From NCBI RefSeq assembly GCF_020164485.1, contig NZ_JAIQZA010000018.1, positions 1-64,000 of the forward strand: DNA of 64,000 nucleotides, in the 5' to 3' direction. The position numbers were made by a program, and so were the translations under genes. This stretch comes from Salegentibacter tibetensis (GTDB lineage Bacteria; Bacteroidota; Bacteroidia; Flavobacteriales; Flavobacteriaceae). This document shows positions 1 through 64,000 of the stretch, piece after piece. Numbering within the stretch: position 1 is the stretch's first letter; the number at the start of each line of letters is the position of its first letter. Under the pieces are notes generated by a model. The model was given only the letters and a program-made list of their open reading frames with translations. It made no database searches and had not been told where the DNA came from.

Positions 1-137
1 AAGTCAAATGACTGACTGTGTGTGAGCCTTTTCGTTGATAACTCATAGCTCGAAAATATAGATTTTTTCGCAATACTAAAGTGCTGCAATAAAATTGCAG
101 GGTTTAAATCCCTTTTTTGAGACCAATTAAAAATAGT

Positions 138-174
138 AGACCCCACAGGTTTTGAAAACCTGTGGGGTCTTTTT
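138..174. terminator. palindromic terminator-like hairpin
   Basis: A near-perfect stem of about 15 bp (AGACCCCACAGGTTT pairing with AAACCTGTGGGGTCT) with a tiny loop is followed by TTTT on the plus strand. It lies just downstream of the minus-strand guaB stop, so it may stop transcription from either side. The core resembles the hairpin at 28216-28244, which suggests a terminator type repeated in this genome. Confidence 0.6.
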
Positions 175-190
175 AATTCAAAACAACAGT

Positions 191-1663
191 CTACCTACTA
201 TAATTAGGCGACTCGTTGGTAATAGTTACATCGTGCGGGTGGCTTTCGTGAATTCCTGAAGAAGTAATTTTCACAAATTTAGCACTTTCTTTAAGCGTTG
301 GAATATCTTTAGCGCCACAATAGCCCATTCCCGCTTTTAGGCCACCGACAAACTGGTGGATGCTTTCTTCAAGCTCACCTTTATACGGAACACGCCCTAC
401 AATACCTTCGGGCACCAGTTTTTTGATATCATCTTCCACATCCTGGAAATAACGATCCTTAGAGCCCTTTTGCATCGCCTCTACCGATCCCATTCCGCGA
501 TAGGATTTAAATTTTCTTCCTTCGTAAATAATAGTTTCACCCGGAGATTCTTTGGTTCCTGCAAGTAAAGAGCCCAGCATTACACAATCGGCTCCCGCAG
601 CCAAAGCTTTTGGAATATCCCCTGTATAACGAATTCCTCCATCGGCAATAACCGGAATACCGCTTCCTTTAAGTGCCGCAGCAACTTCAAGAACAGCAGA
701 AAATTGAGGAAAACCAACACCTGCTACCACTCTCGTTGTACAAATAGAACCAGGGCCAATTCCAACTTTAACCGCATCTGCTCCGGCTTCTACCAAATAT
801 TTAGCGGCTTCAGCAGTTGCTATATTTCCTACTACTACTTCCAGGTCTGGGAATTTTGCTTTTACATCTTTTAAAACCGAAACCACACCTCTGGTATGCC
901 CGTGGGCGGTATCAATAATAATAGCATCTACTCCGGCATTTACCAAAGCTTCTGTACGATCTACCGCATCAGCAGTTACACCTATGGCGGCTGCTACGCG
1001 AAGCCTTCCAAAGCTATCTTTATTGGCGTTTGGTTTTTGGGTAAGTTTGGTTATATCCCTAAAAGTAATAAGCCCAACCAGCTTGTAATTATCGTTAACA
1101 ACCGGTAATTTTTCAATCTTATATTCCTGCAAAATATCTTCTGCCTGATCCAGAGAAGTACCCTCAGCAACAGTTACCAAGTTTTCTGAAGTCATTACTT
1201 CAGCGATTGGCCTGTTGTTATTTTTTTCAAAACGTAAATCCCTGTTGGTAACAATTCCCAGCAATTTCCCTTCTTCATCTACAATAGGAATTCCGCCTAT
1301 ACTATGTTCACGCATACTGCCTTTGGCATCGCTCACATTAGCTGTAATAGGCAAAGTAACGGGATCTATAATCATTCCGCTTTCTGCCCTTTTTACTTTT
1401 CGAACTTTAAGCGCTTGCTGCTCTGCAGTCATATTTTTATGTAAAACACCAATTCCTCCTTCACGGGCCATAGCAATGGCCATTCTGGATTCGGTAACCG
1501 TATCCATAGCTGCAGAAACAATGGGAACGTTTATAGAAATATTTTTGGTGAATTTTGTGCGAATGCTTACTTCTCGAGGTAATATTTCAGAGTAAGCGGG
1601 AACAAGCAGTACATCATCGTAAGTAAGGCCTTCTCCTAAAATTTTGGATTCGTGTGCGATCAT
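191..1663 (-). CDS. guaB: IMP dehydrogenase
   Basis: This enzyme oxidises IMP to XMP with NAD+, the committed step of GMP synthesis, in the cytoplasm. The 490-residue length is normal for bacterial GuaB. The barrel begins around [12 protein letters not shown], two CBS domains are inserted at roughly residues 95-210, and the active-site loop [10 protein letters not shown] carries the catalytic Cys308. The flap [10 protein letters not shown] follows later. I chose the ATG at 1663 because the protein then starts [12 protein letters not shown], as flavobacterial homologues do. An upstream in-frame ATG at 1690 would lie against the TACATTTG promoter element at 1688-1695. The gene appears monocistronic and has its own promoter after the iron operon. 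Confidence 0.97.
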
Positions 1664-1687
1664 AGCAATTAAAGATTTAATTGCGTG

Positions 1688-1695
1688 CAAATGTA
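1688..1695 (-). promoter_or_regulatory. guaB promoter -7 element
   Basis: On the minus strand this reads TACATTTG, an exact match to the Bacteroidota -7 consensus TAnnTTTG. It lies 24 nt before the guaB ATG. I see no clear TTG -33 element at the usual spacing. Confidence 0.5.
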
Positions 1696-1758
1696 CGCTT
1701 TTTATAGCAAAAACTGGCTTAAAACTGTTTAGTATTCAGAAAATTACTGCGGAAGCTT

Positions 1759-2745
1759 TTATCCGGCAAACTCCAGTACATCAGTAGAATTAAAACCAAT
1801 TTTTATACGATCTGCCACATTGGTATCTTTGGTTACTACCGAAATTTGATGCCCGTTATCTAATTTCAGCAGCAATTGGGTTGCATTTCCCATAAAGGTT
1901 TTTTTCAATACCCTGGCGTGAGTTACATACTCACATTCTTCATTAATACTAAGGTTTTCATTGCGAATGGCGTGGTTACAATTCGGATTCAAAGGACAAT
2001 CAAAAGCCGTTTGTAATTCTTTACTAAGCTGAATGGTATTTCCAAAGAGGGAGGCTACATAAACCGAATTAGGCTTGATATACAAATTTGAAGCCTGGTC
2101 TTTTTGGATCACTTTTCCATGCTGAAGTATAAGGATTTCATCAGCCACAGAAAGTGCGTCTTGCGTATCGTGAGTTACGAAAATTGCCGTAACCCCGGTT
2201 TTTTTGATAATCTCAAACACCTGGCTACGCAGTTGCATTCTAAGCATAGCATCAAGATTGCTGAAAGGTTCGTCTAAGATTAACAAAGATGGATTTGGCG
2301 CCAATGCCCTGGCCAATGCTACGCGTTGTTGTTGCCCACCTGAAAGTTGATGCGGATAACGTTTTTCAAGACCGCTAAGCCCTACCAGATCCAGCATTTC
2401 CAATGCCCGTTCTTTTTTGTTTTTCAGTTTGGAAATTCCGTAGCTAACGTTTTTAAGAAGATCGAAATGTGGAAACAAGGCATATTCCTGGAATACCAAT
2501 CCAATTTTACGCTTTTCGGGCGGTACAAGTTTTTTTACTGAAGAGAGCTCTTTATTATTGAGGATAATACTACCGTGATCGGGCCGTTCCAAACCGGCAA
2601 TAAGCCTAACCAGGGTGGTTTTCCCACTTCCGCTTTCCCCAACAATAGCACATACATCCCCTTCTTTTAAATTAAAAGAAACTTCCTGTAGGGCAAAAGT
2701 TTTGCCTTTATCGAAGCTTTTAGAAATGGAATTTATGCTTAGCAT
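1759..2745 (-). CDS. fbpC: Fe3+ ABC transporter, ATP-binding protein (FbpC type)
   Basis: This is the ATPase that would power the FbpB permease for ferric iron import across the inner membrane. Walker A is GESGSGKTT at residues 36-44. The signature LSGGQQQRVALARAL, Walker B LLILDEPFSNLD and the H-loop FVTHD are all intact. After residue ~240 there is a TOBE-like regulatory domain, with an unusual CPLNPNC pair of cysteines in front of it. The gene starts 1 nt after the fbpB stop (TAAGATG), so the two are translationally coupled. It is the last gene of the iron operon. Polyamine or sulfate ATPases share this fold, but the neighbouring FbpA-like protein and TonB receptor favour iron. Confidence 0.88.
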   Translation of the reverse strand: MLSINSISKSFDKGKTFALQEVSFNLKEGDVCAIVGESGSGKTTLVRLIAGLERPDHGSIILNNKELSSVKKLVPPEKRKIGLVFQEYALFPHFDLLKNVSYGISKLKNKKERALEMLDLVGLSGLEKRYPHQLSGGQQQRVALARALAPNPSLLILDEPFSNLDAMLRMQLRSQVFEIIKKTGVTAIFVTHDTQDALSVADEILILQHGKVIQKDQASNLYIKPNSVYVASLFGNTIQLSKELQTAFDCPLNPNCNHAIRNENLSINEECEYVTHARVLKKTFMGNATQLLLKLDNGHQISVVTKDTNVADRIKIGFNSTDVLEFAG

Positions 2746-2746
2746 C

Positions 2747-4411
2747 TTATTCTTTTATCAATAGTTTGTTTAAAAATATCACGGGGATGGTGGCCGTGAA
2801 GATAATAAATAAAGAAGGAATTGCAGCCTCCATTACCATTTCGTCACTTGCATACTCAAAAGCTTTCACGGCAAGTGTGTTAATATGAAATGGCTTTAAG
2901 ATTAAAGTTAAGGGTAATTCCTTTAAAACATCTATAAAAACCAGGATCACCGCACTTAAAATTCCTGTTTTAATAAGTGGAAATTCTATCTTAAGAAAAG
3001 TTTTAAAATTCCCCACCCCCAGCATTTTAGAAGAATCTGGAATACTATTACTTACTTTTAAAGCTGTAGACTCTATAGGGTTGTAAGCTACCGCCAAAAA
3101 CCTAACGCTATATGCATAGACCAGTGCCACGAGGGTTCCGTTGAATAAAAAACCGGTTTTTACGCCAAAAACCGTATCCATAGTATTGATAAACCATTTA
3201 TCAAAGGCCAGGGTAGGAATCATGATCCCAATGGCTACAACTGCACCGGGAATAGCATACCCTAAAATCCCTAACCTGGAAATACTTTTAATGCCATTTA
3301 TACTACTCCATTTGGCAAAATAAATAAGTAAAGTTGCAAAAAGAACAGTGACCAAAGAGGTGATTAAAGCAATACCAAAACTTTGTAGCGAGAGCATAAT
3401 GAAATCGAGATCAAATACTTTCTCTGCTGTTAAAAACGCCCAGTAAATCAATTGACCTACCGGAATAAAAAATCCTAAGATTACGGGAATCAAAACCAGG
3501 AAAAATTTTAACCATTCCATTGGTTTGGTTCCCATTTTTCTATGGGTACGCCCAGAGGCTTTATTTCCGGTAACCTGTATGTTTTTTCGCTGCCACTTTT
3601 CGAACAAAATAAGGGCAAAAACAATAAAAATTAGCAAAGCCGAAAGGTAGACTGCAGTTTCGGGCTCTTCTAAAGAAAACCAGGCTCTAAAGATTCCGGT
3701 GGTAAATGTATTAACCCCAAAATATTGAGCAGCGCCATAATCGTTTAGAACTTCCATTAAAACCAGGATAAGTCCGGCGATAATTGCCGGTCTTGCCAGG
3801 GGCAACATTAATCTAAAAAAAGATTTAAACTCCCCTACTCCAAGCATTGTTGAGGCTTCCAGTAAATTCCCGGCCTGATTTAAAAAAAACGCGCGCGAAC
3901 TCACATACACATAAGGGAAAAGTGAAATACTAAGTACAAAAGCCAGTCCGAATTTATTCATAATGTCTATACGAACAAATTCAAGGTTTAGCCATCTCAG
4001 AATAAGCTCGAGGCTTCCCCCATAATCAAAGACACCGGCGTAGGCATAGGCCACAATATAAGAAGGAATAGCCAGCGGTAAAATAAGCAACCATTCTAGC
4101 TGTTTTCTAAAAGGAAATTCAAAACGGGCCACCAGCCAGGCGGTACCTACCCCCATAATTAGCACCAAAAAACTACAGGTAAAAATCAGGAAAAAGGAAT
4201 TCCCAATATAATCTGCCAGAAGGTTATCTACAAGGTGCCACCAGGTTTCTCCCGGGCCTTCTAATAGTTTTACCGCAATGGCAATTACCGGCAGGGCAAT
4301 AAAAAGAACGATGGCCAATGTAAAAATTGACCATCGATTAGTATCTCTTTTAAGTCGCCTTAACCTTGATTTTATTGAGAATATGTCACTACTTCCAGCC
4401 TGCTTCATCAA
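2747..4411 (-). CDS. fbpB: Fe3+ ABC transporter, permease (FbpB type)
   Basis: This is a fused two-domain inner-membrane permease of 554 residues with about twelve hydrophobic segments, as expected for FbpB/ThiP-like iron permeases. Each half has the cytoplasmic EAA loop that contacts the ATPase: EASTMLGVGEFKSFFRL in the first half and DSSKMLGVGNFKTFLKI in the second. The start overlaps the 3' end of fbpA by 23 nt, and its stop is 1 nt from fbpC, which points to coupled translation. A second methionine directly follows the first, so the start is uncertain by one codon. Confidence 0.88.
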   Translation of the reverse strand: MMKQAGSSDIFSIKSRLRRLKRDTNRWSIFTLAIVLFIALPVIAIAVKLLEGPGETWWHLVDNLLADYIGNSFFLIFTCSFLVLIMGVGTAWLVARFEFPFRKQLEWLLILPLAIPSYIVAYAYAGVFDYGGSLELILRWLNLEFVRIDIMNKFGLAFVLSISLFPYVYVSSRAFFLNQAGNLLEASTMLGVGEFKSFFRLMLPLARPAIIAGLILVLMEVLNDYGAAQYFGVNTFTTGIFRAWFSLEEPETAVYLSALLIFIVFALILFEKWQRKNIQVTGNKASGRTHRKMGTKPMEWLKFFLVLIPVILGFFIPVGQLIYWAFLTAEKVFDLDFIMLSLQSFGIALITSLVTVLFATLLIYFAKWSSINGIKSISRLGILGYAIPGAVVAIGIMIPTLAFDKWFINTMDTVFGVKTGFLFNGTLVALVYAYSVRFLAVAYNPIESTALKVSNSIPDSSKMLGVGNFKTFLKIEFPLIKTGILSAVILVFIDVLKELPLTLILKPFHINTLAVKAFEYASDEMVMEAAIPSLFIIFTATIPVIFLNKLLIKE

Positions 4412-5432
4412 ATAGCATTACTGCTTTTTTATTATTTTCTCCCAGTGTAGATAGATTAAGCGTGTCTTCTTTAAATTCTCCCCACTCCTGTAATAAAGCT
4501 GCAGGAGTTACTGCTTCATTTACTGGATATTCATAATTAGAATGCGCGAATATTTTCTGCGCTTCTTCAGAAATTAAAAACTCAATAAACTTAATCGCAT
4601 TTTCTTTATTAGGAGCATATTTTGCTACACCGGCACCACTAACATTAATGTGGGTACCACGCCCCTCCTGATTTGGGAAGAAAAGTTTAACTTCTTCTCC
4701 AGCCTTCACTTCTTCAGGATCTTCAGAATTTAGCATTTTACCTATGTAGTAGGTGTTTACTATGGCAAGATCACCCTCTCCGGCAACAACGGCCTTTACC
4801 TGGTCACGATCGTTTCCTTTTGGAGCGCGCGCCATATTTTCTACCACAGCTTCGGCCCATTCTTTGGCTTCTTCTTCGCCGTTATGAACCATTATGGAAG
4901 CCATTAAAGACTGGTTATAAATATTTCCAGAAGAACGAATCAACAATTTATCGTTCCATTTATCTGAAGCCAGATCTTCATAAGTAGATAATTCACTTTC
5001 ATCTACCCGATCTTTAGCATAGGCAATAACCCGGGCTCTTTTAGTAAGACCAAACCAGTGATTATCGGCATCCTTAAGATGGGATGGAATAGTTTCTTCC
5101 AGAATTTCTGAAGATACAGCCTGTAGAAGATCGCTGCTTTTGGCCCTCTCTAATCTGCCGGCATCAACAGTAATAAGTACATCTGCTGGAGACTGCTCTC
5201 CTTCCATACTCATTTTTTGAATAAGCTCGTCGGCATTGGCGTTGATTACATTAACGGTAATTCCGGTTTGCTCTTCAAACATTTCAAACAATTCCTGGTC
5301 AGATTCGTAATGCCTGTGCGTATAAACATTTACTTCCTGCTTTTCATTTTCAGAAGTTTTATTTTTTTCCTCTGAATTTTTACAGGAGAACATTAAGGTT
5401 AATGCCAAAAGGCCAACTAACGTTTTTTTCAT
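4389..5432 (-). CDS. fbpA: Fe3+ ABC transporter, substrate-binding lipoprotein (FbpA type)
   Basis: This is the periplasmic ferric-iron-binding component, anchored as a lipoprotein. The start at 5432 gives MKKTLVGLLALTLMFSC, a signal peptide ending in a lipobox with Cys17; the extra nine residues from 5459 would spoil it. The mature N-terminus has VYTHRHY, typical of the FbpA/FutA group. NTYYIGK contains the adjacent tyrosines Y228 and Y229 that coordinate iron in this family. It lies between the TonB receptor (110 nt upstream) and the permease (overlapping). Specificity for iron rather than another anion complex is inferred from these motifs and the context. Confidence 0.88.
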   Translation of the reverse strand: MKKTLVGLLALTLMFSCKNSEEKNKTSENEKQEVNVYTHRHYESDQELFEMFEEQTGITVNVINANADELIQKMSMEGEQSPADVLITVDAGRLERAKSSDLLQAVSSEILEETIPSHLKDADNHWFGLTKRARVIAYAKDRVDESELSTYEDLASDKWNDKLLIRSSGNIYNQSLMASIMVHNGEEEAKEWAEAVVENMARAPKGNDRDQVKAVVAGEGDLAIVNTYYIGKMLNSEDPEEVKAGEEVKLFFPNQEGRGTHINVSGAGVAKYAPNKENAIKFIEFLISEEAQKIFAHSNYEYPVNEAVTPAALLQEWGEFKEDTLNLSTLGENNKKAVMLFDEAGWK

Positions 5433-5542
5433 TTTCCGGTTTTTTAAAATTTTGAGCAAATATAATTATTTAGAATAGGTTTAAATAAAATCTAGCTATT
5501 TTTTTGACTGACTATCTTACTATTCTAAATGCTATTATAATT

Positions 5543-8014
5543 CTATAGTCTAAACTGCAAGGAACTATACCAGGTTAATGGTTGCGCCGGTATAATTCCG
5601 GGACCGGGATAACCTGTTGCTCTTCTCGTAAAATAACTGTTGTTCAATAAATTATTTATGCCTGCTTCCAGTTTAAATCGCTTGTAAGAATAAGATAAAG
5701 ACAGGTCCATTACACCATAACCGGGGATTTCGCCTTCAATGCCTCTCTGCGAATCCCGTCTATCCTGCAAAGCATTGGTAGCATCGGTATATTGTTCCGA
5801 AAGATAGGTATATTGCAAGCTCCCCAATAGGTTTCCATAACCAAAGCTTAACCCGGTTTTTATGTTTACCGCAGGAATGAATTCTACCTGATTCCCTTCA
5901 ACATTTGTTTGCTCAGAATAAGTGTATTCAGAATTGGTGAAAGCAGCATTTAGAAAAATACTGGCAAGATAGTCTCCGTTCTCGCCAAACAAAGTATTCT
6001 TTAAATTCCATTCACCAAAAGTCTCAATTCCGTAAATAAAGGCATCTCCTATATTCCCTCTGAAACGCACCAAACGCCCTGTCTCTACCATTTCTCCCGA
6101 GGCATTCTCCCTTTCTTCTGCTCTAAGCACCTCTCCTATCCTGTTATTATATTTAAGTCCAAAAATTCCTGCGTCATAAGAGACATCCTTCCATCTTCCG
6201 CGAAAGCCTAAATCGGCAGTAAATCCTTCCTCATCAGTAATATTAGGATCAACCTGGAAAACCGGATTTACAACCCGTATATCATTAAAAGTAACTGAAC
6301 GGTAGTTTTGGGAGAAATTACCATAGATTTCAGACTGCGGAGTAAATTTGTAAGCAGCTCCTACACCCAGGAGCACAAAACCTCTTTCAAAATCCCGGTC
6401 GTCCGGAATTGTTTCATTTTGCAGAACATTCCCGGCCAGATCGGTAAAAATATTCTTAAAGCTTCCTTCGCTTTGAGTATGTATATATTCAAACCTAAAA
6501 CCGGGAGTAATTGAGAAACGTTTAGTTAGATGAAAAATATTTTCTCCGAAAATTGCAAGGTTCTTATTCGGAAATTGGAATTGAGACTGTCGCGAATAAT
6601 TGGGATATAATGAGGTGGCAAAACTAAAATCAGGATTAGAACCAGCGGTTCCGGGCCCCTGTCTTTGTATATTATCAGCATTATAATACTTGCTTCCTAT
6701 TAGAAATACCGATTCTTCTCCTAGAAAATTATAGCGGGTAAGCAGTCGGGCTTCAGCACCCCAATTATTGAAAGCATCAAATAACAATTCTCTTGGTTCT
6801 TCCGGATCATCCGGTTGAGAAACCCTGTTTTGTCGGTATCCCAATGCTTTTCGTGAAGCATCAAGCCCAAAAAGGTTAAGACTAAAATCTGTTCGATCTG
6901 AAATCTCATGCTTAAACTTTAAAGCGAAAAGATTCCAGTTAACATCAAACCAGTTTCGGGAACGGTTGCTGTAATTGGGGTTTTCATAAAACTGAGCATC
7001 GGTTAAACCACCGGGCTGCTGGGCCAGGTAATCCAGCCAGGTATATTCAAAACTCAGTTGAGTTTTATCGCTAAATTTCCAGGCCAAATGCGCAAAAGCA
7101 TTATGAGATTCATATTGGGAATTTGGTCTAAAACCATTTCCCGATTTATAATTATAATAAGTGTAGTAACTAAACTTACCTACCGTTCCACTCGCACTAT
7201 TGAAGCTGGTAAAAAGATCGTTAGATCCTACGGATTGCCGACTGATAAATTCGAATTTCTTAACAGGATTTGGTTTTTTAAACCTGAAATTAATAAGGCC
7301 ACCAAACTGTGTTCCATACTGAAGTGATGCAGCACCACGTACCACCTGTATCTCGCTCAAAGCTTCCGGTGGGGGAGTATAATAACTCTCTGGGTACCCC
7401 AAGACGTCAGCCGAAATATCATATCCGTTTTGACGGGTATTAAAATTTTGGGTGCGGTTTGGATCCAGGCCTCTTCCACCAATGTTTAATTGCAAGCCCG
7501 CATCACCATTGTCATAAATATTTAGTCCTACAACCTGGTTATAAATTTGCCTGGCATTATTAGCGGCAAGATTTCCTGTTACTTTGTCCATCAACACCAC
7601 TTCACTTTTTTTACCCGCGTAGATTGCTGTGCCTTCTACTTCTTTCAGCCTTCTTAAGGCAAATAATTTTTCACGGCGTTGAGTAATCACAACTTCAGAA
7701 AGATTCTCAGACAGGGGTTGAAGAGAAAATGTCACTTCGGTATTTTCAGTAATTTCAATTTCCCTTTCTTCAATCTGATATTCAAAACTATAAACTACAA
7801 ATTTATAATTCGCCGGGGGCAGAGCTGCAATAGTAAAATTCCCGGTTTCATCAGCAAGAGTAAGATTTCCGGTTGTTTTATTATAAATTTCAGCATATGG
7901 AACGCCAGAATTATCTTCAGAAGAAATCACCTTCCCCCTTAGACTCTGAGCATAAATCCCGGTAAAGCTTAGAAATATCAAACAAAAGAAACTAAAGGCC
8001 TTTAATTTGGTCAT
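5543..8014 (-). CDS. TonB-dependent receptor, FecA-like
   Basis: This is an outer-membrane ligand-gated channel of 823 residues. It has a signal peptide (about residues 1-23, cut after YAQ), a carboxypeptidase-regulatory-like beta domain (about 24-105), a plug domain around 115-245 with GGRGLDPNRTQNFNTRQNGY and QVVRGAASLQYG, then a long beta-barrel ending in the aromatic SSLQFRL. The plug resembles FecA-type ferric siderophore or citrate receptors. It overlaps the preceding HTTM gene by 23 nt and leads into fbpABC, so it is the likely outer-membrane gate for the same metal. The exact ligand cannot be read from the sequence. Confidence 0.9.
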   Translation of the reverse strand: MTKLKAFSFFCLIFLSFTGIYAQSLRGKVISSEDNSGVPYAEIYNKTTGNLTLADETGNFTIAALPPANYKFVVYSFEYQIEEREIEITENTEVTFSLQPLSENLSEVVITQRREKLFALRRLKEVEGTAIYAGKKSEVVLMDKVTGNLAANNARQIYNQVVGLNIYDNGDAGLQLNIGGRGLDPNRTQNFNTRQNGYDISADVLGYPESYYTPPPEALSEIQVVRGAASLQYGTQFGGLINFRFKKPNPVKKFEFISRQSVGSNDLFTSFNSASGTVGKFSYYTYYNYKSGNGFRPNSQYESHNAFAHLAWKFSDKTQLSFEYTWLDYLAQQPGGLTDAQFYENPNYSNRSRNWFDVNWNLFALKFKHEISDRTDFSLNLFGLDASRKALGYRQNRVSQPDDPEEPRELLFDAFNNWGAEARLLTRYNFLGEESVFLIGSKYYNADNIQRQGPGTAGSNPDFSFATSLYPNYSRQSQFQFPNKNLAIFGENIFHLTKRFSITPGFRFEYIHTQSEGSFKNIFTDLAGNVLQNETIPDDRDFERGFVLLGVGAAYKFTPQSEIYGNFSQNYRSVTFNDIRVVNPVFQVDPNITDEEGFTADLGFRGRWKDVSYDAGIFGLKYNNRIGEVLRAEERENASGEMVETGRLVRFRGNIGDAFIYGIETFGEWNLKNTLFGENGDYLASIFLNAAFTNSEYTYSEQTNVEGNQVEFIPAVNIKTGLSFGYGNLLGSLQYTYLSEQYTDATNALQDRRDSQRGIEGEIPGYGVMDLSLSYSYKRFKLEAGINNLLNNSYFTRRATGYPGPGIIPAQPLTWYSSLQFRL

Positions 8015-9356
8015 TGAATGGTAATATAAAAGTTTTGTGCTTAAAGGAGTCCTTCTCCTCTAACAAATTAGTATCAGGATCTATATAAGATGTACTTTTT
8101 CTTCCGTTAAGCGCTACATAACTTTCCACGTAAATTTCGATATTCTCGTGACCGTCCTTTTTAAAATGATCTGCAAGGAAATGTGCGTACTGAAGAATAA
8201 AATCAGGTTGAGTGGACATTTGTTTTTCCTGGAATGGAGTCAGGAAATCAGAATTATCTACATAGAAACGTTTCCCAGTTTCCCCATCCACAACCTTTAA
8301 TTGAGCATACCCCGCTTTTTCCATCAACATTACCCGCCAGGAAAACCTAAACCCTTCCTCGGTCCAAAATAGCTCACCGGGATATAGCAAATATCTCCAG
8401 GGAAGCAACAACTGAACAATAAAAAACAGGCTTAAAAAACTTAAAAGGAATTTCTTTTTCTTCGGATAAAAATTTAGTTCCCTACCATTGTCAAAATAGG
8501 CTTTTACAATTCCGAAAAAACGGGAGATCTTTTCCAGGATTTTATGATGTATTCCTGAATCAAAGAAGATTAAAGCACTTACAATCATGATATACGGGAA
8601 CATACCAATAGGAAATAACACCCTGGTCAAGACGTGAAAGATCACTACCAGTACAAAAGCAAAAAGCCGGGTTCTGCGATATAACAACAAGAATGGTATA
8701 AGAAGATCATAGAACATCCCGCTCCAACTAAAGGCATAATGTACCCATTCCTGTTGCAGCAAATCACCTAAAAAAGGAAGATCGTATTTTGAAGGAAGCC
8801 ATATTTTTAGTGGCATAGCCTTTAAAAGCCAATCGGAATTTATTTTTGCCAGACCTGCGTAAAAATAAACTATCCCGAGTAGCAGTTTAATACTGTCTAT
8901 ACACCAGCGAGGAATTTTTTGAAAAGCAATACCGGGATTTTTCTTTGCATCTACAGAAAAATAGGCGTTTGCAGGAAGGAAAATGAGCAGAAAACTTAAT
9001 ACACTAATAAAATAATAATGATTTAAATAGGTGGTTTTATCCATCAACTCTATGTACGTAAAGCTGAGAAAAAAAGTGATGATGGCCAGCCGGTATTTAT
9101 AACCAATCCCTACAAAAAAGGCCGAAAGCCCGCAGATAATGAAAATGACGTAAGTGAAATTGCCCAAAGGTTTCACCCATTCAAAGCCATAGTAAGAAAA
9201 TGAGAATTTTGGGAGGATATATAATTTTTCGATCCAGCCATTTAACCAGAATCTTACTATACTTGCCAACATCATAAAACCGAAAAAAACCCGAAAGACC
9301 GCTAAAGGAGCGGCCTGGGTATTTCGGTTAAAATAAGATGTAATCCACTGAATCAT
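7992..9356 (-). CDS. HTTM domain membrane protein
   Basis: The 454-residue protein has many hydrophobic helices over its first ~330 residues and a soluble C-terminal part of about 120 residues. It resembles the HTTM family, the membrane domain of vitamin K-dependent gamma-carboxylase. Helix motifs such as LGIVYFYAGLAKINSDWL and FDLLIPFLLLYRRT-like segments support this. The biochemical function in bacteria is unknown. It starts 9 nt after the imelysin-like gene and overlaps the TonB receptor by 23 nt, which ties it to the iron operon. A role in modifying or assembling a surface iron protein is only a guess. Confidence 0.8.
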   Translation of the reverse strand: MIQWITSYFNRNTQAAPLAVFRVFFGFMMLASIVRFWLNGWIEKLYILPKFSFSYYGFEWVKPLGNFTYVIFIICGLSAFFVGIGYKYRLAIITFFLSFTYIELMDKTTYLNHYYFISVLSFLLIFLPANAYFSVDAKKNPGIAFQKIPRWCIDSIKLLLGIVYFYAGLAKINSDWLLKAMPLKIWLPSKYDLPFLGDLLQQEWVHYAFSWSGMFYDLLIPFLLLYRRTRLFAFVLVVIFHVLTRVLFPIGMFPYIMIVSALIFFDSGIHHKILEKISRFFGIVKAYFDNGRELNFYPKKKKFLLSFLSLFFIVQLLLPWRYLLYPGELFWTEEGFRFSWRVMLMEKAGYAQLKVVDGETGKRFYVDNSDFLTPFQEKQMSTQPDFILQYAHFLADHFKKDGHENIEIYVESYVALNGRKSTSYIDPDTNLLEEKDSFKHKTFILPFNDQIKGL

Positions 9357-9365
9357 ACGGAAGTA

Positions 9366-10487
9366 TTAATCGCCGTCTGAATCCACATAATCCACACTTA
9401 TAGAAAGCGCCTGCATCATATCTACTTTTAACAAAACCACGTTTTGTTGTAGCTCATCAAAAGCAGCTAACATATCATTATTATTATTTTCAACCTGGCT
9501 CACAAAATTGTTATCCAGCACTGCGGCCTGTTCATTAATTGTAACAAATTGCCCATTTATAAGTGAGCTTAAATCCTCCCCATTTTTAATGGTGTTGAGG
9601 TAATCTAAATAATCGTCATATCCGGGACCATCCTGGCTTCCGTCGAAATGACGGCCATTAAAGAAATTCTGAGTGGTTTGCAACGCTGTAAGATATAGAT
9701 CTTTTGACAGCGAAGGTGAATAGTATGCTTCTACAGCTCCTGGAACCGGATTTCCTGTGAAAGCACCAGCAGGTATTCCTATTTTTCCTGAACGAACGAA
9801 TTTTTCGTAATACAGAACATAGTCATTTGTTATACGATCTACTGCGCCAGTACTCGAAGATCCTGTATTTGCAACAAAATCATCTCGAAAAGAATTCTTC
9901 CATCCCGAATGAACTACACTAGTTAATGCATTTATTCTTTTTGAAACACTTTCAAGATAATTTTTATAAACTTCTGCATTCTCGTGCGAAGTATAGAATT
10001 CTACTATTTCTGAATCGCTTTCAGCAATGCCGTTTAGGAGATAATCAAGTGCAGGGAATCCCTGTTCATCATAAGAAGAAGGTAATTCCAGGTTATACTC
10101 ATCAGCAGAAATTTTTTCTTCTACGCCCTCTGCATCTAATGGATATGTGTTTAGATTAGCACGGTAATTAACTGCTTCGGCTTCTCCTATTTCAAATAAA
10201 GAAACAGTTTGAAATCCAAGGTACCCTTCTTCATAAGCGCTACGTAATTCTGTTAAACCTGCCTCAGTAGGCTCTTCAGTAAAGGCAAGAGTTTTCTCTT
10301 CAAGGTTTTGAGTAATCCCTTCAAAAGTTTCAAAAGAAGGAATAATAATATTATCGGCCCAATTTTGTAGCATTTTCCCGCGATCAAAAGAATCGGTAGT
10401 ATCGCCTCCTGTGTCGTCTTCTGCATCACTACAAGAGAACATAGTAATCAGCAAAATTAAAATTGGGAATCTTAAATTTTTAGACAT
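9366..10487 (-). CDS. imelysin-like lipoprotein (M75 family)
   Basis: Imelysin-like proteins are iron-regulated periplasmic or outer-membrane-linked proteins thought to take part in iron uptake. This one is 373 residues long with a lipoprotein signal ending at LLITMFSC (Cys19). The family motif GxHxxE reads GFPALD at residues 143-148, so the expected histidine is a proline and the glutamate an aspartate. Such degenerate forms occur in Bacteroidota next to TonB receptors. It is 64 nt downstream of the DUF4856 gene and 9 nt upstream of the HTTM gene. Binding rather than peptidase activity is the more likely role. Confidence 0.85.
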   Translation of the reverse strand: MSKNLRFPILILLITMFSCSDAEDDTGGDTTDSFDRGKMLQNWADNIIIPSFETFEGITQNLEEKTLAFTEEPTEAGLTELRSAYEEGYLGFQTVSLFEIGEAEAVNYRANLNTYPLDAEGVEEKISADEYNLELPSSYDEQGFPALDYLLNGIAESDSEIVEFYTSHENAEVYKNYLESVSKRINALTSVVHSGWKNSFRDDFVANTGSSSTGAVDRITNDYVLYYEKFVRSGKIGIPAGAFTGNPVPGAVEAYYSPSLSKDLYLTALQTTQNFFNGRHFDGSQDGPGYDDYLDYLNTIKNGEDLSSLINGQFVTINEQAAVLDNNFVSQVENNNNDMLAAFDELQQNVVLLKVDMMQALSISVDYVDSDGD

Positions 10488-10551
10488 AATTGTGAAATTA
10501 AATCAGGATTAAAGAAAATTCTTCAACCCTGATTTGTTTGTTTGTAAAAAA

Positions 10552-11769
10552 TTATTGAGCTGCCTGCTCCACGTTAAAATCGAAAGCAGCAGCAATATCT
10601 TCAGAAATAGCATCAAGAGTTTCGGGGGTTACATCCCAAAATCCATTTTCTGCCATTAATTGTTCCAGGTAATTCTCTACCTTTTCAGCTGAAATATAAG
10701 GAGCACCTGTTTCAGGGTTATGAGTAAACATAAGGCTATAAATAAAGCCATAGCCTTCAGAAAGAGAGTGGAAAGCAACGCCATCCTGTCCGTCAGCCAA
10801 TTGATTTTTACCGGCCTGTAAATAATAGATGGCACGTACTGCGATTACGGTTGAAATGTTCTCACGGATAATTTCTACCTGTTCGTCACGAAGGTCATAA
10901 TCCCCGGCAACAATCGCCGCTCTACCGATCTTAAAAGCTTCAAAAGTTTCTTCAGCAACACCTTCAAAGTCGCTATCATTATTTACACTTCCAAAATATT
11001 TAAATAAAAGGATGTCATCACTTTCGTTTAAAACAGTGTTAGGGTCTTCAGAAGGAATTGAAGCATCTCCATAAAGGTAGCCGTAAGCCTCGTCCCACTT
11101 ATGCTCCATTGTAGTGTAGTTTTTTCCTTCCTCTACATTTCCTTCATCATTATTAAGAAGGTTATCTCCTTCGTCAAGCACTGCAACAGAAAGATAGTTG
11201 TTAAGAATTTGATCTGCCACAAGGGCGCCAATTAATCCCTTAGCAAAAGCCTGATCGGCCTCTAAACCTTTTCCATCTATATAGCGCTCTGAAGATCCAG
11301 CTGCGATTTGTCCTGCTTTCCCGGGAGATGCAAGTTCATTTTCATTAGGAAAAACCTCGTTTGCCTGGATGCTTATAAAATCTTCAAAATCGGCTTTTAT
11401 CTCATTACTCGCTACTGTATTTGTAGAAAAATACAATCTTGAAGCAGCCACTTTGCTTTTTATACTTTTAGAAGTTTCATTCAGCTCAGCTCTTGTAAAT
11501 GGATCGTTTTCATTAGAAAACATATTAGACAAACTGTTTTGAGTAGCATTATCAAAATCCTGGAATGAAGAAAACAATTCCTTAACCATCTGTAATCTCT
11601 GGGTTTGACCGGTGTAAGCAACAGTTGATTCTCCATTGCGCTCAAAAGAATATTGAGCAGGAACTTCAACTTGGTTTTCTTTAATATTGTCTGGATTAAC
11701 TGAATCATCTGAGGTACATGAAGTGAATGCTAAACCACTAAAAGCAAGAGTTGTTAAAATCTTTTTCAT
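10552..11769 (-). CDS. DUF4856 lipoprotein
   Basis: This 405-residue lipoprotein (signal MKKILTTLAFSGLAFTSC) has the DUF4856 hallmark start of its mature part, VPAQYSFERNGESTVAYTGQT. DUF4856 proteins are distantly imelysin-like helical proteins that accompany imelysin and TonB receptor genes in Bacteroidota. It is the first gene of the iron operon and lies directly behind a strong promoter match (11805-11835). Its molecular function has not been established to my knowledge. A periplasmic or surface iron-binding role is inferred from the operon. Confidence 0.85.
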   Translation of the reverse strand: MKKILTTLAFSGLAFTSCTSDDSVNPDNIKENQVEVPAQYSFERNGESTVAYTGQTQRLQMVKELFSSFQDFDNATQNSLSNMFSNENDPFTRAELNETSKSIKSKVAASRLYFSTNTVASNEIKADFEDFISIQANEVFPNENELASPGKAGQIAAGSSERYIDGKGLEADQAFAKGLIGALVADQILNNYLSVAVLDEGDNLLNNDEGNVEEGKNYTTMEHKWDEAYGYLYGDASIPSEDPNTVLNESDDILLFKYFGSVNNDSDFEGVAEETFEAFKIGRAAIVAGDYDLRDEQVEIIRENISTVIAVRAIYYLQAGKNQLADGQDGVAFHSLSEGYGFIYSLMFTHNPETGAPYISAEKVENYLEQLMAENGFWDVTPETLDAISEDIAAAFDFNVEQAAQ

Positions 11770-11804
11770 TTTTACTTTATTTAGACTGATTAAATATTAG
11801 GCTG

Positions 11805-11835
11805 CAAATATATAAACGAATTTTATTTACGCCAA
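11805..11835 (-). promoter_or_regulatory. promoter of the iron-uptake operon
   Basis: On the minus strand TTG (11833-11835), a 20-bp spacer and TATATTTG (11805-11812) match the Bacteroidota -33/-7 consensus. This places the transcription start about 30 nt before the DUF4856 gene. It is the best promoter match in front of the seven-gene iron operon. Confidence 0.65.
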
Positions 11836-11837
11836 TC

Positions 11838-11852
11838 ATTATTAAGAATAAT
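11838..11852 (-). promoter_or_regulatory. AT-rich inverted repeat, possible metal-regulator site
   Basis: ATTATT-AAG-AATAAT is a 6-3-6 inverted repeat immediately upstream of the -33 element of the iron operon. It resembles the AT-rich hexamers of Fur boxes, but the match is loose and the region is AT-rich anyway. Regulation by Fur is therefore only a suggestion. Confidence 0.3.
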
Positions 11853-11886
11853 TTTAAATAAAGATTTATTTTCCGCCGATAAGTTT

Positions 11887-12750
11887 CTATTGATATTGAG
11901 AGAAGATTTTAGAGGCCTCATTATAAGCAGATTCAAAACTGGTCATTTTAATATTAGAATCGGCTTTCTTTGAATTGAAATAGGAAAGCATTTTTTCGGA
12001 AGGCATATTACCGGTTAATTCATCTTTAGCCATTGGGCAACCGCCAAACCCCTGAATTGCCCCGTCAAATCTACAGCAACCTGCCTGGTAAGCAGCATCA
12101 ATTTTTTCATGCCATTTTGTAGGCGTAGTATGAAGGTGAGCCCCAAATTCAATTTCAGGATATTCTGGGATGAGATTTGAAAACAAATACTCGATAATTT
12201 CAGGCGAGGAGCTTCCAATAGTATCAGATAAAGAAAGGATTTTTACTCCCATTCCAGATAATTTCTCGGTCCATTCCCCAACAATTTCAACATTCCAGGG
12301 ATCACCGTAAGGATTTCCAAACCCCATAGAAAGATACGCTACAACTTCTTTATCTGTCTTTTCGGCAATTTCAAGGATCTCACTCAAAATTTCTACCGAT
12401 TGAGCGATCGTTTTATGGGTGTTACGCATCTGGAAATTTTCAGAAATAGAAAAAGGATAGCCCAAATAATCAATTTCTTCGTGTACCGAAGCATCCTGGG
12501 CACCACGTGTATTTGCAACAATAGCGAGCAATTTACTTTTTGTGGTGCTAAGATCTAATTTGGATAAAACTTCGGCAGAATCAGCCATTTGCGGGATGGC
12601 TTTCGGCGAAACAAAACTTCCGAAGTCTATTGTGTCAAATCCGCAGCGCAATAAAGACTGAATATACTGCACTTTTTGTTCGGTAGGAATAAAGGTTTTA
12701 ATTCCCTGCATCGCGTCTCGCGGACACTCAATAAGCTTGATTTTATCCAT
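11887..12750 (-). CDS. mvaB: hydroxymethylglutaryl-CoA lyase
   Basis: This enzyme splits HMG-CoA into acetoacetate and acetyl-CoA in leucine catabolism. At 287 residues it has the usual length. The N-terminal ECPRDAMQG supplies the active-site Arg-Asp pair of the HMGL-like TIM barrel, HLHTTP gives the metal-binding HxH, and FGGCPMA corresponds to the signature GGCP-x-A with the catalytic cysteine. The gene stands alone on the minus strand between the iron operon and lysE, with a TATCTTTG element at 12756-12763. A related DRE-TIM lyase activity cannot be fully excluded. Confidence 0.88.
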   Translation of the reverse strand: MDKIKLIECPRDAMQGIKTFIPTEQKVQYIQSLLRCGFDTIDFGSFVSPKAIPQMADSAEVLSKLDLSTTKSKLLAIVANTRGAQDASVHEEIDYLGYPFSISENFQMRNTHKTIAQSVEILSEILEIAEKTDKEVVAYLSMGFGNPYGDPWNVEIVGEWTEKLSGMGVKILSLSDTIGSSSPEIIEYLFSNLIPEYPEIEFGAHLHTTPTKWHEKIDAAYQAGCCRFDGAIQGFGGCPMAKDELTGNMPSEKMLSYFNSKKADSNIKMTSFESAYNEASKIFSQYQ

Positions 12751-12755
12751 ACCTT

Positions 12756-12763
12756 CAAAGATA
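12756..12763 (-). promoter_or_regulatory. mvaB promoter -7 element
   Basis: The minus strand reads TATCTTTG, an exact TAnnTTTG match only 5 nt before the ATG at 12750. If it is used, the transcript would be nearly leaderless. No good -33 element is visible at 18-21 bp. Confidence 0.4.
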
Positions 12764-12875
12764 GTATTTTAAGGAATATTTAAAAACCCTTAGAAATTAA
12801 TTCATTTTATTTAATTGAAAGCATTTAATCACTACTCCCACTAAATTTCTTGTAATGAATTAATATTGAAATCTT

Positions 12876-13490
12876 TTAGATAATTATAAAAGTAGCGATT
12901 CCTATAAAAACCACTATTTGCAGCCATTTTAAAACCACACCGGAATGTTTATGATTTTTAAGGTAGGTAGAAATTTTCCCGGCCAATAATGCTACGCTTC
13001 CAAAAATCAGCATTGTTAAAAGCATAAAAACCGCACCAAGAATATAGAATTGCATCACAGTGTTCCCTCCCGGTTCCCAAAGAAAACCCGGAAAGAAGGC
13101 GAGGAAAAATATGGTTACTTTAGGATTTAGAACGTTCATTATAAAACCTTGCTTAAACAGGGAAAACAATGATTTCTTTTTTATTCCTTTTGCAGAATAC
13201 GCGATTTCAGGATCGCTTCTAAAAACCTGCCAGGCAAGGTAGAGCAGATAAACAGCGCCAAAAAGTTTGATAACAAAAAATAAGGTTTCAGAACTTTTAA
13301 TTATTGCAGAGACCCCAAAAGCTACCAGACTGGCATGAATTATAATTCCGGCAGCAAGACCAAGAGCAGTAACAACTCCATGTTTCTTTCCATTTGCCAT
13401 TCCCTGTACCATCACGAAAATAATATCGGGACCGGGTGAGATGGTCAGAATCGCCGATGCAGTTAAAAAGGGAATAAGTTGCTCTAACAA
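12876..13490 (-). CDS. LysE family translocator
   Basis: This is an inner-membrane exporter of the LysE/RhtB superfamily (204 residues, about six hydrophobic helices), which typically exports amino acids or their analogues. The conserved SPGPD motif lies near residue 18, and NPKVTIFFLAFFPGF is the second conserved loop. It follows the small membrane protein at 13494 by 3 nt, and that in turn follows pyrD directly, so the three probably form one transcript. The substrate cannot be inferred. Confidence 0.88.
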   Translation of the reverse strand: MLEQLIPFLTASAILTISPGPDIIFVMVQGMANGKKHGVVTALGLAAGIIIHASLVAFGVSAIIKSSETLFFVIKLFGAVYLLYLAWQVFRSDPEIAYSAKGIKKKSLFSLFKQGFIMNVLNPKVTIFFLAFFPGFLWEPGGNTVMQFYILGAVFMLLTMLIFGSVALLAGKISTYLKNHKHSGVVLKWLQIVVFIGIATFIII

Positions 13491-13493
13491 AAT

Positions 13494-13742
13494 TTATCTT
13501 CTTTCAGATTTCTTTCTTGTAAGCAGAAAATAGATCACATAAAACCAGCTAAAAAATCCGTGGATAATCATTAATAAAACTGATCGATTTCGCGCCCAGG
13601 AAGTAACTGCAGCTACCACAGTTCCTAAACTAATTCCATTCCTAATTACTGTATGGGTCACTTCCGAAGTTGTTTCAGAGAAACTATAGGCATCAAGGCT
13701 AATTAAAACTAGCAATAAAAAACTAAGGTAGAATTTCTTCAT
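13494..13742 (-). CDS. small signal-peptide and membrane protein
   Basis: This 82-residue protein has a hydrophobic signal-like start (MKKFYLSFLLLVLISLDAYS), a short polar stretch, and a hydrophobic helix at about residues 45-73 followed by the basic tail RKKSERR. It starts one base after the pyrD stop and ends 3 nt before the LysE gene, which supports real translation within an operon. Short proteins of this kind are common in Flavobacteriaceae, but I recognise no function. Confidence 0.65.
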   Translation of the reverse strand: MKKFYLSFLLLVLISLDAYSFSETTSEVTHTVIRNGISLGTVVAAVTSWARNRSVLLMIIHGFFSWFYVIYFLLTRKKSERR

Positions 13743-14768
13743 TTATTTAGTGCTTCTGGCTAAAATTGCCTGATTAATCTTTTTTATAAGTCCCGGTCCT
13801 TCGTAAATAAATCCTGTATAAAGCTGTACTAAACTGGCCCCGGCTTCAAGTTTTTCCAAAGCATCATCAGCAGAATGGATTCCTCCTACACCAATAATAG
13901 GAAAAGCTTTATTGCTTTTTTCAGAAAGAAATCGAATAACTTCAGTAGATCGATTTTTTAAAGGTTTCCCGCTTAGTCCGCCGGTTTCGTTCTTGTTTTC
14001 AGATTGTAAATCTTCGCGCGAAATAGTTGTATTTGTCGCGATTATCCCGGCAATTTTCGTTTCCTTCACAATATCTATTATATCCAAAAGTTGTGACTCG
14101 GTAAGATCGGGGGCTATTTTTAGTAAAATCGGTTTCTGTTTTGGCTTTTCAGCATTTAAGCTCTGCAGGGTATTCAACAAATTGGTAAGTGGCTCCTTAT
14201 CCTGCAATTCCCTCAAATTAGGCGTGTTTGGAGAACTAACATTTACCACAAAATAGTTCACATAATCATAAAGGGCTTCAAAGCATATCTTATAATCATC
14301 TACCGCATTCTCGTTGGGCGTAATTTTATTCTTTCCAATATTACCACCAACCAAAACATTTTTATTCTTTTTGAGACGTTCAACCGCAGCTTCTACTCCA
14401 TCATTATTAAAACCCATGCGGTTAATAATCGCGCTATCTTCTTTTAACCTGAACAATCGCTTTTTCTCATTTCCGGGTTGTGATTTTGGGGTTACGGTTC
14501 CAATTTCGATAAACCCAAATCCAAGATCTGACAATTCCTGAAAAAGCTTCGCATCTTTATCGAATCCCGCCGCCAGACCCACCGGATTTTTAAACTTTAA
14601 ACCAAAAACTTCTCGTTCCAGGCGTGGATCTACCACCTGAAATTCCTTTCTTACATAACTTCTAAAAGCAGAAGTTTTGCCAATTTTTTTCAGGGTTTTA
14701 AAGGTAAAATGATGCACCCATTCCGGGTCAAATCGGAATAATAAAGGCCTAAGTGAAGATTTGTACAT
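13743..14768 (-). CDS. pyrD: dihydroorotate dehydrogenase (quinone), class 2
   Basis: This enzyme oxidises dihydroorotate to orotate with quinone as acceptor in pyrimidine synthesis, bound to the inner membrane by an N-terminal helical extension. Motifs are [12 protein letters not shown] (FMN site), [14 protein letters not shown] with the catalytic serine of class 2, and [20 protein letters not shown] chose the ATG at 14768 ([11 protein letters not shown]); the longer form from 14786 would overlap the TATTTTTG promoter element at 14784-14791. It leads the small-protein and lysE genes. Confidence 0.95.
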
Positions 14769-14783
14769 GGTTATTGGTTTGGG

Positions 14784-14791
14784 CAAAAATA
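14784..14791 (-). promoter_or_regulatory. pyrD promoter -7 element
   Basis: The minus strand reads TATTTTTG (TAnnTTTG) 15 nt before the chosen pyrD ATG. It helps to decide the start codon. The -33 region is weak. Confidence 0.45.
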
Positions 14792-14960
14792 ACTTAATTT
14801 AAAAAGCCCGAAAATCTCTGAGAGATTATTTTAGATCCAGTAAAAAATAAATCACTTTTTAAAAGGAAAATTATTTCGTTTGGCTTCCAGTTTTTCGTAT
14901 AAAAAATGGAACTAACTTCTAATCTCCCCATGCATATTTGCAAAATTCTTTTTTATTCTC

Positions 14961-16664
14961 TCAATAACCTTTGGCAGAATCGTCTCCTCTTTTATCAGCT
15001 CCTCCTTCCAGTCGCCCATCGGGCAAAACTTTTATAGCGTCTACTTTTCCAATTATCCTGGATTCTCCTTCATTTATATTATAGCCTTTTTGCGTTAATG
15101 AATCCAGTATTTGCGCTTCAAATGCCCTTGGCTCAAAAAGGATTTCATCGGGTAACCATTGATGGTGAAATCGGGGAGCATCAACCGCTTCTTGCATGCT
15201 CATTCCAAATTCTTCAACATTTAGAATAGTTTGCAAAACTGAAGTGATAATAGTAGAGCCCCCGGGAGATCCTAAACTCATATAAAATTCGCCATTTTTT
15301 TCAACAATTGTAGGGGTCATAGAACTTAGCATTTTCTTTCCCGGTGCTATCGCATTCGCTTCTGCTCCAATTAGTCCAAACATATTAGGAACTCCGGGTT
15401 TAGAGCTAAAATCGTCCATTTCGTTATTCAGAAAAAATCCCAGTTCTTCAATAAACATTTTAGAACCATAAGCTCCATTTAAAGTAGTAGTTACCGCTAT
15501 GGCATTTCCAAATTGATCTACTATAGAGTAATGTGTGGTTTCATCGCTTTCATACCCCGGAATTTCCCCATAACTAATACTGGAGGATGGAGTAGCCTGT
15601 TCAAAACTAAAATTATCCATTCGGCCAGAAACGTATTCATCGCTTAACAATGTTTCTACCGGAATATCAAAAAATTCTGGATCTCCAAGATAAAAACTTC
15701 TATCGGCGTAAGCCCTTCGTTCTGCTTCTGTTAAAACCTGTATACTTTTTAGTGAATTATGTCCAAATTCATCTAAAGGATAAGATTCCAGCATTTTTAA
15801 GATTTGCCCCAATACAATGCCCCCGCTCGATGGTGGCGGCATAGAAATTATTTTAAGGTCATTATATTTTACTTCAATAGGATCGCGCCAGTGAGTTTGA
15901 TATTCCTTTAAATCTTCCATACTCATAATACCTCCTCTTTCCTGAAGGTATGCTACCAGTTTTTTCCCCGTTTCTCCACCATAAAATTCGTCTTTCCCAT
16001 TTTGAACAATTCGTTCTAACGTATTTGCAAGCTGAGGATTTTTAATAGTATCACCAGAATTGTAGGACTTTGCAAATAAGATAGTATCCTTATTCTCCTG
16101 AAGAAATTGCTCCCGGTACCTGGCCAGGGTGTTATTTTGTTTTTCGGTCACTACAAAACCCTTTTGAGCCAGGGCAATAACGGGTTTTAAAATTTCTTCC
16201 ATAGGCAAGGATCCAAACTTTTCGTGAGTGGCAAAAATACCGGCTACAGTTCCCGGAACACCAACGGCAAGTGCTCCGAACATACTCTTCTCTGGCTGCA
16301 CATTTCCATCTTTATCCTGATACATGGTTTTAGTTGCCAGGTAGGGAGCTCTCTCACGATAATCCAGCGAACCGATTTCTCCATCTGCTTTTCGATATAC
16401 CATAAATCCGCCGCCACCTAAATTTCCGGCAAAAGGATAGGAAACCGCTAAAGCCATCTCGGTGGCCACCATAGCATCAAAAGCATTTCCACCTTGCTGC
16501 AAAATGAAAAGTCCTATTGAAGAAGCTTCTTCCTTGGCAGAAACTACCATAGCGCTGTCTGCTACAAAACCAAGATTATCTTTAGATTTAAGCGTTGCTA
16601 GAGGCTGCTCCTCTTTGCAAGAAACAAGAAGAATAATCGCTACAAAATATATTATTTTTTTCAT
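14961..16664 (-). CDS. ggt: gamma-glutamyltransferase
   Basis: This periplasmic or membrane-anchored enzyme hydrolyses or transfers the gamma-glutamyl group of glutathione and related peptides. The 567-residue precursor has a lipoprotein signal (LLVSC, Cys16). It matures by self-cleavage before the Thr of DETTHYS, here Thr376, the nucleophile of the small subunit. The oxyanion and lid residues SSGGIVLGQ and the C-terminal MSLGSPGGSTIITSV are present. The gene is divergent from pepT, and both can feed small-peptide use. Confidence 0.94.
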   Translation of the reverse strand: MKKIIYFVAIILLVSCKEEQPLATLKSKDNLGFVADSAMVVSAKEEASSIGLFILQQGGNAFDAMVATEMALAVSYPFAGNLGGGGFMVYRKADGEIGSLDYRERAPYLATKTMYQDKDGNVQPEKSMFGALAVGVPGTVAGIFATHEKFGSLPMEEILKPVIALAQKGFVVTEKQNNTLARYREQFLQENKDTILFAKSYNSGDTIKNPQLANTLERIVQNGKDEFYGGETGKKLVAYLQERGGIMSMEDLKEYQTHWRDPIEVKYNDLKIISMPPPSSGGIVLGQILKMLESYPLDEFGHNSLKSIQVLTEAERRAYADRSFYLGDPEFFDIPVETLLSDEYVSGRMDNFSFEQATPSSSISYGEIPGYESDETTHYSIVDQFGNAIAVTTTLNGAYGSKMFIEELGFFLNNEMDDFSSKPGVPNMFGLIGAEANAIAPGKKMLSSMTPTIVEKNGEFYMSLGSPGGSTIITSVLQTILNVEEFGMSMQEAVDAPRFHHQWLPDEILFEPRAFEAQILDSLTQKGYNINEGESRIIGKVDAIKVLPDGRLEGGADKRGDDSAKGY

Positions 16665-16761
16665 AAGTTTATAGAATAGATATAAGGGTTAATTTATATT
16701 TGCCAGGACTATTAATTTTACAAAATAGCTTATAAATTTTGAATAATAAAAGCTTAGCAAA

Positions 16762-18003
16762 ATGATTAACAAACAGCGCATCATAGATCGCTTTATTACC
16801 TATATAAAAATTGACACCCAAAGCGACCCAGAAAGCAAATCCACTCCCAGCACAGAAAAACAATGGGTTTTAGCCCGGAAATTAGCCGAAGAGCTAAAGG
16901 AAATGGGAATGGCAGAGGTGAATATAGACGATCACGCCTATGTGATGGCTACATTGCCCGCGAATGTTCCTCATCAGGTACCGGTTATTGGTTTTATTTC
17001 TCACTTTGATACCTCTCCAGATTTTAATGCGACTGATATAAAACCCCAAATCATCGAAGATTACGATGGTAACGACATTGTTCTGAATAAAGAAAAAAAC
17101 ATCATTTTGTCTTCTGAGTATTTTGATGATCTAAAACAATACAAAGGACAAACCATAATTACCACCGACGGCACCAGTCTTTTAAGCGCCGATGATAAGG
17201 CAGGGATCACCGAAATTATGACCGCAATGCAGTATTTACTGGATAATCCTGAAATTCCTCACGGAAAGATTCGTATAGGATTTACCCCCGATGAAGAAAT
17301 TGGCCGTGGAGCACATAAATTTGATGTTGAAAAATTTGGCGCAGAATGGGCTTATACTATGGATGGCAGCCAAATTGGTGAATTGGAATTTGAGAATTTT
17401 AACGCTGCAAAAGCTATTATTCGCGTTAAGGGGAAAGGTGTACATCCCGGCTATGCCAAGGATAAAATGGTGAACAGCCAGTATATTGCTGTAGATTTTA
17501 TTAACTCGCTACCAAGAATGGAAACACCTGAGCATACCGAAGGCAGACAGGGATTTTTTCATCTAAGCGAAATGAAAGGTGATGTTGAAGAAACCGTATT
17601 AGAATACATTATTCGGGATCATGATTTAGGGCACTTTAAGGCGCGAAAAGAGATGATACAGGACCTGGCTTCAGAGATATCTTCCCAGTATGAAAGTGAT
17701 TGTATTTCAGTAGAAATTACAGACCAGTATTTTAATATGCGGGAAAAGATCGAACCGGTGATGCATATTATAGAAATTGCGGAAGACGCGATGAAAGAAG
17801 TGAATGTTGAACCGCTATTAAAACCAATTCGCGGGGGAACCGATGGGGCTCAACTGAGTTATATGGGACTGCCCTGCCCTAATATTTTTGCCGGTGGTCA
17901 TAATTTCCACGGAAAGTATGAATATGTACCGGTAGAAAGTATGCAAAAAGCCACTGAAGTAATTGTGAAAATTGCTGAATTGACTGCAGATAAATATAAG
18001 TAA
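16762..18003 (+). CDS. pepT: peptidase T (tripeptidase)
   Basis: This cytoplasmic zinc aminopeptidase removes the N-terminal residue from tripeptides. The 413-residue length matches PepT. Metal-site motifs are HFDTSPDF (His81, Asp83), LSADDKAG, FTPDEEIGRG with the catalytic glutamate, MDGSQIGELE and the late GGHNFHGKYE histidine. It is divergent from ggt with a 97-nt shared intergenic region. A small hairpin and a REP-like unit follow it. Confidence 0.96.
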   Translation: MINKQRIIDRFITYIKIDTQSDPESKSTPSTEKQWVLARKLAEELKEMGMAEVNIDDHAYVMATLPANVPHQVPVIGFISHFDTSPDFNATDIKPQIIEDYDGNDIVLNKEKNIILSSEYFDDLKQYKGQTIITTDGTSLLSADDKAGITEIMTAMQYLLDNPEIPHGKIRIGFTPDEEIGRGAHKFDVEKFGAEWAYTMDGSQIGELEFENFNAAKAIIRVKGKGVHPGYAKDKMVNSQYIAVDFINSLPRMETPEHTEGRQGFFHLSEMKGDVEETVLEYIIRDHDLGHFKARKEMIQDLASEISSQYESDCISVEITDQYFNMREKIEPVMHIIEIAEDAMKEVNVEPLLKPIRGGTDGAQLSYMGLPCPNIFAGGHNFHGKYEYVPVESMQKATEVIVKIAELTADKYK

Positions 18004-18035
18004 ACTGCCTGGACAAACCCAGGAGGCATTATTGG

Positions 18036-18062
18036 AGATTCTGAAACAAGTTCAGAATGACG
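18036..18062 (-). repeat. REP-like palindromic unit, singlet
   Basis: This ~27-nt unit contains the stem ATTCTGAA-ACAAG-TTCAGAAT and ends in TGACG. Read on the minus strand it starts CGTCATTCTGAA, the same as the left half of the paired elements at 32320-32456 and 38370-38485. It lies between the convergent pepT and yajC genes. Confidence 0.65.
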
Positions 18063-18098
18063 CCTTTAAAACTTGCAAACAGCAGCCTTCTAAAAATA

Positions 18099-18129
18099 AA
18101 ATTCCCCAAGGTTTTGCCTCGGGGAATTT
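18099..18129. terminator. bidirectional terminator between pepT and yajC
   Basis: AAATTCCCC pairs with GGGGAATTT around a 13-nt loop, with A-rich and T-rich flanks on both sides. It sits between the convergent ends of pepT and yajC and could serve both. Confidence 0.65.
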
Positions 18130-18151
18130 AAATTATTTAAAACAGAAAAAA

Positions 18152-18478
18152 CTATTTCTTTTCTTTAATGGCTTTGGCCTTACTTTCCTTTTCTGGTTTT
18201 GCCGGCTCGTTAAGTTTTTTACTCATTTCCATAGAGATGGAAGAACGATCGAAAGTTATTTTTCCTGCTCCGGTTTCAATAATCACTGAATTATTTTTTT
18301 CGCTAAAGTCAACGATCTTGCCGTGCATTCCACTTTTGGTCACCACGCGGTCACCACGTTTTAATTCCGATGCAAAATTGCGTTCCTGTTTAGCTTTTTT
18401 CATTTGCGGGCGTATCATAAAAAAATACACCACTACAAACATTAATATTATTGGGGCAAAATTTGTTAATTGATCCAT
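18152..18478 (-). CDS. yajC: Sec translocon accessory subunit YajC
   Basis: This is a single-pass inner-membrane protein that associates with SecDF and the Sec translocon. After one hydrophobic helix (IILMFVVVYFFMIRPQMKK) comes the YajC domain with LKRGDRVVTKSGMHGKI, then a charged lysine-rich tail of about 25 residues. It follows the DUF1573 gene by 3 nt in the nusB-DUF1573-yajC operon. In many Flavobacteriaceae this run continues into a YbbR-like gene and coaE, but here it ends at a terminator. Confidence 0.93.
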   Translation of the reverse strand: MDQLTNFAPIILMFVVVYFFMIRPQMKKAKQERNFASELKRGDRVVTKSGMHGKIVDFSEKNNSVIIETGAGKITFDRSSISMEMSKKLNEPAKPEKESKAKAIKEKK

Positions 18479-18481
18479 TTA

Positions 18482-18946
18482 CTAGCTAGCGTTTTCATCG
18501 GTTTCTACAAAGGCTTTAATCCTAAGACGCTCTGTACCAGCTTCTGTGTTAGCAGTAACTGTCACCGTTTTGGTTACCTGCCCATTCCCAGAACCGTTGA
18601 ATTTAACCAACATTTCGCCGGACTCTCCAGGTTGAATTGGCTCTTTTGTCCAGGTTGGTACTGTACAACCACAAGTACTTTTCGCATTGGTAATCACCAA
18701 TGGCGCCTGGCCAGTATTGGTAAAAGTGAAGTTATGTTCTACATTTTCACCTTTAGGAATATTCCCAAAATCATGTTCTGATTCTTCGAATTCCATTTTT
18801 GGATAGACAGTAGCCTTTGCATCACGCTCTGCAGCGCTTTCTACATTTTCAGCCTTAACTTTTTCTGAGGCGTTATTGTTGTTGTCTTTACAAGAAGTAA
18901 ATAGCAGTGCACCTACTGCAGCTAACATTAAGATTCCATTTTTCAT
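18482..18946 (-). CDS. DUF1573 lipoprotein
   Basis: This 154-residue secreted protein has a lipobox (ALLFTSC). It carries the DUF1573 beta-sandwich with EHDFGNIPKGENVEHNFTF and the hallmark STCGCTVP, which contains two close cysteines. The family is related to ASH/MSP-like domains. Its molecular function is unknown. The gene lies between nusB and yajC in a conserved flavobacterial cluster. Confidence 0.88.
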   Translation of the reverse strand: MKNGILMLAAVGALLFTSCKDNNNNASEKVKAENVESAAERDAKATVYPKMEFEESEHDFGNIPKGENVEHNFTFTNTGQAPLVITNAKSTCGCTVPTWTKEPIQPGESGEMLVKFNGSGNGQVTKTVTVTANTEAGTERLRIKAFVETDENAS

Positions 18947-18994
18947 AATTGTGAACTTTATAATTTAATTTTTAAAAATAAGAAAATTTATTGA

Positions 18995-19939
18995 CTACAT
19001 AAGGCCCCGCCCTACTTTATTTAATTTGTTATCTTCCTGATATTCTTTAGAGAGTTTATCGAGTACTCCGTTTATAAAAATACTACTCTTCGGGGTACTG
19101 TATTCTTTTGCAAGTTCCAGGTATTCGTTAATCGTTACTTTTACCGGGATCGATGGGAATTTTAAAAATTCACAAATCGCCATTTTAATAAGAATCATAT
19201 CAATTTCTGCGATTCGGTCTTTATCCCAGTTTGGCGTTTTACCAAGCATTTCTTTGGCCAATACATCATCATTCAAATAAGTTTTTCTGAATAATTCTTT
19301 AGCAAAATCCTTATCGTCCTCATTTTTATAAAGCTTTCCAAGCTTCATATTTTCAGCAGAATTCGGCTTTAATTTCTGAAGAAATTTTAGAATCGCAGTA
19401 TTCACAAGTGGAAGGTCATCTATCCAGGTAAGCTTCGCATCTTCCAAATAATCGTAAAGTTTTTCGTTTGGAGCGATAACTTCTTTAAAAATAGCGACAA
19501 TAAACGCCTTATCTTCTTTAAAGCTGGAGTCGCGAGTTTCCATATAATTTTCATAGAGCTCGCTCTTCTTTAATTTCTGCCAGATAATTTGCACATAATC
19601 ATCATCCCTTTTCCAATGCGTTATTTTTCTTGATTCTAAGGCATCCTGCAAACTTTCATTATGCTCCAGGATTTCAAAAATAGCATTGGAAACAAACTTT
19701 TTATTTGGGTCTTTATCCTCGCTGGTGGCAAGGTGCTTTTGTTGAGATTTTTCTAAAAAGTTTTCTGCCTGGCCTTTCAGTTCGGCAATAAGGCTTAATT
19801 GTACCAGAAAAAGATCGTACATCTCTTCCATACTTTTAAGCAGGAATTTCTCCTCGGTTCCCAGGTTGTCGTTTTGGCTTTGGTTAAAGGCGTAGAGTGA
19901 TTGCATTACTTTAACCCGAATATGTCTTCTTGTCAACAT
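18995..19939 (-). CDS. nusB: transcription antitermination factor NusB
   Basis: NusB binds boxA RNA with NusE (S10) and prevents premature termination in rRNA operons. Bacteroidota NusB is longer than the E. coli protein (314 residues here) because of an N-terminal helical extension. The start RRHIRVKVMQSLYAF and the C-terminal region with VKVTINEYLELAKEYSTPKSSIFINGVLD are typical. A 22-nt palindrome lies in its presumed leader or marks the end of the upstream dehydrogenase gene. Confidence 0.93.
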   Translation of the reverse strand: MLTRRHIRVKVMQSLYAFNQSQNDNLGTEEKFLLKSMEEMYDLFLVQLSLIAELKGQAENFLEKSQQKHLATSEDKDPNKKFVSNAIFEILEHNESLQDALESRKITHWKRDDDYVQIIWQKLKKSELYENYMETRDSSFKEDKAFIVAIFKEVIAPNEKLYDYLEDAKLTWIDDLPLVNTAILKFLQKLKPNSAENMKLGKLYKNEDDKDFAKELFRKTYLNDDVLAKEMLGKTPNWDKDRIAEIDMILIKMAICEFLKFPSIPVKVTINEYLELAKEYSTPKSSIFINGVLDKLSKEYQEDNKLNKVGRGLM

Positions 19940-19966
19940 AAGTGTAAAAGAACTTTTTAGAATTAG

Positions 19967-19992
19967 AAAAGGCGAAAGAATATTCTTTCGCC
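19967..19992 (-). terminator. 22-nt perfect palindrome between leuDH and nusB
   Basis: GGCGAAAGAAT followed by ATTCTTTCGCC forms a perfect inverted repeat at 19971-19992. On the minus strand it is followed by TTTT (19967-19970), as in an intrinsic terminator for the dehydrogenase gene. Because a TATTTTTG promoter element lies just upstream of it, it could also be a hairpin in the nusB leader. Confidence 0.6.
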
Positions 19993-19995
19993 CTG

Positions 19996-20003
19996 CAAAA
20001 ATA
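19996..20003 (-). promoter_or_regulatory. possible nusB promoter -7 element
   Basis: The minus strand reads TATTTTTG, matching TAnnTTTG, 56 nt before the nusB ATG. A transcript from here would begin within the adjacent palindrome. The -33 element is not clear. Confidence 0.35.
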
Positions 20004-20021
20004 CCAAACTTTTGAAATTGA

Positions 20022-21125
20022 CTACTTCAAATTCTGTTTTTTTCTATCATCAATTCTTTGCTGCGCTATTTTAAGCGCTGCGAAGTGTGAAGTCATATCT
20101 TCCTTATCTGCCTTAGAAAGAATTTCCAGCGTAGTATTGTAGATATTTTCGGTTTTACGCATAATTTCTTTCTTATCGTAATTTTCCAATTCGGCGTAAA
20201 CATTTATAATTCCGCCGGCATTAATTAGAAAATCAGGAGCGTAAACAATTCCTTTTTCTCTAAGGATTTTTCCGTGGGTAAGCTCATCGGCTAATTGATT
20301 ATTAGCTGCACCTGCAATAACTTTAGCCTTAATGCGGTTTACCGTGTCATCGTTAATCGTGGCTCCAAGGGCACAAGGTGCATAAATATCTACTTCGGCT
20401 CCATATACATCGGCGCCCTGATAAATAATGGCACCGTATTTATTTTTTACTGCTTCAAGACGTTCTTCGTTAATATCACTAATAAAAACTTTAGCGCCAT
20501 CTTGAGTTAAATGTTCTACAAGGGTTTCACCAACGTGACCAATTCCCTGAACCAAAACAGATTTTCCTTCCAGGTCATCGCTTCCAAATTTGTGCTTAGC
20601 TGCGGCTTTAATCCCCATAAAAACACCATAAGCAGTAATTGGAGACGGATTTCCCGCACCACCTTTATCTTCAGAAATTCCGGTTACGTATTTGGTAACT
20701 TCACGTACGGTATCCATATCGGCAGTTTCCATTCCTACGTCTTCTGCTGTGATGTATTTTCCACTAAGGGAATCTACAAAACGTCCAAAACTCCTCATAA
20801 GTTCAGGAGTTTTTTGTGTTTTAGCATCACCAATAATTACAGCTTTCCCGCCACCAAGATTAAGTCCGGTAATCGCACTTTTAAAAGTCATTCCTCGTGA
20901 AAGGCGCAAAACATCGTTTAATGCTTCCCACTCAGTGCTGTAGTTCCACATTCTGGTACCACCTAGGGCAGGTCCTAAAACCGTGTTATGAATACCAATA
21001 ATTGCCTTTAAACCTGTATCTTTGTCGTTGCAAAAAACTACTTGCTCGTGGTTGTCAAAAGAGAGCTGACCGAATACCGGTGCAGACTTTTTAAGTTCAT
21101 TTGCATTTAGAACATCAACTTGCAT
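20022..21125 (-). CDS. Glu/Leu/Phe/Val dehydrogenase, leucine dehydrogenase type
   Basis: This enzyme deaminates branched-chain amino acids to 2-oxo acids with NAD+. At 367 residues it is the short leucine or valine dehydrogenase type rather than glutamate dehydrogenase (over 410). GLNLGGGKAVIIGD includes the catalytic lysine region, AEDVGM and GNPSPITAYGV line the active site, and VQGIGHVGETLVEHL is the Rossmann glycine motif. It matches the HMG-CoA lyase at 11887 as part of leucine breakdown. It is divergent from the ABC exporter gene at 21263. Confidence 0.9.
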   Translation of the reverse strand: MQVDVLNANELKKSAPVFGQLSFDNHEQVVFCNDKDTGLKAIIGIHNTVLGPALGGTRMWNYSTEWEALNDVLRLSRGMTFKSAITGLNLGGGKAVIIGDAKTQKTPELMRSFGRFVDSLSGKYITAEDVGMETADMDTVREVTKYVTGISEDKGGAGNPSPITAYGVFMGIKAAAKHKFGSDDLEGKSVLVQGIGHVGETLVEHLTQDGAKVFISDINEERLEAVKNKYGAIIYQGADVYGAEVDIYAPCALGATINDDTVNRIKAKVIAGAANNQLADELTHGKILREKGIVYAPDFLINAGGIINVYAELENYDKKEIMRKTENIYNTTLEILSKADKEDMTSHFAALKIAQQRIDDRKKQNLK

Positions 21126-21262
21126 AACTTGTTACATTTTATAAATTAGTGTTTTCGTATTTCTGAAAATCACAATGCAAAAATAAAGAATATTTCAACA
21201 AAGAGGTTTTTAAAACGTGTTAAAATAACATATCCTCAAAAACTAGCTTTTTTACCCTTTAG

Positions 21263-23020
21263 ATGAAAAACCTTAAGCATCTCAATAAATATTTCCTGAA
21301 ATATAAATGGAAATTATTAATTGGCCTTGTAATAACCATAGTTGCCCGTATTTTCGCTCTATATTATATTCCTTTAATCGGGGATTCTACTGATGCGATA
21401 GAGCAATATATAAATGGCGAGATAAGTACAATGGAAGTACTCCAAACTGAACTCGCTATAAATATTGCGCTAATAATAGGAGCTACTTTAGTCGCGGCAT
21501 TTCTTACATTTTTAATGCGGCAAACCTTTATTGTGGTTTCCCGCTATATTGAATTTGATCTTAAAAACGAGATCTACCAGCATTACCAGGATCTTTCACT
21601 TAATTTTTATAAAAAAAACCGCACCGGCGATCTGATGAATCGAATTAGCGAAGATGTGAGCAAAGTGCGAATGTACCTTGGCCCGGCCATTATGTATACG
21701 GTCACCACTTTTACCTCTACCGTTGTTGTTTTAATTTTTATGGTTCAGGCAGCGCCAGAGCTTACTTTATATACGGTAGCGCCGCTCCCCGTTCTGGCAT
21801 TTTCTATTTACAAAATAAGTGTGGCCATTCATAAACGCAGTACCGTGGTGCAGCAATATCTTTCCAGACTTAATACTTTTACTCAGGAAAGCTTTAGCGG
21901 AATTGCCGTGATAAAATCCTACGGGATGGAAAACCAGATCAATCATAATTTTGTTGACCTGGCCAACGGAAGCCGGGACAAAAATATTGACCTGGTAAAA
22001 GTTCAGGCCTTTTTCTTTCCTCTTATGGTGTTATTAATAGGGATTAGTAACGTATTGGTAATTTATGTTGGTGGTAACCAATATATAAATGGCGAAATTC
22101 AAAATATTGGAGTTATTGTTGAATTTCTCCTGTATGTAAACATGCTTACCTGGCCCATTGCCTCCATTGGCTGGGTGACTTCTTTAGTGCAGCAAGCTGA
22201 TGCTTCTCAGGAACGCATAAACGAATTTTTAGATGAAAAACCTGAAATCACCAATCAAAAAGAAACGCCCGATGAAATTCACGGAAGCATTGCCTTTAAA
22301 AATGTAAATTTCACTTACGATGACACGAATATCACCGCCCTTAAAAATATTTCTTTTGAAGTGAGCAGCGGGGAAACACTTGCTATTATTGGGAAGACCG
22401 GTGCAGGTAAATCTACCATCCTGGAACTTATTGGCAGGCTATATGATGTTGATAAGGGAGCGATTTGTTTAGACGGCAAAAACATTCAAGACCTCAACCT
22501 GGATAGTTTAAGGAACAGCATTGGTTACGTTCCTCAGGATGCATTTTTATTCAGCGACTCCATAAAAAACAATATCAAATTCGGGAAAACAAATGCCAGT
22601 GACGAAGAAATTTTTGAAGCCGCTAAGAATGCATCGGTACATAAAAACATCGTTGGTTTCAGCAAAGGTTATGACACTGTTTTAGGAGAACGCGGTATCA
22701 CATTATCCGGCGGACAAAAGCAGCGGGTTTCTATTGCCCGTGCTATTATTCACGATCCAAAAATCCTGCTATTTGATGATTGCCTTTCAGCAGTAGATAC
22801 CGAAACCGAAGAGGAAATCCTGAGTAATTTATTTAAAATTTCAAAAGAGAAAACTACCATAATTGTCAGCCATAGGATCTCTTCAGCAAAAAATGCCGAT
22901 AAGATTATAATTCTGGAAGACGGAGCAATTGTTCAACAAGGCTCTCATACCCAATTAATAAACCAACAAGGCTATTACAAAGAATTATACGCAAAACAGC
23001 TAAATGAAAAAGAAATGTGA
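21263..23020 (+). CDS. ABC exporter, fused permease/ATPase
   Basis: This 585-residue half-exporter has a six-helix transmembrane domain (about residues 1-310) and an ATPase domain. Walker A is GKTGAGKSTI, the signature LSGGQKQRVSIARAI and the H-loop IVSHRIS. Walker B reads ILLFDDCLSAVD, so the usual catalytic glutamate is aspartate. That is common in one half of heterodimeric exporters such as MdlA/YheI or LmrC types, yet no partner gene is adjacent. The substrate is unknown. Confidence 0.9.
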   Translation: MKNLKHLNKYFLKYKWKLLIGLVITIVARIFALYYIPLIGDSTDAIEQYINGEISTMEVLQTELAINIALIIGATLVAAFLTFLMRQTFIVVSRYIEFDLKNEIYQHYQDLSLNFYKKNRTGDLMNRISEDVSKVRMYLGPAIMYTVTTFTSTVVVLIFMVQAAPELTLYTVAPLPVLAFSIYKISVAIHKRSTVVQQYLSRLNTFTQESFSGIAVIKSYGMENQINHNFVDLANGSRDKNIDLVKVQAFFFPLMVLLIGISNVLVIYVGGNQYINGEIQNIGVIVEFLLYVNMLTWPIASIGWVTSLVQQADASQERINEFLDEKPEITNQKETPDEIHGSIAFKNVNFTYDDTNITALKNISFEVSSGETLAIIGKTGAGKSTILELIGRLYDVDKGAICLDGKNIQDLNLDSLRNSIGYVPQDAFLFSDSIKNNIKFGKTNASDEEIFEAAKNASVHKNIVGFSKGYDTVLGERGITLSGGQKQRVSIARAIIHDPKILLFDDCLSAVDTETEEEILSNLFKISKEKTTIIVSHRISSAKNADKIIILEDGAIVQQGSHTQLINQQGYYKELYAKQLNEKEM

Positions 23021-23095
23021 ATTTTTTTTGCTAGATGTTAAAAATTTTTAGATTTTTGAACAGTACTAAAACAAAACTATTAAAGAATCTATTTT

Positions 23096-23476
23096 ATGAG
23101 CGACAAGGGAATGATGGAGAAAGAAGAAATATTCTCTAAAGTGCTAAGGGCCGGCAGAAGGACTTACTTTTTTGACGTTAGGGCCACACGTGCAGACGAT
23201 TATTACCTGACTATTACCGAAAGCAAAAAATTCACCAACGATGATGGTTCTTTTTTCTACAAAAAACACAAGATCTATTTATATAAAGAAGATTTTGCTG
23301 GTTTCAATGAAATTCTTCAGAAAATGACCGATTTTATCCTTAATGAAAAAGGAGAAGAAGTAATAAGCGAGCGTCACCAAAAGGACTTCAAAAAAGAATA
23401 TGAAACATCTGAAAACGGAGTTTCTAAAGAAGTTTCTCCAGAAAAATTTACCGATGTAAGTTTCGACGACATTTAA
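23096..23476 (+). CDS. DUF3276 PUR-alpha-like nucleic-acid-binding protein
   Basis: This 126-residue protein has the single PUR repeat known from Bacteroidota and spirochaete PUR-alpha homologues (DUF3276), which bind single-stranded DNA or RNA. The conserved part runs from KVLRAGRRTYFFDVRATRAD to YLYKEDFAGFNEIL, followed by an acidic, low-complexity tail. Its cellular job in flavobacteria is not established. A strong terminator follows. Confidence 0.85.
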   Translation: MSDKGMMEKEEIFSKVLRAGRRTYFFDVRATRADDYYLTITESKKFTNDDGSFFYKKHKIYLYKEDFAGFNEILQKMTDFILNEKGEEVISERHQKDFKKEYETSENGVSKEVSPEKFTDVSFDDI

Positions 23477-23498
23477 AAATTACTTTTAAGATTATATA

Positions 23499-23533
23499 AA
23501 ACCGTCTAGATATTTTCCGGACGGTTTTTTTAT
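23499..23533 (+). terminator. intrinsic terminator after the DUF3276 gene
   Basis: AAACCGTC and GACGGTTT form an 8-bp stem at 23499-23527 and are followed by a run of T. It separates the DUF3276 gene from the M14 peptidase gene. Confidence 0.7.
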
Positions 23534-23556
23534 ATTTACAACCCAAACAAAATATC

Positions 23557-26073
23557 ATGCAAAAACTACTTCCCTTTCTTATTTTCTGTATTTGTTTTAA
23601 CTCATTTGCCCAGCAAGAAGATCTTAGTCTGGATTATTACCTCCCACAAGATGTGAGCTACAATGAGGAAATCCCAAAACCACAAGATATTATTGGTTAC
23701 ATCCCTGGAGAATGGCATGTTACCCACGATTTACTTTTAAATTATATGAGGGAATTAGCCAGAGTTTCTCCAAGAATCAGCATAGAAAACCGGGGAGTAA
23801 CCTACGAAGGTCGTCCGCTAATTCTCCTTACTATCACTTCTGAAGAAAACCACGATAACCTGGAGGAAATTCGAGAAAATCATCTTGCCCTCACTCAGGA
23901 AAATGCTTCTTCTCTTAATACCGAAGAAATGCCTATTGTGGTGAATCAGGGATTTTCTATTCACGGCAATGAAGCCAGTGGATCTAACGCAGCGCTTCTA
24001 GCAGCGTATTATCTAGCTGCGGCTGAAGGTGAAGAAATAGAAGAATTGATGGAAAACACCGTAATTCTTTTTGATCCTTCCTTTAATCCTGATGGTTTAC
24101 AGCGTTTTTCTTATTGGGCCAATACTAATAAAAGTGAGAATATAAATCCCGACCCACAAGATCGTGAATACAACGAAATTTGGCCAGGTGGTAGAACTAA
24201 TCATTACTGGTTTGATATGAACCGTGATTGGTTGCCGGTTCAATTACCGGAATCTCAGGCACGCATTGAAACTTTTCATAAGTGGATGCCAAATATTTTG
24301 ACAGATCATCATGAAATGGGCTCCAATTCCAGTTTTTTCTTCCAACCAGGAATCCCTTCAAGAACACACCCGCTTACACCTAATATTAACCAGGACCTTA
24401 CCAGGGAAATAGGGACCTATCATGCCGAAGCTTTTGACGAATTAGGCTCCTTTTATTATACGGAAGAAAACTACGACGATTTTTACTATGGAAAAGGCTC
24501 TACTTTCCCAGATATTAACGGAAGTATAGGAATTCTCTTTGAACAGGGAAGTTCCCGTGGTCACGCCCAGGAGACCGATAACGGCGTGCTTACTTTCCCA
24601 TTTACCATTAGAAATCAATTTACCGCTGCGCTTTCTACTTTGGAAGCAGCTAAAAATATGCGCGAAACCATCCTGAATTATCAGCGCAATTTTTATAAAA
24701 ACGCACGTAATTCTGCTGAAAATGGTGCTTATGTATTCGGAAGTGAAAAGGATGCTTCTTCAGCTTACGAATTAGCAAAAATACTCGAGAAACATAAAAT
24801 AGAGATCCACCAAATTGAAGAAGATTTTGAAACTGATGGGAAGAATTTCAAAAAGAATTCTGCTTATGTAGTTCCTAAAAATCAGCGTCAACATAGATTG
24901 GTGGAGGCTATGTTTGAACGTCGAACAGAATTTCAAGACAGTTTATTCTATGATATTTCGGCCTGGACCCTTCCACTGGCTTTCAACCTTGATTTTGCTG
25001 AAGATGTGAAGATGAATAAAGCCGGGAAAAAGATAGAAGATCTGCAAAAGCCGGAAATTCAGTCACCGGAGCAAAGCAGTTATGCTTATGTAATGCAATG
25101 GCACGATTTCTATTCGCCAAAAGCTTTAAATATGATCCTGGAAAAAGGCCTCCGTGCAAAAGTGGGAATGCAGCCTTTTTCTTTAGCGAATAGAGAGTAT
25201 GACTATGGAACAATCTTAGTACCAGTTCAAAATCAAGAATTGGATGCAGATGAAATGCACGAATTTCTGCAAAAGGTAGCAGAAAAATCTAACGTGCAAA
25301 TCGATGCCATTAGCACCGGCCTAACACAAGGTGTTAACCTGGGAAGTAACCAATTTAGGGCACTTAAACCTGCAAAAGTAGCTTTAATCGTAGGTGAAGG
25401 CATTACTCCTTACGACGCCGGTGAGATCTGGCATCTGTTTGATCAGCGCTATGATATGAAAATCACCAAACTGGACACAAGAAGATTTTCCAGAGCAGAT
25501 TTGAGCCGATATACCGATATTATTCTTCCAAATTCCGGGAGCAGCGCTTTAAAAAGCAAAGATTTAGACAAATTAAAAGAATGGATTCGTGATGGGGGGA
25601 CTTTAATTGGTTACCGCAATGCCGCCCAACTTTTTGAGAAGGAAGATTTTATGGAACTGGAAATTAAGAAAGACAGCCTGGTAGCCGAAGATATTAGTTT
25701 CGAAGAACAAAGAGATTTTAGAGGTGCACAGGGAATTGGCGGCGCTATCTTTGAAGCGAATATAGATCGGTCCCACCCGGTTAATTTTGGGTATACCAAT
25801 GATAAACTTCCACTTTTTAGAAATACCACGATCTTTGTTGAAGCCGATAAACAAAGCTATAATAACCCGATTCAGTATACTGAAGATCCGTTGCTAAGCG
25901 GTTATATTAGCGCACCGAGATTAGATTCTATTGCAGGTACAGTTCCATTTAAACATAAAGGAATGGGACGCGGTAACGTTATTCTATTTACCGATAATAC
26001 CAACTTCAGGGCTTTCTGGTTTGGAACAAATAAATTATTAATGAATGCCATCTTTTTTGGTGATGAGATGTAA
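23557..26073 (+). CDS. secreted M14 zinc carboxypeptidase
   Basis: This is an 838-residue exported metallopeptidase. The signal peptide is MQKLLPFLIFCICFNSFAQ. The M14 domain spans about residues 45-380. SIHGNEASGSN provides the first two zinc ligands His136 and Glu139, DPSFNPDGLQRF is a conserved core motif, and TDHHEMG probably brings the third ligand. The C-terminal half has a glutamine amidotransferase-like fold (for example KVALIVGEGITPYDAGEIW and NSGSSALKSKDLDKLKEW), as in large Bacteroidota M14 proteins. Physiological substrates are unknown; peptide scavenging is likely. Confidence 0.88.
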   Translation: MQKLLPFLIFCICFNSFAQQEDLSLDYYLPQDVSYNEEIPKPQDIIGYIPGEWHVTHDLLLNYMRELARVSPRISIENRGVTYEGRPLILLTITSEENHDNLEEIRENHLALTQENASSLNTEEMPIVVNQGFSIHGNEASGSNAALLAAYYLAAAEGEEIEELMENTVILFDPSFNPDGLQRFSYWANTNKSENINPDPQDREYNEIWPGGRTNHYWFDMNRDWLPVQLPESQARIETFHKWMPNILTDHHEMGSNSSFFFQPGIPSRTHPLTPNINQDLTREIGTYHAEAFDELGSFYYTEENYDDFYYGKGSTFPDINGSIGILFEQGSSRGHAQETDNGVLTFPFTIRNQFTAALSTLEAAKNMRETILNYQRNFYKNARNSAENGAYVFGSEKDASSAYELAKILEKHKIEIHQIEEDFETDGKNFKKNSAYVVPKNQRQHRLVEAMFERRTEFQDSLFYDISAWTLPLAFNLDFAEDVKMNKAGKKIEDLQKPEIQSPEQSSYAYVMQWHDFYSPKALNMILEKGLRAKVGMQPFSLANREYDYGTILVPVQNQELDADEMHEFLQKVAEKSNVQIDAISTGLTQGVNLGSNQFRALKPAKVALIVGEGITPYDAGEIWHLFDQRYDMKITKLDTRRFSRADLSRYTDIILPNSGSSALKSKDLDKLKEWIRDGGTLIGYRNAAQLFEKEDFMELEIKKDSLVAEDISFEEQRDFRGAQGIGGAIFEANIDRSHPVNFGYTNDKLPLFRNTTIFVEADKQSYNNPIQYTEDPLLSGYISAPRLDSIAGTVPFKHKGMGRGNVILFTDNTNFRAFWFGTNKLLMNAIFFGDEM

Positions 26074-26150
26074 AATTTGATAATATGCACGCAAGCATTA
26101 CTGTTTGTGTGCATTTATATAATAGAACCAATTACTTTAATAAATAGTCC

Positions 26151-26415
26151 GGAGAAGAAATTACCAGGAAATGGAAATTAACCGAAACCCTGGCAGATCC
26201 CGGTGATGGGAGTGGCTTTTGGATATCTGCAGAAACCACAAGAAACCTGGTTTTTAGGTTTTTAAACGAATAAGCATCAAAATGATAAGTTCAAACTGCG
26301 TATGAGCTGAAAGAAGCCAGTTTCTTTATCTATCCTCATAAGACCGCATTGCATTGGAGCTTATGTGAATAAATATGAAAAAACAGGAACTCAATTTAGT
26401 TTAGCCTACACGTAA
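26151..26415 (+). pseudogene. decayed lipocalin-like gene
   Basis: No intact frame exists here, but one plus-strand frame reads KWKLTETLADPGDGSGFW before hitting a stop, like the N-terminal half of flavobacterial lipocalin-like proteins (KW-L-E-LADPGDGSG-W). Further on another frame reads YELKEASFFIYPHKT and a third NKYEKTGTQ, which fit the later strands of the same family. At least two frameshifts are needed to join them. The remnant runs into the 3' end of the convergent csaA gene. The rest of the 26074-26400 gap shows nothing recognisable. Confidence 0.45.
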
Positions 26416-26736
26416 ACCGTTTTCTACTTTAAAATCTGTATTGAGAAGCACGATATCATTTCCTTCACCTACGGCTCCTAAAATCAGGCATTCGCTCATA
26501 ATATTAGCGATTTGTTTCTTCGGAAAATTAACAACGGCAACTATTTGCCTGTTGAGCAAATCTTTTTTTTTGTAGCGCCTGGTGATTTGTGCCGAAGTTT
26601 TTCTCATTCCAATTTCATCGCCAAAATCAATGAGCATTTTAAAGGCCGGAGTTTTAGCTTCAGGAAAGTCTGAAACTTCCATAATGGTTCCTATTCGCAT
26701 TTCTACTTTCTCAAAATCCTTCCAGGAAATTTTCAT
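26401..26736 (-). CDS. csaA: CsaA-like tRNA-binding domain protein
   Basis: This 111-residue protein is a stand-alone OB-fold of the EMAP/tRNA-binding type (CsaA/YgjH group), described as an export-related chaperone or RNA-binding protein. The order VEMRIGTIMEVSDFPEA, KTSAQITRRY, VVNFPKKQIANIMSECLILGA is characteristic, and the length is normal. It stands alone on the minus strand, divergent from the thioredoxin-like gene. Confidence 0.9.
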   Translation of the reverse strand: MKISWKDFEKVEMRIGTIMEVSDFPEAKTPAFKMLIDFGDEIGMRKTSAQITRRYKKKDLLNRQIVAVVNFPKKQIANIMSECLILGAVGEGNDIVLLNTDFKVENGLRVG

Positions 26737-26811
26737 AGTCTAATTTTTAATCCAAATTAGAAAAAAAGTCCATATTCCGAAGTGAATTTGTAAATTTATA
26801 AGAAAAGAGAG

Positions 26812-27381
26812 ATGGCCAGAACCGCTTCAAATATGATAGAGCTGGGTACACCGGCACCCGATTTTAACCTTATAGATGTAATCACAAATAATCGATATTC
26901 CCTAACAGATATCAGGGGTAAAAAAGGTACTTTAATTATGTTTATAAGTAACCACTGTCCATTCGTGAAACATGTAAACGAGGAAATAGTGAGACTAGCC
27001 GGAGACTACCGCGTACTGGGATTTGGGTTTGCTGCCATTATGAGTAACGATGTAGAAAACTACCCTGCAGATCATCCCGAGAATATGAATGAGGTTGCCA
27101 GGAGGCATCAATACTCTTTTCCTTATCTCTTCGATGAATCCCAGGAAGTGGCGCGGGCTTATAAAGCCGCCTGCACACCAGATTTCTATCTTTTTGACGA
27201 TGATCTTAAATTAATCTATCGCGGGCAGCTGGACGATTCGCGACCCGGAAATGGAATCCCGGTTAATGGCCGACACCTGCGTGATGCTATGGATGCTGTA
27301 CTTTCAAATAAAAAAGTTCCAGAGAATCAGAAGCCCAGTATGGGCTGTAATATAAAATGGAAATACACACCCGAATCCTAA
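26812..27381 (+). CDS. thioredoxin-like protein with a CPFV motif
   Basis: This is an AhpC/TSA-like thioredoxin-fold protein of 189 residues, probably cytoplasmic (no signal peptide). The redox site reads SNHCPFVKH with Cys49; the second cysteine of CxxC is missing, so it resembles a peroxiredoxin-like single-cysteine arrangement. A further cysteine pair could involve ACTPDFYLFD (the resolving region) and SMGCNIKW near the C-terminus. Proteins of this group are annotated only as thioredoxin family. It is followed by a true peroxiredoxin at 27523. Confidence 0.82.
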   Translation: MARTASNMIELGTPAPDFNLIDVITNNRYSLTDIRGKKGTLIMFISNHCPFVKHVNEEIVRLAGDYRVLGFGFAAIMSNDVENYPADHPENMNEVARRHQYSFPYLFDESQEVARAYKAACTPDFYLFDDDLKLIYRGQLDDSRPGNGIPVNGRHLRDAMDAVLSNKKVPENQKPSMGCNIKWKYTPES

Positions 27382-27522
27382 TATTCTTAGATCTTCAAGC
27401 GGAAATTTAAAAAGCAGCTATCAGTTAATTTTATCACAATGCAAACAAATCCTATTGGTTTGGTAGGTTTCTACTGAAAATTATTCTTTAATTTTATATT
27501 GAATCACTAAAAATATAGCATT

Positions 27523-28164
27523 ATGAGCGAATTAAAATTAGGAGACAAAGCACCAAATTTTGATGCTGAAACTTCAGAAGGAAAAATCAATTTTTATGAC
27601 TATTTAGGAGATAGCTGGGGAATTTTATTTTCGCATCCTGCAGATTATACGCCGGTTTGTACTACAGAATTAGGTACTGTGGCGAAATATAAAGATAAAT
27701 TTGAAGCCCGAAATACCAAAGTAATGGCACTGAGTGTAGATGGGGTAGAATCTCATAAAGGCTGGATTGAAGATATCAACGAAACTCAAAACACTACGGT
27801 GAATTTCCCAATTATCGCTGATGAGGACAAAAAGGTTTCTAAGCTTTACGGGATGATCCACCCAAAAGCAGATGATACCCTAACCGTACGTTCGGTTTAT
27901 GTAATTGGTCCAGATAAAACAATAAAACTAATGATCACCTACCCTGCCAGTACCGGTAGGAATTTTGATGAACTACTAAGGGTAATTGATTCATTACAAC
28001 TTACTGCTTACCAAAAAGTGGCTACGCCGGCTAACTGGAAGCAGGGAGAAGACGTAGTGATTAGCCCTTCGGTTTCTAATGAAGATGCCAAAGAGATGTT
28101 CCCTAAAGGTTTTAAAGAGGTAAAACCATACCTTAGAATGACGCCACAACCGGATTCTAAGTAA
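27523..28164 (+). CDS. peroxiredoxin, Prx6 type
   Basis: This cytoplasmic thiol peroxidase reduces peroxides. The peroxidatic motif DYTPVCTTELG has Cys46, and I see no second conserved cysteine, so it appears to be a 1-Cys enzyme. At 213 residues with the extra C-terminal dimerisation segment it fits the Prx6/1-Cys group rather than AhpC. It is followed by a REP-like unit and a hairpin before the convergent immunophilin gene. Confidence 0.92.
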   Translation: MSELKLGDKAPNFDAETSEGKINFYDYLGDSWGILFSHPADYTPVCTTELGTVAKYKDKFEARNTKVMALSVDGVESHKGWIEDINETQNTTVNFPIIADEDKKVSKLYGMIHPKADDTLTVRSVYVIGPDKTIKLMITYPASTGRNFDELLRVIDSLQLTAYQKVATPANWKQGEDVVISPSVSNEDAKEMFPKGFKEVKPYLRMTPQPDSK

Positions 28165-28176
28165 GTTTAAGAACCT

Positions 28177-28203
28177 AGATTCTGAAATAAATTCAGAATG
28201 ACG
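28177..28203 (-). repeat. REP-like palindromic unit, singlet
   Basis: The stem ATTCTGAA-ATAAA-TTCAGAAT is followed by TGACG. It differs from the 18036-18062 unit only in the loop. It lies between convergent genes, directly after the peroxiredoxin stop. Confidence 0.65.
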
Positions 28204-28215
28204 GATATAAAAAAA

Positions 28216-28250
28216 ACCTCGCAAGTTTTAAAAACCTGTGAGGTGTTTTT
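28216..28250. terminator. bidirectional terminator hairpin
   Basis: ACCTCGCAAGTTTT pairs, with one mismatch and one G-T pair, to AAAACCTGTGAGGT. It is flanked by A-runs on the left and GTTTTT on the right. It resembles the hairpin at 138-170. It can serve the convergent peroxiredoxin and immunophilin genes. A second small hairpin CCCCC-ATT-GGGGG lies at 28265-28277. Confidence 0.65.
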
Positions 28251-28289
28251 CTATTTAAAAAATTCCCCCATTGGGGGTTAGTGGGTTTC

Positions 28290-29222
28290 TTACTTTACCG
28301 CAACCAATTCTACATCAAAAACCAAAGCTGCGTTTGGTGGAATAACGCCACCTGCACCACGCTCTCCGTAAGCCAAATGTGAAGGAATTACAAAACGGGC
28401 CTGATCTCCAACATTTAGCAATAGAATACCTTCGTCCCATCCACTGATTACGTGCCCTACCCCTACCGGAAATTCCAGCGGCTGATTTCTTTTATAAGAA
28501 GAATCAAAAACACTTCCATCGGTAAGCATTCCCTTGTAGTGTACTGAAACGGTTTGTCCTTTCTCCGGTTTCGCGCCTTCTCCCTTTTTTTCAATTTTAT
28601 ATCGAAGTCCGCTTTCTGTGGTTTTAAAACCCTGGGATAGTTTTCCAAGCAATTCTTCTTCCCTTTGTTTTGCGGCTTCCTCTCTTTTGGCCTTAGCGCC
28701 ATCAAACTGCCTGAAAGATTCTACAGCATTAAAATTCTGCGCATTATCCCCGGCTCTAACGATCTCAAGCTTCTCAATCTTATCGCCTTGCTTAATACTA
28801 TCCACTACATCCTGACCTTCAATCACACTGCCAAAAACAGTATGTTTCCCGTCTAACCAGGGAGTTTCGGTATGAGTAATAAAAAACTGACTCCCATTGG
28901 TTCCGGGACCGGCATTGGCCATAGAAAGTTTTCCGGGGGAATCGTGTTTTAAATCGGGGTGAATTTCATCTTCAAATTTATAACCAGGACCACCAACTCC
29001 TGTTCCCTGCGGGTCACCGCCCTGAACCATAAAATTAGGAATCACCCGGTGAAATTTAAGATCGTTATAATAAGGTTTACCCTGCGGAAAAGCATCGTTC
29101 TCCAGCTCACCCTCGGCAAGACCTACAAAGTTTCCTACCGTTCCGGGCACTTTTTCGTATTCCAATTCCACTAAAATAAGACCTCTAGTAGTATGAAATT
29201 TAGCATATAATCCGTCGTTCAT
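28290..29222 (-). CDS. dual-family immunophilin (cyclophilin-FKBP fusion)
   Basis: This 310-residue peptidyl-prolyl isomerase joins two unrelated isomerase folds. Residues ~8-165 are a cyclophilin ([38 protein letters not shown]). Residues ~205-310 are an FKBP domain ([44 protein letters not shown]). The linker is charged and helical. Cyclophilin-first fusions (CFBP) have been described from Flavobacterium. There is no signal peptide, so it should act in the cytoplasm. A TATCTTTG promoter element lies 20 nt upstream. Confidence 0.93.
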
Positions 29223-29242
29223 TTTCTTATATTTTTAAGATG

Positions 29243-29250
29243 CAAAGATA
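29243..29250 (-). promoter_or_regulatory. immunophilin gene promoter -7 element
   Basis: The minus strand reads TATCTTTG, matching TAnnTTTG, 20 nt before the ATG at 29222. The -33 element is not obvious. Confidence 0.45.
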
Positions 29251-29270
29251 TCTTTTTTAGCGTAACCGGT

Positions 29271-30899
29271 TTAGTATACTTTTTCGCCATTAACGTAAGT
29301 CTCTAAAACTTTAATTTCAGGGATTTCTGAAGCCTCAATTTTCATGATATCCTTATCCAATATTATAAAATCAGCAAATTTTCCTGCTTCTATACTTCCC
29401 TTTTCGTCTTCTTCAAAATTAGCGAAAGCCGCCCAGATCGTCATTCCCTTTAAAGTTTCTTCGCGAGATAAAGCCTGTTCTTTCATAAATCCTCCTTCGG
29501 GATAGTTATCGGTATCCTGTCTTGCCACCGCAGCGTAAAAAGTAAGAAACGGACTCACCTCTTCTACAGGAAAATCGGTTCCTAGAGCAACGATACCGGC
29601 CTGATCAAGTAATTTCTTGAAAGCATATGCACCTTGCATCCTTTCTTCCCCCAGGCGATCTTCAGCCCAATACATATCGCTGGTAGCGTGTGTTGGCTGT
29701 ATAGATGGAATAATATTTTTGCTGAAATATTTAAAATCTGATGGATCTATAACCTGCGAGTGCTCTACCCTCCATCGCCGATCTTTATCGTCTTTTAAAA
29801 GCTCATCATAAGTTTCTAAAACCAGGTAATTAGCAGAATCTCCAATAGCGTGGGTATTCAGCTGAAATTTTGAAGCAGCCACACGCTCTGCTGTTTTTTT
29901 AAAATCTTCAACCGGAGAAAGCAAAGCTCCGTAGTGGCCTGCACGATCGCTGTACTCCTCTTTTAAAGCAGCACCCCTTGAACCAAGTGCGCCATCACCA
30001 TAAAATTTAACCGAGCGCACATTTAATCTTTCTGTTTTTATAGGGTCTTTGTCAAGGTAAAAATCAAGATTCTCTTTAGTATTACTAATCATTGCATATA
30101 ACCTGATCTTTAGACTTTCTTCTTTATGCAGGCTATCCATTAGCTCTATGGTTTCCCGATCTATTCCGGCATCCACAACTGTTGTTAAGCCGTATTCAAA
30201 AGAAATTTTTTGAGCGTCAAGTAAGGCATTCACCTGCTCTTCTATAGATGGTGCAGGTTGCGCATCGGCAATTAGGCTCATAGGATTATCTATAATAATA
30301 CCGGTAAGTTTACCGTCTTTTTGTTCAATATCGCCACCATCAAAAGGGGTTTCAGTAGTGATTCCGGCTTTATCAATAGCAGCCTGGTTCACTAAAAGTG
30401 CGTGGCCATCTATACGGGTTACGGCAATTGGGGTGTCTGGAAATAAATGATCTAAAGTATCTTTAGTAGGAAAATCTTTGTTTTCCCAATCGTTTTGATC
30501 CCATCCCCTGCCGGTAATAAAATCTACACTACGTTTATTCTGAAAATCAACGATGCGTTGTACCACCTCATCAAAACTTTTTGTGCCAGCAAGATCTACG
30601 CGTTGCTGCTGTAAACCCAGGCGATAAAAATGGGCGTGGGCATCAATAAAACCCGGAAAAACACTTTTACCTCCGGCATCGAGTTTTTCTGTCACTTGAT
30701 ATTTTTCCTCAAGAGCTTCAGCAGTACCAATTTCAAGAAATTTACCATCTTTTGTAATAAAAGCTTCCGCAGTACTAAAATTATCGTCTACAGTATAAAT
30801 TTCAGCATTAAAAACTAAAAGATCAGCTTTCTCTTTATCTTCAGAATTACAGGAAATAAGCAGGATGCTAAAAAGACTAAACAGTAATATTTTTTTCAT
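29271..30899 (-). CDS. amidohydrolase, YtcJ-like, lipoprotein
   Basis: This is a metal-dependent hydrolase of the amidohydrolase superfamily (YtcJ/exoenzyme-regulatory-AepA group), about 542 residues, exported as a lipoprotein (LLISC). The metal-binding HxH is in PGFIDAHAHFYRLG, and later ligands are in LNTHAIGD and VALGTDFPVEEVSPF. I chose ATG at 30899 because the longer version would start with TTG. The substrate of this group is mostly unknown. It lies behind a terminator that separates it from the PiT-like gene. Confidence 0.87.
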   Translation of the reverse strand: MKKILLFSLFSILLISCNSEDKEKADLLVFNAEIYTVDDNFSTAEAFITKDGKFLEIGTAEALEEKYQVTEKLDAGGKSVFPGFIDAHAHFYRLGLQQQRVDLAGTKSFDEVVQRIVDFQNKRSVDFITGRGWDQNDWENKDFPTKDTLDHLFPDTPIAVTRIDGHALLVNQAAIDKAGITTETPFDGGDIEQKDGKLTGIIIDNPMSLIADAQPAPSIEEQVNALLDAQKISFEYGLTTVVDAGIDRETIELMDSLHKEESLKIRLYAMISNTKENLDFYLDKDPIKTERLNVRSVKFYGDGALGSRGAALKEEYSDRAGHYGALLSPVEDFKKTAERVAASKFQLNTHAIGDSANYLVLETYDELLKDDKDRRWRVEHSQVIDPSDFKYFSKNIIPSIQPTHATSDMYWAEDRLGEERMQGAYAFKKLLDQAGIVALGTDFPVEEVSPFLTFYAAVARQDTDNYPEGGFMKEQALSREETLKGMTIWAAFANFEEDEKGSIEAGKFADFIILDKDIMKIEASEIPEIKVLETYVNGEKVY

Positions 30900-30919
30900 T
30901 ATTCTCAATTTTGGATAAA

Positions 30920-30952
30920 AATAAAAAATGCGCCCGTTAAAGACGCATTTTA
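30920..30952 (-). terminator. terminator after the PiT-like permease gene
   Basis: On the minus strand an 8-bp stem (AAAATGCG and CGCATTTT) with an 11-nt loop is followed by a T-rich run. It lies between the permease stop at 30976 and the amidohydrolase start at 30899. Confidence 0.65.
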
Positions 30953-30975
30953 GTATGTTTATTTAATTATCAGAC

Positions 30976-32103
30976 TTAAAAGATAGCATCAATGATCTGG
31001 TCACGAATACTTTGGTTTGCGGCAGCAGCCAGTGCTACAGAGACAAATAAACCAATCATCGCGTAAGAGAAATCTTTAAAGATCATCCTACCGGCTTTCA
31101 TACGATGTTTTTTACCTTTTTTATTTCTAGCCAGGCTTATCGCGATTTCCCTACCCCCAATAATACCAAGGAATACCCAGGTAGTACTCATTGGTACCGT
31201 ACTAATAAACAGCTTGTAAATAAGCAGGATTACATAAGTTAAATCTACTAAGGTCGCTGCACGAATATCAGAAATCCTTACCTTCTCACTTACTACTTCC
31301 TGGATTTTATCTCCACGTAAATAATATAGAAAGCCAAGGCCTGCGAAAATACTTAGGGCAAAGATGATAAATTGAGTTAATGTTTGTTCTCTAGGTAGGA
31401 ATACGGCAATATTGGCACCGTCTTGCATTACCCAAACAGCCCAAAGAGTACCACTAACTACCCACTGCACAATAGTCCAACCAACGTGGGTTTTTCGGCT
31501 TTTAAAATATTTTTTAATAAAATTATAAGAAAGGTACCATACCAGGAATGAAAGTATAAAGGCCATGATATAACCCGTCCAACTCTTCCATACCACCGAA
31601 GTAATACCTGAAGTATCAGCACTAAACACACTCAAAAGTAAAAACGTGGTAGAAACCGGCATTTTTAAACGCGTAAGAATCAACAATACCAGCGGTGCGA
31701 TTACCTGGAAAAAACTAAATTGTTCAGGATGAGGATAATTTGAAGTACCATCGGGATTTAAAAGACGTTGATAGGTAACATCCCCATCATAATAAATCCA
31801 ACTAAAAGTAACGGTTGCAAGAAAAATACCCCCTGTAAACAACCAAAGCACCCACCACTTTTTATTTTTATTACTTTCAATAAATGTCCCCAGAGATTGT
31901 ATACTGTCGTTGGCCACAGCCGCATAAGCAGCGAAGAAAAAACCAACCCACATCGCCGCACGACCATAACCTGTAGAAATTCCTGCTACAATAATACCAA
32001 CAATGATAAGCGATAGAAATGTTTTTTCCTGAACCATAAAGTCCAGGACGTTCAAATAGGGACGGGACCGGTCACTACGTTGAAACTTACTGCCTTTTGC
32101 CAT
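30976..32103 (-). CDS. PiT-like integral membrane permease
   Basis: This is a 375-residue protein with about nine hydrophobic helices. Two features recall the PiT phosphate permease family: VANDSIQSLGT near residue 63, comparable to the GANDVANAVGT signature, and two repeated P-x-STT motifs (KMPVSTTFLL near 149 and VPMSTTWVFLG near 312). The DUF47/PhoU-like partner seen beside true PiT genes is absent. Phosphate or sulfate transport is plausible but the match is distant, and the protein would often be left as hypothetical. Confidence 0.65.
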   Translation of the reverse strand: MAKGSKFQRSDRSRPYLNVLDFMVQEKTFLSLIIVGIIVAGISTGYGRAAMWVGFFFAAYAAVANDSIQSLGTFIESNKNKKWWVLWLFTGGIFLATVTFSWIYYDGDVTYQRLLNPDGTSNYPHPEQFSFFQVIAPLVLLILTRLKMPVSTTFLLLSVFSADTSGITSVVWKSWTGYIMAFILSFLVWYLSYNFIKKYFKSRKTHVGWTIVQWVVSGTLWAVWVMQDGANIAVFLPREQTLTQFIIFALSIFAGLGFLYYLRGDKIQEVVSEKVRISDIRAATLVDLTYVILLIYKLFISTVPMSTTWVFLGIIGGREIAISLARNKKGKKHRMKAGRMIFKDFSYAMIGLFVSVALAAAANQSIRDQIIDAIF

Positions 32104-32319
32104 TTAAGTAGCTGTTTTAATAGATTTGTTGTTTTTAAAATTGGCCTTCACAGAACACCATATTGAAAATTGGGTACAATATTAGTTAGTTCTAATGTTA
32201 ATTTTGAATTTCTAATGTTGTGTTATTGTTAAGGAATTTTACATAGAACATACCCTTAGACTACTGAAATAAAGACTTCTACATAATCACATCTCGTAAA
32301 TTATATTGTGAATAAAGCA

Positions 32320-32456
32320 AAAGAGGCAGTCTGAAAAGGTTTATAAAATCGTCATTCTAAACTGGTTTCAGAATCTAAGATGTTGATAATCAAAATATGT
32401 TAGAAGCTGAACCAAGTTCAGCTTGACGAAACCAGATCTTTTCAGACAGCCTCTTT
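32320..32456 (-). repeat. nested inverted-pair repeat element A (REPIN-like)
   Basis: An outer stem of 19 positions with one mismatch (32320-32338 with 32438-32456) encloses CGTCA/TGACG (32350-32354 with 32424-32428) and two inner hairpins: ATTCTAAA...TTTCAGAAT (32354-32374) and AAGCTGAA-CCAAG-TTCAGCTT (32404-32424). The two inner hairpins are inverted copies of the singlet unit at 18036-18062. The element lies 25 nt downstream of the minus-strand stop at 32481 and is followed by T-rich sequence on that strand, so it could also act as a terminator. The remainder of 32104-32480 holds nothing else I recognise. Confidence 0.7.
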
Positions 32457-32480
32457 AAAAGTTTATGAATATTTTTTTTA

Positions 32481-34205
32481 CTAAAAATCAAATTTATAAG
32501 TTGCTCCGGCAAGAACCTGTAATCCCTGAACCCTAAAGTTTGTCCAACGTTGGTAATCATTGTTCAACAAGTTGCTTCCTTTTGCAAATATCGAAAGTCT
32601 TTCATTAAAGCGGTAGCCCAAATGAGCATTCACATCAAAAAAGCTGTCAAGTGTAACTGTACTCATTGTTGGTTCTCCTGCTGAAGCTACCCTTTCCTGA
32701 TCAAAACGCTCGCCAATATAGAATAAGTTAGCTCCTGTGTACCACTTCTCGTTAATTTGGTAATCGGCATTTAATGAGGCTTTAAAATCTGGAAGATTCC
32801 AGGCTTCTACTTCGTTGTCTGTGCTGTAATTAAAGTATTCAGCATTAATTCCAAGACGAAAGTTTCGGTTTACATCAACATTTACTTCTCCGGCAACCGA
32901 CAGGGTTTTTACATCATCATAAACTACTTCAAAGGAATTCCCGTAAGCATAATTTTCAGCCATTAAATCGTTCGCCTGCGCATTTCGCTTAAACAATGCT
33001 TTGTTGAATTGCGACTCATAGCCTGTTTTAAAATTATAAGAAATACTATTACTCAATTTTCCTTTAGCCCCAACGTACGCATTGTACTCATTGTCGGTTG
33101 GCCTAATTTCTAAGCTTGGAGATACATAAGGATTTTCCTGAATAAACCTGTAATAGGTGTTTTGTTGCAGTCCACCTTCCAGCCCGGCATAAGGCGTAAA
33201 ATAATCACCGCCCAACCTGTAACTTGCTGTTACTTTTGGATAGATATAAAAGTTGCCATCGCTGTTTTCAATATCCTGACTATAGAAAAAAGCCACACCA
33301 AGATTTAAGGTAAGGTCGTCCCTTAGAATTAATAGACTGGGATTAATGCCAAAGTTCATAAAGGTATATTCATAATTTTCCGTAGCCAGAAATTGCTCTC
33401 CCATTTGACCATTTACGATATCTGTATAGATATTTGTGGTAATTAATTCATCACCGATATTAACTTCAAAAGTACCACGGGTATCAAAATGATTTTCTGC
33501 AGTGGAATATGCATCACCCGTATGTCTGAATTTTGCCTTTGCGTTATCAAAAAACGAATCGTAAAGTTCTATTTCCCCACCTGCATAAGCTGAGAAATAA
33601 TTCTGAGAAGGGTTTATTGCATTTATTTCTGCATTACTGAAATTAGCATTTTGCGGTAATCCATACCAGTTAAAAAGTTGGTGCTGGGCCCCTACTTCGG
33701 TTTTCCATCCCAAATTACGTGTTTTAGAATTATAGCTTAAGTTTAATTCGGTATCATAAAATTTATCATCCAGTGCTACTCCTTCAATACCACCTTGAGA
33801 TGAATTATGATCTAAATAGATTCCAAAATTATCGCTTCGGCTTACTTCCAGGTTGCTGTAAAATTCGGCTAGAAGGTTACCGTAATTTCCAAAACCAAGA
33901 CTCGCATAATTATCGTAAACCTTTACCGGTCTCTCCCTTTCTACGGTAGTAGCACGTCCTTTCGCAGGAGTAAACGTAGATGCCACCGGAACAGAAAATA
34001 TACTGTATTGCACCGGCCTTTTTTCTGTCCTAACAGAATCTGACTGGCTGGGAGTTTGCTTTATCTTGTTAGCATCTTGCACCGTAGGGGTATATGGCTT
34101 TATAACCGTTACAGTTTCGCTATCTATAGGATCCTGAGCAAAAAGAACCCCACTAATTAAAAACGTACTTAAAAACAGGCTTCTTTTTATTGAAAACATT
34201 TGCAT
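32481..34205 (-). CDS. TonB-dependent-receptor-like outer-membrane barrel
   Basis: The 574-residue protein has a signal peptide (about residues 1-23, ending VLFAQ), a short region with ETVTVIKPYTPTVQDANKIKQ, and then a beta-barrel with many alternating strands that ends with GATYKFDF. The plug domain is absent or very short, which sets it apart from full TonB receptors (over 700 residues). It starts 34 nt after the stop of the TPR protein at 34240, and this pairing is widespread in Flavobacteriaceae. A cell-envelope role together with the TPR protein is inferred; the ligand is unknown. The second methionine (34199) is an alternative start. Confidence 0.75.
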   Translation of the reverse strand: MQMFSIKRSLFLSTFLISGVLFAQDPIDSETVTVIKPYTPTVQDANKIKQTPSQSDSVRTEKRPVQYSIFSVPVASTFTPAKGRATTVERERPVKVYDNYASLGFGNYGNLLAEFYSNLEVSRSDNFGIYLDHNSSQGGIEGVALDDKFYDTELNLSYNSKTRNLGWKTEVGAQHQLFNWYGLPQNANFSNAEINAINPSQNYFSAYAGGEIELYDSFFDNAKAKFRHTGDAYSTAENHFDTRGTFEVNIGDELITTNIYTDIVNGQMGEQFLATENYEYTFMNFGINPSLLILRDDLTLNLGVAFFYSQDIENSDGNFYIYPKVTASYRLGGDYFTPYAGLEGGLQQNTYYRFIQENPYVSPSLEIRPTDNEYNAYVGAKGKLSNSISYNFKTGYESQFNKALFKRNAQANDLMAENYAYGNSFEVVYDDVKTLSVAGEVNVDVNRNFRLGINAEYFNYSTDNEVEAWNLPDFKASLNADYQINEKWYTGANLFYIGERFDQERVASAGEPTMSTVTLDSFFDVNAHLGYRFNERLSIFAKGSNLLNNDYQRWTNFRVQGLQVLAGATYKFDF

Positions 34206-34239
34206 ATAGAAATTCTTAAATGTTAGATTGAAAGTTGAA

Positions 34240-37200
34240 TTAGTTATTTGCTTCTACTGAAGAATTGGTTTTTGCCGCTTCTGTCTTTATCCTGGAGAGT
34301 TCCCGCTTTGCTTCCTGTACAATTTCAGGATAGTTGGGGAAATTCTTAATTACATTTTCCAAAATATAAGTGGCCTGATAAGTGTCGTCCAGTTCGTAGA
34401 AGTTATCGGCCATTAAGACCAAACCTTTTGCTCCCCAACGTTTATAACCGGAAAAATCTTTAGCCAGGATTTGTACCGCTGCATTGGAAGCTTCGAAGTT
34501 TCCGCTTTCATTTTTAAAATAAGCATCATAATATAAAGCCTCGGCAGCCAATTCTCCTTTGGCTGTTTTTTGCACTTCGGAATATGCGCTTTTCGCTTTA
34601 CCCATATTTCCTGAAGCAAAAGCTGCACGAGCCACAATAACACGGGCATCGGTTCTAGCTTCTGAATCTGATGCTGAATTAGCCAATACCTTATCGGCGT
34701 AATTAGCAGCTTTTTCCGGCTGATTTAATTCCAGGTAAGATTTCATAAGGTTAGATTGTGCAAAAATTACATTTTGCTCAGAGCTGGCTTCTTTTTCAAG
34801 CTTCTCCAAATAACCAACGGCTTCGCGATAGTTTTCATTTTCCAGCAAGATTTCAGATAACCTTGAAAGTGCCTGTTCGGTAAATTCATTTTTAGGTTTA
34901 TCGGCTACAAAACGGTATTTAGCTGCTGCTTTGTCTTTGCTTCCATTTCTAAAATATAATTGCGCTAAATAGAAATTCGCGTTTATAGAATGGATTCCCT
35001 TAGGAAAACGTTGCAGGTAATTTTCAAATCCGCTAATCGCCCTGTCATATTCATTATTAAAATATTGATTTTCGGCAGATTCGTAAGTAGTGTTATCCAA
35101 ATCGGCATCAGTTACTTCAACAAAATCTATATTTCTTACCCAGCTGGCATATTCATCGGTACGGCCTAGATCTACATAAACCATTCTCGCGGTAGAAACT
35201 GCCTGTTTGGCTTCGGGTGTATTTGGATAATCGCTAACCACTTTCTTTAACCTTTCCAGCGCGCGGTTTCCATTATCGGCATTATAATGAATCAAGGCCT
35301 GGCGTAGCATCGCTTTGGGTACAAACGCACTTTGTGGCACTTCCCTGATTAAACGATCGTAAGAAGTTAAAGCTTCGCTAGTATTGTTGGCTGAAACATA
35401 AGTGTTTCCAAGCTCATACATTGCATCGTCCCTAAAAGAGGAACGGGAATACTGATTTATAAAGCTGCGAAGTTCAGAAATTTTGGTATCTCTTCTGTCA
35501 ATAAATCCGTAGCTCATCGCTTTTTGAAAAGCAGCATAATCATTCTCTCCACTTAGCGAAAGTGCTTTATCATAGGCTTCAATTGCCGGCCAGTACTGGC
35601 TGCTTACAAAATATGTATCTCCCAGTCTTAGCAAAGCATCATTCCGGCGGGCCACATCATTAGAGCCATTTTCAGAATAACGCTTAAAATATTCTATCGC
35701 TCTGGAATATTCATTCTTTTTAAAATATGCATATCCAAGGTTATAATCCAGGTTATCCAGTTCCTCTGTACCCTGTGCGGCATTCATCCCTGAAAATTCA
35801 CGGTAGCCAATTACTGCCTCATCTATTCGGTTAATATTATATTCACTTTCAGCTTTCCAAAAGGTAGCTTTTGCAGTTATCTGTTGATCCCTGGGCTCAG
35901 AGAGCGCTTTCTCGAAATTAGTTATAGCTTTTGCATAATCACCATCTTCATAAAGTTGAAGTCCGTAATAATAAGCTACTTTTTGATAAGCTTGTTTATC
36001 GCTGAAATTGCGATTGTCTTCTAACAAACGCATAGCCTCTTCAAAATTTCCGGAGGTAAGGAAAGAGTCTATTAGCAAACTTTCCATGGCCGCCCTGTTT
36101 TCAGAATTTGGATATTTTTCAATAAAATTTATCAAAACCTGGGACGGACTCTCATAACTGTTACCAATCTCATAACTCAGCTTAGCGTAATTCATATAGG
36201 CATCTTCCTGGATTTTTGGATTGAAATCCATTTCTCCGGCATTCTTAAAAGCGTTTAAGGCCTGTTGCTTTTGATTGGATTCCAAATAAGATTGCGCTAA
36301 ATGATAATAAGCGTTTTGCGCGATCTCGTTCCTCCCATCTATAATTTTATTAAATTCAGAGATCGCTTTTTCGTAATCTCCTTGTTTATAATAAGCATAT
36401 CCCAACTGGTAATAATCTGTATTATTCCACCTCCCGCGGTCCCCGCTATATTCGGTTAGATAAGGCAAAGCCTCTTCATACTGCTCTAAGTTGAAATAAC
36501 TTTCACCAATAATCTTATTTAATTGCGAACGCTCTATGCGGTTAGAACTTTGTAATTGTTCTTTGGCAAGTTTAATAGCCTCTTCAAAATTTCCCAGTTT
36601 AAAATTCATATCGGCCTGGAAATAAGAAAGGTCTTCACTGTATCGATCGTTACTACTTACCTCCTCAAAATATTCGTTGGCTTGTTCATAATCATCGCCC
36701 TCGTAGGCCATATAACCAATATAATATTTAGCTTGAGAACCGTATTCCTGAGAATTACGAACCCTTTCTAAATACTTACGAGCTTCATCATATTGTTTTG
36801 CTCTGAAATAGGCATAGCCATTATTAAAATAATAGCGATCCCTGTCTGCCCGGCTCATGCTCTTTTCATCAACTTTATCGTACCATTTGCGGGCCAGGGA
36901 ATATTTTCCGGTCTGAAAATAATAATCGGCTACATCAAGATAAGCCGAATTGGTTTTTGTGCTGGTAGGATAACGGCTTACAAAACGCTCCATTAACCTA
37001 TCGGCACCGGGTTGATTTAATCTTACGGCCGCATTGGCAATATAGTAAGCACAATCTCCCTCAATTTTCTCGTCTTCGGTTTGCTCTTTAACTTCATCGA
37101 ACAGGTTTTGGGCAGCCAAAAACTGCTGATTGTTATAAAGTTCAAGGGCTTTATTAAATTCAGCGAGATCGTGAGTATAATTGGCCGACCGCTGTGAATT

Positions 37201-37257
37201 TCCGTGAAAAGAGAAGAATATTAAAACAACAAACAGGATAATTTTGTTAGGTGTCAT
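34240..37257 (-). CDS. large exported TPR protein
   Basis: This 1005-residue protein has a signal peptide (MTPNKIILFVVLIFFSFHGNSQ) and is made almost wholly of tetratricopeptide repeats, of which more than 20 can be counted by eye. Examples are YQLGYAYYKQGDYEKAISEF, AYFKKNEYSRAIEYFKRY and FYLAQLYFRNGSKDKAAAKY. It probably works in the periplasm as a protein-interaction scaffold, similar to YbgF/BamD-like repeats in places. The outer-membrane barrel gene follows by 34 nt. It has a TATCTTTG promoter element 25 nt upstream. Confidence 0.88.
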   Translation of the reverse strand: MTPNKIILFVVLIFFSFHGNSQRSANYTHDLAEFNKALELYNNQQFLAAQNLFDEVKEQTEDEKIEGDCAYYIANAAVRLNQPGADRLMERFVSRYPTSTKTNSAYLDVADYYFQTGKYSLARKWYDKVDEKSMSRADRDRYYFNNGYAYFRAKQYDEARKYLERVRNSQEYGSQAKYYIGYMAYEGDDYEQANEYFEEVSSNDRYSEDLSYFQADMNFKLGNFEEAIKLAKEQLQSSNRIERSQLNKIIGESYFNLEQYEEALPYLTEYSGDRGRWNNTDYYQLGYAYYKQGDYEKAISEFNKIIDGRNEIAQNAYYHLAQSYLESNQKQQALNAFKNAGEMDFNPKIQEDAYMNYAKLSYEIGNSYESPSQVLINFIEKYPNSENRAAMESLLIDSFLTSGNFEEAMRLLEDNRNFSDKQAYQKVAYYYGLQLYEDGDYAKAITNFEKALSEPRDQQITAKATFWKAESEYNINRIDEAVIGYREFSGMNAAQGTEELDNLDYNLGYAYFKKNEYSRAIEYFKRYSENGSNDVARRNDALLRLGDTYFVSSQYWPAIEAYDKALSLSGENDYAAFQKAMSYGFIDRRDTKISELRSFINQYSRSSFRDDAMYELGNTYVSANNTSEALTSYDRLIREVPQSAFVPKAMLRQALIHYNADNGNRALERLKKVVSDYPNTPEAKQAVSTARMVYVDLGRTDEYASWVRNIDFVEVTDADLDNTTYESAENQYFNNEYDRAISGFENYLQRFPKGIHSINANFYLAQLYFRNGSKDKAAAKYRFVADKPKNEFTEQALSRLSEILLENENYREAVGYLEKLEKEASSEQNVIFAQSNLMKSYLELNQPEKAANYADKVLANSASDSEARTDARVIVARAAFASGNMGKAKSAYSEVQKTAKGELAAEALYYDAYFKNESGNFEASNAAVQILAKDFSGYKRWGAKGLVLMADNFYELDDTYQATYILENVIKNFPNYPEIVQEAKRELSRIKTEAAKTNSSVEANN

Positions 37258-37281
37258 TTATAGATTTTTAAGTTGATGATT

Positions 37282-37289
37282 CAAAGATA
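37282..37289 (-). promoter_or_regulatory. TPR gene promoter -7 element
   Basis: The minus strand reads TATCTTTG, matching TAnnTTTG, 25 nt before the ATG at 37257. The -33 region is weak. Confidence 0.45.
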
Positions 37290-37418
37290 ATTTAAACCTT
37301 GCTTTATTAACGCCGATATAAAGTGATAATTATGTTAATGTAAAAAAAAGTAAACCCGCGGCTTTTGAAAAATGTATATTTACCGATATTTTTACACTGA
37401 AGAAAAGCCTTAACTTTT

Positions 37419-38102
37419 ATGTCTAATACCGTCCTGGAATTAAAGAACGCTGCTATTTATCAGCGTGAAAGCCTTATTTTATCTGAAGTAGATGTACACA
37501 TAAACAAAGGCGAATTTGTTTATCTTATTGGTAAAACCGGAACCGGAAAAAGTAGTTTTATGAAAACTCTTTACGGCGATTTACCACTAAATGAAGGTGA
37601 AGGGACTATAGTAGATTTTAATTTGCGGACGCTTAAGGAAAAAGACATTCCTTTTCTTAGAAGGAAACTTGGCGTTGTTTTTCAGGATTTTAAATTGTTA
37701 ACCGATAGAAATATTAAAGACAATTTGCTTTTTGTGCTGAAAGCCACAGGCTGGAAAGACCAGAAAGGTATGGATAGCAAAATAGATGAAGTGCTGGATA
37801 AAGTAGGGATGAAATCTAAAGGATTTAAATATCCTTATCAGCTCTCCGGCGGGGAACAGCAACGTGTTGCTATTGCACGCGCTCTTTTAAATGACCCCGA
37901 ACTCATCCTTGCCGATGAACCTACCGGCAACCTTGATCCGCAAACTTCAGTAGAAGTTATGGAAGTGCTACAGGAAATCAGTAAAAACGGAAACACCATC
38001 CTTATGGCTACGCACGATTATGCTTTATTGCTGAAATATCCTTCCAAAACCTTAAAATGTGATGGGCAACGTGTTTTTGAGGTTGTTCAAAAATCTGTTT
38101 AG
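37419..38102 (+). CDS. ftsE: cell-division ABC ATPase FtsE
   Basis: FtsE pairs with the membrane protein FtsX to control peptidoglycan hydrolases at the septum. The 227-residue ATPase has Walker [10 protein letters not shown] (residues 38-46), signature [15 protein letters not shown], Walker [13 protein letters not shown] and H-loop [21 protein letters not shown] after the Q-loop is typical of FtsE. No ftsX is adjacent, which is usual in Bacteroidota. The 3' end overlaps the convergent gene at 38099 by 4 nt. Confidence 0.88.
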
Positions 38103-38359
38103 GGCTGAACCTCATCAGCTTTTACCCTGTGCGGTTTTTTATTGATAAAAAGGTAGTAAAAATTTACGCCTACAATAACCGCATTGGTAATAATCACCGG
38201 CCAGGAATTGATTAAAATTCCGTAGATAATAAAGAAAATACAGCCCAGGCTATTTACAATTCTAAGCTTGAGGATATTTTTCATAAAGAAAGAAATCGCG
38301 ACGAAAAAAGAGGACAGGTAACCTATCCATTCTGTTAGACTAATTCCCAGGAATTCCAT
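38099..38359 (-). CDS. small membrane protein, YgjV-like
   Basis: This 86-residue protein has about three hydrophobic helices (LTEWIGYLSSFFVAISFFM, LGCIFFIIYGILI, VIITNAVIVGVNFYYLF) and a short basic tail. The pattern resembles YgjV-like inner-membrane proteins. Flavobacterial homologues have been mislabelled uroporphyrinogen decarboxylase, which nothing in the sequence supports. It is tail-to-tail with ftsE, overlapping by 4 nt. The function is unknown. Confidence 0.72.
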   Translation of the reverse strand: MEFLGISLTEWIGYLSSFFVAISFFMKNILKLRIVNSLGCIFFIIYGILINSWPVIITNAVIVGVNFYYLFINKKPHRVKADEVQP

Positions 38360-38369
38360 ATAAAAAAAG

Positions 38370-38485
38370 AAGAGTTTGTTTGAAAAGTTCTCAAGCTCGT
38401 CATTCTGAACTCGTTTCAGAATCTAAAATGTTAGAACCTGAAACAAGTTCAGGTTGACGGAAAAGGACAATCCAAACAAACTCTT
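38370..38485 (-). repeat. nested inverted-pair repeat element B (REPIN-like)
   Basis: The outer stem is 13 perfect base pairs, AAGAGTTTGTTTG (38370-38382) with CAAACAAACTCTT (38473-38485). Inside are CGTCA/TGACG (38398-38402 with 38455-38459) and two hairpins: ATTCTGAA...TTCAGAAT (38402-38422) and AACCTGAA-ACAAG-TTCAGGTT (38435-38455). It lies just downstream of the minus-strand typA stop, and the outer stem is followed by a T-run on that strand, so it may end typA transcripts. The outer stem differs completely in sequence from that of element A. Confidence 0.72.
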
Positions 38486-38498
38486 TAAAGTTGAGTGA

Positions 38499-40298
38499 TT
38501 AAACTATTTTATTTCTCTTTCTCTCGTTTTCTGTCAGGTAGATTTTACGCAACCTTAGGTGACTTGGAGTAACCTCAACATATTCATCTTTCTGAATGTA
38601 TTCCAGAGCTTCTTCCAAAGAAAATTTAAGTGCAGGTACAATCTTAGCTTTATCATCTGCACCCGAAGAACGTACGTTAGAAAGTTTTTTGGTCTTGGTT
38701 ATATTTACCGCCATATCATCCTGACGTGAATTTTCACCAATTACCTGACCCTCATAAATTTCTTCTCCCGGATCTACGAAAAACTTCCCTCTATCCTGAA
38801 GTTTATCTATAGAATAAGGAATTGCTTTTCCGCGTTCCATAGAGATCAACGAACCGTTTTGTCTTTGTGGAATTCCCCCTTTTAATGGCTGATATTCCTT
38901 GAAACGGTGCGCCATAATAGCTTCACCTGCCGTAGCAGTAAGCAATTGATTACGCAAACCTATAATTCCTCTTGAAGGAATCAAAAACTGAATAATCATT
39001 CGCTCGCCACGGGTTTCCATGCTTAGCATTTCTCCCTTTCGCATCGTTACCATTTCTACAGCTTTTCCTGAAACTTCTTCAGGTAAATCTATAGTTAGTT
39101 CTTCTACCGGCTCACATTTTTCACCATCAATTTCCTTGATAATCACCTGTGGCTGACCAATCTGAAGCTCATAACCTTCTCTCCTCATCGTTTCGATAAG
39201 AACAGAAAGGTGCATTACTCCACGGCCATAAACCAAAAATTTATCGGCACTATCGGTTTCCTTTACCCTAAGAGCAAGGTTTTTCTCTAATTCTTTGGTA
39301 AGTCTTTCTTTAATATGCCTTGAAGTCACAAACTTTCCATCTTTTCCAAAGAAAGGAGAATCGTTAATTGTGAAAAGCATACTCATTGTAGGCTCATCTA
39401 TAGCGATGGTTTTAAGACCTTCAGGATTTTCAATATCGGCTACGGTATCACCAATTTCAAAACCTTCAAGACCAACAATAGCACAAATATCACCTAGCTG
39501 AACTTCTTCTACTTTTTTACGGCCTAAACCTTCAAAAATAAAAAGTTCTTTAATTCTTGTCTTTTTAATACTACCATCACGCTTCACTAAAGAAACCTGC
39601 ATTCCTTCTTTTAAATGCCCGCGTTGAACCCTCCCAATAGCAATTCTTCCGGTAAAAGAAGAGAAATCTAAAGAAGTAATAAGCATTTGCGGAGAACCTT
39701 CCTGTACTTTAGGAGATGGAATGTGTTCCAAAACCATATCAAGAAGCGGTTCAATATTTTCTGTTTTTTCGTTAGGATCGTCGCTCATCCAGTTGTTTAG
39801 AGCAGAACCATAAACAGTTGGAAAATCAAGCTGCCATTCTTCGGCGCCCAATTCAAACATAAGGTCAAAAACCTTTTCGTGTACTTCATCTGGAGTACAG
39901 TTTGGTTTATCTACCTTGTTTACTACAACGCAAGGTTTTAAACCAAGATCTATAGCTTTTTGCAATACAAAACGGGTTTGTGGCATTGGGCCTTCAAAGG
40001 CATCTACCAGTAATAGCACCCCATCGGCCATATTCAATACTCGTTCTACCTCTCCACCAAAGTCGGCGTGGCCAGGAGTATCAATAATATTGATCTTGGT
40101 GTCTTTATAGACTACCGATACGTTTTTTGAAGTAATTGTAATACCACGTTCACGTTCCTGGTCGTTGTTATCCAGGATAAGATCTCCGGTGTTCTGGTTA
40201 TCCCTGAACAAACGGCAGTGATACATAATTTTGTCTACCAGGGTAGTTTTACCGTGGTCTACGTGCGCGATAATCGCGATGTTTTTAATAGCTGTCAT
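38499..40298 (-). CDS. typA: translational GTPase TypA/BipA
   Basis: This is a ribosome-binding GTPase of the EF-G family, involved in ribosome assembly and stress adaptation. The G motifs are AHVDHGKTTL, the switch region RGITITSK, DTPGHADFGGEV and NKVDKPN. EF-G-like domains II, III and V follow, then the TypA-specific C-terminal domain (SRQDDMAVNITKTKKLSNVR). The 599-residue length is normal. It has its own promoter (40323-40351) and ends in repeat element B. Confidence 0.97.
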   Translation of the reverse strand: MTAIKNIAIIAHVDHGKTTLVDKIMYHCRLFRDNQNTGDLILDNNDQERERGITITSKNVSVVYKDTKINIIDTPGHADFGGEVERVLNMADGVLLLVDAFEGPMPQTRFVLQKAIDLGLKPCVVVNKVDKPNCTPDEVHEKVFDLMFELGAEEWQLDFPTVYGSALNNWMSDDPNEKTENIEPLLDMVLEHIPSPKVQEGSPQMLITSLDFSSFTGRIAIGRVQRGHLKEGMQVSLVKRDGSIKKTRIKELFIFEGLGRKKVEEVQLGDICAIVGLEGFEIGDTVADIENPEGLKTIAIDEPTMSMLFTINDSPFFGKDGKFVTSRHIKERLTKELEKNLALRVKETDSADKFLVYGRGVMHLSVLIETMRREGYELQIGQPQVIIKEIDGEKCEPVEELTIDLPEEVSGKAVEMVTMRKGEMLSMETRGERMIIQFLIPSRGIIGLRNQLLTATAGEAIMAHRFKEYQPLKGGIPQRQNGSLISMERGKAIPYSIDKLQDRGKFFVDPGEEIYEGQVIGENSRQDDMAVNITKTKKLSNVRSSGADDKAKIVPALKFSLEEALEYIQKDEYVEVTPSHLRLRKIYLTENERKRNKIV

Positions 40299-40322
40299 AT
40301 AAGCGCCTCATTTTTAAGGCTG

Positions 40323-40351
40323 CAAATGTACGTCTTATTTTAAAGAAACAA
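40323..40351 (-). promoter_or_regulatory. typA promoter
   Basis: On the minus strand TTG (40349-40351), an 18-bp spacer and TACATTTG (40323-40330) fit the Bacteroidota consensus. The -7 element lies 25 nt before the typA ATG. It is the same TACATTTG octamer as before guaB. Confidence 0.6.
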
Positions 40352-40441
40352 GTATCTAATGCTACTTATTCAAAATAAAATATCCAGGGACAAACAAACT
40401 GTAAATCAATAAGTTAATCTAAAACAAAAGAATCAGAGAAA

Positions 40442-40639
40442 TTAGGAGGCGGGTTTTAGCTTTTTGTAAACGAAAAAACCAAAATAAATAGCGGCAATTG
40501 TTCCAAAACCAATGCTTAATAATGGTTCTTCCGGTCTTTGGTAAATAAAGAAAATGGTGGCTGCAGTCATTATTACCGCATTAATAAGCAAACGCTTAGG
40601 TGTATAATAATTGCTAAATTGTTCTTTTAATCCTCCCAT
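40442..40639 (-). CDS. small two-helix membrane protein
   Basis: This 65-residue protein has two hydrophobic helices (LLINAVIMTAATIFFIY and SIGFGTIAAIYFGFFVY) separated by a short loop, and a basic C-terminal end (KKLKPAS). The basic N-terminal YYTPKRLL suggests an inside orientation. A TAGCTTTG element 15 nt upstream supports expression. I do not recognise a family. Confidence 0.6.
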   Translation of the reverse strand: MGGLKEQFSNYYTPKRLLINAVIMTAATIFFIYQRPEEPLLSIGFGTIAAIYFGFFVYKKLKPAS

Positions 40640-40653
40640 AGTTGAAATTTTTG

Positions 40654-40661
40654 CAAAGCTA
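40654..40661 (-). promoter_or_regulatory. promoter -7 element of the small membrane protein gene
   Basis: The minus strand reads TAGCTTTG (TAnnTTTG), with a TTG 18 bp further upstream, close to the usual spacing. It is 15 nt from the ATG at 40639. Confidence 0.45.
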
Positions 40662-40678
40662 TGAAATTAAAAACAATT

Positions 40679-41164
40679 TCAATTCTCGTCGGCCGAGGGA
40701 CCATAGGTAGCAGGCACCGGAATATCCAGCAATCTAAAACATACCCCTAGTTGTGCCCTGTGATGCGGCAACTGGTTAAGCACCATCATTCTAAGCACAG
40801 AGTATTTAGGCATATCCATTAAAACCTTTCCGTCCTGGATCATTTTCCAGTTTTTTTCAAATTCCTTTTCCGGTTTTCTTAAAGCTGCTTCTGCTTCAGA
40901 AGTATTATTTTGTAATACTTCAATCATTTCCTCAACAGTATCAAAATCCGGAGATTTATATCCGGCCATGTCCATTTCATCCATTTCCATGGTAGCGGTA
41001 ATCCAGCTCGGGATTTCAGCCAGATGATTTGCCAATTGCCGTATGCTCATAGATTTTTTATGTGGCCGCCAATCCATTTTATCCGGTGGGATTCGCTTTA
41101 AAAATTTTTCAGTGATTACTACTTCGTGCTGAAGTTCAGATATTAAAAGATTTTGTAGTTCCAT
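40679..41164 (-). CDS. DinB family protein
   Basis: This 161-residue protein is a four-helix bundle of the DinB/YfiT metal-binding superfamily, whose members include thiol-dependent S-transferases. Three histidines expected for metal binding are probably in ELQHEV, RQLANHLAEIPSW and NQLPHHRAQLG, the last being the DinB hallmark. I chose the ATG at 41164 (MELQNLLISELQ), because the upstream extension is unlike family N-termini. The specific reaction is unknown. Confidence 0.85.
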   Translation of the reverse strand: MELQNLLISELQHEVVITEKFLKRIPPDKMDWRPHKKSMSIRQLANHLAEIPSWITATMEMDEMDMAGYKSPDFDTVEEMIEVLQNNTSEAEAALRKPEKEFEKNWKMIQDGKVLMDMPKYSVLRMMVLNQLPHHRAQLGVCFRLLDIPVPATYGPSADEN

Positions 41165-41260
41165 TGTTTTAAAAATTAACAAGGAAAATTACAACAATAA
41201 CTTCTTGAATTTCGGGTCATCTTACAAAAATCAAACTCGGGAAAACACCTAATTTTTGAA

Positions 41261-41291
41261 TTGCTCCTACCGCTTAATTCTTTTATCTTTG
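41261..41291 (+). promoter_or_regulatory. kdsA promoter
   Basis: TTG (41261-41263), a 20-bp spacer and TATCTTTG (41284-41291) match the Bacteroidota -33/-7 consensus. The ATG of kdsA is 19 nt beyond. Confidence 0.65.
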
Positions 41292-41310
41292 TCATCTCAA
41301 TTCCTTATTT

Positions 41311-42129
41311 ATGAAACTTGACCAAATACCTCAACTAAAACACACAGATTCCAACAACTTCTTTTTACTTGCCGGCCCTTGTGCTATTGAAGGCGAAGAA
41401 ATGGCGCTTAGAATAGCCGAAAAAGTGGTGGAAATCACCAATAAACTGGAGATTCCTTATGTTTTTAAAGGTTCTTTTAAAAAGGCAAACCGCAGCCGAA
41501 TTGATAGTTTTACCGGAATTGGCGATGAAAAAGCCTTAAAAATCCTACGTAAAGTTTCAGAAACTTTTGAAATTCCAACCATAACCGATGTTCACGAAGT
41601 AAGCGACGCGAAAATGGCTGCTGAATACGTAGATATTCTGCAAATCCCTGCTTTTTTGGTTAGGCAAACAGATTTGGTAGTAGCAGCTGCAGAAACCGGA
41701 AAAGTGGTCAACCTAAAAAAGGGACAATTTATGAGTCCCGAAAGCATGAAACACGCCGTGACAAAGGTAACAGACTGTAATAACGAACAGGTAATGGTTA
41801 CCGATCGAGGGACAATGTTTGGCTACCAGGATATGATCGTAGATTTTAGAGGAATTCCCACAATGCGTGAATTTGCTCCTACTGTTTTAGATGTCACGCA
41901 TTCATTGCAACAGCCTAACCAAAGCAGCGGTGTTACCGGGGGAAGACCGGAAATGATTGAAACCATTGCACGTGCAGGCGTGGTAAATAAAGTAGACGGT
42001 TTATTTATTGAAACCCATTTTGATCCTGCAAATGCGAAAAGTGATGGCGCTAATATGTTAGACTTAAAACATTTAGAAAAATTACTAAGCAATTTAGTCG
42101 CGATAAGAAAGACAGTAAGTAAATTATAG
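41311..42129 (+). CDS. kdsA: 3-deoxy-8-phosphooctulonate synthase
   Basis: KdsA condenses phosphoenolpyruvate with arabinose 5-phosphate to make KDO 8-phosphate for lipopolysaccharide. The 272-residue length is normal. FLLAGPCAIEGE and FKGSFKKANRSR line the PEP site, TDVHEV and ILQIPAFLVRQTD are conserved, and ETHFDPANAKSDGANML is the C-terminal signature. The position of the usual metal cysteine is occupied by asparagine in VFKGSFKKANRS-type enzymes, which makes class assignment by eye uncertain. The gene has a clear promoter and stands alone. Confidence 0.95.
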   Translation: MKLDQIPQLKHTDSNNFFLLAGPCAIEGEEMALRIAEKVVEITNKLEIPYVFKGSFKKANRSRIDSFTGIGDEKALKILRKVSETFEIPTITDVHEVSDAKMAAEYVDILQIPAFLVRQTDLVVAAAETGKVVNLKKGQFMSPESMKHAVTKVTDCNNEQVMVTDRGTMFGYQDMIVDFRGIPTMREFAPTVLDVTHSLQQPNQSSGVTGGRPEMIETIARAGVVNKVDGLFIETHFDPANAKSDGANMLDLKHLEKLLSNLVAIRKTVSKL

Positions 42130-42319
42130 AGATTTCCATAGGTTTAAACAGTAGAATTAGTTTGATAAATTTTCAAAGTAATTTTCGCAACTAAGCTTTC
42201 TCTTTCTAAAGAAAAGCAGGTGATTTCCAACAAATTTTCCACTCGAATAACAGATACAAAGTTGGAACCAGTATAATATCAATAGTGGGAAAACTTCAAT
42301 AAAAACTGCAATATTTTTG

Positions 42320-42335
42320 ATATCTACTTGTAGAT
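42320..42335. promoter_or_regulatory. perfect palindrome upstream of the osmolyte operon
   Basis: TATCTAC-TT-GTAGATA is a perfect 7-2-7 inverted repeat, 126 nt before the porin ATG and in the 330-nt gap after kdsA. It has the shape of a dimeric regulator site. No second copy was seen in the window, so the link to the operon rests on position alone. The rest of the gap is AT-rich without a clear gene. Confidence 0.4.
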
Positions 42336-42460
42336 AAATATAGCTTATAACTCTCTTAGTTAGGAATTTAATAATTAAATATAAGTTAATCATTAAGCCA
42401 GTAACCAGTTTTCATTATAAATTAAGTTAATTTGAAATTTAAACAATCAAAATAATCTTA

Positions 42461-43603
42461 ATGAGGAACCGGGGTGCCTTTTCCTATAATCTACTTTTGG
42501 CTATTTTCTGTATTTTTATAATAGCTCCATTAACAGCCCAGGAAGAACCTGAAGTTTCTGTTGGCGGAGCGCTGCGTTATAATTATAACTTATCTTCCTG
42601 GAAGGATGGCCAAAAAAGCCGTGGTGGTGATTTTGGTTACGATATCTTTAGAGTAAACTTTAACGCGAAATACAAAGGCGTTTACTTAAATGCTGAATAT
42701 CGTCTTTATTCTGATGCTTTTGGAGGTGGTGTGATGAAACAGGGATGGATGGGATATAAATTTAACGAGATAGACGAAATTCAGATTGGGTTAACGCAAG
42801 TCCCTTTTGGCATTCAGCAATATAACTCCCATAATTGGTTCTTCAACTTAACTTATTATATGGGGTTGGAAGACGATCATGATATGGGTGTAAAATATAT
42901 TCACGCTGGTGTAAAATATGAATATCACTTTGCATTCTTTAAAAACTCTGAAGAATTACGATTTGGAAGTGACACCGAATCTTCCACCAGCCGATATTCC
43001 TATGATGTAGTTGGCAGAAACAAAGAAGTGAACCAATTTAACGGAAAATTCGTTTATAAATTTGGAAATAAAGCAGCAAATAGATTAGGGGTTTCAGCAC
43101 AATACGGCGGACTTTATAATTTAGACACCCAGGAAACCGGAAATCATTACGGTTTAGCCGCACATTACGAAATCACTCAAAACCGCTGGAATTTAAAAGC
43201 GCAGGCTTTAACGGCTTCCCACAATCCTATAAATGCTGAAGGAGAAAGCAGGGATGCCCTAAGTTTTGGAGCTTATGGTGCTCCCTACCAGGTTGCTGCC
43301 GACTTTAATTTATATTCCCTCGCAATCTCCAGAAATGTTCCAGTAAACCTGGGGCCTATTTCCAACCTGGAATTCTACAACGATTTTGGTTATATGCAAA
43401 AACATAAAAGCAGTTTTACAGACTCTTATATGAACGTTACAGGAGTATTGGTTACCGCGGGGCAGGTATATACTTATATAGATTACGCTGCGGGGTACAA
43501 TCATTCCTGGTTGGGAGGTAATTTTGTAGATGATTTTGCAGCCGGTAATCCCAATGCTAAATGGGAAGCAAGATTTAACATCAATATAGGCTACTATTTT
43601 TAA
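42461..43603 (+). CDS. outer-membrane porin-like protein
   Basis: This is a 380-residue exported beta-barrel. A signal peptide (about residues 1-25, ending LTAQ) is followed by alternating strands beginning VSVGGALRYNYNL, and the protein ends with the aromatic NINIGYYF expected for Bam recognition. The barrel layout resembles phosphate- or substrate-selective porins (OprP/OprO-like). It is 23 nt upstream of the BCCT carrier gene, so it may let osmolytes through the outer membrane. Exact selectivity is unknown. Confidence 0.78.
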   Translation: MRNRGAFSYNLLLAIFCIFIIAPLTAQEEPEVSVGGALRYNYNLSSWKDGQKSRGGDFGYDIFRVNFNAKYKGVYLNAEYRLYSDAFGGGVMKQGWMGYKFNEIDEIQIGLTQVPFGIQQYNSHNWFFNLTYYMGLEDDHDMGVKYIHAGVKYEYHFAFFKNSEELRFGSDTESSTSRYSYDVVGRNKEVNQFNGKFVYKFGNKAANRLGVSAQYGGLYNLDTQETGNHYGLAAHYEITQNRWNLKAQALTASHNPINAEGESRDALSFGAYGAPYQVAADFNLYSLAISRNVPVNLGPISNLEFYNDFGYMQKHKSSFTDSYMNVTGVLVTAGQVYTYIDYAAGYNHSWLGGNFVDDFAAGNPNAKWEARFNINIGYYF

Positions 43604-43626
43604 TTTAATTTCTGAAAACCAATTGT

Positions 43627-45252
43627 ATGACAAAGAAAGTTACCAGAAGCGATGAGAAAAAATCAATATTTGGATTGGAAGTAAACGGACCCGTTTTCTT
43701 CATTTCCTCTTTTATTATCATTGTGAGTATCGCCTTGACCCTTATTTTCGAGAAACAGGCAGAATCAGCATTTTCAGATATTCAGAACGCCGTTGCCAAT
43801 AATGCCGACTGGTTTTTTATTCTGTGTGTAAATATTTTTTTAATATTTCTCATCTATCTCGCACTGGGACCCTTTGGCAAACTTAGAATAGGCGGACATA
43901 AAGCAAAAACCGAATTTAAAACACTTTCCTGGTTTGCAATGCTGTTTAGTGCCGGGATGGGAATCGGATTATTGTTCTTTAGCGTGGGAGAGCCTGTAAT
44001 GCATTTCACCACTCCGCCCACCGCCGAACCTGGAACTGCAGCAGCAGCTCAGGAAGCTATGAATTTCACTTTTTTACACTGGGGTTTTCACGCCTGGGGC
44101 GTTTACGCTTTAGTTGGGCTGGCACTTGCCTATTTCACCTATACCCGGGGCTTACCCCTTACCATCAGATCTATTTTTTATCCATTTTTAGGAGATAAAA
44201 TCTACGGAAAGATTGGAGATGCCATAGATATTTTCGCGGTTTTAGCTACTTTATTTGGGCTGGCAACGTCTCTTGGATTTGGAGTGCAGCAAATAGCTTC
44301 AGGTCTGGATCACGTTTTCAATGTACCCAGCGGTATTACCACCCAGGTCCTTTTGATTGCTGGAATTACTCTTATTGCTACAATTTCGGTAGTATTAGGT
44401 GTAGATAAAGGAGTTAAGTTTCTAAGCGAATGGAATATGAGGGTTGCCCTGGTTTTGCTGGGATTAGCACTAATACTGGGGCCTACTGTATTTATTTTTA
44501 GATCTTTTGTTGAAAACACCGGAAGCTATTTATACAATTTCATTGAAATTTCTACCTGGAGCGAAACTTTTACCGGTGGTTCCTGGCAAAACGACTGGAC
44601 TGTATTTTACTGGGGATGGTGGATTGGCTGGTCGCCGTTTGTAGGAATGTTTATTGCACGAATTTCTAAGGGTAGAACTATTAGAGAGTTTGTACTGGGT
44701 GTTTTATTAGTACCCTCTTTGGTTACCTTCTTCTGGCTTTCAGCCTTTGGCAGTGTTTCAGTTCAGGAGGCTCTGGGTGGAGATATGAGTATAATAAATG
44801 CGGTTAATGATGATATTGCCACTGCCCTCTTCGTTTTCTTTGAAGATTATCCGCTTTCCATGGTAATAAATGTTGTGGCAGTAATTCTAATTGCCGGTTT
44901 CTTTGTTACTTCATCAGATTCAGGTTCATTGGTTATTGATAGTTTAACCTCCGGAGGAAAAATAGATGCTCCAAAGGGACAACGTGTATTTTGGGCGGTA
45001 ACCGAGGGTACAGTAGCGGCAGTACTCCTAATTGGTGGAGGTTTACAGGCCTTACAAACAGCTACTATTGTAACTGGTCTACCATTTGCGGTTATCCTGC
45101 TAATTATGTGTTACTCGCTGTATAAAGGATTAAAGGAAGATCTTGTTGAAATTAAGGATAAAAAAGAACAAAAAGAAATAGAGAATTATGAGGAGATCGT
45201 AAATGATATCGTTAAAAAAAGAAATCTCGGAAAAAATAAAGAACAAAACTAA
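43627..45252 (+). CDS. BCCT family osmolyte transporter
   Basis: This inner-membrane carrier of 541 residues takes up betaine, choline, carnitine or related quaternary amines. About twelve helices are visible. The family signature is in the tryptophan-rich segment FYWGWWIGWSPFVGMFIARISKGRT, given here in parts FYWGWWIGWSPF and GMFIARISKGRT. The glycine-rich unwound helix GAGMGIG appears as FSAGMGIGLLFFSVGEP. The C-terminal tail is long, charged and lysine/glutamate-rich, as in osmotically regulated BCCT proteins. It lies between a porin and a universal stress gene. Confidence 0.93.
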   Translation: MTKKVTRSDEKKSIFGLEVNGPVFFISSFIIIVSIALTLIFEKQAESAFSDIQNAVANNADWFFILCVNIFLIFLIYLALGPFGKLRIGGHKAKTEFKTLSWFAMLFSAGMGIGLLFFSVGEPVMHFTTPPTAEPGTAAAAQEAMNFTFLHWGFHAWGVYALVGLALAYFTYTRGLPLTIRSIFYPFLGDKIYGKIGDAIDIFAVLATLFGLATSLGFGVQQIASGLDHVFNVPSGITTQVLLIAGITLIATISVVLGVDKGVKFLSEWNMRVALVLLGLALILGPTVFIFRSFVENTGSYLYNFIEISTWSETFTGGSWQNDWTVFYWGWWIGWSPFVGMFIARISKGRTIREFVLGVLLVPSLVTFFWLSAFGSVSVQEALGGDMSIINAVNDDIATALFVFFEDYPLSMVINVVAVILIAGFFVTSSDSGSLVIDSLTSGGKIDAPKGQRVFWAVTEGTVAAVLLIGGGLQALQTATIVTGLPFAVILLIMCYSLYKGLKEDLVEIKDKKEQKEIENYEEIVNDIVKKRNLGKNKEQN

Positions 45253-45263
45253 AAACAGGTATT

Positions 45264-46121
45264 ATGGAAAAATTCACTAATATTCTCGTTGCCCTGGACC
45301 TTTCAGAAATAGACAATTCCCTTATAAAATACGCCTCTTTCCTGGCCGATAAATTAAAGGTTGATAAGATGTATTTTGTGCATAATATCAAGAAGTATGA
45401 AATTTCTTCGCTTTTTGAAGAACAGTTAAAAGATATTAACCTGGATGAACTTATTGGAGATGAACTGAACGAAAAAGTGGAAACCCATTTTAGCAGTAAA
45501 GCCGATTGGGAGGTACTTATTTCTGAAGATCCTTATACCGAATCCCTGATAGGTTATATCGTTAATAAATATTATATAGATCTGGTGATAGTTGGAAACA
45601 AGAATAATAAAAAAGGCACCGGGGTTATCAGCAATAAGTTGCTTAGGCTGCTTAAATGTGATATTTTATCTATCCCGAGGGATTTCCCCCCGGAAATTAA
45701 AAATATTTGGGCCGGCACCGATTTTTCTCGTGAATCCCGAAAAATATTCAATATAGCGCAAATGCTTCAAAAAGCTACCTCGGCACCCGTAACAGCAGCT
45801 CATGTTTATTCGGTACCGGTGCAGTTTTCACCCTATGTTTCTATAAAAGATATGGTCCCAACAATTGAAAAACATGCAAAGCAGAAAAGCGAAAAGTTTA
45901 TGAGCAAATTAGATTTTAAAGGTGAAATAACCTCCAGAATTATTCCGGGAAGAGATTCCAGTGTGGCAAGTAATTTACTGGATTTTGCGAATAAAAATGA
46001 TGTAGATGTTTTAATCGTGGCCGATAAAGGTGCTAATAATATTTCCAACCTTTTAGTAGGAAGTGTGACCGAAGAACTATTTGGGGAAAACCCTGAATTA
46101 CCTTTATGGGTTTCTAAATAG
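45264..46121 (+). CDS. tandem universal stress protein
   Basis: This 285-residue cytoplasmic protein carries two Usp domains. The first begins FTNILVALDLSEIDNSLIKYA and has VIVGNKNNKKG in place of the usual G-2x-G-9x-G(S/T) loop. The second begins IWAGTDFSRESRKIFN and ends near DVLIVADKGANNISNLLVGS, closer to a nucleotide-binding loop. It is 11 nt downstream of the BCCT gene, so it is probably co-expressed and could regulate the carrier, as seen with other Usp-transporter pairs. Confidence 0.87.
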   Translation: MEKFTNILVALDLSEIDNSLIKYASFLADKLKVDKMYFVHNIKKYEISSLFEEQLKDINLDELIGDELNEKVETHFSSKADWEVLISEDPYTESLIGYIVNKYYIDLVIVGNKNNKKGTGVISNKLLRLLKCDILSIPRDFPPEIKNIWAGTDFSRESRKIFNIAQMLQKATSAPVTAAHVYSVPVQFSPYVSIKDMVPTIEKHAKQKSEKFMSKLDFKGEITSRIIPGRDSSVASNLLDFANKNDVDVLIVADKGANNISNLLVGSVTEELFGENPELPLWVSK

Positions 46122-46193
46122 GTTTGGTGATTCTAATCGAGAGATTATTATGGTCAAGCTATCCCGAAACTTTGAGATTGTTTTAGACTTCAG

Positions 46194-46290
46194 CCCCGAA
46201 ATTGCTTCGGGACTCTAATATGACACTAATAATTATTGTGCTAGATCTCCGAATAAATCCCGCCTGAACAGACGGGCAGGTTCAGGATGA
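46194..46290. repeat. intergenic hairpins after the Usp gene
   Basis: CCCGAA-ATTGC-TTCGGG (46195-46211) is a 6-bp hairpin extended by flanking pairs. About 50 nt later, CCCGCCTG and CAGACGGG (46258-46275) form a second hairpin, followed by CAGGTTCAGGATGAGG, which partly resembles the REP-like unit. Both look like dispersed intergenic repeats, and the first may end the porin-BCCT-Usp transcript. No gene is present in 46122-46404. Confidence 0.4.
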
Positions 46291-46404
46291 GGTTTTTCAA
46301 AAACTACCTAGTACATCTTTCTATCTATTCCAACTCCTCTAAAACCTGCAGATAATCTGATGTATTTTAATAACTAATTGCAACAAGCATTGGTTAATCT
46401 AAAG

Positions 46405-47712
46405 TTACAGCCTCGTATTTACAACATTATTATAAACAGATCCAAAACTGTAACTAAGACCCACGGATAAAGAGATACCATAAGTTGTAGCCAATTGTCT
46501 TTGCTGCAGTAATACATCTTCCAGAGAAGCATCTCCTTTAGGCAGGGATAATTGATCTTGCACATAATCATAGCTGGAAGTGAAATCTACCGAAAATCCT
46601 TTAAAAACCCTCAATGAAACCCGGCCATCGACAGAAATTCTATATTTGCTTAAATCGTGCAAAAAGTGAGAGCCTTCAATACCTGCTCTTACAGATCCCC
46701 ACGGTTCCAGTACTCGAACTCCAATTTTGAGAGACTGATTATATAAAGATTCTTCTGTTTTATCAAAAACGGTTTCTTCAAAATACTTACGATCCACGTA
46801 GCCCAAACTATAGGCAATAGTATATTCCTTTCGCAGAGCCAGTTTATAGGGGAGTAAACTATACTCTATAGCCGGAGCTACCCTATATCCAAATTTAATA
46901 TTTTCAAAAGTATTAATATTGATATTTGCAAATGCTCCAAGAGACCAGTGATCACTAATGCTTCTCACCACTCTACCCTGGAATCCATCCCTGTTTATAA
47001 CACTCCTAATCTGTTCCTCATTTCTAATATAATCCCGTTGATTATAATTAAAATATGGACGGAGCCTAATACGCCAGGTTTCTGTCACATAATCGGCAAA
47101 AAGACCGTATCTAATATCGAGAGAACTTTGACTGGTTTCTTCTTCAAATGATAATCCTCCGTAAACTTCAAATATCCAGTTATTCCAGGGATCTTCTACC
47201 TCTTCCTCCTGCTCAGGGCGATTTGAAACCTCTATATTAATATAGTTAGCAAGGGAGGTTTGAGCTACGTAAGGGATCAATCCGAGCTCTATCATAGTAG
47301 TAAGCCCACTTCTTTCTTCCTGCCGTGTGTTTAATTGAGTAGAAGTATAAGAAAGTGTATTATCGGTTCCTTCAAATTCTTTTTTACCTATAAAAGATAA
47401 TGTAAATAGTCTTCCACCGCTGCCGGTGGTGTTACTTGTTATAAAAAGATGTATTTGGGCCAATTTTGGATCACGTGCAAAATTGATATAATTTATTTCC
47501 TGACGTATAAATGAATTATCGCACCTGTCGCAATCCAAAAAAACAGAAACCACTTCCATTTCTTGTTCTGGCACCGCAGGGATACTATCATTTTTGGTTT
47601 TCTCCTGCCCATAAACAGGAGGAAAAACGTACAAAAAAAGAAAAGCGATATTTATCAGGAAGAACCGGGGAAAATTAATCCCCAATCCGTTCATCCTATT
47701 CTTACTAAACAT
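46405..47712 (-). CDS. outer-membrane beta-barrel protein with a DCDRCD motif
   Basis: This is an exported protein of about 435 residues. After the signal region (ending VYGQ) comes a short soluble domain with VVSVFLDCDRCDNSFIRQ and later FITSNTTGSGGRLFTLSF, then a beta-barrel from about residue 180 to the aromatic C-terminal strands. The cysteine pair C-x-x-C and the TGSGG segment recur in an undescribed Bacteroidota family. The ATG at 47712 is preferred because the upstream TTG forms the end of a TATTTTTG promoter element. Function unknown. Confidence 0.72.
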   Translation of the reverse strand: MFSKNRMNGLGINFPRFFLINIAFLFLYVFPPVYGQEKTKNDSIPAVPEQEMEVVSVFLDCDRCDNSFIRQEINYINFARDPKLAQIHLFITSNTTGSGGRLFTLSFIGKKEFEGTDNTLSYTSTQLNTRQEERSGLTTMIELGLIPYVAQTSLANYINIEVSNRPEQEEEVEDPWNNWIFEVYGGLSFEEETSQSSLDIRYGLFADYVTETWRIRLRPYFNYNQRDYIRNEEQIRSVINRDGFQGRVVRSISDHWSLGAFANININTFENIKFGYRVAPAIEYSLLPYKLALRKEYTIAYSLGYVDRKYFEETVFDKTEESLYNQSLKIGVRVLEPWGSVRAGIEGSHFLHDLSKYRISVDGRVSLRVFKGFSVDFTSSYDYVQDQLSLPKGDASLEDVLLQQRQLATTYGISLSVGLSYSFGSVYNNVVNTRL

Positions 47713-47730
47713 TGTGATTTTTTTGGGAAA

Positions 47731-47738
47731 CAAAAATA
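47731..47738 (-). promoter_or_regulatory. promoter -7 element of the DCDRCD-motif gene
   Basis: The minus strand reads TATTTTTG, matching TAnnTTTG, 18 nt before the ATG at 47712. It helps to reject the longer start at 47733. Confidence 0.45.
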
Positions 47739-47949
47739 ACTTTTAAAATTGAAAGCGATATCAGAATTCTCTGCAGAAATTTAAAAATGTGGATTATCGA
47801 TTAACGTTTTAAGATGCCTAAGATTTTTTAATTCCTCAAAAAACAAAATAAAAATAACTTGAATCTGTGAGAGCCCCTGAAAATCTCACAAATTCACCGC
47901 TCATATAGAAAGCACCATAAACAGGACCCTGCTTAATGCCGGATTCTGC

Positions 47950-48789
47950 CTATTTAAACTCTATGTTAATGAAAACGGGTAAATGATCCGAAGGATACCT
48001 GAGATCTTTTGAATCACTTAAAATCGCATATTTTTTAACCTCAATATCGCCTTTACTGGTAAAAATATAGTCAATTCGGCGGGTAACCGACTCTTTAAAA
48101 TTATAGCCGTTGAAAGTACCTTCGGGGCCAAAATCGAGTTTGGCTATAGTTTTAGAATCATTCATTTTCTTAGCTAAAAATTGAATTGCACTGGTTTCCG
48201 GTTCAAGGTTAAGATCGCCCATTAATATTACCGGTAGGTTTTCATTATTTAATTCTGAAATTTTTTCCCAAATAAGTTTTGCACTGTTTTCTCTTGCTTT
48301 TACTCCTACGTGGTCAAAATGCGTATTAAAAACCCAGAATGTTTTTCCTGAATTTTTCTCTTTGAATTTTGCATAAGTGCAAACCCTTTCCATCGCGGCG
48401 TCCCATCCTACGGAAATTTTTTCAGGCGTTTCTGAAAGCCAGAAAGTATTTTCTTCCAGAACTTCAAATTCTTCAGAATTATAGAAAATCGCACTAAACT
48501 CCCCTGCTTCTTTCCCATCGTCCCGCCCTACTCCAACATACTTATAATTATCCACTTCGGCTTTGAAATGCTTTAACTGGCTCAACAAAGCTTCCTGAAC
48601 TCCAAAAATTTCAGGTTCATAGAATTTTATCTGATTGGTTATATGGTCTTTTCTTTTAGACCAGGAATTAGCACCATCAGTCTCGTTAGCGAATTTGATG
48701 TTGTAGCTCATCACTTTTACCTCCTGGCTATAAAGGATGGATCCTGAAAAGATGAAAAAGGAGAGAATAAATAAAATTTGAGTTCGCAT
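47950..48789 (-). CDS. secreted endonuclease/exonuclease/phosphatase family protein
   Basis: This 279-residue protein has a signal peptide (ending LYSQ) and a complete EEP (DNase I-like) fold. Catalytic motifs are MSYNIKF, GVQEAL (metal-binding Glu), NTHFDHVG, MGDLNLEP, RIDYIF and SDHLPV. Family members outside the cell act as nucleases or phosphodiesterases on nucleic acids, lipids or phosphosugars. No neighbour points to a specific substrate. Confidence 0.88.
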   Translation of the reverse strand: MRTQILFILSFFIFSGSILYSQEVKVMSYNIKFANETDGANSWSKRKDHITNQIKFYEPEIFGVQEALLSQLKHFKAEVDNYKYVGVGRDDGKEAGEFSAIFYNSEEFEVLEENTFWLSETPEKISVGWDAAMERVCTYAKFKEKNSGKTFWVFNTHFDHVGVKARENSAKLIWEKISELNNENLPVILMGDLNLEPETSAIQFLAKKMNDSKTIAKLDFGPEGTFNGYNFKESVTRRIDYIFTSKGDIEVKKYAILSDSKDLRYPSDHLPVFINIEFK

Positions 48790-48884
48790 AATTCTGATTT
48801 TTTATAAAGTTCGGAATAAATAATAAACTAACTAGACTAATTAATATTTTGATAATATTATATGATAATTGAAGTTTTTTATTT

Positions 48885-48903
48885 TACTTTGTATTTCAAA
48901 GTA
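48885..48903. promoter_or_regulatory. palindromic operator copy 1
   Basis: TACTTTG-TATTT-CAAAGTA is a 7-5-7 inverted repeat immediately before the ATG at 48911. It overlaps a near-match to the -7 element (TTACTTTG). An almost identical palindrome lies at 49869-49885. Because the gene pair behind it encodes a winged-helix regulator, autoregulation is likely. Confidence 0.65.
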
Positions 48904-48910
48904 CTTTATA

Positions 48911-49540
48911 ATGGAGAACGAAAAGTATATTAAAGACCTCAGCGACATCAAACAAATGATGAATCGGTCCTCGCGTTTTATCTCCTTAAGTGGACTCGCC
49001 GGTGTTTTTGCTGGTTTTTATGCTATTATAGGAGCTGTAATCGCAAAAGATTTATTATCGGAGCAGGATTCAGATGTAGATATGCTAATTGCAGACTCGA
49101 TGAACAGGGAATTAATTATGCAGTTATTGTTTGTGGCCATCGCCGTTCTTGTTCTGGCGATTGGAACAGCAGTATTCCTCACAACCCGAAAAGCAAAAAA
49201 TAGCGAAGAGAAAATTTGGGATAGTACCAGTAAACGATTGCTTATTAACTTCTTTGCGCCTCTAACCGCGGGCGGAATTTTCTGTCTTGTTTTATTACAA
49301 TATGGCCTCGTTGGACTTATAGCGCCCTGTATGCTTATTTTTTACGGGCTGGCCCTTATTCACGCCAGTAAGTATACCTTTAGCGATCTTAGAAGTCTGG
49401 GATATTCAAACTTGATCCTGGGCCTCATCGCTACCCAGTTTTTAAGCTATGGATTATATTTCTGGGCGGTCGGTTTTGGCCTTTTTCATATTGTTTACGG
49501 TATCTGGATGTACAATAAGTATGACAGAAAAAATGCTTAA
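48911..49540 (+). CDS. membrane protein co-transcribed with a winged-helix regulator
   Basis: This is a 209-residue integral membrane protein with about six hydrophobic helices and an N-terminal cytoplasmic stretch (ENEKYIKDLSDIKQMMNRSSRF). I chose the ATG at 48911 because the operator palindrome and probable -7 element lie directly in front of it. The stop overlaps the regulator start by one base (TAATG), so the two are coupled. Related flavobacterial proteins have no known function. A sensor or co-regulator role is a guess from the pairing. Confidence 0.75.
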   Translation: MENEKYIKDLSDIKQMMNRSSRFISLSGLAGVFAGFYAIIGAVIAKDLLSEQDSDVDMLIADSMNRELIMQLLFVAIAVLVLAIGTAVFLTTRKAKNSEEKIWDSTSKRLLINFFAPLTAGGIFCLVLLQYGLVGLIAPCMLIFYGLALIHASKYTFSDLRSLGYSNLILGLIATQFLSYGLYFWAVGFGLFHIVYGIWMYNKYDRKNA

Positions 49541-49848
49541 TGAAGAATATAATAAGTAATATAAATAAAGCCTTTGATCACAGGGTACGCCTGGGAATTA
49601 TGAGTGTACTGATGGTAAATGATTTTGCCGACTTCAACAGTCTTAAAGAACTACTGGGGGTTACAGATGGCAATATTGCTAGCCATATCAAGGCTTTAGA
49701 AAAGGAAGGTTATGTAACAGTTGAAAAATCTTTTATAGACCGAAAACCCAATACGCGTTACAGTGCAACCAGTTCGGGCCGGAAAGATTTTAAAAAGCAT
49801 ATAGACGCGATTGAAAACTTGCTAAATCAAAAGAATCAAAAACTATAA
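49540..49848 (+). CDS. winged-helix transcriptional regulator
   Basis: This 102-residue protein is one winged-helix domain of the short MarR/ArsR-like type (HTH_34-like). The recognition helix region is LKELLGVTDGNIASHIKALEKEG, given as LKELLGVTDGN and IASHIKALEKEG. The wing SFIDRKPNTRYSATSSGRK is also typical. It overlaps the membrane protein gene by one base. Palindromic operators stand before this pair (48885-48903) and before the next transcription unit (49869-49885), so it probably controls both. Confidence 0.88.
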   Translation: MKNIISNINKAFDHRVRLGIMSVLMVNDFADFNSLKELLGVTDGNIASHIKALEKEGYVTVEKSFIDRKPNTRYSATSSGRKDFKKHIDAIENLLNQKNQKL

Positions 49849-49868
49849 TTCTATTTTTTTATCATTTC

Positions 49869-49885
49869 ACTTTGAATTTCAAAGT
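49869..49885. promoter_or_regulatory. palindromic operator copy 2
   Basis: ACTTTG-AATTT-CAAAGT repeats the palindrome at 48885-48903, with the following ACTT also conserved. It lies 36 nt before the ATG at 49922 and 20 nt after the regulator stop. Confidence 0.65.
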
Positions 49886-49921
49886 ACTTAAAACCACTAT
49901 TAATCAATTAAATCAATCATT

Positions 49922-50206
49922 ATGAAAACTAAAAGATTTTTAATTATCGTACTTACCGTAGGTGCACTTTTATTAATTCCCTTTATCGCCATGCAGTTTA
50001 GCACAGAAGTGGTATGGACTGCTTCAGACTTTATAATTATGGGAATCCTACTCCTGGTTACCGGACTGGGAATTGATTTCGTTTTGAGGAAGGTTTCAAG
50101 CTTCAAAAACCGACTTATTATCAGCGGAATCATTCTTGCAGTATTTTTTGTGATCTGGGCAGAACTGGCTGTTGGCATCTTCAGAACTCCTTTCGCCGGG
50201 AGCTAG
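49922..50206 (+). CDS. small three-helix membrane protein
   Basis: This 94-residue protein has three hydrophobic helices (FLIIVLTVGALLLIPFIAM, SDFIIMGILLLVTGLGIDF, IISGIILAVFFVIWAELAVG). It is the first gene behind operator copy 2 and is 33 nt from the MpaB-like gene. The function is not recognised. Location and size suggest it belongs to the same regulon as the winged-helix protein. Confidence 0.72.
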   Translation: MKTKRFLIIVLTVGALLLIPFIAMQFSTEVVWTASDFIIMGILLLVTGLGIDFVLRKVSSFKNRLIISGIILAVFFVIWAELAVGIFRTPFAGS

Positions 50207-50239
50207 ATATCCTGCTACAGAAAATTAAATTTAAACTGA

Positions 50240-51004
50240 ATGGATTACTTTGTAGACAAAAAATCGATCGTGCGTGAGATCTGGGGAAAAGGAGATACCA
50301 TTCTTTTTATTTTCGCCGGTGCCTCAGCAGAATTTGCGCTCAATAAGGCCGTAGACTGGCTTTATTATACTGGTCGCCTACCCAAGGATCCCCTGGGAAG
50401 ACTTTTTTCAACAGTTAGTTATGCCCGGGAGATTGTTTTTTCTGAAAAGCAGTCTGCACTAAAAGCAATAGATCATATAAGTTCCATACACACTTCAGTG
50501 GAAAATAAACGCGGAAAAAGTATTCCAGACTGGGCTTACCGGGATGTACTTTTTATGCTTATAGGTTATTCCATTATGTCCTTCGAAATCCTGGAACGTA
50601 AACTGAATCCTTCTGAAAAGGAGGAAGTCTTTAATGTCTTCTGGCGGGTTGGCAAAAGAATGAATTTAAAAAACCTGCCCCAAAATTTTAAGGAATTCGA
50701 AAAGATGAGGCAAGAGCATCTGGAGCAAAACCTCCAGTACGGGGAATATACAAGGGACCTTTACAAGCAATACCGCAAACATCTGGGACCATTGCGTTAC
50801 CACCTTTTACTGGAAACACAAAAACTGATAACCCCACGCAAGGTTCGTGATTATTTAAACCTGCGAAGATTTTCCTTATTAAGCCCTATTATCCCTGCCT
50901 ATAAAATTAGCAGAAGTATTAAAATAGACGGATTTCTAAAATCGCTGATTTTACCATCTGAATACAAAGCAGAAATCAGATCACTGGACAGAACCAGCCC
51001 CTGA
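50240..51004 (+). CDS. MpaB-like oxygenase (DUF2236)
   Basis: This 254-residue protein resembles the oxygenase-MpaB/latex-clearing family, heme-containing oxygenases (DUF2236). Supporting features are the N-terminal VREIWGKGDTILFIFAGASA, the segment DPLGRLFSTVSYAREIVF (PxxR-like), HISSIHTSVE with a candidate heme-ligand histidine, and WAYRDVLFMLIGYSIM. Substrate unknown. The gene ends inside the 3' end of the convergent dehydrogenase gene, overlapping by 24 nt. Confidence 0.8.
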   Translation: MDYFVDKKSIVREIWGKGDTILFIFAGASAEFALNKAVDWLYYTGRLPKDPLGRLFSTVSYAREIVFSEKQSALKAIDHISSIHTSVENKRGKSIPDWAYRDVLFMLIGYSIMSFEILERKLNPSEKEEVFNVFWRVGKRMNLKNLPQNFKEFEKMRQEHLEQNLQYGEYTRDLYKQYRKHLGPLRYHLLLETQKLITPRKVRDYLNLRRFSLLSPIIPAYKISRSIKIDGFLKSLILPSEYKAEIRSLDRTSP

Positions 51005-52231
51005 ATTTTGCGGAATTGGCTCTGATTGCTTACCATCTACATAATCCTGTAAATAGCTGAATTTTGGGGTTAATCTTCCATTCCGGGTCATCCTGGCGCG
51101 ATCTAACACGCCGTCTTTATCATTATTAAAAAAGGCCCGAATCACATGCTCCATAAACATTTCACCAAAACCTTCGCTCGCATCTTTTGGCAATTCACAA
51201 GGCAAATTATCTACGGCCATTATTAAAATACTGTCTTTTTCCCGAAAATCTACTTCAGATTCAGTTTCAGGATTATAGCCATAAAAAGGCTCGGCGATGG
51301 TTGAAGGACGGATGGTGCTGGCAATTGGACCGTTAATATCACAGGAAATATCGGCGATATATTTTATACGGAAATCTTTTGATTTAACATCTTCAGCGGT
51401 AAAAAATACCGGTGCACCATCACCATAAAAATGTCCTGAAATAAATAGATCACTGTTTTCGGCAAAACGCTTGAAATTGGAATCGTATTTTCCGGGTTCT
51501 TTAAAAAATTCCACCTGACTTCCCTTTGAGCCGTCTTTTCTCTTGTTATATTCTAAAACATCTATATTACAATAAACCGGTCCTTTATCTTCAGTTTTAA
51601 GATAATCTGTAACATTCAGTTTTTTAATTCCCATATGATCTAAAACCTCCTTTGCACCTTTTGCAACTTTACCGCTGCCCGTCAAGACTATTTTTATAGA
51701 AGGAAGTTCAATTTTATCAAGTTCTGCCAACATGGCATCAAGATCTGGCAGGCTTTCTACTTTAGGCAAATTAAATAAATCTTCTTTTAATCCTATTCCC
51801 CGAAACCCGTTATAAGCACCTACCAGCCCGGCGTAACGGCCAAATCCTATAAGCCTGGCTCCATTTTCTTTTACAATAACTTCGTGATCGTATAACTCAA
51901 TATTATTATTAAGAATCTCCCTTAGTAAATCTCGGTTATACGGCTGTTTTTTAATAGTATGGGAAAAGAAAAAATATTTTTTATTCGGAATCAATGCAGG
52001 CAAAGGCACTTCTTTAACGCCCAACATCACCTCACAATCTGAAATATCTTCTGTAACCTCAAAACCGGCATCCAGATATTCCTGATCTGTAAAGATTCGA
52101 ATATCAGAACTTTGTACTTTAAAATCTGCTTTGGGGAACTTTTCTACGAGTTCCTTGAGTTTACTGGGAGAAAAAACCACGCGTCTATCTGGTGGTGTCT
52201 TTTCTTCTTTAATCAATGCAAATTTTATCAT
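50981..52231 (-). CDS. NAD(P)-dependent dehydrogenase, AlaDH/saccharopine type
   Basis: This is a cytoplasmic oxidoreductase of 416 residues. The N-terminal domain (FALIKEEKTPPDRRVVFSP, then SDIRIFTDQEYLDAGF) resembles AlaDH/PNT and lysine-forming saccharopine dehydrogenases. A Rossmann segment IKIVLTGSGKVAKGAKEVL follows near residue 190. The late DISCDINGPIASTIRPSTIAEP, split here as DISCDINGPIAS and TIRPSTIAEP, is characteristic of this group. I chose the ATG at 52231; the longer form would begin with TTG. The substrate in Bacteroidota is uncertain. Confidence 0.8.
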   Translation of the reverse strand: MIKFALIKEEKTPPDRRVVFSPSKLKELVEKFPKADFKVQSSDIRIFTDQEYLDAGFEVTEDISDCEVMLGVKEVPLPALIPNKKYFFFSHTIKKQPYNRDLLREILNNNIELYDHEVIVKENGARLIGFGRYAGLVGAYNGFRGIGLKEDLFNLPKVESLPDLDAMLAELDKIELPSIKIVLTGSGKVAKGAKEVLDHMGIKKLNVTDYLKTEDKGPVYCNIDVLEYNKRKDGSKGSQVEFFKEPGKYDSNFKRFAENSDLFISGHFYGDGAPVFFTAEDVKSKDFRIKYIADISCDINGPIASTIRPSTIAEPFYGYNPETESEVDFREKDSILIMAVDNLPCELPKDASEGFGEMFMEHVIRAFFNNDKDGVLDRARMTRNGRLTPKFSYLQDYVDGKQSEPIPQNSGAGSVQ

Positions 52232-52289
52232 GTCTGGTATGGGTTTTGTTCCTTTGATAGTGTCTTTCAAAGATATGAATTTAAAATTG

Positions 52290-52297
52290 TATCTTTG
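52290..52297 (+). promoter_or_regulatory. possible ssrA promoter -7 element
   Basis: TATCTTTG matches TAnnTTTG on the plus strand about 100 nt before the tmRNA 5' end. tmRNA is normally processed from a longer precursor, so a leader is acceptable. The -33 element is only TTTC at 21 bp. Confidence 0.35.
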
Positions 52298-52397
52298 CAG
52301 GCTCAGATCAGTTAAGAATAACTGAAATGACTGGATTTCCGCCTTTACTGAAATGAATTCAGCACAGGCTGTGGGAATGACAATGTTCTTTATTTAT

Positions 52398-52795
52398 GGG
52401 GTCGACTTGGTTTTGACAGCGAGTCTAATTGAGTTGTAAGCACGTCGAGCGCTGGGATATAGCTCGTAAATCTCATATTTCACACTTTTTTAAACGGCGA
52501 AGATAACTACGCCTTGGCTGCATAATCCGAATCACAGTAGGATTTGCTTAGTCCCTACAAGGTAGGGAGCCAAGATGTCTCGCGGGAGCCTTGATTTACG
52601 GCGCCCGCACCTGAGGCACCGATAAAGTAACTCTAGGAACTGCAGGGCCTTGATGTAGTTCTAAAATCTAAGTGAGGATACGTGTAAAGTTGGTGGTTTT
52701 CGGCCGGCTTTGCATCGACAACCAAACGAAGACTAAGCGTGTAGAAGGCAATTTAATTGCTTGTTTGGACGAGGGTTCGAACCCCTCCGACTCCA
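52398..52795 (+). ncRNA. ssrA: transfer-messenger RNA (tmRNA)
   Basis: tmRNA rescues stalled ribosomes and tags the unfinished protein for degradation. The acceptor stem is GGGGTCG (52398-52404) pairing with CGACTCC (52788-52794), followed by discriminator A; CCA is not encoded. The T arm is GAGGG-TTCGAAC-CCCTC. The tag frame at 52496-52525 reads GEDNYALAA then TAA, close to tags of other Bacteroidota. The length of 398 nt is normal. A strong terminator follows at 52819-52853. Confidence 0.96.
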
Positions 52796-52818
52796 CTTTT
52801 TGCCAATCAAATGGCATC

Positions 52819-52854
52819 AAAAACCCCGAAATCCCAGGATTTACGGGGTTTTTT
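52819..52854 (+). terminator. ssrA terminator
   Basis: AAAAACCCCG and CGGGGTTTTT form a 10-bp stem with a 15-nt loop, followed by T residues. It lies 24 nt after the tmRNA 3' end. Confidence 0.8.
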
Positions 52855-52877
52855 GATTTTAGAGATTTCAAATAAAT

Positions 52878-52901
52878 CGAGACCAATTCGGTGACCTATT
52901 T
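52878..52901 (+). repeat. 24-nt direct repeat, left copy (possible att site)
   Basis: The segment begins CGAGACCAATTCGG and ends CCTATTT. It matches 61362-61385 at 23 of 24 positions in the same orientation. It is 82 nt downstream of the tmRNA 3' end, at the left edge of a region with broken genes. Confidence 0.6.
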
Positions 52902-52921
52902 CTATCCAATCCTTGGAATAT

Positions 52922-53450
52922 TTAGGATGAACTTATGATTACTTTCCCCTGTGCTCTTCCGGTAGCTAAGTATTCATAGGCGTCGATCCCATCTTCAAAA
53001 GAATAAATGAGATCTGCTATTGGCTTGATATCTCCATCTTCAACCATTGTTTTGATATCATTCAACTGCTCTGCGTTAGGCTTTGGTGAAACTCCATTTT
53101 CTTTAAGAATTTTCAATTGCGGCCATAAACTCTTCGAGTTCCCATCTGATGCTATAGTTAAACCTGTTTCCAAATGAGTAAGGGCGGCAGCTTTTACTAA
53201 TTTTTGGTGTATTGTACTTAGGGAATCAGAATTATCAACAGAAATTTTAATAAATCCAGGTTTAATAGAAGTTTTATCAATGCCATTCTCGTATTCATTA
53301 ATCCACATTTCAGCAAGATCTTCTGCTGTCATTTCATGAGCAAATTGAGGAATAAATTCATTATTTCGAGCCCCATAAAGACCGGTATTTGTAATAATTC
53401 TAACTGCTGTTTTTTAGCAATTTTTTCAAGGAGGTTTATGTACGATGTAT
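52922..53450 (-). pseudogene. phosphotriesterase/alcohol dehydrogenase chimeric remnant
   Basis: An open frame of 136 codons (52922-53332) is a join of two families. Residues 1 to ~86 match phosphotriesterase-like hydrolases (GFIKISVD, KAAALTHLETGL, LWPQLKILKENGVSP). Residues ~87-136 match the C-terminus of zinc-type medium-chain dehydrogenases (GRAQGKVII). Upstream, the phosphotriesterase frame continues as VRIITNTGLYGARNNEF up to a run of six A where one base is missing; before it another frame reads INLLEKIAKK. The metal histidine expected after TIAS is replaced (TIASDGN). So the locus is 5' truncated, frameshifted and fused through a deletion, and is surely not functional as either enzyme. 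Confidence 0.75.
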
Positions 53451-53646
53451 AATTTTAAATACTAACTGTTTCTTCATTCAATGGAGTAAACACCTGACCG
53501 TGTATTTTGAAGAGGCATAGTTTATTTCAAATAATGAATAAAGAATATAAAAAAGGACTACCAAGCTTCTGAATTATCAGTTTTGATATAATCCTAGCCT
53601 TTTCCCTGCTGTACTTAAATTTTTCATCTACATATCTGACGAAACT

Positions 53647-53910
53647 TCATCGAATTGATCTGGGTTTACTGTAATTTTCGCGGCTCCATCCTTCACCTGG
53701 TGATGGCATAAATACTTCCCGCTTCGGCTTCGTGGTAAGAAATTTGAATAGCTGTAACCCGTTTAAGGAGTTTTTTCCGGTGACCACACCTGCTTCTATA
53801 TCTGTAAATTGAATTACGGCCTTTGCACTGTTGAAAGTTTCTACCATCCAGTTGTTAGCGAAAACATAAAGGAGGAGATTTAACCATAGATTAAGATTAT
53901 CAGGCTGCAT
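53647..53910 (-). pseudogene. DUF4468-like fragment
   Basis: The 87-codon frame contains NNWMVETFNSAKAVIQF and DIEAGVVTGK, which fit the central part of DUF4468 (TBP-like fold) proteins of Bacteroidota. There is no signal peptide, and the sequence after GK departs from the family, so both ends seem lost. The flanks 53451-53646 and 53911-53994 contain no recognisable gene. Expression is doubtful. Confidence 0.45.
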
Positions 53911-53994
53911 GCGATGCAGCAGTCTGTCTGCTGGAGTCCATGCAAGCTGGAAAAGAATGAAGTTCAGTTCCGGAACAGAATTACGTAAGGCAAT

Positions 53995-54813
53995 TTAAAT
54001 CCTATAAGAGGTCAACGGTTCAGATTTAATTAAAGTGTCGGTGACGATGTACTCATTGTTTTTGTTCCAATACCACTTTCGCACTTTCGGCATTCTAATG
54101 CCTTCTACAATTTCCTCCTCTTCCAGCAAAATATATTCCCCGCTCGTCGGCTCTCCGTGATTAAAGCGATATGCTTTCATTGCATTAGATTCTGAATCAA
54201 AATAGAAAAACCAGTTATCAGAGCCTACAGATGGATCAAAGTTTACTTCTAATGTCTTGTATTTATTTCCTTCTATTTCCTCGACCTTGCCAGCTTCCCT
54301 AACTTTGACACCCTCATCGGTTAGTTTCATCGGTAGCCCATAGAGGTACGGATAAAAACTGTGAACCCACTTCAGCGATTCAGAAGTAAGTTCGTACTTC
54401 TTACGATCTTCTTCACTTATTTCCTGCTTGCCGTCTAACAGGTAAAACTCTTTGCCATCTGCATAGCCTTTCACTATTTCTTTACCATCCTGACGACTGA
54501 TGTGGGCAAAATATCCTGTGGAGTTGTCAAGCTCTATTTCAAAGTTTTTCTCCTGGCCGGTTTTATCAACACTGCTTAAATATAAGCGTGTTTTAAGCGT
54601 TGTCCAGTTTCCCTCCGGATCATGGTAAGCCAACGCTTTTTTCAGAAGCTCAGAATCAGAATCGGTTTTAGACTGGCAGGCGCCCAACAGCAATAAAGCC
54701 ATCATCCAACATAAACAAAAAATGGACAGGTTATTCTTCCATGCCCCGGCACCAGATAAATTTGAATGAATGAATTGCATAGTCAATGTATTTAATTCTC
54801 CTGAAGATTTCAT
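53995..54813 (-). CDS. DUF6503 lipoprotein
   Basis: This is a 272-residue lipoprotein. The signal helix LSIFCLCWMMALLLLGAC ends in a lipobox cysteine, and the mature protein begins LLKKALAYHDPEGNWTTLK, the usual opening of DUF6503. Beta-rich motifs such as DGKEFYLLDG and LEVNFDPSVGSDNWFFYFD continue the family pattern. An in-frame ATG at 54780 is an alternative start. The function of DUF6503 is unknown; the fold probably binds a hydrophobic ligand or lipoprotein, by analogy with LolA-like sheets (inference only). Confidence 0.82.
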   Translation of the reverse strand: MKSSGELNTLTMQFIHSNLSGAGAWKNNLSIFCLCWMMALLLLGACQSKTDSDSELLKKALAYHDPEGNWTTLKTRLYLSSVDKTGQEKNFEIELDNSTGYFAHISRQDGKEIVKGYADGKEFYLLDGKQEISEEDRKKYELTSESLKWVHSFYPYLYGLPMKLTDEGVKVREAGKVEEIEGNKYKTLEVNFDPSVGSDNWFFYFDSESNAMKAYRFNHGEPTSGEYILLEEEEIVEGIRMPKVRKWYWNKNNEYIVTDTLIKSEPLTSYRI

Positions 54814-54973
54814 TTTTTATAAAGCTACAAGTCTCCAGGCGATTATCAAACATAAAAAATGGGAAGTCCCCCTCCCATTTTATTTTATTTCCTTTAATCC
54901 CAGGCATAGAATCCCGGACTTTTGATTAGAAAATCTCTTTCATAATCCGGGTAAAAAAGACAGTAATACAGCT

Positions 54974-55729
54974 CTAGTTCCTTCCGGCCATAACGCCGCC
55001 ATCGATGTCCCATACAGCCCCGGTTACCCAGGAACTATTATCGAGTAGTAAGAACTGAATGGTTTTAGCTATATCGTTTGGCCTTCCAACTCTTCCTATT
55101 GGGTGAAAATCATTAAAGCCCTGTAAAGTTTCTTCAATTTTATCTTCTTCAATAAAAGAACTGTAAATAGGAGTAACAACTACAGCCGGAGAAACAGCAT
55201 TAACCCTAATTTTATATTCTGCAAGCTCCATGGCTAGATGTTGTGTAAAAGAATGCAATCCCGCTTTTGCCATTGAATATGCAGAGGAAGGAGTGGCTTT
55301 AATTGCCTGTTTTGCCCACATTGATCCAATATTTACTATGGAACCTCCCCCGTTCTCTTTCATTATTTTTGATGCAGCCTGCGTTATAAAAAAGAAAGCT
55401 TTGTTGAAGTCATGGTAAATATCATAATCTTCTTCTGTATGTTCTAAAAATGGCTTAGGACTAAAATAACCCGCAGCGTTGAGGAGGTATTTTAAATTAG
55501 GAGCAGTATCTTTTAAAGAGCCCGAAAAATCCTGAACAGAAGCTAAATTCGAAAGGTCTAAAGCGATGGTTTTTACTTCTCCTAAAGATGATAGCTCTTC
55601 TTTGGTTTTATCCAGGTTTTTATTGGGTCTGCCAATAATAATAACTTCTATCCCATCCTTTAGTAATAATTCTGCGGTAGCTTTTCCCATTCCGGTAGTA
55701 CCACCTATAATCAATGCTTGATTTGCCAT
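54974..55729 (-). CDS. SDR family oxidoreductase
   Basis: This is a classical short-chain dehydrogenase of 251 residues. The cofactor motif is GGTTGMGKAT at residues 9-18, with GRPN after strand 2 suggesting NADPH. NAAGYF, the catalytic serine in NIGSMWAK and YSMAKAGLH (Tyr and Lys) are intact. The C-terminus NSSWVTGAVWDIDGGVMAG is canonical. It lies 81 nt downstream of the AraC regulator gene on the same strand, so it is probably a regulated target. Substrate unknown. Confidence 0.92.
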   Translation of the reverse strand: MANQALIIGGTTGMGKATAELLLKDGIEVIIIGRPNKNLDKTKEELSSLGEVKTIALDLSNLASVQDFSGSLKDTAPNLKYLLNAAGYFSPKPFLEHTEEDYDIYHDFNKAFFFITQAASKIMKENGGGSIVNIGSMWAKQAIKATPSSAYSMAKAGLHSFTQHLAMELAEYKIRVNAVSPAVVVTPIYSSFIEEDKIEETLQGFNDFHPIGRVGRPNDIAKTIQFLLLDNSSWVTGAVWDIDGGVMAGRN

Positions 55730-55810
55730 TTTTTTATGTTTTTTAATTTAGATGTAAGTTCCGAAAATTGGAATGAGTTATGTGGTAAAACAGCGGAAAG
55801 TAATGGTAAT

Positions 55811-56674
55811 TTAAAGAATTGAATTTTGAAATTCCTTAGGAGTAAAGCCTGTGGCTTTTTTGAAATACTTTGTAAAATAGGTTGGCTGGTCAAAACCTAT
55901 CGAATAAGCTATCTCTTTAATTGAAATTCTTTGATTTGCCAACATCCTTTTTGCTTCTAATATTTTTCTTTTTTTAATAACATTTCCCGGGGTATCTAAA
56001 AGAAATTTTTTAGAAATTGAAGTCAATTTTTTACTGTTGGTATTTAGTTCAGAGGCAAACTCTTCTATACCCAGAAAGGAATCGATCTTCTTTTTGATCA
56101 GATGGTTGAAGGAAATTGCCAATAAGTAATCTTTTTCAGCTTCAAAGCTTAACATCCCCTGTCTTTTTTTTTGTCTTTCAATCTCAAATAAAATTATCAA
56201 AAGATAATAGAGAACCTGGTCATGGTAGGAATGATCTCTTTTGGTAAGTTCTTCTTCTATATTAATAATAAGCAAAGCGAGTTTTTTTACTTCAGAATCA
56301 GAAAGCGTAATATGATTTTTCCCTAATTCATTGAAAATAGAAATAGAAAATTTCTCCATAAGCTCCGGATGTAACCGCTCAATAAAAAAATCATTAAAAT
56401 GGACCAGGTAACCGCTGTTTGAAGATTCGGGACAGAAATAATGGATTTGATCTATATTTAGAAAAAAGAATGTATTGGCTGAATGTTCTATTACCTCATA
56501 GTCTACATAATGCTTCCCCGGATTTTTAAACCAAATGAGCTGATAAAAACTATGCCTGTGAGGCTTGGTAGCTTTTCCTTTATTTCTATTGAGATAGCCT
56601 TCAGTTTCATTTATTTCAAAATGAAGTTCTGATGGATTATTCCTGTGAAGGTCGTAGCGCCTAATCTCTTCCAA
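55811..56674 (-). CDS. AraC family transcriptional regulator
   Basis: The 287-residue regulator has an N-terminal cupin-like sensing domain (KPHRHSFYQLIWFKNPGKHY near residue 37) and a C-terminal pair of HTH motifs (about residues 185-287). The last part includes SIKEIAYSIGFDQPTYFTKYFKK, given as SIKEIAYSIGF and DQPTYFTKYFKK, then TGFTPKEFQNSIL. It precedes the SDR gene. Together they resemble many flavobacterial AraC-SDR pairs. The inducer is unknown. Confidence 0.92.
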   Translation of the reverse strand: MEEIRRYDLHRNNPSELHFEINETEGYLNRNKGKATKPHRHSFYQLIWFKNPGKHYVDYEVIEHSANTFFFLNIDQIHYFCPESSNSGYLVHFNDFFIERLHPELMEKFSISIFNELGKNHITLSDSEVKKLALLIINIEEELTKRDHSYHDQVLYYLLIILFEIERQKKRQGMLSFEAEKDYLLAISFNHLIKKKIDSFLGIEEFASELNTNSKKLTSISKKFLLDTPGNVIKKRKILEAKRMLANQRISIKEIAYSIGFDQPTYFTKYFKKATGFTPKEFQNSIL

Positions 56675-56758
56675 AATCGTATTTCGTTATTCTTTTAGAT
56701 TTAATGGCCGGAAATTGTCATAGAATATACAGTATATTACGCGCAAATATCAAAGGAC

Positions 56759-57117
56759 TCATTTTTCACCATCTTTAATCTCTATAATAGATTGTCGCTT
56801 CCGGTTTACCATCAACTTAGTTACATCAAATCGGGAATAGCGCCCTGCACCACTAACTCCCCAGCTTCCAAACCTATTGAATTGCGGATGTAATGCGCAT
56901 GAATTTCTTTGTGAATTTTCAAATTAAATTCTGCTCCATTTGCCAAAGCCAGCCAAAATGGATAACCGGGCAACAAACCTTCACCAAAAACAATAAGATT
57001 ACATCCTATATTACCCGCCTGATTTACATGGTCTTTTATTTTTTCTATAGTTTGTTTTTTACACAACCATACAGGTAAGATTTGAGCTAATGAGACTTTA
57101 AGGGCGGCACTTTTCAT
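56759..57117 (-). pseudogene. nitrilase gene with internal deletion
   Basis: The first 98 codons (to 56821) match the N-terminus of nitrilases: VSLAQILPVWL and FGEGLLPGYPFWLA with the catalytic glutamate. The catalytic lysine and cysteine regions are missing. Just downstream another frame reads GRYSRFDVTKLMVNRKRQS, ending at 56759, which matches the C-terminal GHYARPDV-L-VNR segment of nitrilases. About 200 codons have therefore been lost, with a frameshift at the join. The gene is not functional. It lies behind the cupin gene on the same strand. Confidence 0.75.
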
Positions 57118-57160
57118 CTATAGCATATTGAATTAAGATAAAATGAAGGTTATTAAGGCT

Positions 57161-57475
57161 CTAAGAATTGTTCCAAACCATTATGGTACAGCCATTAGGA
57201 CTGGTAGCATTATGTTCAGTACCCGCAGAATAATAAAGATAAGAACCAGGTCCAAATTCCTTTCCTTTCTCCACATCCGGATCTACATAAATTCCTTCCA
57301 GAACAAAAACCTCATCGGGAACATCGTGAGCGTGTTTAGGATACGATTTTCCAGCAGCAATACGTAACAGCACTCTTTTTTCTCCCGGCTCGGCTCTTAA
57401 AATTTTTTTCTCCACACCCTCTGTAACTTTTTCCCAGTTAAGACTTGAACTTTCCTTAAAATCTATATAAGACAT
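57161..57475 (-). CDS. cupin domain protein, ChrR-like
   Basis: This 104-residue single-domain cupin has the metal-binding pattern in GKSYPKHAHDVPDEVFVLEG (two histidines and a glutamate) and FGPGSYLYYSAGTEHNATS with the later histidine. It resembles the cupin half of ChrR anti-sigma factors, without the zinc-binding N-terminal part. It seems intact, unlike the nitrilase remnant downstream. A regulatory or dioxygenase-like role is uncertain. Confidence 0.8.
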   Translation of the reverse strand: MSYIDFKESSSLNWEKVTEGVEKKILRAEPGEKRVLLRIAAGKSYPKHAHDVPDEVFVLEGIYVDPDVEKGKEFGPGSYLYYSAGTEHNATSPNGCTIMVWNNS

Positions 57476-58300
57476 ACCGCATTTTTATGTTGTTTTCAAA
57501 GATAAAAAAATCTTTTTTATCTATTTCCTTTAGAAAATCAAAGACCATCTTCTTTTATCGAAGTTGCACCTGGGAAACTTATCTTGTAACATCAATTCAC
57601 TGTTTCCTTTACTGTTTTCACCCCTCTCTTTCATTTTCATTTCCATCTATTTATAATTTTATCCCAATTTTGGAATTAGGCACAGGCTTATAATCATATT
57701 CCTCCCGGAATAAATCCGGGACAAGTTGTGTGTTGCCAATTTTTGGGTCCAGCAGCATGCTGGTTTCATTTTATATATACACTTAGTCGCAGCCATGTTT
57801 TACACATGTTATTATTGTCCGTAGTTTTATTCTATCCATAAATTTTCTACTGAATAGGTTTTTGTCTTATTTTGTCAAGCTTTCGCAGCTAAAAAACCTA
57901 GGGCTTTCGAAGCACTTTCTCGTCGGCCGAGTAGGAAGTTTAATAGAAGTACCAAACTCTCTAAAATCCTTATCTGTTCTATGTTTTTTTTAGCCGCTGT
58001 TGGGGCATTCTGCTATTCTTTTTGTTTTTCCCGCCAACATTGGGTGTTGTCACCAAAGATTTCAGGCTTATTGGTGAAAACACCAGAAAGGCATAAAAAT
58101 ATGTAAGCTTTCTTGGCCTATCTGATTTCTCAATAAAGATTCAGGGTAGCATTTATTCAATCAATGAGTCCTTTACAAGAGACTCAGCGGGGACATACCG
58201 CTACTCTGGCGTATTAATATTTTTTGCAGATTATTTGAAGTTTTTTGTATTTTGGAACTATACTAAAGATGGGCTTGTTTAATTCAACCAAATTTAAACG
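57476..58300. other. 825-bp stretch without a recognisable gene
   Basis: I found no credible gene in this stretch. It holds a small hairpin CCCGGA-ATAAA-TCCGGG (57704-57720), the palindrome CAGCATGCTG nearby, and scattered short frames with no family resemblance. The region lies between the metabolic genes and the MscS/MgtE operon inside the putative island, so decayed mobile DNA is likely, although no transposase remnant can be named. Confidence 0.5.
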
Positions 58301-59119
58301 ATGAATTATAATCAGTTAGCAGAACAATTTCGTAGAATGACCTTGGGTTTCAAGGATAGCCTGATAGCTTTCCTTCCAAAACTGATCCTTGCCCTAATGG
58401 TATTGGCCATCGGTTATTTGGTGGCGCGTCTCACTGAATGGGCGGTCAAGCGGTTGTTGAATTACTTAAACAGCCTTATCAATGACAGGTTCAGAGACAA
58501 AATTCAACACATCAACTTCGGCCCCTCAGCCACTTTTATCAGCAAGACTTTCTTCTGGATTATTTTTGTTTTCTTTCTTATTCTAGGTACGGAAGTACTC
58601 GGTTTATCGATTATTACCACCTGGCTTGGAAGCATCCTGACCTATTCACCAAGGATTTTAGCCGCCATTTTAATTGTTTTTGTGGGAATTATTGGGGGCA
58701 GGATGGTGGGAAAATTGATTACCTCCGCGACGGCCCAGGTAGCCATTTCTTATGGTAATATCCTCGGAAAAATAGTGCAGTACACTATTCTCATCACTTC
58801 CATCATTATTGCTGTTGATCAGATCGGCATCGATATTGCTTTCCTCACACAATTGATAAACATCCTATTAGCGGCTCTTATGTTCGGTGCGGCACTGGCA
58901 TTTGGCTTGGGCGCTAAAACATCGGTCAGCAACATTCTCGCTTCATATTACATACATAAACTGTACAAAGAGGGAGATTACGTGAAGATAAGCGATATAG
59001 AAGGCAGGATTATTAAGATCGGTACTACGGCAGTTCTTTTGGAATCTAAAACCGGTCAAGTGACTATCCCTTCAAAGGAGTTTAACGCAGTAAAGTCTGT
59101 CTTGATCAAAAAAGAATAG
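58301..59119 (+). CDS. MscS-family mechanosensitive channel
   Basis: This inner-membrane channel of 272 residues releases solutes on osmotic down-shock. It has about five hydrophobic helices, a glycine/alanine-rich pore helix (FGAALAFGLGAKTSVSNILAS) given here as FGAALAFGLGA and KTSVSNILAS, then the beta domain EGDYVKISDIEGRIIKIG and QVTIPSKEFNAV. It is shorter than E. coli MscS-type C-terminal vestibules. The next gene begins 2 nt after its stop. Codon use looks more GC-rich than in the flanking genes. Confidence 0.88.
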   Translation: MNYNQLAEQFRRMTLGFKDSLIAFLPKLILALMVLAIGYLVARLTEWAVKRLLNYLNSLINDRFRDKIQHINFGPSATFISKTFFWIIFVFFLILGTEVLGLSIITTWLGSILTYSPRILAAILIVFVGIIGGRMVGKLITSATAQVAISYGNILGKIVQYTILITSIIIAVDQIGIDIAFLTQLINILLAALMFGAALAFGLGAKTSVSNILASYYIHKLYKEGDYVKISDIEGRIIKIGTTAVLLESKTGQVTIPSKEFNAVKSVLIKKE

Positions 59120-59121
59120 TA

Positions 59122-59928
59122 ATGGATACGGATGAAAGAATATTGGAGGCTTTTATTCATAAACACGGCCGGGCAGCAACGCAAATTCTCGAGAAGCTTG
59201 AGCCCGAAGAGGTGGCGAGCCTGTTACGGGAAATCCCCGTTGAACTGGCAGCCAAAATACTAGAGCCGATGTATGCCTACAAAGCATCCCGTATTTTGGA
59301 AAGCCTTGACCACCCCTGCGCTATCAAAATACTGGAAGAAGTAGACTTGAAAACGGCTGAATTGATACTGAGACAGATGGAGGGGTCGGTTCGCAATTCA
59401 TTATTGAAAGATCTGACACCCAAAGTATCGGGTCCACTGCGTCTGAAGCTGAAGAACCCGGAAAACACGGTAGGTGCTTTGATGGATCCAATCTTATTTA
59501 CCTTACGAAAATCCGTCAAGGTAAGCAAGGCTCTAACCTTCTTAAAGGAGCACCAGCGGCTCGTCTCTCCTTATGTATTTGTGGTCAATCAGGACAAATC
59601 ACTGCATGGCGTTGTAAACCTGCAAGACCTGCTTTTGGCCGATAAGGATGCCCCTCTCACTTCTTTGGCAAATACCAATGTGCCAAAGCTCTACGATGAT
59701 GTTCATTTTGAAACGGTCATAAACTATGATAGCTGGCTTTACTATTATGCCTTGCCGGTAACAGATCGCTTCGGTGTTCTCGTCGGTTCATTAAGGCTGG
59801 AAGCCGTTCGCCGGGGAAGTGTAGAAAGCGAGGAAGTGCTTGGCAAACAAGCGATCAAGGCGGGTGCCGCACTGGGGGAGCTTTATCGCATCGGATTGAC
59901 GGGGTTTTTACGGAGTCCCGGAGAATAA
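59122..59928 (+). CDS. soluble MgtE_N/CBS protein without a transport domain
   Basis: This 268-residue protein contains the helical MgtE_N superhelix (about residues 5-110; KLEPEEVASLLREIPVELAA, with repeated ILE-L segments) and a CBS pair (about 115-210; GVVNLQDLLLADKDAPLTSL), but no hydrophobic helices. In MgtE these parts sense cytoplasmic Mg2+ and gate the pore. A free copy directly before a complete mgtE suggests a regulatory subunit or a paralogue that lost its channel. It starts 2 nt after mscS and ends 46 nt before mgtE. Confidence 0.8.
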   Translation: MDTDERILEAFIHKHGRAATQILEKLEPEEVASLLREIPVELAAKILEPMYAYKASRILESLDHPCAIKILEEVDLKTAELILRQMEGSVRNSLLKDLTPKVSGPLRLKLKNPENTVGALMDPILFTLRKSVKVSKALTFLKEHQRLVSPYVFVVNQDKSLHGVVNLQDLLLADKDAPLTSLANTNVPKLYDDVHFETVINYDSWLYYYALPVTDRFGVLVGSLRLEAVRRGSVESEEVLGKQAIKAGAALGELYRIGLTGFLRSPGE

Positions 59929-59974
59929 AAAACCCGATGTCCTGATTTTATCTAATTATGTTAAAACATCAATC

Positions 59975-61291
59975 ATGTCACAAAACCCAACCTCGGCCAA
60001 ACAAAAATTGATAAGTGGCTTTTTCAGGCAATTTCCCGAAGATGCCGCGTCGGTGCTCAATGGCTTTTCTACTGAGGAGATAATTGATTATCTCAAAAGA
60101 CAGGATCAGAACGATTCCAAACAGGTCTTTGCCCGCCTGAATCCCGATATTGCCACAGAGGTGGTTGACATGATGAATGATGAATTGTTCATCCAAATTT
60201 TCTCCACCATAGATGCTTATTTGGGAGCGAGATTGCTTTCCCGTCTGGATAAGCAAACGGCTGAAACCAAAACGGCTTTGTTATCCCCCACGCTGGCACG
60301 CGAAATAAAGGAGCTGATGAGCTATCCGCTGGATTCTGCGGGTCATTTGATGAACCCTATGGCAACCACTTTCCATCCAGGAAATACGGTAGAGGAGGTG
60401 TTGAAGCGCCTGCGAGTACTGGGAGACCGCAGAATTGACAATATCTATGTAGTCGACCATGAAGGCACTTTTTTGGGCATAGCAACACTTCAAAGAATAG
60501 CCATCTCGGAGCCCAAGGTGAAATTACAGGATATCCTACAAGCTCCTTTGGGCGTGATACAAGCCTTAGCACCCGTAGAAGATGTGGTGGAACTGCTGGA
60601 AGAAAAGAGGATCATTCATTTGCCGGTTATTGACATCAATAACAAGCTACTGGGCGTAATTCGAAACGGCGACCTGGTGGCTGCCTCCAAAGAAGAGGCA
60701 ACGGAAGACCTGCAAGCTATGTTTGGTGCGGGTAGGGAAGAACGAGCCCTGTCAAAAGTTTCCTTTGCAGTAAGGAACAGGCTACCCTGGCTGCATATCA
60801 ATCTTGTTACCGCATTTATGGCTTCCCTCGTGGTGGGCTTTTTTGAAGATACTATAGCCAGAATCACGGTGCTCGCGGTTTTCTTACCAGTTGTGGCGGG
60901 GCAGTCGGGCAATACGGGTTCACAAGCCCTGGCCGTTACCATGCGCGGTTTGGCGCTTAGAGAAATCAGGATAGCGCAGTGGTTCAAAGTGGCGAGAAAA
61001 GAGATTATGGTAGGATTGATTAATGGGCTTGCCGTGGCCTTAACCACTTCTGTCATCGTTTATTTCTGGGCTTCTTCTTTCGGCCTGTCCGTAGTCATTG
61101 GCATCTCAATGGTGGTATCTATGGTCATTGCAGGATTTTCGGGAGCGGTCATCCCGATACTTTTGAAGTCGATGGGACAGGATCCCGCCACCTCCTCTTC
61201 GATCGTACTGACCACGGTGACAGACATCTTCGGATTTTTAAGCTTTCTGGGTTTGGCCACGGTGCTGGCAGATGTGCTGAACATTGTATGA
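59975..61291 (+). CDS. mgtE: magnesium transporter MgtE
   Basis: MgtE is a Mg2+-selective channel of the inner membrane, 438 residues here. The order is MgtE_N (about 1-120), two CBS domains (about 125-250; LMNPMATTFHPGNTV, GVIRNGDLVAAS) and five helices from ~270 onward. The pore motif GQSGNTGSQALAVTMRGLAL, given as GQSGNTGSQAL and AVTMRGLAL, is conserved. TTVTDIFGFLSFLG supplies the ion-binding aspartate of the last helices. It is the third gene of the mscS operon and looks GC-rich relative to its neighbours. Confidence 0.93.
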   Translation: MSQNPTSAKQKLISGFFRQFPEDAASVLNGFSTEEIIDYLKRQDQNDSKQVFARLNPDIATEVVDMMNDELFIQIFSTIDAYLGARLLSRLDKQTAETKTALLSPTLAREIKELMSYPLDSAGHLMNPMATTFHPGNTVEEVLKRLRVLGDRRIDNIYVVDHEGTFLGIATLQRIAISEPKVKLQDILQAPLGVIQALAPVEDVVELLEEKRIIHLPVIDINNKLLGVIRNGDLVAASKEEATEDLQAMFGAGREERALSKVSFAVRNRLPWLHINLVTAFMASLVVGFFEDTIARITVLAVFLPVVAGQSGNTGSQALAVTMRGLALREIRIAQWFKVARKEIMVGLINGLAVALTTSVIVYFWASSFGLSVVIGISMVVSMVIAGFSGAVIPILLKSMGQDPATSSSIVLTTVTDIFGFLSFLGLATVLADVLNIV

Positions 61292-61361
61292 TAATATTTC
61301 AAGAATGATTCATACAACTGAAATTTTAACGCAGTGGATTTTAAACTCCTAATTGTTAAAG

Positions 61362-61385
61362 CGAGGCCAATTCGGTGACCTATTT
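61362..61385 (+). repeat. 24-nt direct repeat, right copy (possible att site)
   Basis: It matches 52878-52901 except at one base (CGAGGCC instead of CGAGACC). GGTCTCG at 61401-61407 can pair with the start of the repeat, so this copy lies within a 46-nt stem-loop. The rest of 61292-61527 contains no gene. Confidence 0.6.
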
Positions 61386-61527
61386 TAAAATTGAAAAACG
61401 GGTCTCGATTAGCACTTATTACAGGTAAAATGAGATTGAAGAAAGAGCTTGTCGCAACTAATGCTGAACCACTCTGAAATCAGTTAATAATATGTTGTTG
61501 CACCTATTAGGAAGAATCCGGGAATTC

Positions 61528-62649
61528 CTATTCTAAACTACCATTGTACTCTTCAACTTTAAGCAAAGGTAGTTTAACAATAAATTCTTTACCGGTCTCC
61601 TCTACCTCAATGGCTTCAGTGGTAAAATATTCATACCTTTCAATTATATCCTTCAATCCCGTTTCTGATATCTTTTCACGCCGATTCTCTTGCAGATCAT
61701 TACGCACTATAAGTTTTTCACTGCGAATACTAATATTGATATAAAGTGGCTTTTCTTTGCCAACTTCATTACTTAATACGGCATTCTCGATAAGCACCTG
61801 TAAACATCCCGGAGGTATCTGAAAAGACAGGTATTCCGGAGGTATTTTCATGGTAAATTGTATTTTCTCCCCAAACCGGGTTTTTAGCAAGTAAATATAA
61901 GCTTCTACCAATTCCATTTCTTTTGCCAATGGTCCCAATTCTTGTTGACGGTCCAGGAAAGATCGGTAGACATAGGATAAACGGTTTACAAATTTGACAG
62001 CTTCTTCCGAATCTTTTTCAATAAGCGAATCAAGAGCTTCAAGATTGCTAAACAGGAAATTAGGATTCACCTGGTTTTTCAGGTTCTCTAGTTGACTTTT
62101 GAACTCTTCCCTCTGCAGCTGTGCATATCGAAGATGTTCTGCCTGTATTTGTTTCCGTATCCTCTCTCTCTCAACAAAATAATAAAAGAAAAGGCCCAGG
62201 ACAGCATGTACTACTAAACTCCGCCGCAAAGCATCTATGTCAAATGAGGCATTCAGTTCCTCAGATCTTGCGTTGAGATACAAGAGCAGTACCCACATAG
62301 GAAAAATTTTCATGATGACCGTCAAAACCAGAGTAGAAAACACCACAGTAACCCCTTCAATAATACTCACCTGCAGTGACCGGAGACGATTCAAAGCTGG
62401 AGAATGTATAAAACCAGAAATTTTAGGATAAATCGAGAATAGAGATAAAAAATAAAGAAATGTAAAGATGAATTCAATTCCGGAGGTGAAACGGAGCTCT
62501 CTGAATATATTCCCATATTTTACAAAAAGAAATATTAATTGAATTGCGACAGTTATTAACCCGGCCACAATTATTCTTTGCAACCAAACCCGATACCGCG
62601 GTTTTATTCTCTCAACTAATTTTAGTCTCATTTTCTGTTCAATGTTCAA
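61528..62649 (-). CDS. LytS-type sensor kinase homologue lacking the phospho-histidine
   Basis: This 373-residue membrane protein has about four hydrophobic helices (residues ~23-155), a coiled-coil linker and a His_kinase-type domain. The motif NPHFLFN of the family reads NPNFLFS, so the phosphoacceptor histidine is Asn197 (codon 62059-62061). The N box ENAVKHN reads ENAVLSN, and the G box is reduced to ETGLKDI. It starts 12 nt after the LytTR response regulator. It is probably a non-phosphorylating partner or pseudokinase, perhaps modulating the intact kinase upstream. Confidence 0.85.
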   Translation of the reverse strand: MNIEQKMRLKLVERIKPRYRVWLQRIIVAGLITVAIQLIFLFVKYGNIFRELRFTSGIEFIFTFLYFLSLFSIYPKISGFIHSPALNRLRSLQVSIIEGVTVVFSTLVLTVIMKIFPMWVLLLYLNARSEELNASFDIDALRRSLVVHAVLGLFFYYFVERERIRKQIQAEHLRYAQLQREEFKSQLENLKNQVNPNFLFSNLEALDSLIEKDSEEAVKFVNRLSYVYRSFLDRQQELGPLAKEMELVEAYIYLLKTRFGEKIQFTMKIPPEYLSFQIPPGCLQVLIENAVLSNEVGKEKPLYINISIRSEKLIVRNDLQENRREKISETGLKDIIERYEYFTTEAIEVEETGKEFIVKLPLLKVEEYNGSLE

Positions 62650-62661
62650 TAATCATTGTTA

Positions 62662-63426
62662 TCACAGGTCAAGCCATTCCTTGAACGACGATGCCTTACT
62701 ACTACTTATAATCTGGTCTCCTGCCAGAGATGGATTTAGAGCAAGATGAAGGCGTCCTTTGAAATAGGGGCTCACTTCCTTAACAGATTTAATGTTTGCA
62801 ATGAGCTGCCGGTTGGTCCTAAAAAATGTTTCAGGATCAAGCATATCTTCCAGCTGATCGAGGGTATAACCTACTACAAAACGATTAGCCTCGAAAGTAA
62901 CCAACAACACTACTCCGTCTTCTGCCAAAAAATAAGCTACTTGTTCAGTGGAAATGGTTTTTATTGATTGCCCAGATTTAACCATGAACCGGGATTTTTT
63001 CTCTGTCTGAGATCTTCCTTTAGCAGCATCCTGCAAAAGACGCTGTAAGTTTTCCAGGGGAAGATCTGTTTGTTTAAGTTCTTCATACTTTTGTATTGCT
63101 TTTGCAAGTTCATCTTTCCCGATAGGCTTTAGCAAATAATCCACGCTATTTACTTTAAAAGCTTCAATAGCATATTCATTGTATGCAGTGGTGAAAATTA
63201 CCGGACATTTGACCTCTGTTTGCCTGAAAATCTCAAAACTGTTCCCATCTGAAAGGTGAATATCGCAAAACACCAGATCTGGGTGTTGATTCATTTTGAA
63301 CCATTCCACAGCTTCTTCAATCGATTCTAACTTCTCCAACACTTCGGTTTTCGGCCGCAATTCAAGGATCATTGACTCCAGGACATCGGCTGCAAAGGCT
63401 TCGTCTTCAATAATTACTATTCTCAT
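62662..63426 (-). CDS. LytTR-family response regulator
   Basis: This 254-residue regulator has a receiver domain (Asp55 in VFCDIHLSDGN, a threonine near residue 80 in FTTAYNEYA, Lys100 in YLLKPIGKDE) and a LytTR DNA-binding domain from about residue 150 (MVKSGQSIKTISTEQVAYF, RTNRQLIANIKSVKEVSPYF). It overlaps the upstream kinase gene by 20 nt and is followed by the degenerate kinase. LytTR proteins bind direct-repeat operators. The targets are unknown. Confidence 0.93.
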   Translation of the reverse strand: MRIVIIEDEAFAADVLESMILELRPKTEVLEKLESIEEAVEWFKMNQHPDLVFCDIHLSDGNSFEIFRQTEVKCPVIFTTAYNEYAIEAFKVNSVDYLLKPIGKDELAKAIQKYEELKQTDLPLENLQRLLQDAAKGRSQTEKKSRFMVKSGQSIKTISTEQVAYFLAEDGVVLLVTFEANRFVVGYTLDQLEDMLDPETFFRTNRQLIANIKSVKEVSPYFKGRLHLALNPSLAGDQIISSSKASSFKEWLDL

Positions 63427-64000
63427 AAACTTCTACTTTTAGCAATGGAAGTTTGGCAATAAACTCTTTTTCTGATGTATTGAATTTCACTTCCTTATTG
63501 GTTAAAAATTTATATCGCCTGGTAATATTTTTGAGTCCCATCCTGGTAGATTCCATTTTCTCCAGACGGGGCTGGAGATTATTTTTCACAACCAATTCAT
63601 CTTTTTCCGAACAGATCTGAATAATCAAAGGCTTTTTTCGGGTAGAGCCGTTATGCTTTATAGCGTTTTCGACCAACATTTGCAGAGAACCGGGGGGCAA
63701 TAATAAATGTGTATGATCTTTGGAGACATTTATCTCAAACCGAACATTGTCACCAAATCGCGTACTCAGCAGGTAGATATAGGCCTCTGTTAATTCCATT
63801 TCCTTTTGGAGTGGCACCAACTGTTCATGGCTGTGGTCAAGGAAGGATCGGTATACTTTTGAAAGCCTGTATACGAATTCCCTGGCCTGGCTTTGGTTTT
63901 TCCGGATCAGGGAACTCAATACATTTAGGCTATTAAAGAGAAAATGAGGGTTCACCTGGTTTTTAAGACTTTGTATCTGGGCCTGATAATTCTCCTTTTG
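63407..64000 (-). CDS. LytS-type sensor histidine kinase, partial
   Basis: Only the C-terminal ~198 residues are in the window; the frame stays open to base 64000, so the N-terminal membrane part lies outside. The family motif is intact (NPHFLFNSLN with its histidine), as are the N box ENAIKHNG and GLKNITRRY. Just upstream is the helical linker QKENYQAQIQSLKNQV. It overlaps the response regulator by 20 nt. It would phosphorylate the LytTR regulator, in contrast to the degenerate homologue downstream. Confidence 0.9.
   Translation of the reverse strand, partial: QKENYQAQIQSLKNQVNPHFLFNSLNVLSSLIRKNQSQAREFVYRLSKVYRSFLDHSHEQLVPLQKEMELTEAYIYLLSTRFGDNVRFEINVSKDHTHLLLPPGSLQMLVENAIKHNGSTRKKPLIIQICSEKDELVVKNNLQPRLEKMESTRMGLKNITRRYKFLTNKEVKFNTSEKEFIAKLPLLKVEVYENSNY

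Follow-up and report, generated by a model that had tools for sequence, protein, structure and literature searches.

A 137-bp repeat with IS1182-type ends and a CGTC-REP pair stands at a terminator site in Salegentibacter tibetensis

Introduction

CGTC-tagged REPs have been described as a class of repeats without a dedicated transposase, with Bacteroidetes among their hosts and with a few families in which REP dimers lie inside longer palindromes (Di Nocera et al. 2013, PMC3733652, available text). A second body of work concerns insertion sequences of the IS1182 family. According to the available portions of the respective reports, IS1272, a member of this family, takes the place of an inverted repeat when it inserts and creates no target duplication (PMC5678879); TnSha1, which derives from IS1272, removes portions of stem-loops, many of which are terminators, and can lie either way round at a single target (PMC4923244). 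IS1182-family MITEs are also known from the available descriptions of the ISMac2 derivatives (PMC3852290) and MITEPye1 (PMC11578231).

Here, we analyze a repeat of about 137 bp, element A, at positions 32320-32456 (minus strand) of a 64,000-nucleotide stretch of Salegentibacter tibetensis DNA, referred to as the window. Like the CGTC-tagged REPs in the available text of PMC3733652, its units combine an outward CGTC tag, an 8-bp stem, a 5-nt loop and a short tail, and they form head-to-head dimers of mixed stem types, 3' of genes and with no adjacent transposase. The unit, CTGAA-CTTGT-TTCAG, differs from that class description in its CTA tail, most tails of the class fitting CCA, and the outer palindrome is identified here as a transposon end. 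With IS1272 and TnSha1, as portrayed in the available text of PMC5678879 and PMC4923244, the element shares hairpin or terminator targets, loss of all or part of the hairpin, lack of duplication and both orientations, but those elements are autonomous or gene-carrying and come from staphylococci, whereas the present one is a non-coding 137-bp Bacteroidota element with REPs inside. The ISMac2 derivatives and MITEPye1 are likewise short and non-coding with IS1182-type ends (PMC3852290, PMC11578231, available text), and MITEPye1, as here, lies mainly between genes and forms a long stem-loop; it differs in its 4-bp direct repeats and its one to three chromosomal copies (PMC11578231). Neither a REP pair nor terminator replacement was found in the available portions of these two descriptions. 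REPIN/RAYT systems (PMC6006769, available text) resemble the repeat in their inverted pair of REPs and differ from it in that no cognate RAYT was found here and pairing between the two units is not conserved. A literature search that left subscription journals mostly outside its reach found, in the text available, no link of IS1182-type MITEs with REP pairs and no description of this repeat in Flavobacteriaceae.

Results

Element A has an outer stem enclosing two REP units. Its outer arms, AAAGAGGCAGTCTGAAAAG (32320-32338, plus strand) and AAAGAGGCTGTCTGAAAAG (32438-32456, as read on the minus strand), were recognized by IS-end comparison as IS1182-type terminal inverted repeats (consensus GAGGCTGTCTGAAAAG), and they pair at 18 of 19 positions across a separation of 99 nt. 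Between them lie a CGTC-tagged REP unit with a stem of the ATTC type (32350-32376, minus strand; 8-bp stem, 5-nt loop, CGTC outward) and, inverted with respect to it, a CGTC-tagged unit of the AAGC stem type (32402-32428, plus strand), separated by a conserved 25-nt spacer that has no strand (32377-32401). In canonical orientation, with the AAGC unit first, the element reads on the minus strand, co-directional with the upstream gene for a 574-aa protein (32481-34205, minus strand), whose terminator site it occupies and whose stop codon lies 24 nt before it. The protein has no Pfam match and is encoded in seven Salegentibacter genomes at 84-93% identity. Covariance model R1 matched element A, a member of alignment A1, at 32318-32459 (minus strand) with 148.1 bits, and the element folds better than shuffled sequences both as RNA (z -9.5) and as DNA (z -7.1), with 0 of 200 shuffles in each case folding as well. 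No ORF of at least 80 aa overlaps its 137 bp, which leaves no transposase gene inside, and an Rfam search with six loci of the repeat gave no match at E 1 or better.

Each unit consists of CGTC, an 8-base stem arm starting with A, a 5-nt loop, the complementary arm and CTA; the tag is CGTC or TGTC, and units of the listed type have an 8-bp stem and a 5-nt loop, within the 8-9 bp and 4-5 nt of the class. Stem position 1 is nearly always A and position 2 is A, T or C, with a CTA tail, compared with A and T at these positions and a CCA-like tail in the class. Genome-wide, the unit pattern occurred 261 times at up to three mismatches, against a single occurrence of a reversed-pattern control. At the same threshold, 36 units were found in a 454,627-base sample (contig C1, 160 kb of C122 and the window), arranged as 13 pairs and 10 singlets, where about 0.24 pairs would be expected at random; all 13 pairs were head-to-head, and in 28 of the 36 units the bases at the two free positions of the stem complement each other, for which chance is 1 in 16. 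A covariance model built from 23 aligned copies, element A included, returned at least 147 matches at no fewer than 114 distinct places in the genome, at least 42 of these places reaching 100 bits. The counts are lower bounds, as the scan scored 150 of 4,320 first-look candidates, and matches exceed places since both strands of this near-palindrome often score.

The alignment (A1) comprises 23 of 39 dimers, with L022, L185, L211 and L223 left out together with the 12 dimers of the genus that have a weak or absent outer stem. When the two unit hairpins and the outer stem were counted across these copies, 93.8% of cells were paired, and 37 two-sided changes were observed compared to 14.4 in shuffles (0 of 500 shuffles had as many). 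By contrast, of the pairs that would join one unit to the other, two cannot form in any of the 23 copies and a further two fail in 22; such pairing is unsupported, since no more than one of the 23 copies has bases at the variable stem positions that complement those of the other unit. The covariation favours two separate unit hairpins plus an outer stem over one long hairpin. We therefore rejected the single long REPIN hairpin on these pair counts, even though the minimum-energy RNA fold of element A alone does pair the two units. Outer arms also pair more strongly with their own partners than with those of other copies (mean -21.2 vs -16.8 kcal/mol; 0 of 20,000 permutations), as measured on 26 of 37 dimers, those with interrupted arms being left out. 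ORFs were called on either side of 36 REP dimers, and 34 of these dimers lie between convergent or co-directional ORFs. None of 14 dimers from other genera and one of the 13 in our own sample were homodimers (combined p 0.05), which is only suggestive of a heterodimer rule for REP pairs.

These results bear out much of the original prediction, which had proposed two inverted 27-nt units enclosed by an outer stem of 19 positions with a single mismatch, as found here with a 25-nt spacer, and a compensatory swap relative to the second copy in the window, element B, which is a true two-sided change (AAGCTGAA/TTCAGCTT vs AACCTGAA/TTCAGGTT). Its expectations of paired copies in excess of random placement, of covariation and of a dispersed, mobile-looking family agree with the 13 pairs of the sample, the two-sided changes and the spread over the genome.

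Element B (38367-38489, minus strand; covariance-model match 111.3 bits) holds REP units at 38398-38424 and 38433-38459 with an 8-nt spacer. Its outer stem, GAGTTTGTTTG/CAAACAAACTC, has diverged, with three positions altered on both sides relative to the IS1182 end, and it too lies at a gene end. Elsewhere in the window, single REP units with no detected partner stand at 18036-18062 and 28177-28203. Some REP arms, at L013, L024, L042, L056, L069 and L072, carry an extra small hairpin inside the hairpin (e.g., CCCGAAGCTTCGGGA or CCCGCCTGAACGGACGGGC), a hairpin-in-hairpin insertion. At the L016 site, all five sister genomes have, at one conserved position between two co-directional genes, a REP dimer that lacks an outer stem (G004 has one unit), with no clear terminator; this dimer is perhaps an operon-internal RNA hairpin.

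Other insertions were seen alongside the family. A non-coding element of about 300-420 bp sits inside palindromes at about 36 places or more in the S. tibetensis genome (40 of 203 candidates scored), where it inserts after xxGA, mostly in the REP loop (CTGA^ACTTG; e.g., L015:1160-1526 and L070-L099), and it has matches in 13 of 14 genomes of the genus, some of them weak and partial. Over its first 42 nt it shares 83% identity with the left end of an IS110-family element in G002 (C63 start, L144:1-205), which encodes a 68-aa N-terminus whose NF033542 match (E 1.2e-7) is below the cut-off because it is partial. From sequence comparison, the non-coding element appears to be related to an RNA-guided transposon that would target REP hairpins, and to be non-autonomous. 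At L207 (G009:C21:258116-258556), the stretch directly after an intrinsic terminator resembles, and may be, the 5' end of a group II intron.

The outer stem of the family matches the ends of IS1182 copies in the sister species G002 and G004 (GAGGCTGTCTGAAAAG). Left ends in these two genomes are identical to the element consensus and right ends differ at one or two positions, while the IS1182 ends in G001 and G011 show one difference from the outer stem. The G011 copy spans 1,717 bp and encodes an intact 510-aa transposase (NF033551, 467 bits vs a cut-off of 270). TTT follows all 18 right ends listed for G001, G002 and G004, and at least AA precedes 12 of the 13 left ends inspected among 20 listed for the same genomes; copies of the element obey this junction rule more loosely (left 19/26, right 18/26). 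Beyond the ends, element and IS1182 share little. The S. tibetensis genome has seven IS1182 profile matches, those on C130 and C119 being fragments; the ones inspected (C100, C132 and C1) have other ends, and no intact IS1182 with the element's ends was found among them. Across seven sister genomes, co-occurrence of IS1182 and the element fails, as the counts do not track each other: G012 has 0 IS1182 matches and 72 model matches, and G001 has 17 IS1182 matches and no model match at 1e-15. The elements may outlive their IS. In addition, short terminators at L041, L046, L048 and L068 in the S. tibetensis genome, and the terminator at the L018 site, resemble an IS1182-type arm and may be remnants of IS ends.

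We then compared orthologous sites. For 12 other elements, these were examined in five sister genomes (G012 yielded all but one of them), and for the window site in seven named species; sites in G006, G011 and other genomes were left outside the comparison. At the window site, the relatives carry an intrinsic terminator of unrelated sequence, and its hairpin is absent here. Over 10 of the 13 loci (L016, L022 and L026 were left out, their outer stem being absent or poor), 28 of the 33 relatives' sites without an outer-stemmed element or IS had an ordinary intrinsic terminator, and 19 of these 28 had no REP unit in the stretch read. The terminators of L005/G004, L006/G002 and L008/G012, which the script had overlooked or picked wrongly, were judged by eye, the weak script pick at L009/G004 was not counted, and the tally excludes G009 and G010 at L004, where a degenerate element lies beside the terminator; the five sites without a clear terminator are all empty relatives at L009. 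At L002 and L027, G004 has, in place of the element, an IS whose first bases are GAGGCTGTCTGAAAAG, the element's outer arm, and whose gene belongs to IS1182. In joined-flank alignments of L002, L027 and the window locus, the terminator hairpin is absent where the IS or the element stands, most clearly in G004 at L027, where exactly the 23-nt AAATCCCGCGGATAGCGGGATTT of the sister sequence is missing, and no target-site duplication was seen by eye at these three loci.

The element occurs in two orientations at four of the six loci where at least two species have it (L005, L008, L011 and L018), and in the same orientation at L004 and L006. At the four former loci (S. tibetensis, G002, G004, G009 and G010), it is flipped between species and the flanks are unchanged. 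Some sites do not show a simple swap. At L004, G009 and G010 have a terminator and, about 40 nt on, a degenerate element with both arms, with no swap there; at L018, an arm-like terminator (AAAGCCTGTCTAAA...TTTAGACAGGCTTT) is followed by a REP dimer in G004 (one detectable unit), G010 and G012; and at L006, S. tibetensis retains a second terminator downstream. Terminator replacement is thus clear at five loci (the window locus, L002, L005, L008 and L027), and L004 and L018 show it less clearly. With the hairpin lost, no duplication at three loci and both orientations at four of six, the element is therefore best read as an IS1182-type MITE with REP cargo.

REP dimers also exist outside such ends. 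We inspected 15 regions from nine genomes of nine other genera, among the matches listed, and 14 of them (eight genera) had a scorable head-to-head dimer. All 14 lacked an outer stem, and their own-partner flanks were no better paired than cross combinations (mean -7.7 vs -9.8 kcal/mol), on which ground we dropped IS1182 as a general mobilizer of CGTC REPs. Since these 14 dimers have no outer stem, IS1182 would be a secondary vehicle; together with the 12 of 39 dimers of the genus that lack a strong one, they indicate that the REP pair exists and spreads without IS1182.

The same stemless dimers would fit a different origin, in which machinery belonging to the REPs inserted dimers into or beside pre-existing host terminators and the outer stem is simply the host's terminator. 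Short terminators without REPs (GGCTGTCTGAAAAGGCAGCC and similar) at L041, L046, L048 and L068 in the S. tibetensis genome, outer stems that differ by locus, and the terminator and REP dimer standing side by side in relatives at L004 and L018 all agree with it. We nevertheless regard this origin as unlikely: the terminators at most element-free sites have unrelated stems (e.g., CCCGCTTC, CCCGTAAG, TCCCGC) that do not flank the element, the outer stem is the same as IS1182 ends, and two of these very sites are occupied by IS1182 with a boundary of the same kind.

It is very improbable that these are old elements, no longer mobile, which persist because they act as structured 3' UTRs or terminators and owe their covariation to selection on RNA. 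Locus-specific compensation of the outer stem, copies kept at some orthologous sites (e.g., L008 in four further genomes) and persistence of copies in G012, which has no IS1182 match, speak for such retention, but presence, absence and orientation vary among species at most loci compared, and a common sequence at no fewer than 114 dispersed places requires past mobility.

As to RAYT transposases, which the original prediction had invoked, the S. tibetensis genome has nine Y1_Tnp matches, several of them fragmentary, and no REP unit (up to five mismatches) was found in the flanks scanned, at most 1.5 kb on either side, of any of the nine, although an identical scan recovered the units in L001, L002 and L012. 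Among 120 genomes of the family, 58 have units, 48 have Y1 and 25 have both, with Y1 in 25/58 genomes with units vs 23/62 without (Fisher p 0.58). Y1 was present in 14 of the 25 genomes with at least 10 units (absent from 11) vs 34/95 of the rest (p 0.11), and strong Y1 matches alone gave 9/25 vs 17/95, a weak trend (p 0.06). One of two proteins tested is IS200-like and the other RAYT-like (189 aa; NF047646 53 bits, under the cut-off of 80). Mobilization as a REPIN by a RAYT (Y1) transposase would suit the inverted REP pairs with their conserved spacer, this RAYT-like protein and the weak trend, but it is the least credible reading, given the unit-free flanks, the lack of a clear association over the 120 genomes, the unconserved unit-to-unit pairing and an outer stem that equals an IS1182 end. 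Thus, the inverted REP pair, its compensatory changes and its dispersed family hold, whereas the link to RAYT and the single nested REPIN hairpin are unsupported.

Discussion

The element is real and mobile-looking; it brings two known kinds together in a new way and does not form a kind of its own. We consider it probable that element A, with a CGTC-REP heterodimer as its cargo, is a non-autonomous MITE of the IS1182 type, swapped in for the terminator of the 574-aa gene and probably terminating transcription in its stead. An IS1182-type transposase acting in trans would place the element by inverted-repeat-replacing transposition, in which the target hairpin would be lost, no target duplication would form and either orientation could result. 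The upstream gene would then be terminated by the paired ends and the adjoining T-run, so that insertion would cost the host little. Where the outer stem lies, the T-run beside it, its compensation locus by locus and the disappearance of the former terminator suggest that the stem now terminates transcription.

More tentatively, a REP pair captured between IS1182 ends may have become a self-spreading terminator, which would seek intrinsic terminators, delete their hairpin and supply its own, such that dozens of Salegentibacter genes would now end in a transposon-borne, REP-containing terminator. If so, stem-loop-replacing transposases would be one missing mobilizer of CGTC REPs, and replacement of one copy by another would explain the flipped orientations at orthologous sites.

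The mover of CGTC REPs, and the reason for the occurrence of some REP pairs in longer palindromes, are open questions in the literature, to which these data offer one concrete, testable answer for a genus. They would also extend to Bacteroidota a hairpin-replacing transposition that we found described, in the available texts, only for staphylococcal IS1272 and its derivatives, an extension that rests on before-and-after sites in several species. Finally, they suggest a route of terminator turnover, in which a terminator is replaced by a mobile hairpin that may itself be a terminator.
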